A stretch of 64,000 nucleotides of DNA, taken from NCBI RefSeq assembly GCF_003390395.1, contig NZ_QUOV01000001.1, positions 1,984,001 to 2,048,000 of the forward strand. The letters are read 5' to 3'. Below the pieces are notes generated by a model. The model saw only the letters and a program-made list of their open reading frames with translations. It did no database searches and was not told the DNA's origin. Positions 1 to 64,000 of the stretch are shown piece after piece (within the stretch, counting starts at the first letter, position 1; every line of letters begins with the position of its first letter). The stretch comes from Thalassotalea euphylliae. GTDB lineage: Bacteria; Pseudomonadota; Gammaproteobacteria; Enterobacterales; Alteromonadaceae. The translations under genes and the position numbers were made by a program.

Positions 1-2036
1 ATGCCGCGCTGTATAACGGTTTATTGAATTTCTTAGCCGAACATAATGCGTTGGATAAAGCCTACATAGACGCTAATACACAAGGCTTTGACGAGGCGCT
101 TGCCGAAGCCTCTATTTGGGACATGGCAAAAGTTAGTCAATTTTGTGGTGTCAGCCAAGCACAGTTGCAAGATTTTTATCAGTTATTCCTGCGTTCAAAA
201 AAAGCAATATCCATGTACTCCATGGGCATTAATCAATCGACTTCAGGTGTTGATAAATGCCATGCCATCATCAACGTGCATTTAGCGACAGGCAAAATTG
301 CATCACTTGGCTCTGGACCATTTTCTATCACAGGTCAGCCTAATGCCATGGGTGGGCGCGAAGTAGGTGGCTTAGCTAACCAATTAGCGGCTCATATGGA
401 TATTGAAAATCCAGCACATCGTGATTTAGTGCAAACGTTTTGGCAATCACCGCACATCCCAACCGCGCAAGGTGCGAAAGCGGTTGATATGATTGAACAA
501 ATGAAGTCGGGCAAAATTAAAGCGGTTTGGGTTATGGCAACCAATCCACTCGTGAGTTTGCCGGATCACAATCAAGTGGCTAAAGCATTTGAACAATGTG
601 AATTTGTTGTGGTGTCAGATTGCGTTGCTGATAACGACACATTGGCTTACGCGGATGTTAAATTACCAGCTACACCATGGCTGGAGAAAAATGGCACTGT
701 CACTAACTCTGAGCGCCGAATTTCAAGGCAGCGCGGTGCCTTGGCACCAGCAGGGCAAGCCAAACACGATTGGCAAATTATGTCGTTAGTAGCGCAAAAA
801 ATGGGTTTTAGTGGCTTTGATTATCAGCACCCTTATCAAGTATTTACCGAATTTGCTGCCTTATCTGGCTATGAAAACTCAGGGGAAACCAAACGCGTTT
901 TTGATATGTCAGGCTTAGCGCAACTAACACTCGCCGAATATGAGCAGTTACAACCTGTGCAATGGCCCATAAAAGGGCCAATAAAAGCGGGCGCTCAAAA
1001 AAGCGCACGTGTATTTGCAGACGGTCAATTTCCTACTGCCAATGGCAAAGCTAAGTTTTTCGCAGTAACCCCACAATTACCTCAGCAGAAAGTCAGTAAA
1101 GCATATTCATTAGTACTTAACAGCGGTCGTTATCGCGATCAATGGCATACGATGACACGCACAGGCATTGCATCTGCGTTAACTCAACATTTAGCGAAAC
1201 CTTATATTGCCGTTAATCCGCAAGACGCGACAAAACTCGGTTTAACAGAACAGCAGATTGCCCATGTTCAATCGCAAACCGGTGAATTATTTGTACCAGT
1301 GCAAATAACAGATGCCGTTAATTTCGGTGAGTGTTTTATGCCAATTCACTGGAACGGCCAATTTTCATCAAATGCAACGGTGTCAACGCTTTACAACGCA
1401 GTGGTAGATCCTATCTCTGGTCAACCCGAGTTAAAACATACTGGTATTGCAATAGAAAAGGCTAACTTTACTCAGTATCTTGATTGCTACTTTGCAGAGG
1501 ATATTAACGCTGATGCGCCATATTGGTTAAAGGCTAAGCAAGAGCATTGTTGGCACTACCAACTTGCCACCAATGAAGATCAGCCAATGACCATCGCCAA
1601 ACTGCAACAACTTTTTCCGTGCCAAGGGGAGTGGTTAAGCTTTAACGATGAAGATAACCAACTTTCTCATGTGATTTGCCTGCAAAATGGCGCGGTGAAA
1701 TGTGTCGCTTACGTTGCCAATCAGGCATTTAGTGAAGCGAAAAAATGGGTCGATAGTCTGTTTGGACAAGACAGTTTGTCGTTTGCCGAAGTGCAAGCTT
1801 TACTCGCAAAAACAGCACCAACTAGCGCAGACGAAAGTCGAAAAGTGTGCAGTTGTTTCAATGTTTCTGAAGGGAGTATTCGAGAGGCGGTAATGTCTGG
1901 TACAGACAGCGTTGCTGCACTGGGTAAATCGCTAAAATGTGGCAGTAACTGCGGCTCGTGTAAGCCAGAGTTGCAAGCCATTATTAATGATTGTCAATCG
2001 AACCTAATCGATATTAAAGAAGTCGCCAGCGCTTAG
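1..2036 (+). CDS. nasA: Assimilatory nitrate reductase catalytic subunit, 3' part
   Basis: Catalytic subunit that reduces nitrate to nitrite in the cytoplasm using Mo-bis-MGD. The reading frame is open to the left edge (first whole codon at base 3, giving AALYNGLL as in NasA), so the N-terminal 4Fe-4S and early molybdopterin regions lie outside the window. Seen here: the rest of the molybdopterin oxidoreductase domain (MATNPLVSLPD, VVSDCVADNDT), a molydopterin dinucleotide-binding domain (from about LNSGRYRDQWHTMTRTG to HWNGQFSS), and a C-terminal BFD-type [2Fe-2S] domain with cysteines CSCF and CGSNCGSC, as in Klebsiella-type NasA. The siroheme methyltransferase gene follows 43 bp later, which fits a nitrate/nitrite assimilation operon whose nirBD genes would lie upstream. 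A TTG at base 24 is not the true start. Confidence 0.93.
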   Translation, partial: AALYNGLLNFLAEHNALDKAYIDANTQGFDEALAEASIWDMAKVSQFCGVSQAQLQDFYQLFLRSKKAISMYSMGINQSTSGVDKCHAIINVHLATGKIASLGSGPFSITGQPNAMGGREVGGLANQLAAHMDIENPAHRDLVQTFWQSPHIPTAQGAKAVDMIEQMKSGKIKAVWVMATNPLVSLPDHNQVAKAFEQCEFVVVSDCVADNDTLAYADVKLPATPWLEKNGTVTNSERRISRQRGALAPAGQAKHDWQIMSLVAQKMGFSGFDYQHPYQVFTEFAALSGYENSGETKRVFDMSGLAQLTLAEYEQLQPVQWPIKGPIKAGAQKSARVFADGQFPTANGKAKFFAVTPQLPQQKVSKAYSLVLNSGRYRDQWHTMTRTGIASALTQHLAKPYIAVNPQDATKLGLTEQQIAHVQSQTGELFVPVQITDAVNFGECFMPIHWNGQFSSNATVSTLYNAVVDPISGQPELKHTGIAIEKANFTQYLDCYFAEDINADAPYWLKAKQEHCWHYQLATNEDQPMTIAKLQQLFPCQGEWLSFNDEDNQLSHVICLQNGAVKCVAYVANQAFSEAKKWVDSLFGQDSLSFAEVQALLAKTAPTSADESRKVCSCFNVSEGSIREAVMSGTDSVAALGKSLKCGSNCGSCKPELQAIINDCQSNLIDIKEVASA

Positions 2037-2079
2037 TTGGTGTCTATTTACAGAATTTTATGGTGCTTAAGGAGTTAGT

Positions 2080-3066
2080 ATGCAGTTAAGCTTATTTAAA
2101 ACCCCGTTATTTTGGTTTAAGCATCAACAAAAGCGCCGTTGGGCTGCCAAAAGTGTTAAAAATGTCGCTGCTGGAGCGAATACTAGTGATGCCCTTGCTA
2201 ATAATGTCAGCAAATTAACTTGGCTTACTCGCAAGCTGATACTAAACAGAAACAGTTCAACAGTATCATCTACAGGCAAAGATTTAGGGCAAGTGGTATT
2301 TGTTGGCGCAGGGGCTGGCGATCCCGAATTATTGACCATCAAAGCGGTAAAAGCGCTACAACAGGCAGATATCGTATTAGTTGATTGGCTGGTGAACCCT
2401 GAAATTAATGCCTTTATCCCAGATCATATCGAGCGGGTATTTGTTGGCAAAAAATGTGGTCAGCATTCGGTCACACAAGCAGAAATTTGTCAGTTATTGG
2501 TAGATTACGCGGCTCAAGGTAAACGAGTTGTGCGATTAAAAGGGGGAGACCCGTCGATATTTGCGCGACTTGCCGAAGAAACGGATGTGCTTTCGAAAGC
2601 GAATGTTCCATTTCAAGTCATCCCTGGTATTACTGCTGCGACAGGATGCGCCGCTTATTCCGGTATTCCGTTAACTCATAGAGACTGCGCGCAATCAGTG
2701 AAATTTATTACTGCTCATGGCAAGCAAGAAGACCATGAATGTGATTGGCACCTGCTAGCAGCAGAGCAATGCACACTGGTTTTTTATATGGGCTTGAATC
2801 GTGTTCAATTAATTTGTCAGCGATTAATAAGTCATGGCATGGCAGCAACTATGCCTATTGCGGTGATTGACCAGGGCACTAGTCATACTCAGAAAGTAGT
2901 TTGCAAGTCGTTGGCATCGATGGATGCGGCAAGTGATTTAGCTGACTTTCAAGGCCCAGCGTTAATTATCGTTGGTAAGGTGGTTGAAAAGCGCGTAGAT
3001 GTTAATTTATCGCTGGTTGATGGTGAAGCGCCCACCATTTCCGCAAATGCTTTCGAAGCCGCTTAG
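2080..3066 (+). CDS. cobA: Uroporphyrinogen-III C-methyltransferase (SUMT)
   Basis: Transfers two methyl groups from SAM to uroporphyrinogen III, giving precorrin-2 for siroheme, the cofactor of assimilatory nitrite and sulfite reductases. Family motifs are clear: VGAGAGDPELLTIKA near residue 75, VRLKGGDPSIFAR near 150, and PGITAATGCAAYSGIPLTHR near 180. The start is supported by an AAGGAG at 2069-2074, 5 nt before the ATG. The 328-residue product is longer than the usual 250-280 because of about 65 basic residues before the catalytic fold; these do not look like the CysG Rossmann domain. It is probably co-transcribed with nasA, and a terminator follows. Confidence 0.92.
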   Translation: MQLSLFKTPLFWFKHQQKRRWAAKSVKNVAAGANTSDALANNVSKLTWLTRKLILNRNSSTVSSTGKDLGQVVFVGAGAGDPELLTIKAVKALQQADIVLVDWLVNPEINAFIPDHIERVFVGKKCGQHSVTQAEICQLLVDYAAQGKRVVRLKGGDPSIFARLAEETDVLSKANVPFQVIPGITAATGCAAYSGIPLTHRDCAQSVKFITAHGKQEDHECDWHLLAAEQCTLVFYMGLNRVQLICQRLISHGMAATMPIAVIDQGTSHTQKVVCKSLASMDAASDLADFQGPALIIVGKVVEKRVDVNLSLVDGEAPTISANAFEAA

Positions 3067-3100
3067 CGATCAAAAACTCGTAATAGTCTCTCAGAACGAA

Positions 3101-3126
3101 AAAAGCCGCACACTGTGCGGCTTTTT
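3101..3126 (+). terminator. Intrinsic terminator after cobA
   Basis: Perfect 8-bp stem AGCCGCAC / GTGCGGCT with a 3-nt loop, flanked by A-rich and T-rich runs. It lies 35 bp after the cobA stop and would also stop antisense readthrough from the tRNA side. Confidence 0.9.
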
Positions 3127-3132
3127 AGAATG

Positions 3133-3209
<77 letters not shown>

Positions 3210-3448
3210 AAATCAATGTTGCCTTAGCAACGGAGCGCTATGTTAGCGATGCTATTTTACAGTTGCAAGTGTTTTTCGCGATATTTTCTCAAATTTGGTT
3301 TGTTCGATTAATTTAACAACAAATCACTAAATTTATTGATTAAATTAGCATCGTTATTAACAATGTAATTAAATAACTCGGTAGTTTAAAAATCTTCACG
3401 CATTGATAAGCCCCAAACGCAGGGCATGGAAAAATTAAGGGAATCTAA

Positions 3449-4558
3449 ATGAAAAATAATAAAATTATTGCGCTATTGGCAGTGGGAGCCTGTTCTTCAG
3501 CATTTCCAATGGGAGTAATGGCAAACGAGCAGCCAGATGCCTCAGTTTTGGTTAAGCAAGCCTATGGCGGTATTCATTACAGCTATTTTGATGCAGATAA
3601 TGAACGACTGACCGTGGCGGGTGATCGTGCCTCAGGGTTAGAAGAGGGTGATGGTGCGGGTTTGTCACTTGGCTATCGTTTTTCCGAATATAACGAATTG
3701 CGTATTCAGTATACCGACTTGTCAGTTGATGCATTGCGCAGTGTTTATGGCGACCAAGATGGTCGCTCGGTAGCCATTGACGTTTTACACTTTCCAAGCA
3801 AAAAGAACCTTTACCTTATTGGTGGTTTTAAAGAAATTGATTTAGAAGAAAAAGAAGTATCAGCCAACATTGGTATGGGGTACCGTCATTACTTTACCAA
3901 TCGCTTTGCTGGTTTTGTTGAAGGTAAAGGGCATTATCAATTTGAAGAGTACCATACTGATTTTAACGCCACTTTGGGTATAATTTACTTCTTTGGTGAG
4001 AACAAGGCACGTACCGCCTCACCTGTAGCGCCAAAACCAACCGCAGTGAAACCCGTATCGTCTAAACCAGCGACAATGTCTACCGTTAAAGATGCTGATA
4101 AAGACGGTGTCATTGATAGTCTAGACCAGTGTCCAGGCACACCTACAAACCATATGGTCGATATTAAAGGCTGTACCTTGTTTAGCGAGAAAATGCGTTC
4201 TATTGAAGTACAAGTAAACTTTGATAACAACAGTGATGTCATTAAGCCTGAGTTTTATGGTGAAGTTGAAAAGTTGGCTAACTTCTTAAAACAATACAGC
4301 GGTGTTAATCTGACTATTGAAGGTCATTCGTCTAGCGTTGGTGCGGCAGGCTACAATAAAACCTTATCAATGAAACGTGCCCAAGCCGTTGTTGATATAC
4401 TGGTAAACGAATATCGCATTGACGGTGGACGATTAAACGCTGTTGGCTATGGCGAAGAGCGTTTAATTAACGAGGCAAATACTGCTGCTGCTCATGCAGA
4501 AAATCGCCGTATTATGGCAACAGCGGAAACTAGTGAAAAAGTTGCCGTTGAGAAATAG
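3449..4558 (+). CDS. OmpA-family outer membrane protein with type-3 repeat
   Basis: Predicted outer membrane protein that anchors to peptidoglycan through its C-terminal domain. A signal peptide of about 25 residues ends at VMA-NEQ. Residues 35-180 are aromatic-rich beta strands compatible with an 8-strand OmpA-like barrel. A proline/alanine linker follows, then one thrombospondin type-3-like calcium motif (DADKDGVIDSLDQCPGTP, about 214-231), then an OmpA_C domain with IEGHSSSVGAAGYN and RAQAV in the peptidoglycan-binding region. AAGGGA precedes the ATG. It is monocistronic with its own terminator. The general family is secure; the specific role is unknown. Confidence 0.88.
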   Translation: MKNNKIIALLAVGACSSAFPMGVMANEQPDASVLVKQAYGGIHYSYFDADNERLTVAGDRASGLEEGDGAGLSLGYRFSEYNELRIQYTDLSVDALRSVYGDQDGRSVAIDVLHFPSKKNLYLIGGFKEIDLEEKEVSANIGMGYRHYFTNRFAGFVEGKGHYQFEEYHTDFNATLGIIYFFGENKARTASPVAPKPTAVKPVSSKPATMSTVKDADKDGVIDSLDQCPGTPTNHMVDIKGCTLFSEKMRSIEVQVNFDNNSDVIKPEFYGEVEKLANFLKQYSGVNLTIEGHSSSVGAAGYNKTLSMKRAQAVVDILVNEYRIDGGRLNAVGYGEERLINEANTAAAHAENRRIMATAETSEKVAVEK

Positions 4559-4590
4559 CTGGGCCTATCAAGCCTGCTGCTAAAGAAAGA

Positions 4591-4640
4591 AAAAAGCGCA
4601 AAGTGGATTAACTTATACAATTAATTACTTTGCGCTTTTT
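4591..4640. terminator. Bidirectional terminator between convergent genes
   Basis: A 14-bp perfect stem (AAAAAGCGCAAAGT / ACTTTGCGCTTTTT) around a 22-nt loop, with A-run and T-run on either side. It lies between the OmpA-family gene (+) and the DUF3137 gene (-) and can serve both. Confidence 0.8.
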
Positions 4641-4662
4641 TATGCTCCTTGCGAAGCAATTA

Positions 4663-5619
4663 TTAGTGCTGGCTATTGGATGGAAGTCCTAATTCTCGTA
4701 ATAAACCCGTATAAAACACTAAATCTTGAAACAGCCCCTTGATGACGTCAAAGTCTGTTACAGCTAGTGCTAGTTGAGGCTCGAATAAATCCCTGCCTTC
4801 GGGGATTGCAATGTAAACATTTTGGTCAATAAAAGATAGCGATATCGCGATTCCCTGTTTTTGATTTCTATAGTCAACTAATTTATCCATCAACTTGGGC
4901 GATAGCATTTGTAATATGGTATCTGGCGCTGAGCTGACAACGGAGAAATATTGGCTAAATTCACTTTCCGGTAATGCTACGTTTTCACCAATACGTGGAC
5001 TTTGAAAATGGCCAAATAGCTTTTCTTTTAACCCTTGCTTGGTATTTTCTTTCGCTAAAATATAACTAGAGTGAGAAAATGGCTTGGGACGTTGAGCTTT
5101 GAGAAAAAGGCCGATAAAAATCGGATTTTTTTGCGAGCCGCCTTCGGGCCGTTGAATAATCTGTTCTACAAAAAGTTCAGACATTTCAACCTTAAAACCT
5201 TCGATCTCGCCACAAATAAGATCTTCACCACCGTAACTATCAATTTTTTTGGGGTACAAACCGCTTTGTTCGAACTCGGTTTGAGTGATGAATTTGTCTT
5301 TATGCCAGATTAGCGACTTGTCAATTTCACTCAACAGAGTCACCATTATTTGTTTTTTGTAACTACTTCGGAACTTGTCCCAACTGAACTTAAAGGTGAC
5401 AAGGCAATACGCCATAATGGCAAATAGCGCAATTAGCAAAGGCGTTGAGTCAATGCCTGACAATACCGCGATAAAAAAGGCACCTACGGAAAAGGTAAGC
5501 GCTTTTTTCTTCTTTAATGTCGCTAAACGAGAGGTTTCTAGTGGCGCTAACTTGGGTTTTAGCTTTTGTTCAAACAGCAAATTTAACTGTGCAGTGTCTA
5601 TGTCCAAGTCCAAATTCAT
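4663..5619 (-). CDS. DUF3137-family membrane protein
   Basis: Function unknown; recognised as resembling DUF3137 proteins. The 318-residue product has a short cytosolic N-terminus, two closely spaced hydrophobic segments (about 41-57 and 60-76) and a large soluble C-terminal part with GEDLICGEIEGFKVEMSEL and FIGLFLKAQRPKPF. The ATG at 5619 was chosen because GGAGG (5630-5634 on the + strand as CCTCC) lies 10 nt upstream; the longer open frame to 5754 would overlap the end of the MATE gene. It is probably co-transcribed with that gene, starting 50 nt after its stop. Confidence 0.75.
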   Translation of the reverse strand: MNLDLDIDTAQLNLLFEQKLKPKLAPLETSRLATLKKKKALTFSVGAFFIAVLSGIDSTPLLIALFAIMAYCLVTFKFSWDKFRSSYKKQIMVTLLSEIDKSLIWHKDKFITQTEFEQSGLYPKKIDSYGGEDLICGEIEGFKVEMSELFVEQIIQRPEGGSQKNPIFIGLFLKAQRPKPFSHSSYILAKENTKQGLKEKLFGHFQSPRIGENVALPESEFSQYFSVVSSAPDTILQMLSPKLMDKLVDYRNQKQGIAISLSFIDQNVYIAIPEGRDLFEPQLALAVTDFDVIKGLFQDLVFYTGLLRELGLPSNSQH

Positions 5620-5669
5620 TTCTCGTCCACCTCCAAAAAATGAGCTAGCTTTGAAAGTATGCTCTAATT

Positions 5670-7022
5670 TTACGCTAGCCGTGCTTGCACGACCTTTAAC
5701 CGAATAGCTAATAGCACTGCGGCGGTGGTTAAGCCTGAGATAAAGCCAATCCAAAAGCCTGATGGGCCTATCGGCTCAATTATCCAATCAGTTAAACCGA
5801 GTATTAATCCAATAGATAAGCCGACAATCCAATATGAGAAAAAGGTAATGATCAATATTGAGGTAGTGTCTTTATAACCACGTAACGCGCCCGCCGAAAT
5901 CACTTGAATAGCGTCTGAAAACTGAAACAGAGCTGCTAAGAACATTAAGCTTGCTGCTAGCTCAATTACTGGCAGTTCAGTGGTATAAATACCGGCAATT
6001 TGGGATTTAAACAGTAACGTGCCAGAGGCTGTAACCACGGCAATCACTAAGCCTAATAGTGCTGAATACCAACAAATATCTTTTGCATCCTGATATTGCT
6101 TATTGCCAACGGCAAAGCCCACTTTTATCGTCACCGCCATGGCAAGGCTTAGCGGGATCATAAATACCAGCCCCGAGAAGTTAATGGCGATTTGGTGGCT
6201 CGCCACAACTTCAGCGCCAAATGGTGCCAAAATTATCGCGACCACAGCAAATAAACTCACTTCAAACAGCAGTGATAACGCGATAGGCACACCCAGTGCC
6301 AATACCGTTTTTATTTCTGACCAGTTTGGCCAATAAAAACGGTCAAACAAGTGCGCCTGTTTAAGGTGTTTTGAGAAGTAGGTATAGGCCAACATAGATA
6401 AAAACATTGCCCAATAAACCAAAGCCGTAGCTAGGCCGCATCCTGCGCCGCCCAGTGCAGGCATGCCGAATTTACCGTAAATAAATATGTAGTTAGCGGG
6501 GATATTAACTAGCAAACCAATGATACTAATGATCATGGTTGGTCGAGTATGCGACAAACCCTCTGAATAGTTCCTTAACACAAAGTACAAGCAAAACGCG
6601 GGGCCACCCCAAACGATATAGTCTAGGTAGTCAAACATTAACTTTTTGAGTTCTGGTTCAAGGGTCACTTCTTGATAGATTGCTGGTGCGACGGTGGCGT
6701 TTAATAAGATAAGTGAGCCACCTAAAAACAAGCCAATCCACGCAGTTTGATAGGTTGCACTTGCGACCTTATCAAATGCCTTGGCGCCTGAGTATTGTGA
6801 CACGATTGCCGCTAACGCCATCATGATACCGGAAATCGTTAGAATGGCTGGTAGCCAAACACTGCTAGCAACCGCTACCGCAGCCATGTCAGTTGCGCTT
6901 ACACGACCAGCCATTACCGTATCGGCAAAGCCCATTAAGTTTTGGATCAGTTGGGCAATAAGAATAGGGTAAGCGAGTTTAAGTAAACTTTTTGATTGAT
7001 AAATAAAATCTGATAAGCGCAT
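5670..7022 (-). CDS. MATE-family multidrug efflux transporter (NorM/MdtK-like)
   Basis: Cation-coupled antiporter of the inner membrane that expels drugs and organic cations. The 450 residues form about 12 transmembrane helices with the MATE signatures AYPILIAQLIQNLMGFADTVMAGR near the start and GVPIALSLLFEVSLFAVVAIILAPFGAEVVASHQIA mid-protein (each quoted in part). It is divergent from riboflavin synthase with a 57-bp gap, the same pairing as mdtK-ribE in E. coli, which supports an MdtK/NorM-type assignment. A DUF3137 gene follows on the same strand. Confidence 0.9.
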   Translation of the reverse strand: MRLSDFIYQSKSLLKLAYPILIAQLIQNLMGFADTVMAGRVSATDMAAVAVASSVWLPAILTISGIMMALAAIVSQYSGAKAFDKVASATYQTAWIGLFLGGSLILLNATVAPAIYQEVTLEPELKKLMFDYLDYIVWGGPAFCLYFVLRNYSEGLSHTRPTMIISIIGLLVNIPANYIFIYGKFGMPALGGAGCGLATALVYWAMFLSMLAYTYFSKHLKQAHLFDRFYWPNWSEIKTVLALGVPIALSLLFEVSLFAVVAIILAPFGAEVVASHQIAINFSGLVFMIPLSLAMAVTIKVGFAVGNKQYQDAKDICWYSALLGLVIAVVTASGTLLFKSQIAGIYTTELPVIELAASLMFLAALFQFSDAIQVISAGALRGYKDTTSILIITFFSYWIVGLSIGLILGLTDWIIEPIGPSGFWIGFISGLTTAAVLLAIRLKVVQARLA

Positions 7023-7079
7023 GAAAACCTGAATGCTTTGCTGTTAAAATAGCGAAAATTTTTAAGGGGTAAATAATAT

Positions 7080-7718
7080 ATGTTTACTGGGATTGTGCAA
7101 TCGAAAGCACAAGTTTTATCAGCACAAACTAAGCATGGCGTCTGCCAGCTATGCATCGCTGTTGACAAGCAATATGCACAGCAAATTGAGTTGGGCGCCA
7201 GTATCGCGATTAATGGTGTATGCTTAACGGTTGTTGAGCAGCAATCGCTTGATGAAACGCTCGACAAAATTCGTTTTGATGTGATTGATGAAACGTTACG
7301 CGTAACCAATCTTGCGTCGATTAACGCAGGCGACTTAGTGAATTATGAGCGGTCGTTAAAAGTTGGCGATGAAATCGGCGGGCATCAAGTCTCAGGGCAT
7401 ATTCATGCCATGGCCAGTGTCACTCAAATTGAAAATATTGGTGATAATCGCAGTATTTATTTTGAGTTAGCGCCAAGCCAACAAGCAGCTTATGCAAAGT
7501 ACTTATTTGGCAAAGGATTTATCTCAATTAATGGCACGAGTTTGACCTTAGGCGAGTCAGTGGAAAACGGTCACTTCAATGTGCATTTGATCCCCGAAAC
7601 ATTAACCAGAACCAATATTGGTGACCTTGAGGTTGGTGATAACGTCAATATTGAAATGGATCAGCAAACCATTACTATCGTGTCGACGATAGAGCGAATG
7701 AAACTACAGTTAGGCTAA
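7080..7718 (+). CDS. ribE: Riboflavin synthase, alpha subunit
   Basis: Converts two molecules of 6,7-dimethyl-8-ribityllumazine to riboflavin plus the pyrimidinedione. The 212 residues contain the two lumazine-binding repeats typical of the family: MFTGIVQ at the very N-terminus with NGVCLTV, and the second with FGKGFISINGTSLTLG. AAGGGG sits 11 nt before the ATG. Only 57 bp separate it from the divergent MATE gene, leaving no room for an FMN riboswitch, so this copy is probably not flavin-regulated in that way. The gene is called ribC in some gammaproteobacterial annotations. Confidence 0.95.
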   Translation: MFTGIVQSKAQVLSAQTKHGVCQLCIAVDKQYAQQIELGASIAINGVCLTVVEQQSLDETLDKIRFDVIDETLRVTNLASINAGDLVNYERSLKVGDEIGGHQVSGHIHAMASVTQIENIGDNRSIYFELAPSQQAAYAKYLFGKGFISINGTSLTLGESVENGHFNVHLIPETLTRTNIGDLEVGDNVNIEMDQQTITIVSTIERMKLQLG

Positions 7719-7777
7719 CTATAAACGGAGATATAAGTAGGTTAGTTTTACGCTGCTTTTCGCTCAAACATTTGCGC

Positions 7778-7984
7778 TTAAAAAACTTGCTCGTCGTCTG
7801 CGTCTACTTGTAGCTCAATCTTTTGGCCGACCTCATCAATATGCATATTGAAATGAATTTCACTGCAGCATGCAGGGCATTCGTCGTAATAATTTTGGTC
7901 ACCGGCACTTGGATCTAACGTTACGTGTAAATGATGACCGCAGTGTGGACACTCAATCCGCTGTTGTTGAAGATCTTCGAGCAT
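7778..7984 (-). CDS. CPXCG-motif cysteine-rich small protein
   Basis: A 68-residue cytosolic protein of unknown function with a predicted zinc ribbon: CPHCG near residue 12 and CPACC near 36. This matches the CPXCG-motif family. The ATG at 7984 was preferred over an in-frame GTG five codons upstream because GAGG lies about 6 nt before the ATG. The C-terminus is acidic. The gene is downstream of the fructosamine-kinase-like gene on the same strand, 141 bp away. Confidence 0.8.
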   Translation of the reverse strand: MLEDLQQQRIECPHCGHHLHVTLDPSAGDQNYYDECPACCSEIHFNMHIDEVGQKIELQVDADDEQVF

Positions 7985-8125
7985 AACTGACCTCTTCACC
8001 TTTGCTCAAACGTCTTTTAAGTATGACCAAAATATGTGATTCTGCTAGCTGCAGCTAAGTCTCTGAAAAGCCGTAATATAGTGGTTTATAGCCGTTTGAC
8101 GTGAATTTTTAAAGACCGATTATAG

Positions 8126-8995
8126 CTAGCTTGGCGTTGATAAAATACGCTGTAAATTAGCTTTTGACTGGTCAATGTAGATGCCACCGAACATATTGGC
8201 GTGGTTAAGTACATGGTAAAAGTTATAAAGCAGTTTTCGTTTGGCATAACTTTTCGACAATGGATATGTTGCTTGGTAGCCTTGATAAAAACTTGTCGGA
8301 AACAAACCAAATAATTCGGTCATGGCAATATCAGCTTCGCGATCACCGTAGTAACACGCAGGGTCATAAATAACGCCCTGTAATTCAGTGAAACTTACGT
8401 TACCTTGCCATAAATCGCCGTGAAGTAAGCTAGGTTGTGGGTGATGGTGAGCGAGCAACTTTTGGCAATGCGCACAAATGTAGTCAATATCGCCCAGCAA
8501 AATTGATTTTTCTTCTAACAAGGCTAATTGCCAACCAATACGTTGCTCTGCAAAAAATACACTCCAATTCTTCTGCCATTTATTGGGTTGTCGAGTATGA
8601 CCAAGGTAGTTGTCGTGTTGCCAACCAAATTCGCCATGAGTGCATACTTGGTGCATTAAGGCAAGTTGCTGACCGATTTGAAACCACTGGCTATCGCTGC
8701 CACTGGTTAATGCTAGATATTCAAGCACCAGAAAACTTTTATCTAGTGTGCTGCCAATCGCAACAGGCTTGGGTGATTTAACGTCAGAAAGGCTGGCCAA
8801 TTGGTCAAGCGAATACCACTCTTGCGAAAAGTTATCGTATGCAGTTTTGTTGTTCACTTTAACGAAGTAGTTTTGGTTTTTACCACTAATGTGAAATGCT
8901 AAGTTGATATCACCGCCAGAAATAGGGGATTTATTTTCAATACTAAACGCTTTTCCTGTGCTTTTAGTAATCGCAGACTCTACGCTGTGCCACAT
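8126..8995 (-). CDS. Fructosamine kinase-family protein
   Basis: Predicted kinase of the fructosamine-3-kinase/aminoglycoside phosphotransferase fold, thought to phosphorylate ketoamines formed by protein glycation and so start their removal. Seen: SGGDINLAFHI near residue 27 (nucleotide-binding loop), FVKVN near 44 (ATP lysine), LLHGDLWQGN near 190 (catalytic Asp, Asn) and YDPACYYGDREADIAM near 210 (metal-binding Asp). The 289 residues match the bacterial family length. The substrate is inferred from family only. Neighbours do not form a recognised pathway. Confidence 0.88.
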   Translation of the reverse strand: MWHSVESAITKSTGKAFSIENKSPISGGDINLAFHISGKNQNYFVKVNNKTAYDNFSQEWYSLDQLASLSDVKSPKPVAIGSTLDKSFLVLEYLALTSGSDSQWFQIGQQLALMHQVCTHGEFGWQHDNYLGHTRQPNKWQKNWSVFFAEQRIGWQLALLEEKSILLGDIDYICAHCQKLLAHHHPQPSLLHGDLWQGNVSFTELQGVIYDPACYYGDREADIAMTELFGLFPTSFYQGYQATYPLSKSYAKRKLLYNFYHVLNHANMFGGIYIDQSKANLQRILSTPS

Positions 8996-9102
8996 AGTTC
9001 ATAGAATATTAAATACCAATAATTGCTTAGTATAGAACAACTTGCAGTATGTGCTTGCCAAAGATAAATTGTTCAATTGCGGCGCTTTATCAGCACCTTT
9101 AC

Positions 9103-9879
9103 TCAGTGTGTTGGAGAAGTTTGAACTGCTTGCTCTTTAATCGAATTGATGTGAAATTGTTGCCATTGAGATGCGGGTAACTGTTGTTCAATGTTTCGCA
9201 TTGTTTGCCATACGGAATTCACTGTCATTTGGTTAACCAGCCAAACTGGAATGGCACCATTTGGATCAACACTAAATTCGTAAGCAATATGAATATAGCC
9301 AAGTCGCTCAATGGGTTTGATGAGCCAGTTAGCGTGCAATACGCTAACTCTAACAATGTCGTCAGAAAGTGGTACTTCATTGCCTGCATCTTTTACATGA
9401 ATATTGATGCTGAGATCCGACTGTTGTGTAAACTCTGTGTCTATCACCATATCTCGGGGCTTAACTGGCCAAATACCTTCAAAATAGGTGATGAAAATAT
9501 TACGGGTTGGCGATTCCTGGCTGATCAATTCACTATGGTAGGCATTATCCAGCCAATTGGGAATGTTGTCATAATCTTGTAAGAACAATAAAAAACCGGA
9601 AAGGGAAGATCGAACGGTAAGCTCGGCTTTAATATGAGCAAGGTGTTTGTTCTCGTTTTGCTTTTGAGCCTTTGCACGCTTAGCTGTATAGACTTTAACA
9701 GCGTCGCTAGTTCGCACCAATTGCCAATGTGTAGCTGTACTCTCATTTTCAACTTTTTCTATAACATCATTCGCGTAACTTTTACCAAGAATAAGAGGGT
9801 TTGCAACAATTGATAAAAGCAGTGGAAACGTTATTTTAACTAAATGATGAAAAAGCTTTGAAAAACGCCTGTTTGCCAT
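9103..9879 (-). CDS. START-domain (lipid-binding) secreted protein
   Basis: A 258-residue protein with a hydrophobic N-terminal segment (FPLLLSIVANPLI, about 18-30) ending in a possible cleavage site near SYA-ND, so probably periplasmic or membrane-anchored. The rest fits the START/SRPBCC helix-grip fold: WQLVRTSDAVKVYTA, YDNIPNWLDNAYHSELI, WPVKPRDMVI and WLIKPIERLGYIHIAYEFSVDPNGAIPVWLVN (quoted in part) follow the family pattern. The ligand is unknown; a lipid or hydrophobic metabolite is the family expectation. It is monocistronic by spacing. Confidence 0.8.
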   Translation of the reverse strand: MANRRFSKLFHHLVKITFPLLLSIVANPLILGKSYANDVIEKVENESTATHWQLVRTSDAVKVYTAKRAKAQKQNENKHLAHIKAELTVRSSLSGFLLFLQDYDNIPNWLDNAYHSELISQESPTRNIFITYFEGIWPVKPRDMVIDTEFTQQSDLSINIHVKDAGNEVPLSDDIVRVSVLHANWLIKPIERLGYIHIAYEFSVDPNGAIPVWLVNQMTVNSVWQTMRNIEQQLPASQWQQFHINSIKEQAVQTSPTH

Positions 9880-10018
9880 TGAAATATCCGCTTAATTTTT
9901 CTATTCTTCCGAGCTCATTTGTATTAGACCATATTTTGCGTGTTTTAGGTTCGAAAAAGTAATTCGAAACGATAATGCAATTTCTGATGGCTAATCACAC
10001 TTTTATTTAAATTAACAA

Positions 10019-10039
10019 GCGGCGCTACGTGTGCGTCGC
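10019..10039 (+). promoter_or_regulatory. Candidate thrS translational operator hairpin
   Basis: Stem GCGGCG / CGUCGC (six pairs, one G-U) with a 9-nt loop CUACGUGUG, ending 9 nt before the Shine-Dalgarno AAGGA (10048-10052). The loop contains CGU, the sequence of one tRNA-Thr anticodon. In E. coli, ThrRS represses its own mRNA by binding a hairpin in this position that mimics the tRNA-Thr anticodon arm. The function here is inferred from position and loop sequence. Confidence 0.45.
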
Positions 10040-10058
10040 CACTGTGTAAGGAAATTTC

Positions 10059-11969
10059 ATGCCTGTAATTACTCTCCCAGACGGAAGTCAACGTTCTTTC
10101 GATAATCCAGTATCTGTAATGGATGTTGCATTAGACATTGGTCCTGGTTTAGCAAAAGCGACACTTGCCGGTCGCATTAATGGTGAGCGCGTAGACGCGT
10201 GCGAAATGATCACCGAAGATTGCCAACTACAGTTGATCACTGCGAAAGATGAAGATGGTCTGGAGATTATTCGCCACTCTTGTGCTCACTTGTTAGGTCA
10301 CGCGATCAAGCAATTATTCCCAGATGTAAAAATGGCGATTGGTCCAACAATCGACAACGGTTTTTACTACGACATCGATTTAGAGCAAGCATTAAACGAC
10401 GATGATTTAGCGAAGTTAGAAAAGCGCATGCTTGAGCTTGCTAAAACTAACTACGCGGTTGTGAAGAAAACGGTTTCTTGGCAAGAAGCACGCGATACGT
10501 TTGAAGCACGCGGCGAAAGCTACAAGATGGAAATCTTAGACGAAAACATCGAGAAAGATGATCGTCCAGGCTTATATCATCACGAAGAATACATCGACAT
10601 GTGTCGTGGCCCACACGTGCCAAACATGAAGCACTGTCATCACTTTAAACTGATGAATGTTGCAGGTGCCTACTGGCGTGGTGATTCAGAAAACAAAATG
10701 CTACAGCGTATTTACGGCACAGCATGGGCAGATAAGAAGCAATTAAAAGCTTACTTACAACGCTTAGCAGAAGCAGAAAAGCGTGACCACCGTAAAATCG
10801 GTAAAGCACTAGACTTATTCCACTGGCAAACCGAAGCGCCGGGCATGGTGTTCTGGCATAACGATGGTTGGACTATTTATACTGAGCTTGAAAAATTCGT
10901 TCGCCAAAAGTTACACGAATACGATTACGACGAAGTAAAAGGTCCATTAATGATGGATCGTCAGTTGTGGGAGCGCTCAGGCCACTGGGACAAATATGCA
11001 GAAAACATGTTCACGACAGAATCTGAAAAACGTGAATATGCGATTAAGCCAATGAACTGCCCAGGCCACGTTCAAATTTTTAACCAAGGTTTGAAGTCAT
11101 ACCGTGATTTACCGCTACGTATGGCAGAGTTTGGTTGTTGTCACCGCAATGAGCCATCAGGTGCATTACACGGCTTAATGCGCGTACGTGGTTTCACACA
11201 AGATGATGCCCATATTTTCTGTACTGAAGATCAAGTACAAGCAGAAGTCACTAAGTGTATTGAAATGGTTTACGATGTATACAAAACCTTTGGTTTTGAA
11301 GACATTCTCGTAAAACTCTCGACTCGTCCTGAAAAGCGCATCGGTGCTGATGAAATTTGGGATAAAGCCGAGGAAGGCCTAGCGAACGCGCTTAAGTCTT
11401 TAGACATCCCATTTGAGTACTTACCAGGTGAAGGTGCATTCTACGGTCCGAAAATTGAGTTCACCTTACTCGATTGTTTAGGCCGTAACTGGCAATGTGG
11501 TACGGTGCAGCTAGACTTTGCACTACCAGGTCGTTTAGATGCGTCTTACATCGGTGAAGATGGTGAACGTCACGTACCGGTAATGATCCACCGTGCAATC
11601 TTAGGTTCATTAGAGCGTTTCATCGGTATTTTAATCGAAGAATACTCAGGTAAATTCCCAACTTGGTTATCACCAATTCAGGCAACTGTGATGAATATCA
11701 CCGACAAACAAGGTGAATATTGTGAAAATGTTGTGAAAAAACTGAAAGAAAGTGGATTTAGAGCCAAAGTTGACTTGAGAAATGAGAAGATAGGCTTTAA
11801 AATCCGCGAGCACACTTTGAAGCGTGTTCCATATCTTTTAGTCGTTGGTGACAAAGAGATGGAAAACGGCGAAATTGCTGTTCGTACACGCGGTGGTGAA
11901 GATTTAGGAAAAATGTCGGTTGAAGACTTTATTGCTAAGCTAACACAAGAAGTTAGCGACAGAACCTAA
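10059..11969 (+). CDS. thrS: Threonyl-tRNA synthetase
   Basis: Charges tRNA-Thr. The 636 residues contain the full set: TGS domain (1-60), the editing domain with [10 protein letters not shown] near 73 and the MCRGPHVPN segment near 182, the class II core with [10 protein letters not shown] (zinc Cys), [20 protein letters not shown] (motif 2) and the C-terminal anticodon-binding domain ending in [20 protein letters not shown]. The start has AAGGA 6 nt upstream. It heads the conserved thrS-infC-rpmI-rplT operon, and a hairpin just upstream may mediate autoregulation. Confidence 0.97.
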
Positions 11970-12076
11970 TCCTAGTGATTCGCAAGTAAAGTTAAAACGG
12001 ACACAACAAGTTATTTTATCCAGGCATGTATGCAAAACCATGCCTGATTATTTTTAGTTCTTTGGAGGAACAGGCT

Positions 12077-12628
12077 ATTAAAGGTGGTCAAAGAGGCGGT
12101 CAAAAAGAGCCGGCACATCGTTTAAATGAGTTAATTACAGGTATTCCTGGCAACGAAGTTCGCTTAATTGGTTATGACGGCGAAGCAGCTGGTATCGTAA
12201 CGTTAAACGAAGCGATGAACTTAGCGGAGCAAGCAGGTGTTGATTTAGTAGAAATCAGCCCAACGGCAAAACCGCCTGTGTGTCGTGTAATGGATTACGG
12301 TAAGTTCCTTTACGAAAAAGCCAAAGAGCAAAAAGAACAGCGTAAAAAGCAGAAACAAATTCAGGTTAAGGAAATTAAATTCCGTCCTGGTACAGATGAA
12401 GGCGACTATCAGGTCAAACTACGCAACCTGAAGCGCTTTTTAGAAGGTGGTGACAAGGCTAAGGTAACAGTACGTTTCCGCGGTCGTGAAATGGCCCACC
12501 AAGACATTGGTATCGAGCTTTTAAACCGTGTTAAAGCGGATTTACAAGACGTAGCATCTGTAGAATTCTTCCCAAAAAAGGCAGAAGGTCGTCAGATGAT
12601 TATGGTTCTCGCACCAATCAAACGTTAA
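12077..12628 (+). CDS. infC: Translation initiation factor IF-3 (AUU start)
   Basis: Binds the 30S subunit, prevents subunit association and proofreads start-codon choice. It aligns with E. coli IF-3 throughout ([49 protein letters not shown]). The start was set at ATT 12077 because GGAGG (12064-12068) lies 8 nt upstream and the protein then begins (M)KGGQRGG, matching the E. coli MKGGKRV start from AUU. An in-frame ATG at 12026 would add 17 unrelated residues upstream of that Shine-Dalgarno. IF-3 discriminates against AUU, which gives autogenous control. 183 residues. Confidence 0.95.
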
Positions 12629-12706
12629 TAGTTTGGTCTACAAGTAGTTAATCCGCTTATTTTTATAATTGGATTGCTCACCACTATTATCTTGAAGCTG
12701 GTTATT

Positions 12707-12744
12707 AAGGCCTGCAAGTAGAGCGCAATAAGCACTCTCGCCTT
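12707..12744 (+). promoter_or_regulatory. Candidate L20 autoregulatory stem upstream of rpmI
   Basis: In the 156-bp infC-rpmI gap an irregular hairpin can form: AAGGC (12707-12711) with GCCTT (12740-12744), an asymmetric internal loop, AGAG with CTCT, then GC/GC around loop AATAA. In E. coli, ribosomal protein L20 represses rpmI-rplT translation by binding an irregular stem and a pseudoknot in this gap. The equivalence is inferred; no pseudoknot partner was traced. Confidence 0.4.
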
Positions 12745-12784
12745 GATAGCTTAATATTAATGGCAGAAATGCGGAGTATTTTTC

Positions 12785-12979
12785 ATGCCTAAAATGAAAA
12801 CTAACAAAGGTGCTGCAAAGCGCTTTAAGCCTACAGCTAACGGCTATAAATTCAAGCAAGCTGGTCTTCGTCACATCCTGACTAAGCGCCGTACCAAAGT
12901 TAAGCGTCACTTACGTGCTAAATGCCTAGTTGCCGCTTCTGACATCAAGTCAGTTAAGAAAATGTTACGTCACGCTTAA
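12785..12979 (+). CDS. rpmI: 50S ribosomal protein L35
   Basis: 64-residue, very basic ribosomal protein bL35 starting [15 protein letters not shown], with [16 protein letters not shown] and the C-terminal VKKMLRHA typical of the family. GGAG at 12773-12776 serves the ATG. It sits between infC and rplT as in most gammaproteobacteria, and translation is probably coupled to rplT 16 bp downstream. Confidence 0.97.
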
Positions 12980-12995
12980 TAGGAGAACTTAGACA

Positions 12996-13355
12996 ATGGC
13001 AAGAGTAAAACGTGGTGTTGTAGCACGCCGTTCTCATAAAAAAGTTTTAAAGCAAGCTAAAGGTTACTACGGTGCTCGTAGTCGCGTTTATCGCGTTGCT
13101 TTCCAAGCAGTAACTAAAGCTGGCCAATACGCATACCGTGACCGTCGTCAACGTAAGCGTCAATTCCGTCAACTTTGGATTGCTCGTATCAACGCTGCAT
13201 CTCGTCAAAATGGTTTATCTTACAGCCGTTTCATCAACGGTCTTAAGAAAGCTTCTATCGAGATCGATCGTAAGATCTTAGCAGACATCGCTGTATACGA
13301 TAAAGCTGCTTTCACTGTACTAGTAGAAAAAGCAAACGCGGCATTAGCTGCTTAA
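12996..13355 (+). CDS. rplT: 50S ribosomal protein L20
   Basis: 119-residue bL20, needed for early 50S assembly and known in E. coli as the translational repressor of this operon. Family sequence from [19 protein letters not shown] through [20 protein letters not shown] to the C-terminal alanine-rich end. AGGAGA lies 8-10 nt before the ATG. It is the last gene of the thrS operon; a strong terminator follows at 13383. Confidence 0.97.
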
Positions 13356-13382
13356 GCTTGACTATTTGAATAGTTGAAACAC

Positions 13383-13410
13383 AAAAAAGGACGCACTAGC
13401 GTCCTTTTTT
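13383..13410 (+). terminator. Intrinsic terminator of the thrS-rplT operon
   Basis: Stem AAAAAAGGACGC / GCGTCCTTTTTT with loop ACTA, 12 paired positions including the A and T tracts, 27 bp after the rplT stop. Confidence 0.93.
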
Positions 13411-13511
13411 ATTAGCTAACATTTATTAGTTAACAAAAGCCTAAAGAAATTATTATTGTGTTTTCATCGATTGAAATCAGACTAATAGATTCTTTAAAGG
13501 AAAGTATAAGC

Positions 13512-14615
13512 ATGAGTCTTGCTGATCAAGTTTTGGCGGTAAATGATGATTTACCCATCCGCACTGATAAACCTGTTCACAGTGGTAAAGTTCGTAGCGT
13601 TTATTGGTTAACAGAAGCCGACAGTCGTCGTTTAATCATCGAGAAAGGATACGACGTTCCCGCCGACACACCATTAGCCATAATGGTGATCAGCGACCGC
13701 ATTTCAGCCTTTGATTGTATTTGGACAGGTGAGGGTGGCATGCGTGGTGTACCAGGTAAAGGTGCAGCGCTCAATGCGGTTTCAAACCATTGGTTTAAGC
13801 TGTTTAAAGAGCAAGGCTTAGCCGATAGTCACATTCTTGATATTCCTCACCCATTTGTCTGGATCGTACAAAAAGCACAACCTGTGATGATTGAAGCGAT
13901 CTGCCGTCAATACATTACCGGCTCTATGTGGCGTGCCTACGAAAAAGGTGAGCGTGATTTTTGTGGTATTGAATTGCCAGAAGGCTTAAGCAGGGACAGC
14001 AAGTTACCAGAGTTGTTACAAACGCCATCAACAAAAGGTATTTTGAAAGGGATCCCTGATGTACCAGAGGCAGATGACGTTAACATTACCCGCAAAAACA
14101 TTGTCGATAACTTCCAAGCCTTCAACTTTAAGTCGGTCGATGATATCGCTTTGTACGAAAAGCTGTTAACGCAGGGCTTTGATGTAATCTCAGACGCGCT
14201 TGGCAAGCTTGACCAAATTTTTGTCGACACTAAATTTGAATTTGGTTATGTCAAAGACAAAGCTGGTAATGACAAGTTAATTTATATGGATGAAGTGGGC
14301 ACACCAGATTCTTCTCGTATTTGGGACGGTGAACAATATCGCGCTGGTAAAGTGGTGGAGAATTCAAAAGAAGGTTTCCGCCAACTATTGCTTAGTCATT
14401 TCCCAGATCCAGACATTCTGCTAAATAAAGAGCGAATGGAAGAGCGTGAAACTCTGGCACACGATAATGAATTACCTGCCGACGTACTCATGCAAGTGTC
14501 AAAAACTTATACCGGTATTGCCGAGAAAATTACTGGTGAAAAAATCATGTTAAGCGACAATCCTAAAGCTGAGATCATTAAAATATTGAAAACCCAGTAC
14601 CAATTAGTTGACTAG
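13512..14615 (+). CDS. purC: SAICAR synthase (long form)
   Basis: Phosphoribosylaminoimidazole-succinocarboxamide synthase of purine synthesis, joining CAIR and aspartate with ATP. Motifs: [11 protein letters not shown] near residue 20 (ATP loop), [10 protein letters not shown] near 62, [15 protein letters not shown] near 137, [11 protein letters not shown] near 240, and [14 protein letters not shown] near 262. The 367-residue length fits the long form seen in Vibrio and Shewanella, not the 237-residue E. coli form. The ATG at 13512 has AAAGGAAA just upstream; an in-frame GTG at 13458 would add 18 residues and lacks a ribosome site. No PurR box was recognised upstream. Confidence 0.93.
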
Positions 14616-14994
14616 GCAGTTATTATTTCTGCGAGGTTAATCGGCGAACTCAGCAAATGAAGCAACTGTAATCGTTACTAAAATTTGCTGGGCTTGCCCG
14701 TTAGTAAAGCTAATAGGTAATATGATTTAGCACAGAACTATGTATATAACTTTGTATTTAACGATGTTTACCAATTAGAGAGTACTCATTAAGTATCTAG
14801 GTAATTATTGAAAAATACATTAACGACACACATTTGTATGCGCCCCATTAAATCCTAAGGTAATATTAAGAATAATCTAATCATTACAACTACCTTTATA
14901 CCTAACAAATGTATTTCAGATTGCGAGAAACTGAAATTTAGACTAGTTTCTCAATCTAAGTGTCCTTCAAATTAAGACAAAGGAATTTCCAATT
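14616..14994. other. 379-bp gap between purC and the triple-PAS chemoreceptor
   Basis: No gene seen. An 8-bp inverted repeat CAGCAAAT / ATTTGCTG (14651-14658, 14683-14690) enclosing a small GTAA/TTAC hairpin lies just after purC but lacks a T-run, so it is only a weak terminator candidate. The right end holds the overlapping hairpins listed separately. No sigma-28-like promoter or c-di-GMP riboswitch was recognised. Confidence 0.6.
14913..14956 (+). promoter_or_regulatory. Two overlapping, mutually exclusive hairpins in a probable 5' UTR
   Basis: Hairpin A pairs ATTTCAG (14913-14919) with CTGAAAT (14931-14937). Hairpin B pairs GATTG-cg-AGAAACT (14919-14932) with AGTTTCTCAATC (14945-14956), 12 pairs with a 2-nt bulge. 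They share bases so cannot form together. They end 38 nt before the chemoreceptor ATG, whose AAGGA is at about 14980. A regulatory switch is possible; DNA-level roles are not excluded. Confidence 0.35.
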
Positions 14995-17139
14995 ATGGCA
15001 ACGAAAACCGCTAGTACCCCAGATCACGACTATCAACAAATGATCGCAAAAGTTGATGCATTAAATAAGGTACAGGCCGTTATTGAATTTACATTAGACG
15101 GCACAATCGTGACCGCCAATGATAATTTTCTCAACGCAATGGGTTACACATTGGAAGAAGTTGTAGGCAAGCACCATAGCATGTTTGCAGAAGCTGGCTA
15201 TGCGAATACCGCTGAATACGCTGCATTTTGGCAGCAGTTAAACCAAGGCGAATTTGTCACAGGTGAATTCAAACGTATCGGCAAAGATGGTCAGCCAGTT
15301 TGGATCCAAGCATCGTACAATCCAATTTTCAACGAAGAAGGCAAAGCCACAGGTGTTGTAAAGTTTGCAACTGATATCACCGAGCAAAAAATAGCGGCGG
15401 CGAACTTTCAAGGTCAAATTGATGCTATCAGTAAATCTCAAGCGGTAATTGAATTTAATATGGATGGCACCATTATCACGGCGAATGATAACTTCCTTAA
15501 TGCCATGGGTTACAGTTTAGTCGAAGTGCAGGGTAAGCATCATAGTATCTTTGCTGACCCTGAGTACGCTAACAGTCTAGAGTACAAGCTGTTTTGGGAA
15601 AAACTAGGCCGCGGTGAATTTGAAGCAGGTGAATACCGACGTGTCGGTAAGAATGGGAAAGAAGTTTGGATTCAAGCTTCCTACAACCCAATATTAGATA
15701 TGGAAGGCAAGCCATTTAAAGTGGTTAAGTATGCCTCAGATATTACAGCACAAAAATTACAAGCGGCTAATTTCTCAGGCCAGATTGACGCTATTGGTAA
15801 ATCACAAGCCGTGATTGAGTTTGAATTAGACGGCACCATTATTGAAGCCAATGAAAACTTTTTAATGACCATGGGCTATACACTGGCTGAAGTGAAAGGT
15901 AAACATCACAGCATGTTTGCAGAGCCGGAAGTTGCAGGCAGTGCTGAATATCAGCAATTTTGGCAAAAACTAGGTCAAGGTCAGTTCGACTCAGGTGAAT
16001 ACCGCCGTTTAGGTAAGTTTGGTAAAGAGGTTTGGATTCAAGCTTCATATAACCCAATTTTAGACATGAACGGTAAGCCGTTTAAAGTGGTTAAGTATGC
16101 CACTGATATTACCCAGCGCAAACAAGCGATATCAGAAATCAAAGACAGCATTATGTCGTTATCGGAAGGAGATTTAACCAACCGTATTGACGCTGATCTA
16201 GGTGAAGAATTCAGCGTGTTAGGTGATTCAATGAATTCCTTGCTGGATAACTTAAACGATATGATGAGCACGATTCGCGATGCAGCTGATCATGTGTTCC
16301 ACTCTTCGCGTGAGCTAGCGGTAGGTAACAGTGAGTTAAGTCAACGTACTGAATCTCAAGCGGCAAGTCTTGAGGAAACTGCCTCAGCAATGGAAGAACT
16401 GACTTCTACGGTTCAGCAAAATGCCAATAACGCAACGGAAGCTACTAAACTTTCTACTGTGGCGATGAGTAAAGCCAGTGATGGTGGCGACGTGGTTAAC
16501 AATGCGATTGCTGCGATGCAGGCTATTGAAAAGTCTAGCAAGAAAATCTCTGACATCATCGGTGTTATTGATGAAATTGCATTCCAAACAAACCTACTTG
16601 CACTAAACGCCGCGGTTGAAGCCGCACGCGCTGGCGAACAAGGCCGCGGTTTTGCAGTTGTTGCAAGTGAAGTTCGTAACTTAGCACAGCGCAGTGCGTC
16701 TGCGGCGAAAGAAATCAAAGGTTTGATTAGCGACAGTGTTGATGCGGTTAATCAAGGTAGCAAGCTTGTCGATGATACAGGCAAGACATTTAGCGATGTT
16801 ATCGGCGCGGTACAAGAAGTGGTTACCATGATTTCGGATATCGACTCTGCAAGTCGCGAACAAGCGGTTGGCATTAGCGAAGTGAGCAATGCGGTTTCGC
16901 AAATGGATTCGATGACACAGCAAAATGCCGCATTAGTTGAAGAAGCGACAGCGGCTAGCCGTTCGATGGAAGAGAAAGCGCAAGACTTACTTGAGCAAGT
17001 ATCAAATTTCGAAACGGATGAAGCTTTACAAAGCCCAGTATTAAAGCCTGAAGTGACGCGCGCAAAAGACTTTAACCCGCGTCCTAAGCCGGCAGCGCGT
17101 TTACGCAAGCCAGTAGTTAATGAGTGGGAAGACTTCTAA
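14995..17139 (+). CDS. Methyl-accepting chemotaxis protein with three tandem PAS domains
   Basis: Soluble chemoreceptor (no transmembrane segment seen) feeding CheA/CheW. Three PAS domains occupy about residues 20-141, 142-263 and 264-385, each starting near QAVIEF and ending ASYNPI..VVK(F/Y)A(T/S)DIT, with an exact 122-residue period. A short HAMP-like linker ([25 protein letters not shown]) follows, quoted as 380-410, then the MCP signalling domain with tip [21 protein letters not shown] near 530. The last residues are NEWEDF, which fits the W-x-x-F tether bound by CheR in enteric receptors. AAGGA is 10 nt upstream of the ATG. The ligand is unknown; PAS domains of this type often bind haem or flavin. 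Confidence 0.92.
15052..16149 (+). repeat. Three tandem 366-bp units coding PAS domains
   Basis: Units 15052-15417, 15418-15783 and 15784-16149. The motif QAVIEF recurs at exactly 122-codon spacing and segments such as GTAAAGAAGTTTGGATTCA recur with few changes between units 2 and 3. Internal duplication is evident and could allow copy-number change by recombination. Confidence 0.85.
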
Positions 17140-17186
17140 TTATCGTTTTAAAATAGCTAATAAACTAAGATAGTTAGCAAAATATC

Positions 17187-17227
17187 AAAAAAAGCCATCA
17201 TCGAGTATTATCGATGATGGCTTTTTT
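17187..17227 (+). terminator. Intrinsic terminator after the triple-PAS receptor
   Basis: Stem GCCATCATCGA / TCGATGATGGC (11 bp) with loop GTATTA, bounded by a 7-A run and a 6-T run, 47 bp after the stop codon. Confidence 0.93.
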
Positions 17228-17267
17228 AATTCATATGTTTTAGCTGGCAGTTACTAGTTGCTATTTA

Positions 17268-17545
17268 ATACCAAATTGAATAATTATTTGATCACTCAGC
17301 GAGAATTTAAAGGCTCATAGACAAGGTTTGACGTGTAGAGAATGGTTATTCCCCTTTTTTTGAACGAAAAGCAAACGCCATAACGCAGTATATGTGCCTT
17401 TAAAACTCGCCCTTGGGAATGCATAAGCAGCATGATAACTGCACAAAATTCACTTGATGTAGAACGACTATATCGTCATAAATTTCGTTTGTTCTAATAC
17501 TGCTTATGTCATTCTGAGAGGCTAAATAATTAATCAAATTGGTAT
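17268..17545. mobile_element. MITE-like non-coding element with terminal inverted repeats
   Basis: A 278-bp block with no gene is bounded by imperfect inverted repeats: left ATACCAAATTGAATAATTA and right, read in reverse complement, ATACCAATTTGATTAATTA. A second inverted pair lies inside (CATAACGCAGTAT near 17380 and, reversed, CATAAGCAGTATTAG near 17500). It fills nearly the whole gap between the receptor terminator and the GNAT gene stop. No transposase is encoded, so it would need one in trans. A flanking target duplication is not clear. Only one copy lies in this window. Confidence 0.6.
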
Positions 17546-17555
17546 AAGGCCAGTT

Positions 17556-18194
17556 TTATTCGTTATCAGCTAATAACTTAGGTGACGTGACCAAAATCTC
17601 ATAGGGTAAAGGCTCAGCTAATAAATCTTCATCAATACTGAGTGATTGAAAGCCTTGTTTTTGGAAGTAGGCCGAAATTTCTGAACTCGTTGCGGTTTGC
17701 TCAGTTAACTTCATGGCTTGATAGTAAGCTTTATCTTCAGCCAACTCACATTCTTCTGGGTCGATAAAAAAGTGCATTGGCATCGCCATTAACCAAATCG
17801 ACTGCGCTTTTGAGTATTCGTTTGCAAGGTAGTTTAGGATTGCTTTACCTAAACCTTTACCTTGGTATGCTGGCAAAACGCTAATCGCCTCTAGCATAAT
17901 GTGCTGGGTTGCCTTTTTACTCTCTTGTTTTACTGAAAGTTGCTCACTAAGGTCAGCTTTTACATTGTGCCCTTTAAAAAATAAGTTTAATGGCAGCTCC
18001 CAATCTGTGGCACCTAGTTCTTCAAGTGCTTCACAGCTTTGTAGTGCATTGCGATGCTTGTTGATGGTTAGTAGCTCTAATTCAACTTTGGCGATAAGTT
18101 GATCGCCATCTAATACATTTAGCTCTTGATAAAGCTGCCATTCAAAATTTGTTTTAATCTCTGGCGATTGCAGGGAAAAGGTATAGTCGGTCAT
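17556..18194 (-). CDS. GNAT-family N-acetyltransferase
   Basis: Predicted acetyl-CoA-dependent acetyltransferase; the substrate is unknown. Motif A is visible as EAISVLPAYQGKGLGKAILNYL near residue 103, with the Q-x-x-G-x-G pyrophosphate loop. The N-terminal 90 residues are less typical and may help bind the substrate; the C-terminus ends with a short acidic stretch. The DUF1456 gene lies 15 bp upstream on the same strand and the two are probably co-transcribed. The 3' end abuts the MITE-like element. Confidence 0.85.
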   Translation of the reverse strand: MTDYTFSLQSPEIKTNFEWQLYQELNVLDGDQLIAKVELELLTINKHRNALQSCEALEELGATDWELPLNLFFKGHNVKADLSEQLSVKQESKKATQHIMLEAISVLPAYQGKGLGKAILNYLANEYSKAQSIWLMAMPMHFFIDPEECELAEDKAYYQAMKLTEQTATSSEISAYFQKQGFQSLSIDEDLLAEPLPYEILVTSPKLLADNE

Positions 18195-18209
18195 GAATTT
18201 GCCTTGTGC

Positions 18210-18926
18210 TTACTTATCTTTTTGTCCCCAGATTTGCTCTGGTTTAAGTTTCAATGTTTTGCGCTCATCTGACTTCATGCTGTCATCGCGTTGATTACTG
18301 GCATTTGGATTCACATAAACTTTACTTTTGTTTGGTCGTGCGCCTTGTTTCGCCAATTTGTCAGTTTTACTCTTTTTATTGGTAACAGCACTTTTGGGCT
18401 TGCCAGCATGCTTATTAGGTTGAGTATTTGCTGAGCTTTCCTGGTGGTCAGCGACAGCAGAGTTTTTGATTGGTCGCTGTTTTTGCTGGATTGCCGTTAA
18501 CAAGTTACGCAATATTTGATCTTTACATTGACGAAAATGTTTGTGATCAGGCTTTCTAAAAAATGCACTTAGTTCAGCTTTACCTAAATTAAAATCAACT
18601 GATTTTAGTAAAGCTAATATATCTTCAGCTTTCAGTGATAAGGCAATTTTTATCTTAGTTAAAATTAAATTATTGCTAAGTTGCTTTTCGTTGACTGGCG
18701 TTTTCCCATCTTTTTTACCGCGATTTTTAACTACCCAGCCATTTAGGAAACCAGCTAATTTTTGATCAGACAGGTTAACTTGATCTTTATCGTCGTCTTT
18801 TCTTAACCAGTTGACTACTTGCTCGGTGGTCACACCAACATCTGCCAGTGCAAAAATGTCGCAAATCTGCTTGTCTGTGAAGTTATAGGTGAAACGCAGT
18901 CGGCGCAGAATATCGTTATTAGTCAC
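18210..18926 (-). CDS. DUF1456 (YehS-like) protein with basic tail
   Basis: Function unknown. Two repeated DUF1456 modules are seen: MTNNDILRRLRFTYNFTDKQ..LRKDD (residues 1-45) and LSNNLILTKIKIALSLKAEDIL..FFRKPDHKHFRQCKDQILRNLL (about 83-145). E. coli YehS is about 155 residues; this protein carries roughly 85 extra C-terminal residues rich in Lys, Asn, Ser and Gln that look disordered and may bind nucleic acid. It is first in a two-gene unit with the GNAT gene. Confidence 0.8.
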   Translation of the reverse strand: MTNNDILRRLRFTYNFTDKQICDIFALADVGVTTEQVVNWLRKDDDKDQVNLSDQKLAGFLNGWVVKNRGKKDGKTPVNEKQLSNNLILTKIKIALSLKAEDILALLKSVDFNLGKAELSAFFRKPDHKHFRQCKDQILRNLLTAIQQKQRPIKNSAVADHQESSANTQPNKHAGKPKSAVTNKKSKTDKLAKQGARPNKSKVYVNPNASNQRDDSMKSDERKTLKLKPEQIWGQKDK

Positions 18927-19039
18927 TCGTTAATCTCATGAAAAGGGTAAACGCGTATTTTAGCATGAAATTGGTGATGCGCGCTTAACTTTGTAGCGCT
19001 ACGATATTTTTACGCTATGGAATTGGATGTAATTAATTA

Positions 19040-19732
19040 TCAAGTACTAGCAACTTCTTTACGTAAATCATAGATACATTTATCGCACTTTGCTTTTAGA
19101 CACTTAGAGAGCTGTTCATGTTCAGTGAACACTTTAGCGACGCTAAAAGAAATCCCTTCTAGCAACTGTGTGTGATTTACAATGGGCATTAATGTGCATT
19201 GGTAAATATGGGGATTATGCACGGTGCTTATGTGAAATGAATCAATACGCAACTGGGTTAGCAGTTTAAGTGCGTTTAGTTTGATGCGTTTTAATTGTTG
19301 AACACAGATATGACTGGTTAAGTCTTCGAAACTATCTACAGGGCCCGCTGCTGGGTTCAAAATAGTGCTTGTGTTATAGCAACTGATTTTCCCGGTGCTG
19401 AAGTGATAGGCGCCAACTAGCACATCAAGTTCAGCAAGGTGCTGCTTAGTATCATTGAACGCATGATTATCTAGCACTTTAATAAAGGCATTTTTACCTG
19501 AATTTACGCTTTGTTCTCGTGTAGTAAAACCTTTTGTGCCATATCGCAGCCAGTCTTCATCAACCGCTAAACTGCGGGCGAGTTTGGTTAAAGAGTGCGA
19601 GCTGATGTTGTCGGTAGCAAACCATTTGTAAATTGATTGTCGGCTAATGTTAGTAAGCCGAGATAACTGCGAAATTGAGATGTTGCGCTCTGCCAACAAC
19701 TTTTTCAGTCGGGAAGAAAACTTATGTGCCAT
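19040..19732 (-). CDS. XRE-family transcriptional regulator with C-terminal sensor region
   Basis: Predicted DNA-binding regulator. The N-terminal Cro/CI helix-turn-helix is clear (SSRLKKLLAERNISISQLS, then ISRQSIYKWF, residues 5-45). Residues 75-230 form an uncharacterised domain, possibly PAS-like, ending in a cysteine cluster CLKAKCDKC that could bind a metal or an iron-sulfur cluster. The ATG at 19732 gives MAHKFSSRL directly before the HTH; upstream codons to 19804 add an unlikely 24-residue leader. It is divergent from the Aer-like receptor, and a palindrome in the gap may be its operator. Confidence 0.82.
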   Translation of the reverse strand: MAHKFSSRLKKLLAERNISISQLSRLTNISRQSIYKWFATDNISSHSLTKLARSLAVDEDWLRYGTKGFTTREQSVNSGKNAFIKVLDNHAFNDTKQHLAELDVLVGAYHFSTGKISCYNTSTILNPAAGPVDSFEDLTSHICVQQLKRIKLNALKLLTQLRIDSFHISTVHNPHIYQCTLMPIVNHTQLLEGISFSVAKVFTEHEQLSKCLKAKCDKCIYDLRKEVAST

Positions 19733-19859
19733 AAACTTCAGGCTAGTACTTTTGCTTATTATTATGATACTCGGCTGCTGGTCGCTAATCTTGATCTGCG
19801 TCAACCTGCTTTGGCTTTTTAGTATAAAATGTAAGGGTTTTCATGGCTTAGACTGTAAG

Positions 19860-19880
19860 GTGTCAAGTTATAGTTGACAC
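19860..19880. promoter_or_regulatory. Palindromic operator candidate between XRE gene and Aer-like gene
   Basis: Perfect inverted repeat GTGTCAA-N7-TTGACAC, with a second shorter dyad TGAC-N4-GTCA at 19894-19905. It lies between the divergent XRE regulator and the Aer-like receptor, where Cro/CI-type proteins usually bind. That the local regulator binds here is inferred. Confidence 0.5.
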
Positions 19881-19945
19881 ATTGGCAGCGATTTGACGAT
19901 TGTCAGATAAATTTACAAGCTAGCGCATCACTTCTACATTATTTA

Positions 19946-21508
19946 ATGGCAGTTGAAAGGATGTCACGAGAAGTAAAGTTAGCCCATGATGACGTACTCA
20001 TATCAGTTACGGATACCGAAAGCCATATCACTTATGCGAACCAAAAGTTTTGTGATATAGCGGGATTTACGGAAGATGAATTAGCCAATCAACCACATAA
20101 TATCGTTCGCCATAGCGAGATGCCCAAAGCGGCGTTTGCCAATATGTGGCAGTATATAGAAAATGGCGAATCATGGATGGGACCGGTTAAAAACCGCTGT
20201 AAAAATGGTGATTACTACTGGGTAAATGCCTTTGTTACGCCGATTAAAGATCAGCAAGGTAAAATTGTTGAATACCAATCGGTACGCACCCAACCTGATC
20301 CAGAGGTTGTCGAACGAGCGAGCAAAACCTATCAACAGCTTAACCAAGATAAGTTGCCAGCCAAATTAAAATTCTGTACTGATGCCACACGCTGGGTGCA
20401 ATGGCTACTGCCGTTAATACTACTCTACTTACTTACATTACCTTTCTTTTTCCCACAACTTACTGCAGCGATGCTACCACTGGTGTTAGTTGTGGCTGCG
20501 ACAGTCGGTGTGTTTTCGTACTGGCGAATAAAATACCGCACCATGGTCAAAGCGACCAAAGAAGTGTACGACAACCCACTGATGAATTATCTATACGCCG
20601 GCACAACTGATGACATAGGCTCAGTGATTTTAGCGTTAAAAATGCGTAAAGCTGAATTAAATGCTGTGGTAGGGCGAGTGTGTGATGTCTCTACTCAGGT
20701 TACCGAAACCGCTAATGATTGCCATCAACTAGGTCAACAAGCATCAACGGCTTGTAGTGAGCAAAACCGTGAAACATCGCAAGTTTCGCAAGCGATAAAA
20801 GAGCTTTCCGACACCATAAACGATATTTCAACTACGGTTAAACAAGGTGCGCAGGCAAGTGAGCAAGGCATGCAACTTTCGCAGCTTAGCCAATCTACCG
20901 TGACGGATATGCTCGGCGCAATCGATGCATTGTCACAACATTTGTCATGTGTTGGCGGCACGATAGAACGATTAATTACCGGTACAAATTCGATCGAAAC
21001 GGTATTGACTGAAATTAGTGGTATTGCGGATCAAACTAATCTACTTGCGTTAAACGCTGCGATTGAAGCAGCACGTGCCGGTGAACAGGGCAGAGGTTTT
21101 TCCGTTGTCGCTGAAGAAGTTCGAGCACTTGCCATTCGCACACAGTCTTCTACGGAAGAGATCAACAGCTTACTGAGCCAAATCAAAACTGAATCTGCAG
21201 GAGCCATCAAGGAAATGAATGAAGGTGGCGATCTTTCTGCGACTTGTGTTGAGTTGGCGACAGCCACAAAACAAGCCCTAACCGACATTAATAATGAAGT
21301 TCATCGGCTTTCAACACACAGTGTCGATATTTCTGTCAATGTTGAGCAGCAAGCAGTGGTGGCTGAACAAATTAGTCATAACTTGCAATCAATTTCTGCA
21401 ATGTCATCTGATACTGACGAACATAGCAAGAGCGCCTGCCAATTGAACCTGAACCTGTTGCACCGAATTAGTGACCAACAGCGCCTAGTTGGCCAGTTTT
21501 TGAATTAA
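19946..21508 (+). CDS. Aer-like PAS methyl-accepting chemotaxis protein
   Basis: Membrane-anchored energy/redox taxis receptor. The PAS domain (about residues 10-115) matches Aer: [32 protein letters not shown] and [19 protein letters not shown], with the family-typical FAD site. A hydrophobic hairpin follows (about 152-192: [17 protein letters not shown] and [14 protein letters not shown]), then a MCP signalling domain with [21 protein letters not shown]. The start is uncertain: TTG 19874, ATG 19946 and ATG 19961 are in frame and none has a good ribosome site. ATG 19946 is given because the operator-like palindrome overlaps the TTG and Aer proteins have short N-termini. Confidence 0.85.
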
Positions 21509-21594
21509 CGTTTGTAAGGCGTTTTATTAGTGCGTTTTTTTGGTACGTTTTTTAGTAATAAAAGTTAAGTTATTCCCTAAGTTCGAGAAGTTCG

Positions 21595-23655
21595 ATGAAT
21601 GAAGTTGTATTAAGTAGTCGTTTCCCTGAATTATTGTCTGATGCTATTGATCCTATGTTGATATTGCGTGGCGAAGACGTGATTGACTGTAATCAGGCGG
21701 CTTTGGATTTCTTTAAATTTGCTAACCGGCGCGAGTGTTTAACTAAGCGACCCTGGGATTTGTCACCAACCTATCAGCCTGACGGGCTACTTTCACTTGA
21801 AAAAGGTTGGCAGAAAATTATGGCTTGCTACCAACACGGTAAGCAGCGATTCTTGTGGTTACACCGAGACATGCAGCAACTTCTGCACTGGGTTGAAGTT
21901 ACTATTGTAAAAATTTCGCACGGTGATAGCAGTTATATTCACGCGACGATTCGTGATGTTGTAAAAACGCAAAGTGATAACGACTCACAATCAAATGAAG
22001 AAGAGGGCACTCAGCTATATCAGATTGATAATGGCTATCGTGAACAGCTCGATTTGGTGAATCCCTATATCCAGCTATTACACGAACATAAAAAGGTGAT
22101 TGATGCTTCTTCGATCGTGTCAAAAACCAGTCCTAAGGGCATTATTACTTACGTTAACAAAAATTTTTGCGAAACCTCCGGTTACCATGAGCGTGAACTT
22201 ATTGGTCAAAGTCACAATATTATTCGCCATCCCGATATGGACGCCGCGGTATTTAAAGATTTATGGCGCACCATAGCGCGCGGTAAAATTTGGCAAGGGG
22301 TGATCAAAAATCGTAAGAAAAATGGTGACACGTATTTAGTGAAAAGCACCATAGCACCGATATTTAATGATAGTGGTCGTATCGCTGAATATATCGCGAT
22401 TAGACAAGATGTTACTGAATTTACAAAACAAAAGTTAGTCATTGAACAACAAACTATTGACCCAATTACCAAAGCAAAAAACTACTCTACTTTACTTAGT
22501 GACATGAGTAGTGAGCTGCAATGTCATATTGCCATTATTGATATTCCTGACTTAGAAGTGATCCAAAACGCTTATGATATTAAAGAGTATTATCGGGTGT
22601 TTGCGCGTGTTGCCTCTCAACTAGCTAGCTTATTGCCAGTCGAAGCAACACTATATCGCCACTCTGGTCGCTCTTTTGCTGTATTGATGCCTAATACCAT
22701 ACTATTTAACGATTTTATTCGCTTTTGCTTAGAATGGCAGAATGAGCTCGAAGAGCGAGACATAGAAACGGCTAACAATTTATTCTCGTTATCTTTTTAC
22801 ATTGGGTTAGCGCAATGGATGCCTGATGCCGACTTGCTCAGCCGAGCACGGATGGCGTTAGTGGGTGGTGATGAGCTGAATCAAAAACTTTCTGTTTTCA
22901 CACAAGGTAGCAACATTCACAGTCGCTTGCTATCCACCATTGATTGGACAAATCGCTTAAAGTCAGCAGTTGCGGGTAATGGCATTGTCATTTTTGGTCA
23001 GAAAATAGTGAATCAGCAACACGACTATTATTCCACCGAAGTACTTATGCGCTATTTTGACCCAGACAAGCAGCATTATGTCTCACCAATCGAATTTTTA
23101 GGTTATGCCAAACGTTCAAAAGTTTACCCAAGCCTGTCACGTGTGGTGATTGAAAAAGCGTTTGAATATTTTGCCAGCAAGCAGCAACGCTTTTCGCTGA
23201 ACTTATCAAAAGCGGATATCTCCGATCGGTTTACTGCAAATTTAATACTTTCATTACTAGACAAATACCAACTCGGCAAAAACGTGATTATCGAGCTTGT
23301 TGAGTCGGAGAATTATGAGCTAGATGATCAAAAGTTTGCTGATTTCCTCGTCAAGCTAAAAGCGCACCAATGTCAGATTGCGATTGACGACTTTGGCTCA
23401 GGCTACTCTAACTTTGAATATTTAACCCGCTTACCCGTCGATATTATTAAAATTGATGGTTCACTAATAAAGCAGATAGCGACGAATCAAAAGCATCAAG
23501 TTATTGTGAATACCATAGTGAACTTCTGTCACTCACTGGATATTAAAGTAGTGGCGGAATACGTTGCCAACGAACAGGTGTTAGACAAAGTGAAAGAGTT
23601 TGGCGTGGATATGTACCAAGGCTATCACTTCCATCAACCGGAAAGATTGCATTAA
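21595..23655 (+). CDS. PAS-PAS-degenerate GGDEF-EAL phosphodiesterase
   Basis: Predicted c-di-GMP phosphodiesterase with sensory input. Order: a PAS near 10-115, an Aer-like PAS near 175-285 (ITYVNKNFCETSGY, HNIIRHPDMDAAVF), a degenerate GGDEF near 290-455 whose active motif reads SGRSF (357-361), and an EAL domain from about 465. The EAL signature is EVL (Glu482); the other catalytic positions look intact (LNLS, ELVES, DDFGSG at 598-603, IKIDG, VVAEYV, QGYHF), so hydrolysis is likely and cyclase activity is not. The second PAS resembles that of the Aer-like receptor 86 bp upstream, and both probably respond to related signals. Confidence 0.9.
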   Translation: MNEVVLSSRFPELLSDAIDPMLILRGEDVIDCNQAALDFFKFANRRECLTKRPWDLSPTYQPDGLLSLEKGWQKIMACYQHGKQRFLWLHRDMQQLLHWVEVTIVKISHGDSSYIHATIRDVVKTQSDNDSQSNEEEGTQLYQIDNGYREQLDLVNPYIQLLHEHKKVIDASSIVSKTSPKGIITYVNKNFCETSGYHERELIGQSHNIIRHPDMDAAVFKDLWRTIARGKIWQGVIKNRKKNGDTYLVKSTIAPIFNDSGRIAEYIAIRQDVTEFTKQKLVIEQQTIDPITKAKNYSTLLSDMSSELQCHIAIIDIPDLEVIQNAYDIKEYYRVFARVASQLASLLPVEATLYRHSGRSFAVLMPNTILFNDFIRFCLEWQNELEERDIETANNLFSLSFYIGLAQWMPDADLLSRARMALVGGDELNQKLSVFTQGSNIHSRLLSTIDWTNRLKSAVAGNGIVIFGQKIVNQQHDYYSTEVLMRYFDPDKQHYVSPIEFLGYAKRSKVYPSLSRVVIEKAFEYFASKQQRFSLNLSKADISDRFTANLILSLLDKYQLGKNVIIELVESENYELDDQKFADFLVKLKAHQCQIAIDDFGSGYSNFEYLTRLPVDIIKIDGSLIKQIATNQKHQVIVNTIVNFCHSLDIKVVAEYVANEQVLDKVKEFGVDMYQGYHFHQPERLH

Positions 23656-23683
23656 TGTACTAAATTTAGAACAAACTCATCCG

Positions 23684-23711
23684 AATAGGGAATAGGGAAT
23701 AGGGAATAGGG
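23684..23711 (+). repeat. Four tandem AATAGGG units
   Basis: Four perfect 7-bp copies of AATAGGG in the 272-bp gap between the EAL gene and the convergent MCP gene. The rest of this gap holds a 7-bp inverted repeat GGAGCCG / CGGCTCC (23813-23819, 23832-23838) without a T-run, and no gene. Confidence 0.9.
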
Positions 23712-23927
23712 TACATTGCAATTGAGGCGGTGAAACATAACCTCTCTTATTGAATAGGTCATATTCTGAGTATGAGCTAGTACAATTGAAAAAGTTGTCA
23801 TAGAAGAATTCTGGAGCCGACATTACCTTGCCGGCTCCGTAGGTATTTGGCTCTTGTTAGGGGCCGCAATCAAACTAGATTGTGAATCTATCGCCTTTAC
23901 TTGTTAAAGTTACCCTAATGAGAGATT

Positions 23928-25925
23928 TTATAGTTTGAACCTTTCTAACATAACTCTTAGCTCGTTTGCTGAGCTTGTTAAGTTATTTGTTTCCTTTGCA
24001 TTCAAGGTTGAAATATCAACAGATTGCTGGATTACTTTGTCTATTTCAGCCACACCTTGATTAATAAAGTTCACTCCTTGAGCTTGCTCGTTATTGGCAT
24101 TAGAAATATCTGACATAAGCGATGCAGTTTCGTTTATTTGGCTATAGATCTGTTGCAACGCATCCGATGTTTGCTCCGCAATTTGATTACCTGTTGCTGT
24201 TTTCGCTGTAGACATAGCAACTAGCTTTTTGGTTTCCTCTGCAGCTTGTGTGCTTCTTGCTGCTAATCCTCTTACTTCGTCGGCTACAACGGCGAAGCCA
24301 CGACCTTGCTCACCAGCTCTTGCTGCCTCAATAGCAGCGTTTAGCGCCAGCAAATTGGTTTGAGCGGCAATTTCATCAATTGTATTAATAAAGTTAGAAA
24401 TACTTTGACCTGCTGAGTCTATTTCGAACATCGCTTCTGTCATTTGCTGCATCTTGTCTCGGCCAGTTTGTGCAAATTGCTTTGCGTTATTGGCTAGTTC
24501 AGTCGCCTTTTCGGCATTGGTCGCATTTAAATTGGTTTGCGTCGAAAGCTCCTCTAAAGACGAGGATATTTGTTCCAGCGATGTTGCTTGATTAGTCATT
24601 CCTAACGCTAGGTCATCACTGTTTTTCAACACCACATTACTGGCTGAGCTAATGTTGGCGCTAGAGGTTTGAACTTGAGAGATGACGTCGTGCAATTGTT
24701 CTGTCATGGTTTGCAGAGACTGGCCAAGATTATCTTTGCTTGACGATAAATTGATATTCTTCGATAAATCGCCTTCGGCAATCTTAGCAGCTAATTGAGC
24801 TTTGTCTCTCAATCGCTCTACCATAGTGATTATGGCTGAATACAGGCTGTCAGGTGCCGAATTGTTTTTTGGTAAATTAAGATCAAGCTCACCGTCGGCA
24901 ACTCGTTGAGCCACAGAAATTACTTCTTTAGGCTCACCGCCCATCTGATTCAGAATCAGCTTGGTAACGATAATTGAAGCAAATATGCCAATAATGATTG
25001 AAATAACAACAATGACTTCGATTAATAGAATAGAGTTTTCATTCGCGGCAACTAGTTCAGGCCCTAATGTGTCCTGCACCGACTTAATATCTAGTTTTAC
25101 GTTTTCAACTTTTCTGGCGACTTCAGGTCCTATCTTATCTAAGCTATTGGTGATAATGCTGTTGCGTTGAAGAATGATGTCGACAACTTTTAGAAAAGTT
25201 TCGTAATATTCAGCGGTTAATTTCTGGGTATTAGCTAACAGTTCCCTTCGTGTAAGGTTTTGCAACTCCGAATCTAAAATCTCTAACTCTTTGTTTAGGT
25301 CGGCAAATTCACTTTTAACCCTATCTACGTCGGATAATTCATTAGTGTTTAGAAACTTACCCGCGTACAAACGCGCTAGTAGTAAGCTTCGAGTCGCCAA
25401 GGATGCCCCGTAGGCAGCGACCATATCACCATCTTCTCTAGCCGATTTGAGTATCCTAGTGAGGTTTTGCTCTGCTTCAGGCCCCTTAACATCAAGTACC
25501 TGCTTCACTAATTGATGACGCTCTCCAATAAGAGAAACGACCTGTTCAAAGCTGTCATGATAAAGCGTTAAACTATTGTCTACCTCGTCAATTGCTCTGG
25601 CTCTATTTGGCTGATTGATTTCTCGCTGCGCATCTTGCATAAAGCTCTGAGTTTTTTGCCAATATTCTTCGAACTGCTGCTTATCTTTATCTGAGTTAGT
25701 GATAATAAAGTCTTTAACATTCATCCTTACCATTAACATGTTGGCTTGGACTCGACCTGATAAGTTCGTATCTCTGGCCATTTCACGATAGCCAGTAAAC
25801 CCTTCTGTTGCATTTTGCAGGGCAAAGTAGGAGATAACACCTACTACCGCAATAAGCGTTAAAACAACTCCAAAGCCCGTATACAACTTTTGTGCTAGTG
25901 TTAGTTGCTGATATTTGTTCATCAA
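23928..25925 (-). CDS. Methyl-accepting chemotaxis protein with long helical periplasmic sensor
   Basis: Transmembrane chemoreceptor of 665 residues. TM1 is about 16-36 and TM2 about 299-321. The 260-residue periplasmic region is nearly all helical, the size and style of the helical bimodular (HBM) sensor of McpS-type receptors that bind organic acids; the ligand here is unknown. A HAMP domain follows ([21 protein letters not shown]), then the signalling domain with tip [21 protein letters not shown] and [15 protein letters not shown]. No CheR-type pentapeptide is seen at the C-terminus (VMLERFKL). It is monocistronic. Confidence 0.9.
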
Positions 25926-27657
<1,732 letters not shown>

Positions 27658-27668
27658 GGCGAGCGATA

Positions 27669-30086
27669 ATGAAATTTAGTGAATCTTGGTTAAGAGAGTG
27701 GGTTAACCCAGAGAGTACTTCTGACGAGTTAGCGCACCAAATTACAATGGCTGGCCTTGAAGTTGACGGCGTTGACCCAGTTGCGGGTGAGTTCTCAGGC
27801 GTGGTTGTTGGTGAAGTAGTTGAATGTGGTCAACACCCAGATGCAGACAAACTGCAAGTCACCAAAATTAACGTTGGTGATGCCAGCACTGACGGCGAAT
27901 TATTAGATATTGTTTGTGGCGCGAAAAACTGTCGCTTAGGTCTTAAAGTGGCTGTTGCTATGGTTGGCGCTGTGCTACCGGGCAACTTCAAAATTAAGAA
28001 AGCGAAACTTCGCGGTCAACCTTCATTTGGTATGCTGTGTTCAGAGTCTGAACTAGGCATGGCAGAAAGCGCCGATGGTATTATTGAATTGCCAGCTGAT
28101 GCGCCAATCGGCACCGATATTCGTGATTACTTAGACTTAAACGATAACACGATTGATGTTGATTTAACCGCTAACCGTGGTGACTGTTTAGGTATTAAAG
28201 GTTTAGCGCGTGAAGTAGGTGTACTTAACAGCTTAGCTGTTACTGAGCCTGCTATTGAGCCAGTACCTGCGACGATTGAAGATACCCGCGAAATTAACTT
28301 ATCAGCACCAGCTGCGTGCCCGCGCTACTTAGGTCGTGTCATTAAAGGCATTAACCTTGACGCAACAACACCACTTTGGATGGTAGAAAAGCTGCGTCGC
28401 TGTGGTGTGCGTTCAAATGACCCTGTGGTAGATGTCACTAACTATGTATTACTTGAGTTAGGTCACCCAATGCACGCTTTCGATTTAGCAAAAATCGATG
28501 GCGCAATTGATGTACGTTTTGCGAACAAAGAAGAAAAGCTAGTTTTATTAGACGAAAACGAAGTGACGCTTTCGGAAGAGACCTTAGTTATCGCTGATAC
28601 TGGTTCTGAAGGTAAAGACGGCAAGTCACTAGCGATGGCAGGTATCTTCGGTGGTCTTCACTCTGGCGTAGCTGAAGGTAGTAAAGATATTTTCCTAGAA
28701 AGTGCCTTCTTTGCACCATTGGCGATTCTTGGTAAAGCACGTCAATACGGTTTGCACACTGATGCGTCACACCGCTATGAGCGTGGTGTTGATCCTGAGC
28801 TTCAACGCAATGCGATGGAGCGTGCAACTCAGTTACTTCTTGAGATTGTTGGCGGTCAAGCTGGCCCAATCGTTGAAGCAAAATCTGACGAGCATATTCC
28901 TCAGCCACGCCAAGTAAGCCTTCGCCGTGCGAAATTAGACCAACGTATCGGTTTACACATTGAAGATGACAAAGTTTCTGAAATTCTAACTCGCTTAGGT
29001 TTCACAGTTGCGTTCGCGAACGATGTTTGGGAAGTAACTGTACCGGGTTACCGTTTCGATATTTCAATTGAAGTGGATTTAATTGAAGAAGTGGCGCGGA
29101 TTTTTGGTTACAACAATATTCCAAATGTTGCGCCGCAAGCATCACTTTCAATGCGCAAGCACAGCGAAGGTAAGTTAGGTCTAACTAAACTGCGCCAAGC
29201 GCTGATTAATCGCGGTTACCAAGAAGCGATCACTTACAGCTTTGTTGATCCGAAAGTACAAGCTTTGCTACATCCTAACCAAGAAGTAATGACGCTACCG
29301 CATCCAATTTCATCAGAAATGTCGGTGATGCGTTTAAGCCTGTGGACCGGTTTATTACAAGCGGTAACTTATAACCAAAACCGTCAGCAAGGTCGTGTTC
29401 GTTTGTTTGAAACAGGTCTGCGTTTTATTCCTGACGAAAGTGCAGAAAACGGTGTACGCCAACAACAAATGATCGCAGGTGTAATCTCAGGCTCACAAAA
29501 CCAAGAGCACTGGAACTTAGCCAAAGTAGCCGCTGATTTCTTCGATATCAAAGGTGATGTTGAAGCTATGTTAGCAGTGACTGGTAAAGGCGCTGAGTTT
29601 GAATTTTCAAAAGCAGAAATTGATGCATTACACCCAGGTCAAACAGCGGCAGTTCACAAAGATGGCGAGCTAGTTGGTTACCTTGGTACCTTACATCCTG
29701 AATTAGAAAGAAAATTAGGATTAAACGGCCGTACTCTAGTGTTTGAATTATTGTTAGACGCTGTTCTAACCTTAAATGTACCTGAAGCTCGCGATATTTC
29801 TCGCTTCCCAGCCAACCGTCGCGACATCGCGGTTGTGGTTGAAGAGCAAGTTGAAGCAAATAATGTGTTACAACTCATTGAAAAGGTTGGCGGAAATAAT
29901 TTAGTTGATCTAAACTTGTTCGATGTATACACAGGCAAAGGTATCGAACCTGGCTTTAAGAGTTTAGCGATTGCAATGACCTTGCAAGACGTTGAGAAAA
30001 CTCTTGAAGAAAAAGATATAACAGAAGTTGTTAATCGGGTTGTTGATACATTAAAAACTGAACTAAATGCATCACTGAGGGATTAA
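27669..30086 (+). CDS. pheT: Phenylalanyl-tRNA synthetase beta subunit
   Basis: Structural, editing and tRNA-binding subunit of PheRS. The 805 residues show the usual order: [12 protein letters not shown] start, an EMAP/OB tRNA-binding domain (about 40-150, [15 protein letters not shown]), the B3/B4 editing domain, B5 (about 405-470), the class II-like core with a conserved SFVDPK segment, and a C-terminal FDX-ACB anticodon-binding domain ([14 protein letters not shown]). It is ten residues longer than the E. coli protein. Coupled to pheS, with ihfA starting 3 bp after the stop. Confidence 0.97.
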
Positions 30087-30089
30087 GCA

Positions 30090-30380
30090 ATGGCGCTAAC
30101 CAAAGCAGAAATCGCAGAACACCTATATGAAAAGGTCGGGTTGAGCAAACGCGATGCTAAAGATATGGTTGAGATATTCTTCGAAGAAATTCGAGAAACT
30201 CTTGAAGAAGGTGAGCAGGTTAAATTATCAGGCTTTGGCAACTTTGACTTAAGAGAGAAAAGTGAACGTCCTGGCAGAAACCCTAAGACTGGTGAAGATA
30301 TTCCTATCTCTGCCCGTAAAGTGGTTACCTTTAGACCAGGTCAAAAACTTAAGAGTCGTGTTGAAGACGGCAACGAGTAA
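30090..30380 (+). CDS. ihfA: Integration host factor alpha subunit
   Basis: DNA-bending nucleoid protein that pairs with IhfB; used in promoter architecture, replication and recombination. 96 residues: [45 protein letters not shown] and the DNA-binding arm with [29 protein letters not shown] (each cited in part). It starts 3 bp after pheT, so translation is probably coupled, the same order as pheST-ihfA in enterics. A terminator follows. Confidence 0.97.
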
Positions 30381-30433
30381 AGTTTGCTATTGGCTGCAAG
30401 ATAAATTACCTTTAACTTGTTGCTAGCGAAGAC

Positions 30434-30464
30434 AAAAAATCGAGGCTTAGGCCTCGATTTTTTT
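30434..30464. terminator. Bidirectional terminator after ihfA
   Basis: Stem ATCGAGGC / GCCTCGAT with loop TTAG, flanked by six A and seven T. It lies between ihfA (+) and the convergent DUF2937 gene (-). Confidence 0.92.
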
Positions 30465-30498
30465 ATGCATGAATTTTTTTGAATGCGATTGATTAACG

Positions 30499-31008
30499 CT
30501 ATGCTCCTTGGGGTAACATTCGGCTAAATAACCCTGTAACTAGCATTCGAAGCCAAATAAATATAAAGGCTAACACAACACCTGATGCTAATGCTTCAAC
30601 GGTTAATGGGATCGCTAATTGATAATAACCAAGCACAGTTTCTGCATCTTTAACATTTACATTCGTAAATAAGCTAATGACTTGCTCTATGTAACTGCTG
30701 CTATCAAGCGATGCAATGGTTTCTGTCAGGCTTTGTTTGCGAGTTAACATCTCACTGACCAATTGGCCGGTCTGTTCAATCGCTTGTTTACCACTTGCCA
30801 AGTAATCTTGAATTAACGCTGGAATACTGCCTTGGTAGTTTTGATCTGCTATTTTTTGGTAACCGCTTAAGTGCCACTGAGTTTCACTCAGTTTACCCGC
30901 TAAATATTGTTTATATTGTTGAATAAATTCGGGAAGTTGTACGGCTAAAATAAAACCTAAAGTAAATAAGCAATAGTCCAATGTGGATTTAATAGCAGTG
31001 GTGATCAT
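30499..31008 (-). CDS. DUF2937-family membrane protein
   Basis: Function unknown; 169 residues matching the DUF2937 pattern (YCLFTLGFILAVQLPEFIQQY at the N-terminus). One hydrophobic segment near residues 10-27 and another near 135-158 flank a helical, probably periplasmic region. Its ATG overlaps the stop of the upstream HDOD gene by 4 nt, so the two are translationally coupled and may act together. Confidence 0.78.
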   Translation of the reverse strand: MITTAIKSTLDYCLFTLGFILAVQLPEFIQQYKQYLAGKLSETQWHLSGYQKIADQNYQGSIPALIQDYLASGKQAIEQTGQLVSEMLTRKQSLTETIASLDSSSYIEQVISLFTNVNVKDAETVLGYYQLAIPLTVEALASGVVLAFIFIWLRMLVTGLFSRMLPQGA

Positions 31009-32456
31009 GTGGCTTTTTTATTGGGTGAAATCAAGGTTAGGCACATATTAAGGTGCTGAGTCAGCAAATGAAAGTTGTCTAATTCTGCTTGCTCTATTGT
31101 TGGCTTTTTACGCTGCCCAATAATCATACCTATATTACTTTGTTTTATGTGGACAGCTGCGAGTACCAATTTTGATTTGGCGAAAAGCTTATTAACAGGG
31201 TAGGGAAAGCGAGCGTTACTGTGGTCGCTTTCGTTGTTTACGATCACAGGTTGTTGGGTATACAAAACTCGGTTTAGCAAAGATTTCTGATCTGTCAGTG
31301 AGATTGTTAACGGCTCTTCTACAACTTTGCCAAAGTGGTTAACGGTTTGGCGACAGGTTAATGTTTGTTTTAAATTGGTCAGCAAATAAAACGAGCAGGT
31401 TTCAAAATTTAGTATTCGAGCCAATTGCGTTAGTGCATATTCCAAGTAAAGGCTAGCGTCTTTAGTCGTTAACGTCATGCTGGTGAGATGCTGAATGGTT
31501 TTCAGCAATGCCGCTTCCTTATTGACAACTTCCTCATAAACAAACTGGTTATCATGCGCCAGCTCGGCAGCTGTCGGTAGCTTTTTCACGTATTCTATGA
31601 GTATTTGTGCACCGTACGACTCGAGCAACTTAATCGAGGTTTCGCGGGTTTGTTTAATGCGGTAAAGCAATTGCTGATCAGATATTTTCATTAACTTGGA
31701 TATCTGGCGAATTATTTTGTTGTACTTCACTGCGGTCGGCGGGTTGTGAATATAATGGACCAGCTTGTCGGCGAGGTAGATAACTTGCATCTCTAGAGTG
31801 CGTTGCTCTGGATTATCGAGTGATTTAATCATTAAATCACCTAGTTGCCATCGGCGCGCTAAGCCAATGCTCAATTCATCAAACGACATTCCAATAAGTT
31901 CAATGCATGCTTCTTCGTATTGCTGTTTTGGTACACTGATTAAATGATCTAGCTCTTCTTGAAATTCTTTACCTAGACACCAGAATGCTGTTTCGCCAAT
32001 TCTGCGCAGCATCGCTGCTATGTATACTTCTTCTTGGGTTTCATCGCTGTGATTAGGGAGCATCATTTTAGCAAGTTGTCCGGCAAAGAATGATTGCGCC
32101 ATCAAGCTTTTAATTCTTGTGTAAACTTCAATATCGAGATCTTTATGTTTCAGCAGGCTTTCGATGACCTTAGAGGTCAGGCAAATATTTTTAACGGTTT
32201 GAATGCCAAGGATCACAGTCGCGCGAGAGACTGTGGTGATTTTATTTACCCCGATACGCTGAATGCTGTTGGCAACCTTTAGTAAAGAAGAAGAAAGCAC
32301 TTGATCGTGCAAAATCGCGTTGCTTAATCTCGGTAGGGATGAAACATCATCGTTAGCAAATTTATCGAGTAACAGCGCAGTTGAGGTTAACGCTGGTAAT
32401 TCTCGCTGTGAAATGATTGAAATCCAATGTTCTGAACTGGCTTTTTTTGCTGCCAC
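31005..32456 (-). CDS. HDOD-domain protein with GAF-like C-terminus
   Basis: Predicted signalling protein. The HDOD domain, a non-hydrolytic HD relative, occupies about residues 15-215 (LPALTSTALLLDKFANDD, LSNAILHDQVLSSSLLKVANS, AAMLRRIGETAFW). A GAF-like region follows at about 325-470 (LARILNFETCSFYLL, IVNNESDHSNARFPYP, LVLAAVHIKQSNIGMIIGQR). HDOD proteins commonly link c-di-GMP or stress signals to motility and gene expression; the exact role here is unknown. The start is GTG (GTG GCA GCA AAA). It overlaps the DUF2937 gene by 4 nt. Confidence 0.85.
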   Translation of the reverse strand: MAAKKASSEHWISIISQRELPALTSTALLLDKFANDDVSSLPRLSNAILHDQVLSSSLLKVANSIQRIGVNKITTVSRATVILGIQTVKNICLTSKVIESLLKHKDLDIEVYTRIKSLMAQSFFAGQLAKMMLPNHSDETQEEVYIAAMLRRIGETAFWCLGKEFQEELDHLISVPKQQYEEACIELIGMSFDELSIGLARRWQLGDLMIKSLDNPEQRTLEMQVIYLADKLVHYIHNPPTAVKYNKIIRQISKLMKISDQQLLYRIKQTRETSIKLLESYGAQILIEYVKKLPTAAELAHDNQFVYEEVVNKEAALLKTIQHLTSMTLTTKDASLYLEYALTQLARILNFETCSFYLLTNLKQTLTCRQTVNHFGKVVEEPLTISLTDQKSLLNRVLYTQQPVIVNNESDHSNARFPYPVNKLFAKSKLVLAAVHIKQSNIGMIIGQRKKPTIEQAELDNFHLLTQHLNMCLTLISPNKKAT

Positions 32457-32548
32457 ACCACCACCAAAAACAAGCTAAGTTTTTGTTTAATATGAGCTAC
32501 GTTTACTAAAGATGACAGACAAAAGAACAATTTACAAACAATAAGACT

Positions 32549-32571
32549 AAAAAGCGGGCAAGAATGCCCGC
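32549..32571 (-). terminator. Intrinsic terminator after queC
   Basis: On the minus strand, stem GCGGGCA / TGCCCGC with loop TTCT is followed by five T, 32 bp beyond the queC stop. Confidence 0.9.
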
Positions 32572-32602
32572 GTTATTTACGTCGTAGTTAGCTCTAGGGG
32601 AT

Positions 32603-33268
32603 TCAAGCTGTAACTTCGTAAGTCAATGGATCCGTTGCGTTATTATCACGAAAGGCTTCTAAACGCTCTTGGCAAGCACCGCATTTTCCACAAGCGTGTT
32701 CACGACCGTTGTAGCAGGTCCATGTTTGGCTGTAGTCTAGGCCCATCGCTATGCCGTCAGTTAAAATAGCCGTTTTGCTAACACTTAAATAAGGGCTGTA
32801 AATTTCAACGGCTTCGTAATTGGCAATTTGGCAAACATCATTCATTTTCTCAACAAACTCTGGGCGACAGTCAGGGTAGATAGCGTGATCGCCAGAGTGT
32901 GCGCCGTAATAAACCTTTGAAGCACCAACTGAAACAGCGTAACCCACAGCGAGTGACAGTAAAATCATATTACGGTTCGGCACAACGGTAGATTTCATGC
33001 TTTCTTCTTCGTAATGGCCTTCGGGTATCTCGATATCATCGGTTAGTGACGAACCCGCCAATAACTGATTAATCGCTGAAATATCAATAACCTTATGCGG
33101 TACATTTAATGATTTACATACAGCTGCTGCACAATCAATTTCTTTAACGTGGCGTTGACCGTAATCAAACGTTAGTGGGTATACTTCCATACCATCTTTA
33201 ATTGCGCGATTCAGTACTGTGTATGAATCCATGCCGCCGGAATAGATAACGACAACTTTTTCAGTCAT
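32603..33268 (-). CDS. queC: 7-cyano-7-deazaguanine (preQ0) synthase
   Basis: ATP-dependent conversion of 7-carboxy-7-deazaguanine plus ammonia to preQ0 in queuosine synthesis. 221 residues with the PP-loop YSGGMDSYT (near 9) and the zinc site near the C-terminus: [19 protein letters not shown], four cysteines. It is divergent from queE, whose product is its substrate, with a 69-bp intergenic region that probably carries both promoters. No preQ1 riboswitch was recognised. Confidence 0.96.
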
Positions 33269-33337
33269 TTATTACTTCTCTTGAGGTATAATCGATAATG
33301 CGTTGAATTTTACTTGATCTACTTCTTTAGCGAAAGC

Positions 33338-34039
33338 ATGACAACTGATATAACACCTACCGACAATACCATTTTGTATAAAATTAATGAGATCTTTGAA
33401 ACCCTGCAAGGTGAGGGTTCTTTTACGGGTCAGCCTTCTATATTTATCCGTTTACAAGGGTGTCCTGTCGGCTGTTCTTGGTGTGATACCAAGCACACTT
33501 GGGAAACCAAGCCTGAATTAGCCATTCCCGTTAACGATTTATTAGCGAAAAGCGAAGAGTCTGAGCACTGGAGCGAGTTGTCAGTTGATGGCATCGCTGA
33601 ATTGTTTGTTGAGCAAAATTACCAAGCAAAACATGTGGTAATCACTGGTGGTGAGCCTTGTATGTTCGATTTGAAGCCACTTTGTGCAACGCTCGAAAGC
33701 CGTGGTTACAGCACACAAATTGAAACCTCTGGCACCTTTGAAATTAATACCACTGAAAAGTGCTGGGTAACAGTATCACCGAAAGTGAATATGCGAGGTG
33801 GCTACAAAGTATTATCGCAGGCGATGCAGCGCGCTAATGAAATCAAACATCCAGTGGCCACTGAACAACATGTTGATGATTTAAAAGCATTATTGGCAGA
33901 GCACCAAGTCACAGATAAACAAGTTTACTTACAACCAATAAGCCAAAAACAGCGGGCAACTGAACTCGCAATTAATACTTGTATTGAAAATAACTGGCGC
34001 TTGTCAGTGCAAGTACACAAATATATAGGTATTGAGTAG
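33338..34039 (+). CDS. queE: 7-carboxy-7-deazaguanine synthase (radical SAM)
   Basis: Radical-SAM ring contraction of 6-carboxytetrahydropterin to CDG in queuosine synthesis. The family start INEIFETLQGEGSFTG is followed by the cluster motif GCPVGCSWCDTKHTW (C-x3-C-x2-C) and VITGGEPCMFDL. The ATG at 33338 was chosen over an in-frame TTG at 33314; neither has a strong ribosome site, and the former gives 233 residues. Its 3' side is followed directly by an 18-bp tandem repeat. Confidence 0.94.
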   Translation: MTTDITPTDNTILYKINEIFETLQGEGSFTGQPSIFIRLQGCPVGCSWCDTKHTWETKPELAIPVNDLLAKSEESEHWSELSVDGIAELFVEQNYQAKHVVITGGEPCMFDLKPLCATLESRGYSTQIETSGTFEINTTEKCWVTVSPKVNMRGGYKVLSQAMQRANEIKHPVATEQHVDDLKALLAEHQVTDKQVYLQPISQKQRATELAINTCIENNWRLSVQVHKYIGIE

Positions 34040-34049
34040 TTTTAAATTA

Positions 34050-34133
34050 GAGCATAGCCACAAGCCAGAGCATAGCCACAAGCCAGAGCATAGCCACAAG
34101 CCAGAGCATAGCCACAAGCCAGAGCATAGCCAC
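34050..34133 (+). repeat. 18-bp tandem repeat, 4.7 copies
   Basis: Identical units of GAGCATAGCCACAAGCCA at 34050, 34068, 34086 and 34104, plus a 12-bp partial unit at 34122. It fills the gap between the convergent queE and pdsS genes. Perfect identity suggests recent expansion. Confidence 0.95.
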
Positions 34134-34182
34134 CAAATCCTAGCGACAACAATAGCCGCTTTATACATTACAGCCTATCCGT

Positions 34183-36441
34183 TTATTCAGTTAGCGGTAT
34201 TTCGATATTAATTTGCACGCCATTAGGGTCAAAACAGTTTTGCGCACTGATTTGTCCCTGATGGTATTCGCAAATTAACCGAGCGATAAAAAGCCCAAGC
34301 CCCAAATGTGGCTGTGAATTTGGCGATGGTTTTGAATTTGACGATGGCTGTGATGATTGCAAACTAGATTCACTGTTTACTAAAGCTTCTTCCCTTAGCG
34401 ATACCATGGAATTAAACAAACGATTTTCCATCGTTTCTGGCAATAACTCACCATTGTTTTTCACCGTTAAAATCAGATTTTTCTTTACCGTGATCAGCAT
34501 TATTTCTACTTGTGCGTCACAGCTAAACTCAACGGCATTGGTCACTATTTTCTCTAACATTTGCGCGAAGTGTTCAGGCGAACCTAGCACATTTGCTTTT
34601 TGATTCGGGGCCTGAAAGTTAAAAGTCGTTTCAGGGTGAATTTGCTTAAAACCGCTTATACAACTGGCAATAACCTCATAGGCATTAAAGGATTGCTTTT
34701 CGGTACGTTGTAGCAGTTGTTCAACGCGTGTAGCTTCTGTCATGCTGGTAATAATGTGATTTAGCCTGTGCACGCCAGATTCTGCACGCTCAATATAGGC
34801 TTTGGCGTTTTCAGGAATAGGGTACATAGACAAGTTTTCTATTGAGGTTCGCACTACGGCAATGGGTGTGCGAAGCTCGTGTGATAAACGCGAAGATAAG
34901 TTTTCCAAATATTGATTGTATTGAGTTAATCGCGATACCGCCGTGGAAAAACTTCGTGATAGATCGCCAATTTCGTCATTACCTTTTAGTGCCGGTAGGT
35001 CTTCTTTCACTCGCCCGTGCTCGTCTATTGCCACTTCTGCGTGATTACGTAGCTGACGAATCCGATTAGAAATACGAGACGCAAAAAAGAAAAAACTAAT
35101 GGTACCAACCAGTAAAATGGCGAGAATTGACGTAAATAATTGCTCTAACGCTTTATTTCTCAGGGTTTTAATGCCATTTGTGGTTTCTTCAACAATCACG
35201 GCCCCTTGCACTTGTTCGTCTATATAAATAGGGTAGGCAGCAGAGAGGATCACCGCTTGTTTGTCGGTACTTAATCGCCATTGGCTATGTACTTCACCTG
35301 ATAACGCTTGCTCGATATGCTCGCCAGCTAAGTGACTTTCATCGTAAAGCTGGTCGTAAAAATCTTGCGTTGGTTTGGTCAGCACCTTGTAATAAAGCGG
35401 ATGTAACAGATTCGTTTGCAGCCAATGCCACCATGTTGGCCAAATGCCCGAGTTGGCATTAGTTGACGCGGTTGAGCGCCAAACACCACTTGCGCTATTA
35501 ATATCACCAGCGCTCGCCAGTACCCGTTGGTGTTTATCTATTACCCAAATACTGGACTGGGTATAGCTCATGCCTTTCACAATACGCTCTATTTCTGGCG
35601 AAGGAACGAGAATAGTGCCTAGTTGCTCAGGATCGGAGGTATTAGCCGAGCCGACTAAACTCGTTGCCTTACTGCTTGTCGCATCAACATCGGCAAAACT
35701 AAAACCTATTTTATTACCGACATAGTCAAGCGGTAGGCGCAGTTCAACGTTATAGCCTGTGTTATTTGGCTGCCATACCCCCTGAATATAGTTAATCGGC
35801 TGTGGGCGACTTGCTTGATTATCTAGCTGAAAAGACTCTATCCAGCCTGCATTTTTATTGCTGACAATATATTGCTGATGCTCACCATTAGGGGCGGTAA
35901 GACTCAGCGTTAAATGATCATTGAGATAAATCGACCGTGCATTGTTGCCTCGAAAAATAAGTTTATCGTCAACAACATTAAAAAATAGGTACAAGTACTT
36001 GTCGTATTTGCCGACGGCAGCATTAAAGCGAAGGCTAACAGCTTGATTGGGCTCTTGCCAGATAATGTTTGAGTCTTCGTAAAAGTGCGCCTTACCTTCA
36101 AAGTCAGGCCAGTCGTTGTAGCGACCATCTAATTGAATGGGCTGGCGAATTTGAAAGCCGTATAGATCTTTACCTTTTTCGACACTGGCTAAGAAAGACG
36201 CTTGGTTGTCGAACAGATTCGGGCGATCGTGCAGTGTTGTTGCTAGCGCCCTAGCTGTCCCAACAATAGTCTGTTCTTGACCATAGCGTAGGTATTTTTC
36301 CATCTCCCAAACATATTGATAGCCAAACCATGGAATGGTGAAGAGAAAACTAGAGAGGATCACTAACTTGGTTCTTAAGCCAATGCGGATAAAGCCTTTG
36401 TTGGCAGAAATAGTGTTTGCGCGGCTAGGCAATGTAATCAA
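34183..36441 (-). CDS. pdsS: Sortase-system sensor histidine kinase PdsS
   Basis: Membrane sensor kinase recognised as the proteobacterial dedicated sortase system kinase from architecture and neighbours. TM1 is about 24-44 and TM2 about 434-454. The periplasmic part starts with a CBM9-like beta-sandwich (about 100-245: LDGRYNDWPDF, YLYLFFNVVDDK, LNDHLTLSL). A HAMP follows, then HisKA with SHELRTP (His521) and an ATPase domain with KIVTNAVEF, VKNNGELLP and LGLGLFIARL. Between the last two boxes lies a low-complexity Ser/Gln/Pro/Asn insert. The start is TTG, 2 nt after the pdsR stop with GAGG upstream; no in-frame ATG occurs before the sensor. Confidence 0.85.
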   Translation of the reverse strand: MITLPSRANTISANKGFIRIGLRTKLVILSSFLFTIPWFGYQYVWEMEKYLRYGQEQTIVGTARALATTLHDRPNLFDNQASFLASVEKGKDLYGFQIRQPIQLDGRYNDWPDFEGKAHFYEDSNIIWQEPNQAVSLRFNAAVGKYDKYLYLFFNVVDDKLIFRGNNARSIYLNDHLTLSLTAPNGEHQQYIVSNKNAGWIESFQLDNQASRPQPINYIQGVWQPNNTGYNVELRLPLDYVGNKIGFSFADVDATSSKATSLVGSANTSDPEQLGTILVPSPEIERIVKGMSYTQSSIWVIDKHQRVLASAGDINSASGVWRSTASTNANSGIWPTWWHWLQTNLLHPLYYKVLTKPTQDFYDQLYDESHLAGEHIEQALSGEVHSQWRLSTDKQAVILSAAYPIYIDEQVQGAVIVEETTNGIKTLRNKALEQLFTSILAILLVGTISFFFFASRISNRIRQLRNHAEVAIDEHGRVKEDLPALKGNDEIGDLSRSFSTAVSRLTQYNQYLENLSSRLSHELRTPIAVVRTSIENLSMYPIPENAKAYIERAESGVHRLNHIITSMTEATRVEQLLQRTEKQSFNAYEVIASCISGFKQIHPETTFNFQAPNQKANVLGSPEHFAQMLEKIVTNAVEFSCDAQVEIMLITVKKNLILTVKNNGELLPETMENRLFNSMVSLREEALVNSESSLQSSQPSSNSKPSPNSQPHLGLGLFIARLICEYHQGQISAQNCFDPNGVQINIEIPLTE

Positions 36442-36443
36442 AA

Positions 36444-37169
36444 CTATGCCTCGTTGCTAACTGATGAGGCGTTTTGCTCTGCATCATTCCAGCGATAGCC
36501 CATACCATAGACGGTTTCGATACAGTTAAAGTTCGCTTGAATTTTACTGAATTTTTTACGAATACGTTTGATATGAGAAGTAATGGTGCTGTCATCAACA
36601 AAAATTTGCGAATCTTGCATAAGTTGCTGCCGGTTTTTCACATGCCCTGGCGATTTTGCCAGCGCAAACACCATCCAGAATTCGGTAACGGTAAGCTCTA
36701 CGTATTGGTTATGCCACTCAATTGTCATTTTTTGGCTGTCGATCACTAATGGCCCGCGTTCAATTAAGTTCTCTTGTTCTACTGGTTTATTCTGCGCATC
36801 TTGACGGCGAAAAAGTGCAGCAATACGAGCAGTTAAATGGGGTAGGCTTATGTCTTTGGTTAAGTAGTCGTCTGCCCCAATGCGCAGACCCGAAACAGTA
36901 TCGACATCATTGTCACGCGCGGTCAAAAAGATAATAGGTAACGTAGAAGACTTGGCTCTAAGCCATTGGCAAAGTTCAAAGCCTGCATCGTATTCGTCGT
37001 GCAATCCAATATCTAGAATCACTAAGTTAGGAAGGCGAACGGTAAAAGCTGCTTCTGCGCTTTGACGATTAGCAAAACTTTGCACTTGATACCCTTGATG
37101 GCGCAATACGTCGGCATAATTTTCACGAATGGCGTCGTCATCTTCTACTATTGCTATGCGTTTACTCAT
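36444..37169 (-). CDS. pdsR: Sortase-system response regulator PdsR (OmpR type)
   Basis: DNA-binding response regulator paired with PdsS. Receiver: VEDDDAIRENY (acidic pocket), VILDIGL (phospho-acceptor Asp near 54), LTARD and the switch lysine in YLTKD. The winged-helix output (about 135-230) includes LTVTEFWMVFAL and DDSTITSHIKRIRKKF, of the OmpR/PhoB family. It precedes pdsS with a 2-nt gap and is divergent from pdsO. The phased repeats in that divergent gap are the obvious candidate binding site. Confidence 0.88.
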   Translation of the reverse strand: MSKRIAIVEDDDAIRENYADVLRHQGYQVQSFANRQSAEAAFTVRLPNLVILDIGLHDEYDAGFELCQWLRAKSSTLPIIFLTARDNDVDTVSGLRIGADDYLTKDISLPHLTARIAALFRRQDAQNKPVEQENLIERGPLVIDSQKMTIEWHNQYVELTVTEFWMVFALAKSPGHVKNRQQLMQDSQIFVDDSTITSHIKRIRKKFSKIQANFNCIETVYGMGYRWNDAEQNASSVSNEA

Positions 37170-37270
37170 GTCGCTTACTTCATTTACTCGATTATCGATG
37201 GCTTTGAGCCGCTTTCTTAATGGCGTTCACTATATCCTAATTTATTGTCAGCTGGGCACTTTTGGCGAAA

Positions 37271-37339
37271 TTGCCAGAATGTTGCCACATTTGCTCGCTA
37301 ACTTGCCATTTTTGTCGCCCGATTTGGTCGCTTTTGCTG
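37271..37339. promoter_or_regulatory. Helically phased TTGCCA-type repeats upstream of pdsO
   Basis: Exact TTGCCA at 37271, 37282 and 37303, with related hexamers TTGCTC (37291), TTGTCG (37312), TTGGTC (37324) and TTGCTG (37334). Start-to-start steps are 11, 9, 12, 9, 12 and 10, averaging one DNA turn. A TAATAAT sequence follows at about 37345, 70 bp before the pdsO start. OmpR-family regulators bind direct repeats with such spacing, so this is a likely PdsR array (inference). Confidence 0.5.
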
Positions 37340-37413
37340 TGTTTAATAATCATCAAGTTCCCAAACAACTTATTTAAACAGAACATAAGACCAAAAGGTA
37401 AAAGGATAACAAG

Positions 37414-38181
37414 ATGAAAAAACTTATTTTAACGTCAGCAATCTTAACGAGCTTAGTATTAACACCTATGGCGCAAGCTGGTTCTCATGTTGAAGGCATA
37501 AGCGATAGCACTCTTACCGATGACACTTTTTCTGATGAGAGTAAAGAAGAACTAGGCTTCGGTGCTGGTGCGATTTTAGGTGGTATTTTCGGTGGTCCAG
37601 CGGGTGCGATGATCACAGGCCTTGCGGGTACCTTTTTAATGAAAACCCTCAATGGTGAAGAAGATATTGTTGAACTAACCAAAGCTAACAAAGCACAAGC
37701 GAAAAACTTCGAAATGCAGTTAGCGAGCCTTAAAAGCCAGATGCAAGACGCAGAATTTCAGCACCAACAAGAGCTGTTAGCGTTCGAGCAGTCGCAAGCA
37801 AAAGCCAGTGCTTTGCAGGCGAGTAATTTAATGATGAGCTTACAGTTCAATACAGGCTCAAGCGATATCCCAAGCTACTACGCTGAGCAAGTGAACGCGC
37901 TGGCTAGTATCCTCAACAGTAACCAAGACTTAACCATTGATTTGTCTGGTTACACTGACTTGCTCGGCAGTAGTAAACGCAACCAAGCATTATCGCTCGC
38001 TCGTGCGGAAAGCGTGAAAACCGCTTTAGTTAACCAAGGTGTTGGCGCGCATCGAATCAATACGACTGGCTATGGCGAGAATCACCCCGTAGTCGCCAAC
38101 GCCCAACAAGAATCTAGCTTTTATGATCGCCGTGTGATGATCAGCGTTCAGCAAAGTGATAAGCAAATGGCAAAAAACTAA
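37414..38181 (+). CDS. pdsO: Sortase-system OmpA-family protein PdsO
   Basis: Secreted envelope protein of unknown function, recognised as PdsO by its form and by its place beside pdsS-pdsR. A signal peptide of 22 residues ends AQA-GS. Residues 48-75 form a glycine zipper (GAGAILGGIFGGPAGAMITG, in part), followed by a helical coiled-coil-like stretch (about 88-135) and an OmpA_C peptidoglycan-binding domain (LQFNTGSSDIPSYY, LSGYTDLLGSSKRN, RAESVKTAL, GYGENHPV). AAAGGA precedes the ATG. In other marine proteobacteria the sortase and its single target usually lie nearby; neither is present here. Confidence 0.85.
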   Translation: MKKLILTSAILTSLVLTPMAQAGSHVEGISDSTLTDDTFSDESKEELGFGAGAILGGIFGGPAGAMITGLAGTFLMKTLNGEEDIVELTKANKAQAKNFEMQLASLKSQMQDAEFQHQQELLAFEQSQAKASALQASNLMMSLQFNTGSSDIPSYYAEQVNALASILNSNQDLTIDLSGYTDLLGSSKRNQALSLARAESVKTALVNQGVGAHRINTTGYGENHPVVANAQQESSFYDRRVMISVQQSDKQMAKN

Positions 38182-38198
38182 TAATGAACGGAACAATT

Positions 38199-38206
38199 AA
38201 GGAGGG
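38199..38206 (+). promoter_or_regulatory. Orphan strong Shine-Dalgarno after pdsO
   Basis: AAGGAGGG starts 18 nt after the pdsO stop, but no ATG, GTG or TTG follows in range and the next stretch is AT-rich with no gene. The pdsO terminator comes 69 bp later. This looks like the leftover ribosome site of a deleted downstream gene. Confidence 0.5.
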
Positions 38207-38274
38207 TTTACACACAAGAGATTTATAAAATTTCAGGATATAGCTAACTAAACTGTTTTAATCAAACAAAGTAA

Positions 38275-38308
38275 CCAGAGCACGAGTTGTTGTGCTCTGG
38301 TCTTTTTT
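38275..38308 (+). terminator. Intrinsic terminator downstream of pdsO
   Basis: Perfect 9-bp stem CCAGAGCAC / GTGCTCTGG with loop GAGTTGTT, then TCTTTTTT. It lies 94 bp after the pdsO stop. Confidence 0.92.
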
Positions 38309-38433
38309 AATAAAGCGCACCGTATTTTGGTATTAAGTTGCTAGCTAAACGATAAAACAGCAACAACTGCAATAGTTCTAGTGCCATAGCTAACACTCTT
38401 AAAGGCGATCGAGTATAGTTAGGCAGTATCAGC

Positions 38434-38913
38434 ATGTTGCATAAGCGATTTATTATGGCAATGAGTTACAGCACAAATTCCATCGACATTTCACAGTTTC
38501 GCCAACATGGTATTGTCAATCTTGAAATTCCGTCTGAGCGAGTCGTTGTTTATCATGCGCACGGCCCATTTAACAAAGAGCTGGCTCAAGCCTTGGTAAA
38601 GTTAGAGCAGCAGGTATGCCCTGTGTTCAAAGCTAAATGGGGTTACTGGGCTGATCTATGTGTGTTTAGTGAATCTTGTTTAGTATTGGAAGAGGCGATT
38701 GAATATTATCAAGATTACTTAAAATCATTTAAAGCAGAAGGGTTGTCGCCTATTGCCTCTGCTTTTATCTATTCGCCAGAAGTAGAAGGTCGATCACTCG
38801 CCGAAAATATTTACCAGCAGCTATATCAGTTTGCAGGCGTTAAATACGCTGGCTTCTCTAATTTTGATGATGGGTTAAACTGGGTCAACAATGAGTTATT
38901 GCTCAAACAATAA
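38434..38913 (+). CDS. Conserved-looking protein of unknown function
   Basis: Not recognised. Up to 159 residues, mixed alpha/beta with no signal peptide or membrane span. The pattern VVYHAHGPFNKELAQALVKLEQ followed by WADLCVF and a C-terminal GFSNFDDGLNWVN (quoted in parts) recalls STAS-like single-domain proteins, but this is only an impression. ATGs at 38434, 38455 and 38461 are in frame; the first has a weak AGG upstream. It is convergent with dinG, and its stop codon sits inside a perfect 13-bp inverted repeat. Confidence 0.65.
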   Translation: MLHKRFIMAMSYSTNSIDISQFRQHGIVNLEIPSERVVVYHAHGPFNKELAQALVKLEQQVCPVFKAKWGYWADLCVFSESCLVLEEAIEYYQDYLKSFKAEGLSPIASAFIYSPEVEGRSLAENIYQQLYQFAGVKYAGFSNFDDGLNWVNNELLLKQ

Positions 38914-38920
38914 CTCATTG
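38889..38920. terminator. Perfect 13-bp inverted repeat over a stop codon
   Basis: CAATGAGTTATTG / CAATAACTCATTG with loop CTCAAA, including the TAA of the upstream gene, followed 5 nt later by TTTTT. It is AT-rich, so weaker than a typical terminator, but it lies between two convergent genes and probably serves as one. Confidence 0.5.
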
Positions 38921-38929
38921 CTGCAATTT

Positions 38930-41068
38930 TTAATAACTGATCTGTCGCTTAAACGGTGGCAGGGCGTCAAGTAATTCACCACCGTAGCGCTTAGTCACCA
39001 CACGGCGATCAAGCAGGGTGATAACACCACTGTCTTTCTCATTTCGCAACAAGCGACCACAGGCTTGAATCAGCTTATTGGAAGCATCAGGTACGGTTAT
39101 CGACATAAACGGATTACCACCTTTGGCAGTCACATATTCTGCGTGCGCTTCTTCTACCGGTGAGGTCGGTACGGAAAACGGCAGTTTAGTGATCACTAAG
39201 TTAGTGAGGTAATTACTGGGTAAATCTAGCCCTTCAGAAAAGCTCTGGGTCCCAAACAAAATACTGGCTTTATTGTTGTCACATTTCTTTTTGTGATTCT
39301 CGATAATATAGCTTCTGGCTTGCTCTCCTTGCATTTGAAGAGAGATTTTATGTTTTTCACGCATCACTTTCGCTACTTGTTCCATTTGCCAATAAGAAGA
39401 AAACAGCACTAGTGTTGCTTCGTCTTTTTTAATTAATGCTGGTAGTAGCTTACAAAGCTCGTCCGTAAATGAAGGGTGACTTGGCTCATAGCGTACATTA
39501 GGTACAGACAGCACAGCGTTTTCACGGTAGTTAAATGGTGAATCGACTTTTTGATATTGTGTACCGTCGTTGTTGGAAAGGCCCACTTGACGGCGAAAAT
39601 GATCAAAAGAATTGAGTGCAACGATAGTGGCCGAGCAAAGTACTGCACCTGCGCATTTTGACCATAGCTTATCTTCCAGTGTGTAACCGACTTCAATAGG
39701 GGAAGCGGATAGCAAATAATCTTGCTTTTTACCGCTGAGTTTTTCTAACCAACGGGCTAGTGGTGCGGCTTTTTCGCTGTCGGTTTTTGCGTACATCACC
39801 CAAAGCGCATTAAAGTTTTCTAGGCGTTGAAGCAAAAAACCAAATTCTGATAACAAAGGCTCCGCTAAATAAGCCTTTACGTCACCATCTTTCACCGCTT
39901 CCACTAATAAGTAATAAAGTTTATTACCATGGGCTAAACATTTTCGGCTGTATTCGCTTAAATCTTCTGCACTGGTTTTAATCAGCTGTGGAATAATGCC
40001 GTGTTCAAAACGATAACTTGGCGTGCTATTGCCTTGAGAGTTGTTTTGCTCGGCATTAGCAAAGTAAGTCGCTTGGTTCGCTTCAACAAATTGCAGAATC
40101 TTTTGCATATCAGCAATTAACGATTGGCAATCATCGGCGAGTTTGAGCGATGGATTAATTGATGATTGTGATTTGATCAGCTTGGCAACTTTATCGCCTG
40201 TATCCGCGACTTTTTGTAGCCATTCCAACGAACCTTTTAAGGTGATAGCGGCACTCGAATGGTCACGCGTAACCTTAGGTAAGTGGTGCGCTTCGTCAAT
40301 CACGTAGTAGGTTTCATCAGGCTCTGGCAGAATTTTACCGCCGCCCATTTCTAAATCAGACAATAGTAGTGAATGGTTTATTACCAATACATCAGCTTTA
40401 TCCATGGTATCGCGCGCTTTGTGAAACGGGCAGTGGGTATGCTCGGCTAAGTGGCGCAAACAGCTATGTTTATCTGATTGAATGGCTTGCCACACATGAT
40501 TTGGAATAGGGTCTGCCCAACTGTCTCTATCACCTTGCCAGCGATTTTCACTGAGCGCACTGTTGAGTTCTTTAATTAGCTTGATATCAAAGCGGTTCGG
40601 TTGCTCAGCAAAGGTAAAACCAGGCTGTGGGTTTTCGCTGGCGTTAGCTGCGGCAGCCAGCTTATGACGACAAACGTAACGCTGGCGGCCTTTCGCTAAA
40701 GTAAAGTCAAAGTCTATACCGCCGTGATCTTTCAAAAAGGGCAAGTCTTTATTGACGAGCTGCTCTTGCAAGGCAACGGTCGCGGTCGAAATGACTACTT
40801 TTTTCTTTTTCGAAAGCGCTAACGGAATAGTACTTAAACTATAAGCTAATGACTTACCTGTGCCCGTACCTGCTTCAACGGCAATGATTTTGCGGGTTTT
40901 GTCGTACTCACCGGCCAGCGTTTTGGCTATTTCTGCAATCAAAAAAGTTTGCTGTTTGCGTGGGTTAAAGTTGGGTAGGCTTTCACCGATGGCTTTGTAG
41001 GAAGTGCGAATGGCTTGTTTAATATTATCGCTAAGCGCGCTGGTTTGCTTTTTGGTGGCGGTCGACAT
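38930..41068 (-). CDS. dinG: ATP-dependent DNA helicase DinG
   Basis: Superfamily 2 (XPD-like) 5'-3' helicase of the SOS response that resolves R-loops and D-loops. 712 residues: Walker A EAGTGTGKS (65-73), motif Ia region VISTATVALQEQL, DEAH box VIDEAHHLP (near 255), GTQSFSEGLDLP and QACGRLLRNEKD for motifs V-VI. The iron-sulfur region has Cys133, Cys203 and Cys213 but not the fourth cysteine present between the last two in E. coli DinG. The ATG lies 34 bp from a LexA box shared with polB. Confidence 0.93.
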   Translation of the reverse strand: MSTATKKQTSALSDNIKQAIRTSYKAIGESLPNFNPRKQQTFLIAEIAKTLAGEYDKTRKIIAVEAGTGTGKSLAYSLSTIPLALSKKKKVVISTATVALQEQLVNKDLPFLKDHGGIDFDFTLAKGRQRYVCRHKLAAAANASENPQPGFTFAEQPNRFDIKLIKELNSALSENRWQGDRDSWADPIPNHVWQAIQSDKHSCLRHLAEHTHCPFHKARDTMDKADVLVINHSLLLSDLEMGGGKILPEPDETYYVIDEAHHLPKVTRDHSSAAITLKGSLEWLQKVADTGDKVAKLIKSQSSINPSLKLADDCQSLIADMQKILQFVEANQATYFANAEQNNSQGNSTPSYRFEHGIIPQLIKTSAEDLSEYSRKCLAHGNKLYYLLVEAVKDGDVKAYLAEPLLSEFGFLLQRLENFNALWVMYAKTDSEKAAPLARWLEKLSGKKQDYLLSASPIEVGYTLEDKLWSKCAGAVLCSATIVALNSFDHFRRQVGLSNNDGTQYQKVDSPFNYRENAVLSVPNVRYEPSHPSFTDELCKLLPALIKKDEATLVLFSSYWQMEQVAKVMREKHKISLQMQGEQARSYIIENHKKKCDNNKASILFGTQSFSEGLDLPSNYLTNLVITKLPFSVPTSPVEEAHAEYVTAKGGNPFMSITVPDASNKLIQACGRLLRNEKDSGVITLLDRRVVTKRYGGELLDALPPFKRQISY

Positions 41069-41101
41069 TGGTTCCCATTCACAGGTATTTGTTTTAAACT
41101 G

Positions 41102-41117
41102 CTGTATATATTAACAG
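41102..41117. promoter_or_regulatory. LexA (SOS) box between dinG and polB
   Basis: CTGTATATATTAACAG fits the LexA consensus CTGT-N8-ACAG exactly and differs little from the E. coli consensus core. It is the only such site in the 75-bp divergent gap between two genes that are SOS-regulated in E. coli. Confidence 0.88.
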
Positions 41118-41143
41118 TTTGTGGTGGCATGTGGCGAGACTTA

Positions 41144-43732
41144 ATGGCCAACTTATCTGACAATTTTACCAGCAATGAGGTTCAGGCGAGTGGCGTCGGT
41201 ACTAACAACAGTGCTTTTGGCTTTGTGTTAACCCGAAAAACCTATGATACCCGCCACGGCATGGTCATTTCATTGTGGTTAGTTACAGAGCAAGGGCCAG
41301 TCAACCTCAAAATTACGGATGAATACGCACTGCTGTTTATCCATCAAACGGAGCAAGAAAAAGCACTTGAACTCCTTGCTAAACATCAACTGCAACCGGC
41401 CAAAGTAACACCGCTCCCCTTAAAAACCTTTGCTCAGCAGGCTGTAACCGGGATTTATTTTGCCAAGTTAAGAGATTTTTACCAAGCCAGAGAACTACTT
41501 AAACAGCACTACATTAAGTGTTTTGAAGACGATATTCGCCCCGAAGATCGCTACTTAATGGAGCGCTTTGTTACCGATAATTGTTATTTTACTGGCCAAA
41601 CAAGCAACTATACGCAAAATCATGCTCATCATTACCCAACCTTATATCAAGCCAAATGCAAGAAATCTGAGGGCGATATTAAGCTTTCTATGGTGTCGAT
41701 TGATCTGGAATGTAGCCCTAAAGGCGAGCTGTATTCGATAGGACTATACAGCGATACCTGTCAAAAAGTGATGATGATAGGCAAGCCTGAGCCACTTGAT
41801 GAAAGCTGCGATTATATTGAATGGCTTGCTAACGAGGCAGAGTTATTACAGCGATTTCTGGCTTGGGTAACAGAGTACGATCCTGATGTGTTTATTGGCT
41901 GGAATGTGGTTAATTTTGACTTTAGCTTGTTTCAAAAGCGCTACGACTTGCACAACATTCCTTTTGCGTTTGGCCGCGGTAACAGTGCGCCTAATTGGCG
42001 AAAACAGCGCAACAGCGAACAAAACTTTATGGATATCGAGGGGCGAGTCGTTATTGATGGTATTGATCTACTGAAAAGTGCCACTTATAACTTTGCTTCG
42101 TTCTCGCTCGACAATGTTGCTCATGAACTCTTGGGCAAGCGCAAACAGGTCAAAGATGTCGAAAATCGCCTGTACGAGATTGTCGATAATTTTCATCACA
42201 ATAAAAAGGCGTTAGCAGCCTACAATTTAGAAGATTGCCGTTTAGTCTGGCAGATATTTGAACATACCGACTTACTAGCTTTTGCCAAGCTTAGAGCCAA
42301 GTTAACAGGATTATCGCTTGATCGAATCGGCGGCTCGGTGGCTGCTTTTACCAATCTCTACTTACCTAAATTGCATCGTGCAGGCTATATCGCCCCGAAT
42401 TTAGGAGATGGAAAGTCTGATCTAGTTTCACCTGGTGGCTATGTAATGAACTCCATTCCCGGACTGTATCGCAATGTGCTTGTGCTAGATTTTAAAAGCC
42501 TATACCCAAGTATTATCCGCACCTTTTATATCGACCCTATGGGCCTTATCGAAGGACTAAGAGCTGAGGGGCTAAAGGCCGAAGGACTGAGAGCTGAAGG
42601 ATTAAAGGCTGAAGGTTTACAATCTGAAGAGCTTAGGGTTCAAGGCTTAGAAGCGGAAAATGGTAATTTAGGAGCGCAAAACCAAATCGTCCCTGGGTTT
42701 GATGATGCTTATTTTTCACGAGAAAGGCACTTTCTACCAGCCATTATTGATGAGCTTTGGGCAGCGCGAGACAAAGCCAAGCGCGATAAAAATGCCGCTT
42801 TATCGCAAGCGATTAAGATTATTATGAACTCGTTTTATGGTGTTTTGGGTTCGACTGGTTGTCGCTTTTTCGATCCTAGGTTGTCAGGATCTATTACCAA
42901 ACGTGGACACCAGATTTTAAAAACCACCAAACAGTGGATTGAAGATATTGGTTATCAAGTGATTTACGGCGATACCGATTCAATATTTGTCGCTATTGGC
43001 GAATCACACAATGTGAAGGAGTCAAGACGTATTGGTAAAGAGCTTGAGCAGCTAATTAATGAAAAATGGGATGAGCATATTGCTAGCGAGTACCAGATTG
43101 AAAGTAAGCTAGAAATCGAATTTGAAACCCATTTTTCTCGATTTTTTATGCCGACTATTCGTGGCCTAGCCGATGTTGGCACCAAAAAGCGTTATGCTGG
43201 CCTAGTGATCAATGAAGCTGATAAATCAAATAAAGATAACAGTAAGCCAAATGAACGTATGGTGTTTAAAGGGTTAGAAACCGTCCGCACCGATTGGACG
43301 CCACTGGCCAAAGATTTTCAACAAGCCTTGTACGATAAAATATTTCACGACGAGCCAGTCAGCGACTTTGTCCTTGATACCGTGAACCAAACCCGAGCAG
43401 GACAGCTTGATGAAAAGCTCATTTATCGAAAGCGTATTCGCCGCAAGCTAGATGACTACGTAAAAAATGTGCCGCCCCATATTAAAGCAGCACGAGCCGC
43501 TGACGCTATAAATCTTGCCAATGGTCAAAAAGCCAAATACCAAAAGCGCGGCCATATTGAATATGTGCTAACCACCCAAGGCCCACAAGCGATAGAGCAC
43601 CAAAGTGCGCCACTTGACTACGATTTATATATAGAACGCCAGTTAAAAGCAGTTGCCGATGCTATTTTACCTTTTGTGGACTTATCGTTTGAGCAGATCA
43701 CTGATAATCAGTTGGATTTGTTTTCATCATAA
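41144..43732 (+). CDS. polB: DNA polymerase II with repeat-derived insert
   Basis: Family B translesion/repair polymerase of the SOS response with 3'-5' proofreading. It aligns with E. coli Pol II from GFVLTRKTYDT to the end. Exonuclease motifs: SIDLECSPKGELYSIGL, NVVNFDFS, YNLEDCRL. Polymerase motifs: A DFKSLYPSI (449-457), B KIIMNSFYGVLG, C YGDTDS (608-613). The 862 residues exceed the usual 783, partly through an insert at about 470-520 made of AEGL repeats. ATG 41144 is given because it lies past the LexA box with GGCGAG upstream; ATG 41129 and 41015 are alternatives, the last overlapping dinG. Confidence 0.93.
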   Translation: MANLSDNFTSNEVQASGVGTNNSAFGFVLTRKTYDTRHGMVISLWLVTEQGPVNLKITDEYALLFIHQTEQEKALELLAKHQLQPAKVTPLPLKTFAQQAVTGIYFAKLRDFYQARELLKQHYIKCFEDDIRPEDRYLMERFVTDNCYFTGQTSNYTQNHAHHYPTLYQAKCKKSEGDIKLSMVSIDLECSPKGELYSIGLYSDTCQKVMMIGKPEPLDESCDYIEWLANEAELLQRFLAWVTEYDPDVFIGWNVVNFDFSLFQKRYDLHNIPFAFGRGNSAPNWRKQRNSEQNFMDIEGRVVIDGIDLLKSATYNFASFSLDNVAHELLGKRKQVKDVENRLYEIVDNFHHNKKALAAYNLEDCRLVWQIFEHTDLLAFAKLRAKLTGLSLDRIGGSVAAFTNLYLPKLHRAGYIAPNLGDGKSDLVSPGGYVMNSIPGLYRNVLVLDFKSLYPSIIRTFYIDPMGLIEGLRAEGLKAEGLRAEGLKAEGLQSEELRVQGLEAENGNLGAQNQIVPGFDDAYFSRERHFLPAIIDELWAARDKAKRDKNAALSQAIKIIMNSFYGVLGSTGCRFFDPRLSGSITKRGHQILKTTKQWIEDIGYQVIYGDTDSIFVAIGESHNVKESRRIGKELEQLINEKWDEHIASEYQIESKLEIEFETHFSRFFMPTIRGLADVGTKKRYAGLVINEADKSNKDNSKPNERMVFKGLETVRTDWTPLAKDFQQALYDKIFHDEPVSDFVLDTVNQTRAGQLDEKLIYRKRIRRKLDDYVKNVPPHIKAARAADAINLANGQKAKYQKRGHIEYVLTTQGPQAIEHQSAPLDYDLYIERQLKAVADAILPFVDLSFEQITDNQLDLFSS
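42551..42655 (+). repeat. Seven in-frame 15-bp units inside polB
   Basis: Units of the form GAAGGACTAAGAGCT at 15-bp steps code E-G-L-(R/K)-A five-residue repeats, diverging toward the 3' end. They sit just after motif A, where E. coli Pol II has a linker about 35 residues shorter. All changes keep frame. Confidence 0.9.
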
Positions 43733-43825
43733 TTTTTTAGGTATTTGTCATTTATTTTAGTTTTCTTGATACTGTGAATATAAACAGTTAAGTTGCAAGT
43801 AACCTAAATAGAAAACGGAATGACG

Positions 43826-44362
43826 ATGAAGTTTGTGATGATTTATAGGGCATCTGGCGTTGGTAAAGAGAGTGTTGCTAGAGAGTTGGCAGCAAGAAAT
43901 GGATGGAAGTTGTTTCCACAGCATTTAGCATTTGATATTGCTTGTGCTGTTGTTGGCTTTGGTAACGCAGGTTTTGAAAAGTACCAGCGTAAAATTTGCT
44001 TGGAAGCATTTCGAACAATCATTGAAACACAAAAAGATAAAGGCATTGTATTCACTTTTTGCTATGTAAACCCCGCAAGTAATTTCTTTATTGAAGGCCT
44101 TCTTGATTTATTGGACAAATTTAGCGTTAGCGCTGATTTTATATATCTATCTTGCGACTATGATGAGCATTTAAGGCGAGTACTAAGTGACGGAAGAAAA
44201 AATACGAATAAACTTCAGTCAAAAGAGTATTTGGATAAGTACCTAAAGAAATTCGATTTCTCAGCAACTATACCAAATGTTGAGTCTTTTCGATTAAACA
44301 CCAGCAATCTAACAATTGAACAATCTGCAACTGAAATTGAGTGTTATTTAAAGAATAAGTGA
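43826..44362 (+). CDS. P-loop kinase-like protein with degenerate Walker A
   Basis: About 178 residues starting MKFVMIYRASGVGKES, similar in layout to small P-loop nucleotide-kinase-like proteins (core followed by VARELAARNGWKLF). The Walker A lacks its first glycine (RASGVGKE) and the residue after Lys is Glu rather than Ser/Thr, so ATP use is uncertain. A charged region DEHLRRVLSDGRKNTNK near 118 resembles a kinase lid. ATG 43826 has GGA 5 nt upstream; ATG 43820 is two codons earlier. It appears monocistronic and unrelated to polB or metC, possibly acquired. Confidence 0.7.
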   Translation: MKFVMIYRASGVGKESVARELAARNGWKLFPQHLAFDIACAVVGFGNAGFEKYQRKICLEAFRTIIETQKDKGIVFTFCYVNPASNFFIEGLLDLLDKFSVSADFIYLSCDYDEHLRRVLSDGRKNTNKLQSKEYLDKYLKKFDFSATIPNVESFRLNTSNLTIEQSATEIECYLKNK

Positions 44363-44550
44363 TTTGTGCAAATAGCGTTGTTAGGTTGTACCTGTTTGCT
44401 ATTTACATTTAATTAAATAAATATCTTAGGGAATCAAATCTAACTAGCATTTCTTCTTGAGCTTTCCTACTAAGCTAGGTATAAATTGTTTAGACGGCTA
44501 GATAGCCAATATATGTATTTCAAATATCCAAACTCTAAAAGAAGTAGCGC

Positions 44551-45771
44551 ATGTCCGATCCAAAGAGCCCAAAGCAAAGCAGCGAGTCTAATAACGCACC
44601 TAAACAAGATACCAAAATCGTCAATGCTGGTCGCAGCGATAAGTGGACGAATGGGGTCGTTAACCCAGCGGTTCAGCGCGCTTCAACCGTAGTCTTTGAT
44701 AGCGTTAAGCAAATGAAACATGCGACTGCCAATAAAGCGAACCAAGTGCTGTTTTATGGCCGTCGTGGTACTAGCACTTCGTTTGCCTTTAGCGATGCCA
44801 TGACAGAGCTGGAAGGTGGTGTAGGATGTGCGCTTTACCCAAGTGGTACAGCGGCAATTACCAATGCGATTTTAGCTTTTGTCAAAACGGGCGATCATAT
44901 TTTAATGGTGGATACGGCTTATGAGCCAACTCGCAGTTTTTGTGACAATATTCTCGCTAAAATGGGCGTTGAGACCACTTACTACGATCCTTTGGTTGGT
45001 GCTGGCATTGAAAGTTTGATTAAAGAAAATACCAGCCTTGTATTTTTGGAAGCACCGGGTTCATTGACCATGGAAGTGCAAGATATTCCTGCTATTGCTG
45101 AAGTTGCTCATCGTCATGGCTGCTCTGTACTGCTAGATAACACTTGGGCATCGCCTATTAATTTAAAGCCGTTTGAATTAGGCGTTGATGTGTCGATTCA
45201 AGCAGCGACCAAGTATGTGGTAGGGCACTCAGATGTCATGCTAGGCACCGCAACCGCTAATGAAGAACATTGGCCTCAACTGCGTGAAAGCAGTTACACC
45301 ATGGGGCAGTGCACCTCCCCAGACGATCTCTATTTAGCGCTGCGCGGCATTCGAACCTTAGGTGTACGTATGAAGCAGCATGAGCAAAGCGCACTTAAAG
45401 TTGCCAAGTGGCTAAGTGAGCGTGAAGAAGTAGAAACTATCCTTCACCCAGCTTTTCCTTCATGCCCTGGACACGAGCAATTTAAGCGAGACTTTTTAGG
45501 CAGCAATGGCCTGTTTTCTTTTGTGGTAAAACCTGAATTTGCTAAGGATGTCACCGCATTTTTAGACGGTATGCACCATTTCAAAATGGGCTATTCATGG
45601 GGCGGCTTTGAAAGCTTGATTTTGGCGGTGCAAAATGTTGGTGCAATGCGTACAGCCACCGATTGGCAATATCAAGGACCGTTAGTACGTTTACATGTTG
45701 GCCTAGAAGATGTTGATGATCTTATTGACGATCTAGCACAAGGCTTTGAGCGCTTGGCAGGCATAGCTTAA
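44551..45771 (+). CDS. metC: Cystathionine beta-lyase
   Basis: PLP enzyme splitting cystathionine to homocysteine, pyruvate and ammonia in methionine synthesis. 406 residues of the Cys/Met-metabolism family: YGRRGTSTSFAFSDAM near 68, LYPSGTAAITNAI near 92, DNTWASP near 190, the PLP lysine in QAATKYVVGHSDVM near 215, and the C-terminal YSWGGFESLI and VRLHVGLEDVDDLI. The MetC rather than MetB assignment rests on overall resemblance. It is convergent with the DUF924 gene, 6 bp apart, with no clear terminator. Confidence 0.9.
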   Translation: MSDPKSPKQSSESNNAPKQDTKIVNAGRSDKWTNGVVNPAVQRASTVVFDSVKQMKHATANKANQVLFYGRRGTSTSFAFSDAMTELEGGVGCALYPSGTAAITNAILAFVKTGDHILMVDTAYEPTRSFCDNILAKMGVETTYYDPLVGAGIESLIKENTSLVFLEAPGSLTMEVQDIPAIAEVAHRHGCSVLLDNTWASPINLKPFELGVDVSIQAATKYVVGHSDVMLGTATANEEHWPQLRESSYTMGQCTSPDDLYLALRGIRTLGVRMKQHEQSALKVAKWLSEREEVETILHPAFPSCPGHEQFKRDFLGSNGLFSFVVKPEFAKDVTAFLDGMHHFKMGYSWGGFESLILAVQNVGAMRTATDWQYQGPLVRLHVGLEDVDDLIDDLAQGFERLAGIA

Positions 45772-45777
45772 ACAACA

Positions 45778-46314
45778 TTAAAAACTACTATTAGGCTGGG
45801 TAAGAAACTCAATTTCTTCTGGTGTAGATGCTCGGCCTAGTATCTTGTTTCTGTGAGGGTAACGGCCAAAGCGATCGATAATTGCTTTGTGTTGCTGCTC
45901 AAATTTTAAATTATTTTCGTTACCTAAAGCGGTGTATAGCTTTAATGCTTCTTGGTGGATAAGCTGAGATTCACTGTGCATAAATGGCATATATAAAAAG
46001 CTTCGTTGTTCAGCCGTAAGTTTATTATCAAAGCGTTTTTCTACGGCATATTGTGCAAGCGCTAAAGCCAAATTATCACAGGCAAACGCTTGTGGGGTAT
46101 CGCGATAGATATTGCGAGAAAACTGATCGAGAACAATCACTTCTGCTAGAGCGCCTTCGGCGTTATCTCGCCAAGCAAATAATTCGCCGGCACTCGCTTG
46201 TTTGTGCAACCCTGCAAAACGTTTTTCAATGGTGGCATCAAGGTCTGCGTCTTTTTGCCACCACTGTTTTGGGGTTAGCTCTTGAAACCAAAAATCGATG
46301 ACTTGTTTAAACAT
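45778..46314 (-). CDS. DUF924-family protein
   Basis: 178-residue soluble protein of the DUF924 family, predicted all-helical and TPR-like, function unknown. Family features: VIDFWFQELTPKQWWQKD at the start, LDQFSRNIYRDTPQAFACD near 62, FLYMPFMHSESQ near 105 and RFGRYPHRNKILGRAS near 148. It is downstream of the CadC-like regulator on the same strand (18-bp gap) and convergent with metC. Confidence 0.88.
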   Translation of the reverse strand: MFKQVIDFWFQELTPKQWWQKDADLDATIEKRFAGLHKQASAGELFAWRDNAEGALAEVIVLDQFSRNIYRDTPQAFACDNLALALAQYAVEKRFDNKLTAEQRSFLYMPFMHSESQLIHQEALKLYTALGNENNLKFEQQHKAIIDRFGRYPHRNKILGRASTPEEIEFLTQPNSSF

Positions 46315-46332
46315 ATTGTGGCCCTTATATGA

Positions 46333-48210
46333 TTATCCTCTGGCGTAATTTTTTATTGCCATGTCACTTAATCCAACTTTATCAAGTAACGCTAGATATC
46401 TAGAGTCGCCTCTCACAGACGCTAAGCGTGGATCATTACGTATAAAAACGAGGCAATTTGAACGATATTCAACAGCCTCTTGTAGTAGCTCAAATGCTCT
46501 GTCGAGTTGTTCAAGTTGTATGTAAACAATGGCCGACTCATAGGGGCAAACATAGGCTTTACTTTGATTTGCTTCGGTTAATAAGGACAAAGCACGTTGC
46601 TCGTCACCCATGGCAGCAAAAGACTGTGCCAAGAAAACCAGTGACAATGGCGTACGATTGCTTAGTTTCACGCCTTTTTGCGCAAGTTTGATGCTTTGTT
46701 GGTAATTTCCATTGATATACAAAGCAACTGCTTGGCTAAGTTTTGGTGAGGGCTTGTTAGGATGTAGTTTTATTTTTTCTTCGCCCCATAGAATAGCGTC
46801 TTCGAGTTCGCCAAGCATCATTAACGACCATGCTCCCCACTCAGCCAGTTCTTCATTTAATGGGTCAAGAGCATCTGCTTTTGCCAGTGACTGTTTTGTT
46901 AGCTTTACTTCACCAAGTGCCGAAAAATATAAAGCAAAGCCAAGTTCGGTTAGCATGATGTCTTGACGACGAAGTTTAGCTTCCGTTAGTACTTTCCATG
47001 CATCTGCCCAAAGCCAAGTATGCACATAAGCAAGGCCAAGTGAAGAGCGGGCAATGGCTGAATCAGGGCTAATTTTCAAAAGCTCTACGGTAGATGTAAC
47101 GACATGAGGCAAAACATCTTTGGGTTTTTCGTACAGTGTCATGATCGCTCGATAAGCATTAGATTTGGCGAGATATGCGGCTTCAAAAGCTGCGTCTAAC
47201 GCAATTGCTTGAGAAAAATATTCTATCGATTTAATCATTGCTTCATGAGTCATCTTTGAAAACAGGTATTGTCCTTCAACATAAAGTTTATAAGCGTCGG
47301 TACTTGTAGTAGGAAGTTCAGCTAAATGAGCTTTTTCAGATTCATGCATTAACACCTTAAGCGAAGAGGAAACTGCCGTAGCAACCGCTTCTTGTAGCTG
47401 AAAACTGTTGAGTTTATCCAAGGTTAATTGATAGCTGCCATCCCAGATAACATTGCCTCGGTTTAAATGCTCAAGCTCTGTATTGATTTGAATCGCACCT
47501 GATTTATCAACGGCTACTATTCCGTCTAGCACGTAGTCAATATTGGGAAGCCGCTCATTAATAAAATCGCGAGTCTTATTAGCTTTGAAGGCAAAAGATG
47601 ACGGTGGCGGCACCACCTTTAAACCGGAAATTTTTCTAAGCGATTGAATTATTTCTCGCGTAATTTGATCAGCAAATGGGGATAAATGATTGGGGATGTC
47701 ACCCGAAACTGAAAAAGGCACAACAAGAATATAGGGCCTGCTATCGCGATCGGTATAAAAGCTAGCGCCCCAATTTATCAAAAATACGAGACCTATCAGA
47801 ACGAGGAAAGTTAGCAGTCTTTTCTTATTGCTTAATGAAAATAGTAGTGTCTGAGGAAAACCCTTTGGTCGGCTAGGCTCAGGTTCTTGCTTCTCGGCTT
47901 TGATTTCATTGACAGGGCAAATAAATTGATAACCACGTGAGCGAACAGTTTTGATCACACATTGACGTTCTGCGTCGTCATTAACCAGCTTACGAATATT
48001 TTTAATATGGTTGCTCAAGCTGGTGTCTGAGACGATTCGACCATGCCAAACCTTCTCAAACAGTTCATCTCTAGATATCAAACGATCACGATTTCTTAGT
48101 AAGTACAACAGCAAGTCAAAAACTTTTGGTTCAATAGGCTGTTGTTTACCACGTACTTTGATAACGAAATGCGTGGCGTCAATTTCAATGTCATTGAACC
48201 TGTATTTCAT
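46333..48210 (-). CDS. CadC-like membrane transcriptional regulator with TPR region
   Basis: One-component regulator of the CadC/ToxR style. A cytoplasmic OmpR-type winged helix occupies about 1-100 (PKVFDLLLYLLRNRDRLISR, VSDTSLSNHIKNIRKLV, VKTVRSRGYQFICPV in related form). One transmembrane helix follows at about 132-152, then a periplasmic region with a FlgO/TolB-N-like part and TPR-like helices (about 300-600). ATG 48210 was chosen for AGGG 8 nt upstream; the frame is open to a TTG at 48243. It is divergent from the fatty-acid hydroxylase-family gene and a plausible regulator of it. Confidence 0.83.
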   Translation of the reverse strand: MKYRFNDIEIDATHFVIKVRGKQQPIEPKVFDLLLYLLRNRDRLISRDELFEKVWHGRIVSDTSLSNHIKNIRKLVNDDAERQCVIKTVRSRGYQFICPVNEIKAEKQEPEPSRPKGFPQTLLFSLSNKKRLLTFLVLIGLVFLINWGASFYTDRDSRPYILVVPFSVSGDIPNHLSPFADQITREIIQSLRKISGLKVVPPPSSFAFKANKTRDFINERLPNIDYVLDGIVAVDKSGAIQINTELEHLNRGNVIWDGSYQLTLDKLNSFQLQEAVATAVSSSLKVLMHESEKAHLAELPTTSTDAYKLYVEGQYLFSKMTHEAMIKSIEYFSQAIALDAAFEAAYLAKSNAYRAIMTLYEKPKDVLPHVVTSTVELLKISPDSAIARSSLGLAYVHTWLWADAWKVLTEAKLRRQDIMLTELGFALYFSALGEVKLTKQSLAKADALDPLNEELAEWGAWSLMMLGELEDAILWGEEKIKLHPNKPSPKLSQAVALYINGNYQQSIKLAQKGVKLSNRTPLSLVFLAQSFAAMGDEQRALSLLTEANQSKAYVCPYESAIVYIQLEQLDRAFELLQEAVEYRSNCLVFIRNDPRLASVRGDSRYLALLDKVGLSDMAIKNYARG

Positions 48211-48309
48211 TAGGTTTCCCTGTTTTCCAGTCATATTAGACAATCGTTAGCTAAATATTACCGAGATCTTATGTTTGCTAAGCGATTTCATCGCAGACTT
48301 CCTGTTACT

Positions 48310-48357
48310 CAAATAAGTGCAAATAAACGCAAATAGATGCAATAAACGCAATAAAGG
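48310..48357 (+). repeat. Tandem 9-10-bp CAAATAAacG-type repeats
   Basis: Five head-to-tail units: CAAATAAGTG, CAAATAAACG, CAAATAGATG, CAATAAACG and CAATAAAGG, ending in the ribosome site of the hydroxylase-family gene. The period of about 10 bp matches one helical turn. It lies between the divergent CadC-like regulator and its neighbour. Confidence 0.8.
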
Positions 48358-48366
48358 AGAGTGACA

Positions 48367-49152
48367 ATGCCAACACCACTAGAAGTGTTAATTGACCCTG
48401 TAACTATAGGTCAACTCATTATTTATGCGGTGCTTATTACGGTAGAAGTGTTGTGGCCTGCTCGTCAGCTAGCTAGGGTTCGGGGCTGGTACATCAAAAC
48501 CGCAGGATTTTTCATACTTTACTTTTATCTCGCAACTTATCTGCCCTTGTTGTGGGATCCCTATTTAGCTCATTATCAGATTGTTAGTTTGGAGTCAGTG
48601 CATCCGATTCTCTCAATTCTTCTTGCACTGTTTGTTTTTGAGCTTTTAATTTACCTTTGGCACAGAGCTATGCATAAGTCGCGAGTACTTTGGCGTGTGT
48701 TTCATCAAATGCATCACAGTGCAGAGCGCGTAGATACGTTTGGCGCGTTTTATTTTAGTCCATTAGACATGATAGGTTTCACTTTAGTGGGCAGTTTTGC
48801 GTTAACCATTGGCGTAGGGCTAGCACCTGAAGCAATCACTTGGTTTTTGTTTATCACAATGTTTTTGGTTGTTTTTCAACATACCAATATTAAAACGCCT
48901 CAGTGGCTAGGGTATTTTATTCAGCGGCCAGAGAGTCACTCTGTTCATCATCGTCGTGGCGTGCATGCTTACAACTATTCAGACTTACCGATAGTTGACA
49001 TTATCTTTGGTACTTTCAACAACCCAAGAAACTTCGTTGAAGAAGTTGGCTTTTACAAAGGCGCTTCAAAAAGATTGGGGGATATGCTTATGTTTCGAGA
49101 TATTGCGACCGAAAAGCTAGATTCAGAAAGCGTCAAAACCACCCTTCTATAA
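48367..49152 (+). CDS. Sterol desaturase / fatty acid hydroxylase-family protein
   Basis: Membrane di-iron oxygenase of the fatty acid hydroxylase superfamily; the lipid substrate is unknown. 261 residues with four to five membrane spans and the histidine motifs HRAMH (near 100), HQMHH (near 113) and HSVHHRRGVH (near 191) that ligate the irons. ATG 48367 follows GGAG by about 9 nt; the open frame begins two codons earlier at GTG. It is divergent from the CadC-like regulator, with 10-bp repeats in the gap. Confidence 0.87.
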   Translation: MPTPLEVLIDPVTIGQLIIYAVLITVEVLWPARQLARVRGWYIKTAGFFILYFYLATYLPLLWDPYLAHYQIVSLESVHPILSILLALFVFELLIYLWHRAMHKSRVLWRVFHQMHHSAERVDTFGAFYFSPLDMIGFTLVGSFALTIGVGLAPEAITWFLFITMFLVVFQHTNIKTPQWLGYFIQRPESHSVHHRRGVHAYNYSDLPIVDIIFGTFNNPRNFVEEVGFYKGASKRLGDMLMFRDIATEKLDSESVKTTLL

Positions 49153-49163
49153 CGCGAAGGGTG
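49140..49163. terminator. Hairpin spanning the hydroxylase stop codon
   Basis: Perfect 8-bp stem CACCCTTC / GAAGGGTG, with the TAA in the 8-nt loop. No T-run follows, so intrinsic termination is doubtful. Confidence 0.35.
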
Positions 49164-49256
49164 ATTGGTGAGACTATGGGAGAGGAGTTATTTAATTCAT
49201 TTGGTGATAATTACTTTTTGCCTTGTGCGATAGCTGCTTAACGCCTTTAGCGATAA

Positions 49257-50291
49257 CTATTTGCCGCCTTTAGCGATAATTTCGCGAGCAATTTCATCGG
49301 CTACCATACCGGTTGGTTTGCCAGTAGATGCTGCCTTGGTGAAAACATCTAACAAAGTATCGTAGATCTCTTCAACTTTTTGAGTGGCTTTATCTGGGCA
49401 GTAATCATCTTCAAAGGAGATATTGATAATGCCACCAGCATTAATCACATAATCTGGAGCGTATAAAATACCGCGATCAACTAAAGCTTGATCGTGTTTT
49501 GGTGCAGCTAACTGGTTGTTGGCACAACCGCCAATAATTTTTGCTTTAATTCGATCAATCGTCGTGTCGTTGATGGTTGCCCCAAGGGCACAAGGAGCAT
49601 AGATATCACAATCCACATCGTAAATATCATTTAGGCCCACAGCATGTGCACCAAATTCTGCTTGTGCTTTATTGACTGCTTCTTGATTGATGTCGGTAAC
49701 AATCAACTTTGCGCCAGCGTTATGTAGGTGTTCACATAAGTAATAACCAACGCTACCTAAGCCTTGTACAGCAACGGTTAAGTCAGTTAAATCATCTCGG
49801 TGAAATTTGTGTTTTACTGCCGCTTTTAAGCCTAAAAATGTGCCTAATGCAGTAAAAGGGGCTGGGTTGCCACTTCTCCCTTCTACACCAGCAACAAACT
49901 CAGTTTCGGTATTGGCAATGGCAATATCGCCGGTGGTGATGTTGACATCTTCAGCGCTGATATAGCGTCCCGCTAAGCCATTTAAGGCTTGGCCAAAGGC
50001 TTTAAACAAGGCTTCAGATTTAATTTTACTAGCATCGCCAATAATTACTGACTTACCACCACCCATCGCAAGGCCGGCCATGGCATTTTTATAGGTCATG
50101 CCCTTTGATAAACGCAGCACGTCAACTAGTGCTTCTTCATCGGTAGTGTAATCCCACATCCGACAGCCACCAACTGCGGCACCTAGGGCTGTGCTATGAA
50201 CTGCGATAATTGCTTTTAACCCACTTTTCTCGTCACTACAAAATACGACTTGTTCGTGGTTGTCAAAATCTACTAAATCGAAAAACGCCAC
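49257..50291 (-). CDS. Leucine-type amino acid dehydrogenase
   Basis: NAD-dependent oxidative deamination of a branched-chain or aromatic amino acid to the 2-oxo acid. 344 residues of the Glu/Leu/Phe/Val dehydrogenase family: GAAVGGCRMWDY near 38, GMTYKNAMAGLAMGGGKSVI near 63 (substrate and catalytic lysines), VQGLGSVGYYLCEHL near 177 (Rossmann loop) and CANNQLA near 255. Leucine preference is inferred from similarity to Leu dehydrogenases. GTG 50291 was chosen with GGAG 7 nt upstream; the frame opens at TTG 50312. Confidence 0.88.
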   Translation of the reverse strand: MAFFDLVDFDNHEQVVFCSDEKSGLKAIIAVHSTALGAAVGGCRMWDYTTDEEALVDVLRLSKGMTYKNAMAGLAMGGGKSVIIGDASKIKSEALFKAFGQALNGLAGRYISAEDVNITTGDIAIANTETEFVAGVEGRSGNPAPFTALGTFLGLKAAVKHKFHRDDLTDLTVAVQGLGSVGYYLCEHLHNAGAKLIVTDINQEAVNKAQAEFGAHAVGLNDIYDVDCDIYAPCALGATINDTTIDRIKAKIIGGCANNQLAAPKHDQALVDRGILYAPDYVINAGGIINISFEDDYCPDKATQKVEEIYDTLLDVFTKAASTGKPTGMVADEIAREIIAKGGK

Positions 50292-50519
50292 ACTATTTCT
50301 CCATGAAATCAAGGCGAAAGCTTTTTGCTTAGCGCACTTGTGATTGCGAAAGTGTCGCGAACATTATCACTTACGTAAACGTCACGCTATATGCTGTGAT
50401 TAATTAGTCGTAAAAGAGGTGTTAAAAATTGAATACAAGCTCGATGCAGCTTAGAAAATACGCGCTTTGTACGAAAATTATCGCGTTGGTTAAATAGGTT
50501 TTTTTGAAAATAATATAAA

Positions 50520-50981
50520 CTAGTGACTGAGGTAGCACTTTTTAACTGCTGCATCCATTGTCGCGCAGGCCATTTGCTGTTTGGGCAAACCTGCTTCCAT
50601 AAACACAGCGCCAACAGGATAGAAGTCATGTTTAACAAAATAATCTACCGCATCCAGCGGACTATGAATAAATACTTGTTTGAGGTTGAGATCTTTAGCA
50701 ACTCGCAATAAACCCGCTAGCACTAACTTATCTAGTTTTTGTTTACGATGTTCTTTAATAACAGCGATACGGCCTATCTGGCCTGATGGAAGGATGCGAC
50801 CAGTGGCGACGGGCTCTTGGCTGATATCGTCGCACACCAGCATATGAATTGCTTTTCGGTCTTTACGATCAAATTCGACGCGCTTAGGTATGCGGTGTTC
50901 ACAAATAAAAACCCGCTCTCGAACAGTTTTTAACAAGGGAGCGGCGTGCTCCCACGGAACTCTACATACACTGTATTGCAT
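50520..50981 (-). CDS. GNAT-family N-acetyltransferase
   Basis: 153-residue acetyltransferase, substrate unknown. The sequence RERVFICEHRIPKRVEFDRKD near 21 and ATGRILPSGQIGRIAVIKEHR near 60 follow the ElaA-like GNAT pattern; the pyrophosphate loop is variant (KEHRKQKLDKLVL). It starts 4 nt after the roxA stop and is almost certainly co-transcribed with that ribosomal oxygenase. Confidence 0.82.
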   Translation of the reverse strand: MQYSVCRVPWEHAAPLLKTVRERVFICEHRIPKRVEFDRKDRKAIHMLVCDDISQEPVATGRILPSGQIGRIAVIKEHRKQKLDKLVLAGLLRVAKDLNLKQVFIHSPLDAVDYFVKHDFYPVGAVFMEAGLPKQQMACATMDAAVKKCYLSH

Positions 50982-50985
50982 ACGA

Positions 50986-52146
50986 TTAATCGATATACCA
51001 GTACCCCATATTTAACACTTTAGTTAACATTTGTGTGTTATTCAAACAGTGTGTGAAACTTTCTAACTGTTTTGTAGCCAAAGCGACATTTTTTGCCAAT
51101 AGCTGACCTAATTCGCGTGTTTGCTGCGTTAATGAAATCCGATCACCATTAATGTACAAGTCACCGTTTTGTTCGTTGATTAGCGCTTTTACGCCTAACA
51201 CAGGGCGAACAAAAATTTCAGGATCTGCTAGATAACCTTTAACCGCTTCGTCGGTAAATGGCTCCATTGGAATCAGCACTTCTAACGCATGATGACTACG
51301 AGTGGTAAAGGTGGCAATCATATCGCTAAACAAATCGATATCACCGGTTTGCGTTAACATAAATTGTTGCAGTTTTTTAATATCTTCAGCGGCAAGTAAC
51401 TCTGGCTGGTTGGTGACAGTGCGAGCCGGGTCGTTAAAACGGTGTTCGGCTAATTGCTTATCAATGACTGCATCCGCTAGCGCTGAAATCATATCTTGGC
51501 CACTAGGTGCCTGAAAGCCTACGGAGTAGTTCAATGAATTATCAATGGAAACACCGTCATGTGGGTGATTCGGCGGAATATATAAAATATCGCCAGGTTC
51601 AGTAATAGCATCAATCACAGGCTCAAATGGTGAGACTTGTTTTAAGTCTTCATGAGGTAATAACTGTGCTAACGAATCGTCAGGTAAACCCACTTGCCAA
51701 CGTCTTTTCCCTTCACCTTGGGTGATAAAGACATCGTATTGATCTAAATGTGGACCAACGCCGCCGCCGGGTGTGGAAAAGCTGACCATCACATCGTCGA
51801 TGCGCCAGCTCGGTAAAAACTTGAATGGTTCTAGCATTTGAGCTGTAGTTTCAGACCAATTGTTTACCGCTTGCACTAGTAGTGTCCAGTTTTCTTCACC
51901 GAACTCGCTAAAATCTACGAATGGCCCGTGTTTAACTTGCCAGTTAGTCGGTTCACCACTATCAGAGCCATCATTGGCAATAATACGTGACTCTAACTCT
52001 TGCTCCATGGCAAGGCCGGCTAGTTCATCGGCAGAAATTGGATCTTGGAAGGCTTGAAAACCACCTTTGATCAGTAGTGGCTTTTTTTGCCAATATTCGG
52101 CAAGAAATAGTTCGGGGGTTAAATCGCCCCAATTAATGGTGTACAT
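50986..52146 (-). CDS. roxA: Ribosomal protein uL16 arginine 3-hydroxylase
   Basis: JmjC/cupin 2-oxoglutarate and Fe(II) oxygenase that hydroxylates an arginine of ribosomal protein L16 (YcfD/RoxA of E. coli). 386 residues; the metal site is visible as GPHLDQYDVF (H-x-D, about 131-136) with a distal histidine in NHPHDGVSI or nearby (about 193-196), and the start WGDLTPELFLAEYWQKKPLLIKG is typical (quoted in part). The GNAT gene follows. Upstream lie purB and its terminator, so roxA has its own promoter. Confidence 0.9.
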   Translation of the reverse strand: MYTINWGDLTPELFLAEYWQKKPLLIKGGFQAFQDPISADELAGLAMEQELESRIIANDGSDSGEPTNWQVKHGPFVDFSEFGEENWTLLVQAVNNWSETTAQMLEPFKFLPSWRIDDVMVSFSTPGGGVGPHLDQYDVFITQGEGKRRWQVGLPDDSLAQLLPHEDLKQVSPFEPVIDAITEPGDILYIPPNHPHDGVSIDNSLNYSVGFQAPSGQDMISALADAVIDKQLAEHRFNDPARTVTNQPELLAAEDIKKLQQFMLTQTGDIDLFSDMIATFTTRSHHALEVLIPMEPFTDEAVKGYLADPEIFVRPVLGVKALINEQNGDLYINGDRISLTQQTRELGQLLAKNVALATKQLESFTHCLNNTQMLTKVLNMGYWYID

Positions 52147-52206
52147 AATCTTTGTCTCTGGTTTCTTGCTTACTGAGCTCTAGTGATAACTCAGTTTCGC
52201 AAACAA

Positions 52207-52232
52207 AAAAGAAGACCTAAGCCTTCTTTTTG
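52207..52232 (-). terminator. Intrinsic terminator after purB
   Basis: On the minus strand, stem AAAAAGAAG / CTTCTTTTT with loop GCTTAGGT and a continuing T-run, 57 bp beyond the purB stop and upstream of roxA. Confidence 0.75.
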
Positions 52233-52288
52233 TATCTTAATTTCTGTTAGCAATTTCTGACCATAGCCTATTGGCTAACAGTCATCAG

Positions 52289-53665
<1,377 letters not shown>

Positions 53666-53756
53666 CTACAACAAATGTTTTGGTTTGTTATTAATTAAGT
53701 GTGAACGTTAAAAACTTTTCTTGGCGAAATTTATTCAAGTTAATGGATTTACGTGC

Positions 53757-54374
53757 CTAGTAAATTTCGCCTAATAATTGCTCTGCTTGCGCTAGTATTT
53801 TCGTACGTGAAAATAAAATATTACGGCGTTTACCGCCTACTTGTCGCCATAAAACAGCGCTACGAATACCAGCTAACAGTAATGCTCTGATTTTATGCTG
53901 ATTGCTTTCCTGCTTTAATATAGCAGGTTCACCTGCTACCTGAATGCGCGCACCCAGCGGGCTAATAATATCGCTGTAAATGCTGGCAAAGCTATTTAGT
54001 AAGGTATTGCTGTCTACGTCGTAGTGACCACTTTGACGCTTTGCTTGGTCAATGCGCTCACCCAATACGCCAAGTTGTTTGCGGTTTTTAGTTAAACGAC
54101 GCTCTAGGTTTAACAAGCTAACAATATAGCGGGTTAATTCTGGGTCTTTTTGTTTAGTTTGATCGCCAAGATGGCTGACTAATACCTGTAACCCCGGTTT
54201 TATGTTGGCTAAGTTACCGCCATATACCGCTAGTGTATTTTCAGGCGAGGTATTGGTAATACCGCTTAGCATCATGCCAAGCTGTTGCTCGTCAATTTCC
54301 CCTTGACGAGCAAGCTTTTGTACCATGCTGGCTATCTGGCAGATAGCAGCAAAAGTGATAGTTTGATCTCTCAT
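53757..54374 (-). CDS. hflD: HflD-family protein (high frequency lysogenization protein)
   Basis: 205-residue, mostly helical peripheral membrane protein. In E. coli HflD binds phage lambda CII and influences lysogeny; the cellular role is not settled. Family features: ICQIASMVQKLARQG near 11, LSGITNTSPENTLAVYGG near 36 and RALLLAGIRSAVLWRQVGGKRRNILFSR near 163 (cited in part). The ATG lies 5 nt after the mnmA stop, so the genes are coupled. Confidence 0.93.
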   Translation of the reverse strand: MRDQTITFAAICQIASMVQKLARQGEIDEQQLGMMLSGITNTSPENTLAVYGGNLANIKPGLQVLVSHLGDQTKQKDPELTRYIVSLLNLERRLTKNRKQLGVLGERIDQAKRQSGHYDVDSNTLLNSFASIYSDIISPLGARIQVAGEPAILKQESNQHKIRALLLAGIRSAVLWRQVGGKRRNILFSRTKILAQAEQLLGEIY

Positions 54375-54379
54375 ACAGC

Positions 54380-55537
54380 TTATCGAATTAGTGTATTAAT
54401 GATGCCGCCACCTAAGCACACTTCGTCTTGGTAAAAAACGACTGACTGGCCTGGTGTTACTGAGCTTTGTTGCTCATCGAATAGAATTTCATACTCGTCA
54501 TTTCCAAGCGGTGTTAATGTACAAACAACATCCTGCTGGCGATAACGGGTTTTGACTGTGCATTTAAATGGTGCTGTGATCTCATTGCGATCTACCCAAT
54601 GTAATTGATTCGCAATAAGGCCTTTTGAAAACAGGCGAGGGTGATTGTGGCCTTGACCCACAATCAGTACGTTGCGTTTTAAATCTTTGTCTACCACATA
54701 CCAAGGCTCGTCACCGGCATTGGCCATACCGCCAATGCGTAAGCCTTTGCGTTGACCTAACGTGTGGTACATTAAACCATCGTGTTCGCCAATCACTTCA
54801 CCTTCGGCAGATTTAATTTTGCCTGGCTGAGCAGGTAAGAATTTTTGCAAGAAATCTTTAAATTTTCGCTCGCCAATAAAACAGATACCCGTACTGTCTT
54901 TCTTGTTGTGAGTAATCAAATCAGCCTTTTCTGCGATAGCGCGTACTTCAGGCTTTTCAATATGACCCACTGGGAATAGCGTTTGGCCTACTTGCTTATG
55001 GCTTAATGTGTATAAGAAGTAGCTTTGATCTTTGTTGTTGTCTAAACCTCGGATCATATGCCATTTACCTTCACCACTCTCGTCTTCGCGATATTCGCGC
55101 TGCACGTAGTGACCTGTGGCAATGTAATCAGCGCCTAAATCTTCACAGGCAAATTCTAAAAAGGCTTTAAACTTAATTTCTTTGTTACACATGATGTCTG
55201 GGTTAGGGGTACGACCTGCTTTGTATTCAGCAAGGAAGTATTCAAATACGTTGTCCCAGTACTCAGTGGCAAAGTTGATGGTGTGTAACTTGATGCCAAG
55301 TTTGTCACACACAGCTTGTGCATCTTTTAGATCTTCTTCTGCGGCGCAGTATTCGTCGTTGTCGTCTTCTTCCCAATTCTTCATAAACAAGCCTTCAACC
55401 TGATAGCCTTGCTGCTGAAGCAAGTAGGCTGATACAGATGAATCGACTCCGCCAGACATACCAACAATCACGCGCGTGTCTTGTGGCGCCTTTGTATTTG
55501 GCGCAATGGCTAATGATGAAGTTGCAATAGATGACAT
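54380..55537 (-). CDS. mnmA: tRNA-specific 2-thiouridylase MnmA
   Basis: Makes 2-thiouridine at U34 of tRNA-Lys, Glu and Gln, using sulfur relayed by the Tus system. 385 residues: PP-loop [13 protein letters not shown] near 25, [12 protein letters not shown] (catalytic Cys near 112), ATGHYVQ, and [12 protein letters not shown] (second Cys near 210). The N-terminal 20 residues before the PP-loop are a little longer than in E. coli. It sits between nudJ and hflD in the conserved order. Confidence 0.96.
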
Positions 55538-55626
55538 TAATTAATTGACCACGATAGAAAAAGGCGCCGAATTATAGCATAGGGATTTTTTATAGCATAG
55601 AGGCCACAAGTCGGCTCTACTCAGTT

Positions 55627-56127
55627 TTATAGGTTAGTTTTTAGCATAGATAGCGATATCTTATTTCCAGCTAAATAGTCTTCAATACATTCAAGTACCA
55701 TAGGGCTACGCAGCTGGTTTGCTTTGGCTTTAATTTCTTCTAACCTTAGCCAATGACAAGCGATGATTTCGCTATCCTGTGGCTGGCAGATAGGCCACTT
55801 ACTGTCTTCTTTATCCGAATTAATTAGGGCTAAATTGCTTAACTCATAGACAAAACAAAAGCGTAAAAAATAAAGATTTAACTCAGGGCGATGAAAGTAG
55901 TAAATGCCAGAAGCATACGCAGGCTCACCAGTTAACCCCGTTTCTTCTTGTAATTCTCTATTTGCTGCAGCCACCAGATTTTCGTTTGTTTCTAAATGAC
56001 CGGCAGGTTGATTAAAAACAGTGTTGCCATTTTCCCATTCTTCTACCAAGAGAAACTTACCTTGATGGTGGACGATGGCCGCAACAGTCGTATTAGGCTT
56101 AAATTGTGTAACACCGTGGTCGTTCAT
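55627..56127 (-). CDS. nudJ: Nudix phosphohydrolase NudJ
   Basis: Pyrophosphohydrolase of the NudJ (YmfB) type, acting in E. coli on nucleoside tri/diphosphates and HMP-PP. 166 residues; the Nudix box is complete (GHLETNENLVAAANRELQEE then TGL, near 44-66). The TVAAIVHHQGKFLLVEE start and LRSPMVLECIEDYLAG end align with NudJ. Placement between rluE and mnmA supports orthology. Confidence 0.92.
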   Translation of the reverse strand: MNDHGVTQFKPNTTVAAIVHHQGKFLLVEEWENGNTVFNQPAGHLETNENLVAAANRELQEETGLTGEPAYASGIYYFHRPELNLYFLRFCFVYELSNLALINSDKEDSKWPICQPQDSEIIACHWLRLEEIKAKANQLRSPMVLECIEDYLAGNKISLSMLKTNL

Positions 56128-56156
56128 TAATGTAGATACGCTCTTTTTGTTATTAA

Positions 56157-56972
56157 CTAGTTTTCTTTTGCTTTTGTAGTACGGTCGGGCTTATTACTGC
56201 GTTTTCTTTGTAACTTGCTTGATAAGCTCAACTTATTCTCAGCCTTTCTTTGGGGCGTCTTTGGCTTGCTAGGCGTTATTGTTTTTGTGCTAGTTGTCGC
56301 TTTTTTATTCGCCTTTGTACTAGGTGCGTTCGCTGAATCTTGCTTGACCAAAATAAATTCACCATTGGCAATATTATCTAGCGTCCATTCGCCAATGGCA
56401 TAGCGAACTAAGCGCAGTGTTGGGTGACCGATATGCGCGGTCATTCGTCGTACTTGCCGATTTCGACCTTCGGAAATAATAATTTCTAACCAAGTGGTGG
56501 GAATATTCTTTCGTTCGCGAATAGGGGGGGTGCGAGGCCAAATGTTTGGCGCTGAAATAACTTGTACTTTCGCAGGCTTAGTTGGGCCATCGTTGAGTTC
56601 CACACCTTGGCGAAGTGCTTTTAGCTTATCTTCAGTGGGTACACCTTCTACTTGTACCCAGTAGGTTTTCGGCGCTTTAAATTTCGGGCTGGCTATTTTA
56701 TGCTGCAATTGACCGTCATTAGTAAGTAGCAATAATCCTTCGCTGTCTTTATCTAAACGACCCGCCGCATACACCTCAGGGATCGGAATAAAGTCTTTTA
56801 ATGTTTGTCGATGTTGATCATCGGTAAATTGGCAAAGCACATCATAAGGTTTGTTAAATAAGACAATTTTTCGATTTTCATCTGAAATTGGGGATTTTTT
56901 CTTTACTGGTCTGACCTTGTTGGAAAGATGACCTTTAGCCCTTGTTCTTGCGTTTGTGTTGAGGCGTGTCAA
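56157..56972 (-). CDS. rluE: 23S rRNA pseudouridine(2457) synthase RluE, with basic tail
   Basis: Isomerises U2457 of 23S rRNA. 271 residues: RsuA/RluB-type core from [16 protein letters not shown] (near 37), with catalytic Asp in [20 protein letters not shown] (about 71-90) and [19 protein letters not shown] (near 169). No S4 domain, as in RluE. The last 55 residues are Lys/Thr/Ser-rich and look disordered, as do the first 30. The start is TTG at 56972 with AAGG 10 nt upstream; no in-frame ATG precedes the core. Confidence 0.93.
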
Positions 56973-57075
56973 CGTATCTTGCCTTATTAAATTATGGTTA
57001 GGTTGAGTGCCTGCTATTTTAAAGTAGTTTGTTTTTAAGTAATATGCGCCATCGAAAAAAATTTTTTGTTGCTGA

Positions 57076-59355
<2,280 letters not shown>

Positions 59356-59405
59356 GCCTTCGCGGCTATGTGTAATAAATAGTGCGTTTCAACGCAAAAT
59401 TAACT

Positions 59406-59430
59406 AAGCCCGCATAAAGCGGGCTTTTTT
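59406..59430 (+). terminator. Intrinsic terminator after monomeric IDH gene
   Basis: Stem AAGCCCGC / GCGGGCTT with loop ATAAA and a T-run of six, 50 bp past the stop. Confidence 0.94.
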
Positions 59431-59564
59431 ATGCCTGTAGCAAGCGACATCAGTCATCAATAAGCTTGACAACTTACCGTAATCGTAAGTTAATCAAACT
59501 CTATTGGTTTACTTTCTAACGTGTGCATTTCATTCGTGCAATGCTAGGCAAAAAGGAGTTTTAG

Positions 59565-60203
59565 ATGGGTTTATTTGAGGGCTTGTTGCTAATTACCACG
59601 ATTCATTTATTGGCTGCGGCATCTCCAGGGCCAGATTTTGTCTTGGTATCACAGCAAACATTAGCGCATGGTAAAAAAACTGGTCTACTTTGCAGCTTAG
59701 GCATTGCATTGGGCTTGGCAGTTCACATTATTTATTCTTCACTTGGCTTAGCGGCAATCATTGCTAATTCTGAAACGATTTTGTGGGGCATTAAACTGCT
59801 CGGCGGTAGCTATTTAATTTATTTGGGTATTCAGGGGCTAAAGGCTAAACAAACCAATGTAATAGATGCTATTCCATTAAGTGCGGAAGTTTCTCCTCAG
59901 TTATCTAATAGTAAAACCCTTGCTAAAGGTTTTTTATGTAATGCGTTAAACCCAAAAGCGCCAATTTACTTTGTTGCCTTGTTTACTATGGTGTTATCGC
60001 CTGACATGCCCTTGTATCAATTAGCGATTTACGGTGCTTGGATGATGATTTTGCAATTTGCCTGGTTTGCCACGGTTGTAATCTTGCTTAGCCGCCCAAG
60101 AGTGAATAAACAGTTTCAACAATTTGGTCACTGGTTAGACAGAGTATTAGGTGGTGCTATGTTGCTGATGGGCATCAAAGTTATTACCAGCAAAATTAAT
60201 TAA
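59565..60203 (+). CDS. LysE/RhtB-family amino acid exporter
   Basis: Inner-membrane exporter of about six helices, 212 residues. The family N-terminus is clear: HLLAAASPGPDFVLVSQQTLAHGKK (from about 14; cited in part) with GLLCSLGIALGLAVHI, and GFLCNALNPKAPIYF near 122. The substrate (homoserine, threonine, lysine or another) cannot be told from sequence. AAAAGGAG lies about 9 nt before the ATG. The GDSL hydrolase gene follows with 30 bp spacing and may share its transcript. Confidence 0.9.
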   Translation: MGLFEGLLLITTIHLLAAASPGPDFVLVSQQTLAHGKKTGLLCSLGIALGLAVHIIYSSLGLAAIIANSETILWGIKLLGGSYLIYLGIQGLKAKQTNVIDAIPLSAEVSPQLSNSKTLAKGFLCNALNPKAPIYFVALFTMVLSPDMPLYQLAIYGAWMMILQFAWFATVVILLSRPRVNKQFQQFGHWLDRVLGGAMLLMGIKVITSKIN

Positions 60204-60233
60204 CGAATTCTGGCTGAATGGTTGTTTGCTGCT

Positions 60234-60998
60234 ATGTATTGGTCTTGGTTTTTTAAGTATACCTATACGCTAATCAGTGCCCCAATTTGGATGATTCAGG
60301 GGGTATGTACTAAGCGCTCTGCTATTCGACTCTCGGAAGCACAAGGAGAGCGCAAATTTGTGGTTAGCCAGTTTCACCATCAAGATAAAACTGCAGCAAT
60401 TGAAAAGCCAATTAAAGTAGCGGTTATTGGTGATTCGGTTGCTGCTGGTGTTGGGATAACATCAATTAAAGATGCCTTGGCAGGACAGCTGGCAGCTGAG
60501 CTTAATTCCAGATTCGATGTGGCGGTTAAATTAGCTGTGTTAGCAAAATCTGGCGATAAAATCGCTGATTTACATTCCGCTATACGCAATGAAATTGCAG
60601 AAGTTGCCGACTATGTAGTTATTTCCATTGGTGTTAATGATGCAAAAGGGTTTACATCAAGCCGAAAATGGTCACAACAGCTTAATGAATTGATGACGTT
60701 AATCGAGCACAAGTATCAACCTCAACAAACTTTATTACTCGCAATACCGCCGCTTGAATGTTTTCCTCTATTAAAAAAGCCACTTGCGAGTATCTTAGGC
60801 TTTCGCAGCAGCCGTCTTAATGATGCGACCTACAAACTCCAGCGGTTAGCTCCAGAGCGTTTTAGTATTGTGAACTATCAGCTAATTCCAGATGAAAAGT
60901 ACTTTACGGCGGATGGTTTTCACCCAAACGAAACAGCTAGCCTAGCTATCGTAAAGACGATTGTAAACCAATATTTAATTAACGAAAAAGTTCGCTAA
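60234..60998 (+). CDS. SGNH/GDSL-family hydrolase
   Basis: Predicted serine esterase/lipase or acyl hydrolase, 254 residues. Block I VIGDSVAAGVG (near 69, nucleophile Ser), block III ISIGVNDAKG (near 138) and block V DGFHPNE (near 232, Asp and His) are all present. A hydrophobic N-terminal segment (about 5-22) may anchor it to the membrane. The start is uncertain: ATG 60234 is given; TTG 60222 is also in frame; neither has a strong ribosome site. It probably follows the LysE-type gene in one transcript. Confidence 0.85.
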   Translation: MYWSWFFKYTYTLISAPIWMIQGVCTKRSAIRLSEAQGERKFVVSQFHHQDKTAAIEKPIKVAVIGDSVAAGVGITSIKDALAGQLAAELNSRFDVAVKLAVLAKSGDKIADLHSAIRNEIAEVADYVVISIGVNDAKGFTSSRKWSQQLNELMTLIEHKYQPQQTLLLAIPPLECFPLLKKPLASILGFRSSRLNDATYKLQRLAPERFSIVNYQLIPDEKYFTADGFHPNETASLAIVKTIVNQYLINEKVR

Positions 60999-61241
60999 AT
61001 AATTATCAAATAACAGAGTTTTTTGCTTGGTTTATTGCCAATGGGTAGTTATTCTTAAGTTGAGCCTAAGGCGAGTTTACCGATGTGAATTCTTTATTGG
61101 AATATAGTGCTTTATATCATTCATGTTATTTATATTGGTTATCGGTTTTGAAAAATTAGTGTCATTACTCTTTTTCGTTTAGGTTACAACTCTGGTCAGC
61201 GTACCTAGTGATAATAACTCAGCATTTCAGGGGAGAGCCTT

Positions 61242-62495
61242 ATGTCTTCGCAAATAACAATTCCAGCAGACGGGCAAAAAATTACCATCGAAAACGGTCG
61301 ATTGAACGTACCGAACAACCCAATTATTCCGTTTATCGAGGGTGATGGTATTGGTATTGATGTCACGCCAACTATGCGCAAAGTGGTAGATGCGGCAGTT
61401 AAGGTTGCTTACCAAGGCGAGAAAAAAATTAGCTGGATGGAAGTGTACGCAGGTGAAAAAGCGACGGAAGTCTATGACTCTGAAACTTGGCTTCCAGAAG
61501 AAACATTAGCCATGTTTCGCGAATACCGAGTGGGTATAAAAGGGCCTTTAACAACGCCAGTTGGCGGTGGTATTCGCTCACTTAATGTGGCACTACGTCA
61601 AGTGTTAGATTTGTATGTGTGTCAACGCCCAGTGCAATGGTTTACAGGTGTTCCTAGCCCTGTGAAGCATCCAGAGGCCGTTGATATGGTGATTTTCCGC
61701 GAGAATTCGGAAGATATTTATGCGGGTATTGAATACAAAGCAGGTACCGAGCAAGCTGATAAGGTTATTAATTTCTTAACTGAAGAAATGGGCGTATCAT
61801 CTATTCGCTTTACTGAGGACTGTGGTATTGGTATCAAGCCAGTGTCAAAAGAAGGTACACAGCGTTTGGTGCGAAAAGCGATTCAATATGCAATTGATAA
61901 CGATCGTGATTCTGTGACCTTAGTGCACAAAGGTAACATCATGAAGTACACCGAAGGTGCTTTTAAAGAGTGGGGTTATCAATTAGCACACGACGAGTTT
62001 GGTGCTGAACTACTCGACGGTGGTCCATGGTTGTCACTTAAAAATCCAAAAAATGGTAAAGAAATTATCATTAAGGATGTTATTGCTGACGCTATGTTAC
62101 AACAAATTTTGTTGCGCCCAGAAGAGTACAGCGTTATTGCTACACTAAACCTTAATGGTGATTATTTGTCTGATGCACTTGCTGCGCAAGTCGGTGGAAT
62201 TGGTATTGCACCGGGGGCAAATATTAGTGATGAAGTGGCAATTTTTGAAGCAACACATGGCACGGCACCTAAATACGCAGGCTTGAATAAAGTGAATCCA
62301 GGCTCTGTAATTTTATCTGCTGAAATGATGCTACGCCATATGGGCTGGACAGAAGCGGCCGATTTAATGCTACAAGGTATGTCTGGTGCAATTGGCGCTA
62401 AAACAGTGACGTATGACTTTGAGCGTTTAATGGAAGGAGCTACACTGGTGTCTTGCTCTGAATTTGGTGATGAAATTATTAAACACTTAGCTTAA
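61242..62495 (+). CDS. icd: NADP isocitrate dehydrogenase, dimeric type (IDH-I)
   Basis: TCA-cycle enzyme of the E. coli Icd type, 417 residues. Seen: [18 protein letters not shown] near 26, [22 protein letters not shown] near 100 (the Ser in RSLN matches the residue phosphorylated by AceK in E. coli), [15 protein letters not shown] near 152, [20 protein letters not shown] near 227 and [11 protein letters not shown] near 339 (NADP pocket). GGGGAG lies 7-8 nt before the ATG. Two unrelated IDH isozymes within 5.4 kb is a Colwellia-like arrangement. Confidence 0.97.
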
Positions 62496-62544
62496 CGTTT
62501 AAGTGATTAGTGGCCTGCTTTTAGTAACACTACAAGCAGGCATT

Positions 62545-62572
62545 AAAAAACACAGCCTAGGCTGTGTTTTTT
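62545..62572. terminator. Bidirectional terminator between icd and cspD
   Basis: Near-perfect palindrome AAAAAACACAGCC / GGCTGTGTTTTTT around TA. It lies between icd (+) and cspD (-), about 50 bp past icd and 30 bp past the cspD stop. Confidence 0.9.
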
Positions 62573-62601
62573 ATTAGCGCGCTGTTGATTAATTTACTAA
62601 A

Positions 62602-62823
62602 TTAATTTTCTGCTTCAGGTTCAATAGGTACTATACTTGCCGCGTGATGGCCTTTAGGGCCTTCATTCAACTCGTAATTAACATCCTGACCTGCTTTTAG
62701 TGTTCTGTATCCTTCCATCTGGATGGTAGAGTAATGAGCAAAGATGTCTTCTCCACCATCATCAGGGCGAATAAAACCGAACCCTTTTGCATTGTTAAAC
62801 CATTTAACCGTACCGTGAGCCAT
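62602..62823 (-). CDS. cspD: Cold shock-like protein CspD
   Basis: 73-residue single-strand nucleic acid-binding protein; in E. coli CspD is induced in stationary phase and inhibits replication. The cold-shock domain is complete: GTVKWFNNAKGFGFIRPDDG with RNP1 KGFGFI and RNP2 DIFAHYS. The extra acidic C-terminus and divergent placement next to clpS support CspD rather than CspA. Its expression signals lie in the 213-bp divergent gap. Confidence 0.93.
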   Translation of the reverse strand: MAHGTVKWFNNAKGFGFIRPDDGGEDIFAHYSTIQMEGYRTLKAGQDVNYELNEGPKGHHAASIVPIEPEAEN

Positions 62824-63036
62824 ACTTCTACTTCCTTCTATATCCTGCGGTATAATTTAGGTATGCTTCCCATAACATACACGTATAAACGCGGCGGCTA
62901 AAAAATAGCCACCTGTAAATCGTAGAATATGTGTGAGAATAGTCAAGATATTTACAATATTTTTTACAATTTTTTAATAACCTATTTTTCATAAAAAGGT
63001 TCAGCAAATTTAACCTGTAGAGACTAATATAGATTT

Positions 63037-63357
63037 ATGAGTAACTGGAAAGAACTGACAGAATCCCAGCATGATACGGAAGAGCTAACTAAGGAGCGCA
63101 TTGATGAACCTCCTCGTTATCATGTTGTTTTGTTAAACGATGACTATACGCCTATGGATTTTGTGGTTGAAGTTTTACGTAGGTTTTTTAATATGGATTC
63201 TGAAAAGGCTACTGAAATCATGCTAACTATTCATTATAAGGGTAAAGCTCGTTGTGGCACATATTCTGCTGAGATAGCAGAAACTAAAGTAGACCAAGTT
63301 GTTCGATACGCTGCAGAAAATCAACATCCGTTGCAATGTTCAATGGAAAAAGCGTAA
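63037..63357 (+). CDS. clpS: ClpS, adaptor of ClpAP protease
   Basis: 106-residue N-recognin that delivers N-degron substrates to ClpA. Family core: [23 protein letters not shown] (near 25-47, with the Asn-Asp-Asp substrate-binding segment; cited in part), [25 protein letters not shown], and PLQCSMEKA at the end. clpA starts 31 bp later, the usual order. Confidence 0.97.
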
Positions 63358-63388
63358 CAGTGCAAGATTTAAGTAAGCTGGAGTATCT

Positions 63389-64000
63389 ATGCTGAATAAA
63401 GATTTAGAAATTTCGTTAAACTTAGCGTTCCGTCAAGCTAAGGATTCTCGCCATGAATTTATGACGGTAGAGCACTTATTGCTAGCACTGCTTGATAACC
63501 CATCAGCGGTAGAGGCGCTTAAAGCCTGTGGTGCTGACATGTCTAAATTGCGTAAGAGTTTAGAAGATTTTATTGGTGAAACAACACCGGTCATTCCCGC
63601 AGGTGAAGATGATCGTGAAACTCAGCCAACACTAGGTTTTCAACGTGTTTTGCAACGCGCAGTTTTTCATGTGCAGTCTTCGGGTAAGAATGAAGTTAAT
63701 GGTTCAAACGTGCTTGTTGCAATTTTTAGTGAGCAAGAATCACAAGCCGCCTATATTTTGAAAAAATCAGATATTACGCGTCTAGATATTGTTAATTTTA
63801 TCTCTCACGGCATTTCAAAAATAGAAAATGGCGAGAGCGCTAGCCACGAAGAAGTTGAGCAGCAGCAAGACGAAGAACCAAGAGTAGTAGAAAGCTTTGC
63901 GGTAAACCTCAATGAAGAGGCGAAAAAGGGCAACATAGACCCGCTGATTGGCCGTGACGATGAATTAGAACGAACGCTTCAGGTATTGAGCCGTCGCCGT
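63389..64000 (+). CDS. clpA: ClpA ATPase, N-terminal part (runs off the window)
   Basis: Unfoldase subunit of ClpAP. 204 codons are present with no stop before the right edge. The protein starts [19 protein letters not shown], with two Clp_N repeats ([14 protein letters not shown] near 23; [18 protein letters not shown] near 97), an acidic linker, and the beginning of AAA domain 1 ([22 protein letters not shown]). GGAG lies 5-6 nt before the ATG at 63389. The Walker motifs fall outside the window. Confidence 0.96.

What the first reader, a model, noticed from the sequence alone, without database searches (positions are those of the whole stretch)
34183..38308. Pds regulatory cluster without its sortase or sorted target
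pdsS, pdsR and pdsO are intact and in the usual divergent order, but the class of sortase and its single cognate target that normally accompany them are missing; pdsO is followed by a terminator and an unrelated gene. Either the enzyme and substrate moved elsewhere, or the two-component system and PdsO have been kept for a job independent of sorting. Retention of intact signalling genes would hint at such a role.
Basis: partly seen in the sequence, partly recalled or inferred. Interest (0 to 1): 0.75.

Follow-up and report, generated by a model that had tools for sequence, protein, structure and literature searches.

The report
Split sortase regulon sharing one promoter
The sortase and its target that seem to be missing next to these regulatory genes are intact about 1.2 million bases away in the same genome and carry a matching promoter signature, so this looks like one control system whose genes sit in two places, not an abandoned regulator.

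Summary
The local observation is right: pdsS, pdsR and pdsO are intact and divergent, pdsO ends in a terminator-like hairpin, and no sortase or target lies beside them. The "missing" reading is wrong for this genome. One sortase (TIGR03784) and one target (TIGR03788), adjacent and both over cut-off, lie 1.16 Mb away with catalytic residues and sorting signal intact.

A 25-bp direct-repeat box, modelled on pdsO promoters of 39 genera, lies at 37267-37291 and upstream of the distant target (21.2 bits). Of 86 family genomes with Pds genes (118 searched), 26 carry pdsO and sortase together, 30 are split, and 27 have PdsS but no sortase or target. Split targets carry the box in 26 of 29 cases, linked targets in 0 of 26. 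Box, second repeat and -10-like element keep the same spacing at both promoters. So this is a split regulon, usual for its clade, most likely run by PdsR through the box (inferred; no binding or expression data).

The parts
34183..36441 (-). pdsS, sensor histidine kinase (752 aa): long helix, CBM9-like and Cache-like sensor region, long helix, HAMP-like region, HisKA (SHELRTP, H521), HATPase
   Evidence: TIGR03785 925.2 bits; HisKA and HATPase_c over cut-off, HAMP just below; CBM9_1 18.2 and Cache_WalK 17.7 bits here, both below gathering, but found at E <= 0.01 in 25 and 30 of 51 homologues; model
36444..37169 (-). pdsR, OmpR/PhoB-type response regulator (241 aa)
   Evidence: TIGR03787 396.8 bits; Response_reg and Trans_reg_C
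37267..37291 (+). PdsR-type box: two TTGCCA half-sites 11 bp apart (GAAATTGCCAGAATGTTGCCACATT)
   Evidence: 30.5 bits, next best in the window 11.1; no mismatch to TTGCCA-N5-TTGCCA
37299..37323 (+). second, weaker repeat unit 32 bp downstream (TAACTTGCCATTTTTGTCGCCCGAT)
   Evidence: 6.9 bits; same offset in the consensus of pdsO and of split-target promoters
37341..37349 (+). -10-like element GTTTAATAA (AAT core 78-80 bases from the box start)
   Evidence: consensus gTTTAATa in pdsO promoters and G.Tt.AATa in split-target promoters, AAT in the same columns; promoter role inferred
37414..38181 (+). pdsO, OmpA-like protein (255 aa), signal-peptide-like start by eye
   Evidence: TIGR03789 196.8 bits; OmpA domain PF00691
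38274..38308 (+). intrinsic terminator-like hairpin and T run after pdsO
   Evidence: 12 pairs, 6 G-C, loop of 4, tail CTTTTTTAAT

Best explanation
This is one half of a complete Pds (dedicated sortase) regulon whose genes lie at two chromosomal addresses. PdsS senses a signal in the periplasm, perhaps glycan-like (guessed from CBM9-like and Cache-like regions), and phosphorylates PdsR. PdsR binds a direct-repeat box (TTGCCA-N5-TTGCCA plus a second repeat 32 bp on) and activates promoters that have a conserved -10-like element but no conserved -35. In this genome the two boxed promoters are the pdsR-pdsO gap and the one before the target-sortase pair at C1:860-863 kb. The sortase then cuts the target at its MPQTS signal and fixes it to an unknown acceptor. 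Shown: gene identities, intactness, split arrangement, box at both loci, shared promoter geometry across relatives. Inferred: that PdsR is the protein that binds the box, activation rather than repression, the signal, and the sorting reaction.
For: One TIGR03784 match (168 bits, cut-off 158.25) at C1:862366-862854 and one TIGR03788 match (641.8, cut-off 551.65) at C1:860120-862255, adjacent on one strand. One PdsO and one PdsS over cut-off in the genome. Own sortase H150, C207, R234 fall in columns where 44-46 of 46 rows have the same residue; the target ends MPQTS, hydrophobic stretch, basic tail. The box model, fitted on pdsO promoters, gives over 8 bits in 75 of 82. Before targets it gives at least 11 bits in 26 of 29 split genomes, each above its own 40 shuffles, against 0 of 26 linked, maximum 5.8. 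Own target site 21.2 bits, best of 40 shuffles 5.1. Outside the modelled 25 bp the two promoter consensuses agree at 28 of 29 shared positions in register, at most 14 when slid 1-12 bp. In G031 pdsSR and pdsO are apart and both keep a box. The best site of the locus lies in the pdsR-pdsO gap in 77 of 80 named loci, including 14 of 15 Shewanella and 6 of 6 Photobacterium.
Against: No binding or expression data. I noticed the TTGCCA seed by eye in both the window and the own target's upstream region before fitting the model on pdsO promoters, so the own target is not a blind test; the relatives are. A 21.2-bit site is expected 0.4-1.6 times by chance per genome. In 10 of 49 target regions at least one of 40 shuffles reached 11 bits, up to 16.7, so the weaker split sites are not each secure. 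Three of 29 split targets lack the box (G012, G048, G100), as do G024 (no pdsO match) and G032. Five of 82 pdsO promoters lack it (G012, G020, G035, G052, G087). The own target's -10-like core reads ACT, not AAT. Another two-component pair lies upstream of the own target. Box and pdsR are neighbours, so conservation alone does not prove that PdsR is the binder.
Confidence: 0.86

Rival explanations
1. The target-sortase pair is present but has escaped PdsR and is run by another regulator, for instance the two-component pair encoded upstream of it (L003 3229-5548); PdsSR now serves pdsO alone.
For: A response-regulator ORF and a histidine-kinase ORF lie about 1.3 kb upstream of the target on the same strand, with two reverse-strand ORFs between (identity by eye for the regulator, and the kinase also rings). 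The own target's -10-like core is one base off the relatives'.
Against: The PdsR-type box lies in the gap directly upstream of the target at 21.2 bits with the conserved geometry. Among 31 loci compared over about 4 kb each side, no upstream gene cluster is shared by more than two genera.
Confidence: 0.09
2. The box is bound by a different, widespread regulator and not by PdsR; the shared promoter still ties pdsO and target together.
For: Binding by PdsR is inferred from adjacency and the direct-repeat form only.
Against: A place with at most 1 mismatch to the box pattern occurs in 77 of 86 PdsS genomes but in 9 of 32 without PdsS; the reversed pattern hits 25 of 118. The two zero-mismatch hits in PdsS-less genomes lie inside a coding frame that looks like a motility stator. 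The box stays beside pdsR when pdsO has moved (G031).
Confidence: 0.1
3. One reading: PdsSR-PdsO kept in this genome only for a job unrelated to sorting.
For: 27 of 86 PdsS genomes in the family sample show no sortase and no target, so PdsSRO can apparently stand alone.
Against: This genome has both, intact and boxed; all four sampled members of its genus are split, none orphan.
Confidence: 0.04

Closest known systems
Proteobacterial dedicated sortase (Pds) system, NCBIfam TIGR03784/03785/03787/03788/03789
   Same: All five proteins are present and over curated cut-off; sortase, target, PdsS and PdsO each once over cut-off (PdsR copies were not counted genome-wide). Target and sortase are adjacent, as PMC3237569 (passages read) says of TIGR03784 and its LPXTG protein.
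   Different: Regulators plus PdsO lie 1.16 Mb from target plus sortase. Both promoters carry a box for which I found no description in the held library (searches returned no paper; one search returned one, PMC6637203, seen as a listing only).
PEP-CTERM/exosortase regulation by PrsK-PrsR (PMC1569441, passages read)
   Same: A protein-sorting system whose scattered target genes are tied to a histidine kinase and response regulator by a shared upstream DNA motif.
   Different: There the motif is coupled to a sigma-54 promoter and many targets; here a direct repeat with a sigma-70-like -10 and a single target.
PhoB/OmpR-type response-regulator boxes (recalled, from no call)
   Same: Tandem direct repeats about 11 bp apart, repeated upstream of a -10 without a good -35.
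   Different: Half-site sequence (TTGCCA) and the two-promoter regulon.

Membership tests
Pds system | PdsS-type histidine kinase over TIGR03785 cut-off (612.2) | tested here: met
   925.2 bits
Pds system | PdsR-type response regulator over TIGR03787 cut-off (335.7) | tested here: met
   396.8 bits
Pds system | PdsO over TIGR03789 cut-off (152.2) | tested here: met
   196.8 bits; single copy over cut-off
Pds system | Dedicated sortase over TIGR03784 cut-off (158.25) with intact His/Cys/Arg | tested here: met
   168 bits, C1:862366-862854; H150, C207, R234
Pds system | Single target over TIGR03788 cut-off (551.65), adjacent to sortase, with LPXT-like C-terminal signal | tested here: met
   641.8 bits, one match; MPQTS, hydrophobic stretch, basic tail
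Pds system | All genes in one cluster (found in 26 of the 86 family genomes with Pds genes, so not strictly defining) | tested here: not met
   Sortase 1.16 Mb from pdsO
Pds system | Sortase acts on the target | not testable with these tools
   needs biochemistry
Shared PdsR regulon | Box at both loci | tested here: met
   30.5 and 21.2 bits
Shared PdsR regulon | PdsR binds the box | not testable with these tools
   inferred from adjacency and conservation
CBM9-like sensor | Sensor region matches CBM9_1 over the Pfam gathering score | tested here: not met
   18.2 bits against 23.4 in this protein; 25 of 51 homologues match at E <= 0.01, best 1.6e-7
CBM9-like sensor | Structural match of the sensor region to a solved CBM9 | tested here: inconclusive
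   Full-length search filled mainly by kinase regions; sensor alone folded poorly, pLDDT 35, not searched

The most novel reading that the evidence does not exclude
PdsSR-PdsO is the stable core, an autonomous envelope-sensing two-component regulon. The target-sortase pair is an optional, movable two-gene output that carries its own PdsR box, sits among different neighbours in most genera, and has been lost repeatedly while PdsR control of pdsO persisted. The sortase would then be the accessory and PdsO the primary effector, reversing how the system is named.
Probability: 0.5. Interest if true: 0.6.

Novelty: new member of a known kind. Interest (0 to 1): 0.42.

Why it matters
It turns an apparent oddity into a testable rule: a specific DNA box predicts the regulon of a Gram-negative sortase system about which I found little in the held library. 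The one mutant result I saw is an S. oneidensis srtA deletion without effect on current (PMC8176591, passages read; I did not check that this srtA is the TIGR03784 gene). Split genomes act as natural promoter swaps: the box stands before the target when the target is not downstream of pdsO. It also separates this genome (ordinary split) from relatives in which the regulator seems to have outlived its sortase, where PdsO's own role could be studied without sorting.

Tried and rejected
Reading the locus as an orphan regulator in this genome: rejected.

A wider PdsR regulon here: the own-genome pattern scan found 240 places against 135 for the reversed pattern and listed only some of them, mostly forward ones. 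Of the 30 fetched and scored, one besides pdsO beats the target (23.1 bits, C1:2207748), but it lies inside a listed ORF and such a score is expected 0.2-0.5 times by chance. I claim no third member; the scan was not exhaustive.

Zero-mismatch boxes in two PdsS-less genomes of one genus (G017, G063) lie inside a frame that looks like a motility stator and were set aside as chance. A box before a gene that looks like ddl (by eye) in both sampled members of one genus (G029, G073; 24.9 and 23.6 bits) was not followed further.

A substitute gene beside pdsO in orphan genomes: none is shared by most of them; the commonest, an ABC-transporter-like gene, is in 8 orphan, 3 split and 2 linked loci of the 56 compared.

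Sensor fold: the full-length structural search returned mainly kinase matches. The sensor alone, folded without an alignment, was useless (pLDDT 35). No CBM9 chain was listed, which excludes nothing.

Error corrected: I took the genome-search loci as turned to the match, so minus-strand ones were read on the wrong strand; redid this. In one search only 17 of 26 linked targets were held, three of them (G033, G053, G078) with a match starting inside the gene; one search repeats the control on all 26. PdsR was recovered for 59 of 82 rows of the tree, so 23 rows rest on PdsO alone; the method was 'quick' and the root is a midpoint.

Labels (linked, split, orphan) come from hits typed, at E limits 1e-35 (PdsO), 1e-15 (sortase), 1e-90 (PdsS), 1e-60 (target); weaker relatives would be missed. 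G032 and G076 (target, no sortase) and G057 (sortase, no target) have the hit within 0.4 kb of a contig end and are probably cut. Some of the 18 'different contig' splits could be near each other. Two of 27 orphans are under 90% complete (G073, G092), and three have no PdsO match (G068, G073, G080), two of these with PdsS near a contig end.
Full report
WHAT IS THERE. The window is C1:1984001-2048000 of a 4.36-Mb single-contig genome. The closest PdsS listed is from Thalassotalea euphylliae at 94% identity, so the organism is most likely a Thalassotalea. pdsS, pdsR and pdsO are intact, in the stated order and over the curated NCBIfam cut-offs. A terminator-like hairpin follows pdsO, and the next gene has no Pfam or NCBIfam match.

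WHERE THE SORTASE AND TARGET ARE. The genome has one TIGR03784 match at C1:862366-862854 and one TIGR03788 match at C1:860120-862255, both over cut-off and adjacent on one strand. The sortase keeps the near-invariant His, Cys and Arg. The target ends in MPQTS, a hydrophobic stretch and a basic tail. There is one PdsS and one PdsO over cut-off. So the system is complete and split by 1.16 Mb.

HOW COMMON THE SPLIT IS. In 118 genomes drawn from the family I found PdsS in 86, PdsO in 82, sortase in 57 and target in 58. Sorted by place (86 genomes have any of the four): 26 with pdsO and sortase within 10 kb, 30 split (12 on one contig, 18 on different contigs), 27 with PdsS but no sortase and no target, 2 with target but no sortase, 1 with PdsS, target and sortase but no pdsO match. 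All 57 sortase genomes have PdsS. The window's genus is split in 4 of 4. On a PdsR+PdsO tree (quick method, 23 of 82 rows without PdsR, midpoint root) 25 of the 30 split genomes fall on one side of a starred branch, in 36 rows with 8 orphans, 2 linked and 1 other. Nine of 56 pdsO loci (six genera; 7 split, 2 orphan) share a downstream helicase (cluster c4) that reads like the DinG-type gene at 38930-41068 here; I matched that one by eye. The target-sortase pair has other neighbours: in 31 loci compared over about 4 kb each side, no flanking gene cluster is shared by more than 4 genera.

THE BOX. Upstream regions of pdsO share a 25-bp element, majority sequence GCAATTGCCATTTTTTTGCCACATT: two TTGCCA-like half-sites 11 bp apart. 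I first saw the repeat by eye, then fitted the model on pdsO promoters, one site per genus, 39 genera. It scores over 8 bits in 75 of 82. Two more (G007, G082) have a zero-mismatch pattern hit just beyond the stretch scanned; five lack it. In the window the site at 37267-37291 scores 30.5, next best 11.1. In 80 named loci the best site of the locus lies in the pdsR-pdsO gap in 77, at 15 bits or more in 70. Some of these overlap the training genomes, but Shewanella (14 of 15) and Photobacterium (6 of 6) belong to other families (recalled). The other three are one short contig and two loci whose best, weak site lies elsewhere.

Scanned with that model, the 700 bp before the target's match gave at least 11 bits in 26 of 29 split genomes and at least 15 in 18; one further split genome (G057) has no target match. 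In all 26 linked genomes the pdsO-target interval gave at most 5.8. Each of the 26 sites exceeds its own 40 shuffles, but in 10 of all 49 regions at least one shuffle reached 11 bits, up to 16.7. Fisher P for 26 of 29 against 0 of the 17 linked first held is 6.5e-10; related genomes are not independent, so this is only a guide. The own target scores 21.2; forty shuffles of that region reach 5.1 at most. Under Markov models such a score is expected 0.4-1.6 times per genome on both strands. The split failures are G012, G048 and G100; G024 and G032 also lack a site, and G076 has one (21.4).

SHARED GEOMETRY. Lined up on the box, the pdsO promoters (39 genera) and 27 target promoters (26 split plus G076, of 30 tried) show the same second repeat 32 bp after the first and a -10-like element whose AAT core falls in the same columns, 78-80 bases from the box start. 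Outside the modelled 25 bp the consensuses agree at 28 of 29 shared positions, against at most 14 when slid by 1-12 bp. No -35 consensus is apparent, which fits activation by a bound regulator (inference). The own target reads ACT where most relatives have AAT.

A THREE-WAY SPLIT.

REGULATOR WITHOUT SORTASE. The 27 orphan genomes include six on one contig (G006, G013, G022, G068, G082, G114); two are under 90% complete (G073, G092). All 24 with a pdsO match keep a box: 22 over 15 bits, G082 by pattern, and G011, whose 27.6-bit site lies before a gene inserted between pdsR and pdsO, with a weaker one before pdsO. Orphan status needs 15 changes on the tree, at least 7 forced by starred branches. 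Of the 80 named loci, 44 showed no sortase in the stretch; I submitted 27 of these, 26 could be searched, and 12 have a sortase elsewhere while 14 have none, including 4 of 6 Photobacterium. Many of these are drafts. No replacement gene is shared beside pdsO by most orphans.

SENSOR. Twenty-five of 51 PdsS homologues match CBM9_1 and 30 match Cache_WalK at E <= 0.01. In this protein both are below the gathering score. The model shows a beta-rich region between two long helices, with residue blocks 101-270 at pLDDT 77-93, then a second mixed region to 420. A glycan or peptidoglycan signal is a guess from this.

LITERATURE. Four searches for the system's names returned no paper; one returned a single transcriptome paper, PMC6637203, seen only as a listing; broader searches gave listings. 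[quoted passage not shown] PMC1569441 (passages) describes an analogous motif-plus-two-component link for PEP-CTERM. PMC8176591 (passages) reports that S. oneidensis srtA was down twofold with riboflavin and that its deletion did not change current.

VERDICT. An ordinary, clade-typical split of a known system, with good evidence that one promoter box unites the two halves. The more interesting result is that the regulator, mostly with PdsO, is found without sortase or target in 27 of 86 PdsS genomes.

Noticed in passing
window 41015-43732 (+), DNA polymerase II-like ORF (by eye): The protein holds a tandem in-frame repeat (AEGLKAEGLRAEGLKAEGLQSEEL...) inside the polymerase; looks like a repeat expansion or insertion.
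   Followed up: no
L003 3229-5548 (C1 about 856-858.5 kb): A second response-regulator and histidine-kinase ORF pair lies about 1.3 kb upstream of the relocated target on the same strand.
   Followed up: partly
L199 about 5429 and L198 about 5495 (G029, G073): A PdsR-type box (24.9 and 23.6 bits) lies just upstream of a D-Ala-D-Ala ligase-like gene (by eye) in both sampled members of one genus; possible extra regulon member.
   Followed up: partly
L202 and L203 (G011, G094): Genes inserted between pdsR and pdsO in this orphan genus; a box lies before the inserted genes and a weaker one before pdsO.
   Followed up: partly
window 38434-38913 (+): 159-aa ORF after pdsO with no Pfam or NCBIfam match and no relative among the sampled downstream neighbours of pdsO.
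   Followed up: partly
pdsO promoters of G012, G020, G035, G052, G087: No recognisable box; G012 lacks it at both its split loci, as if PdsR specificity had drifted there.
   Followed up: no
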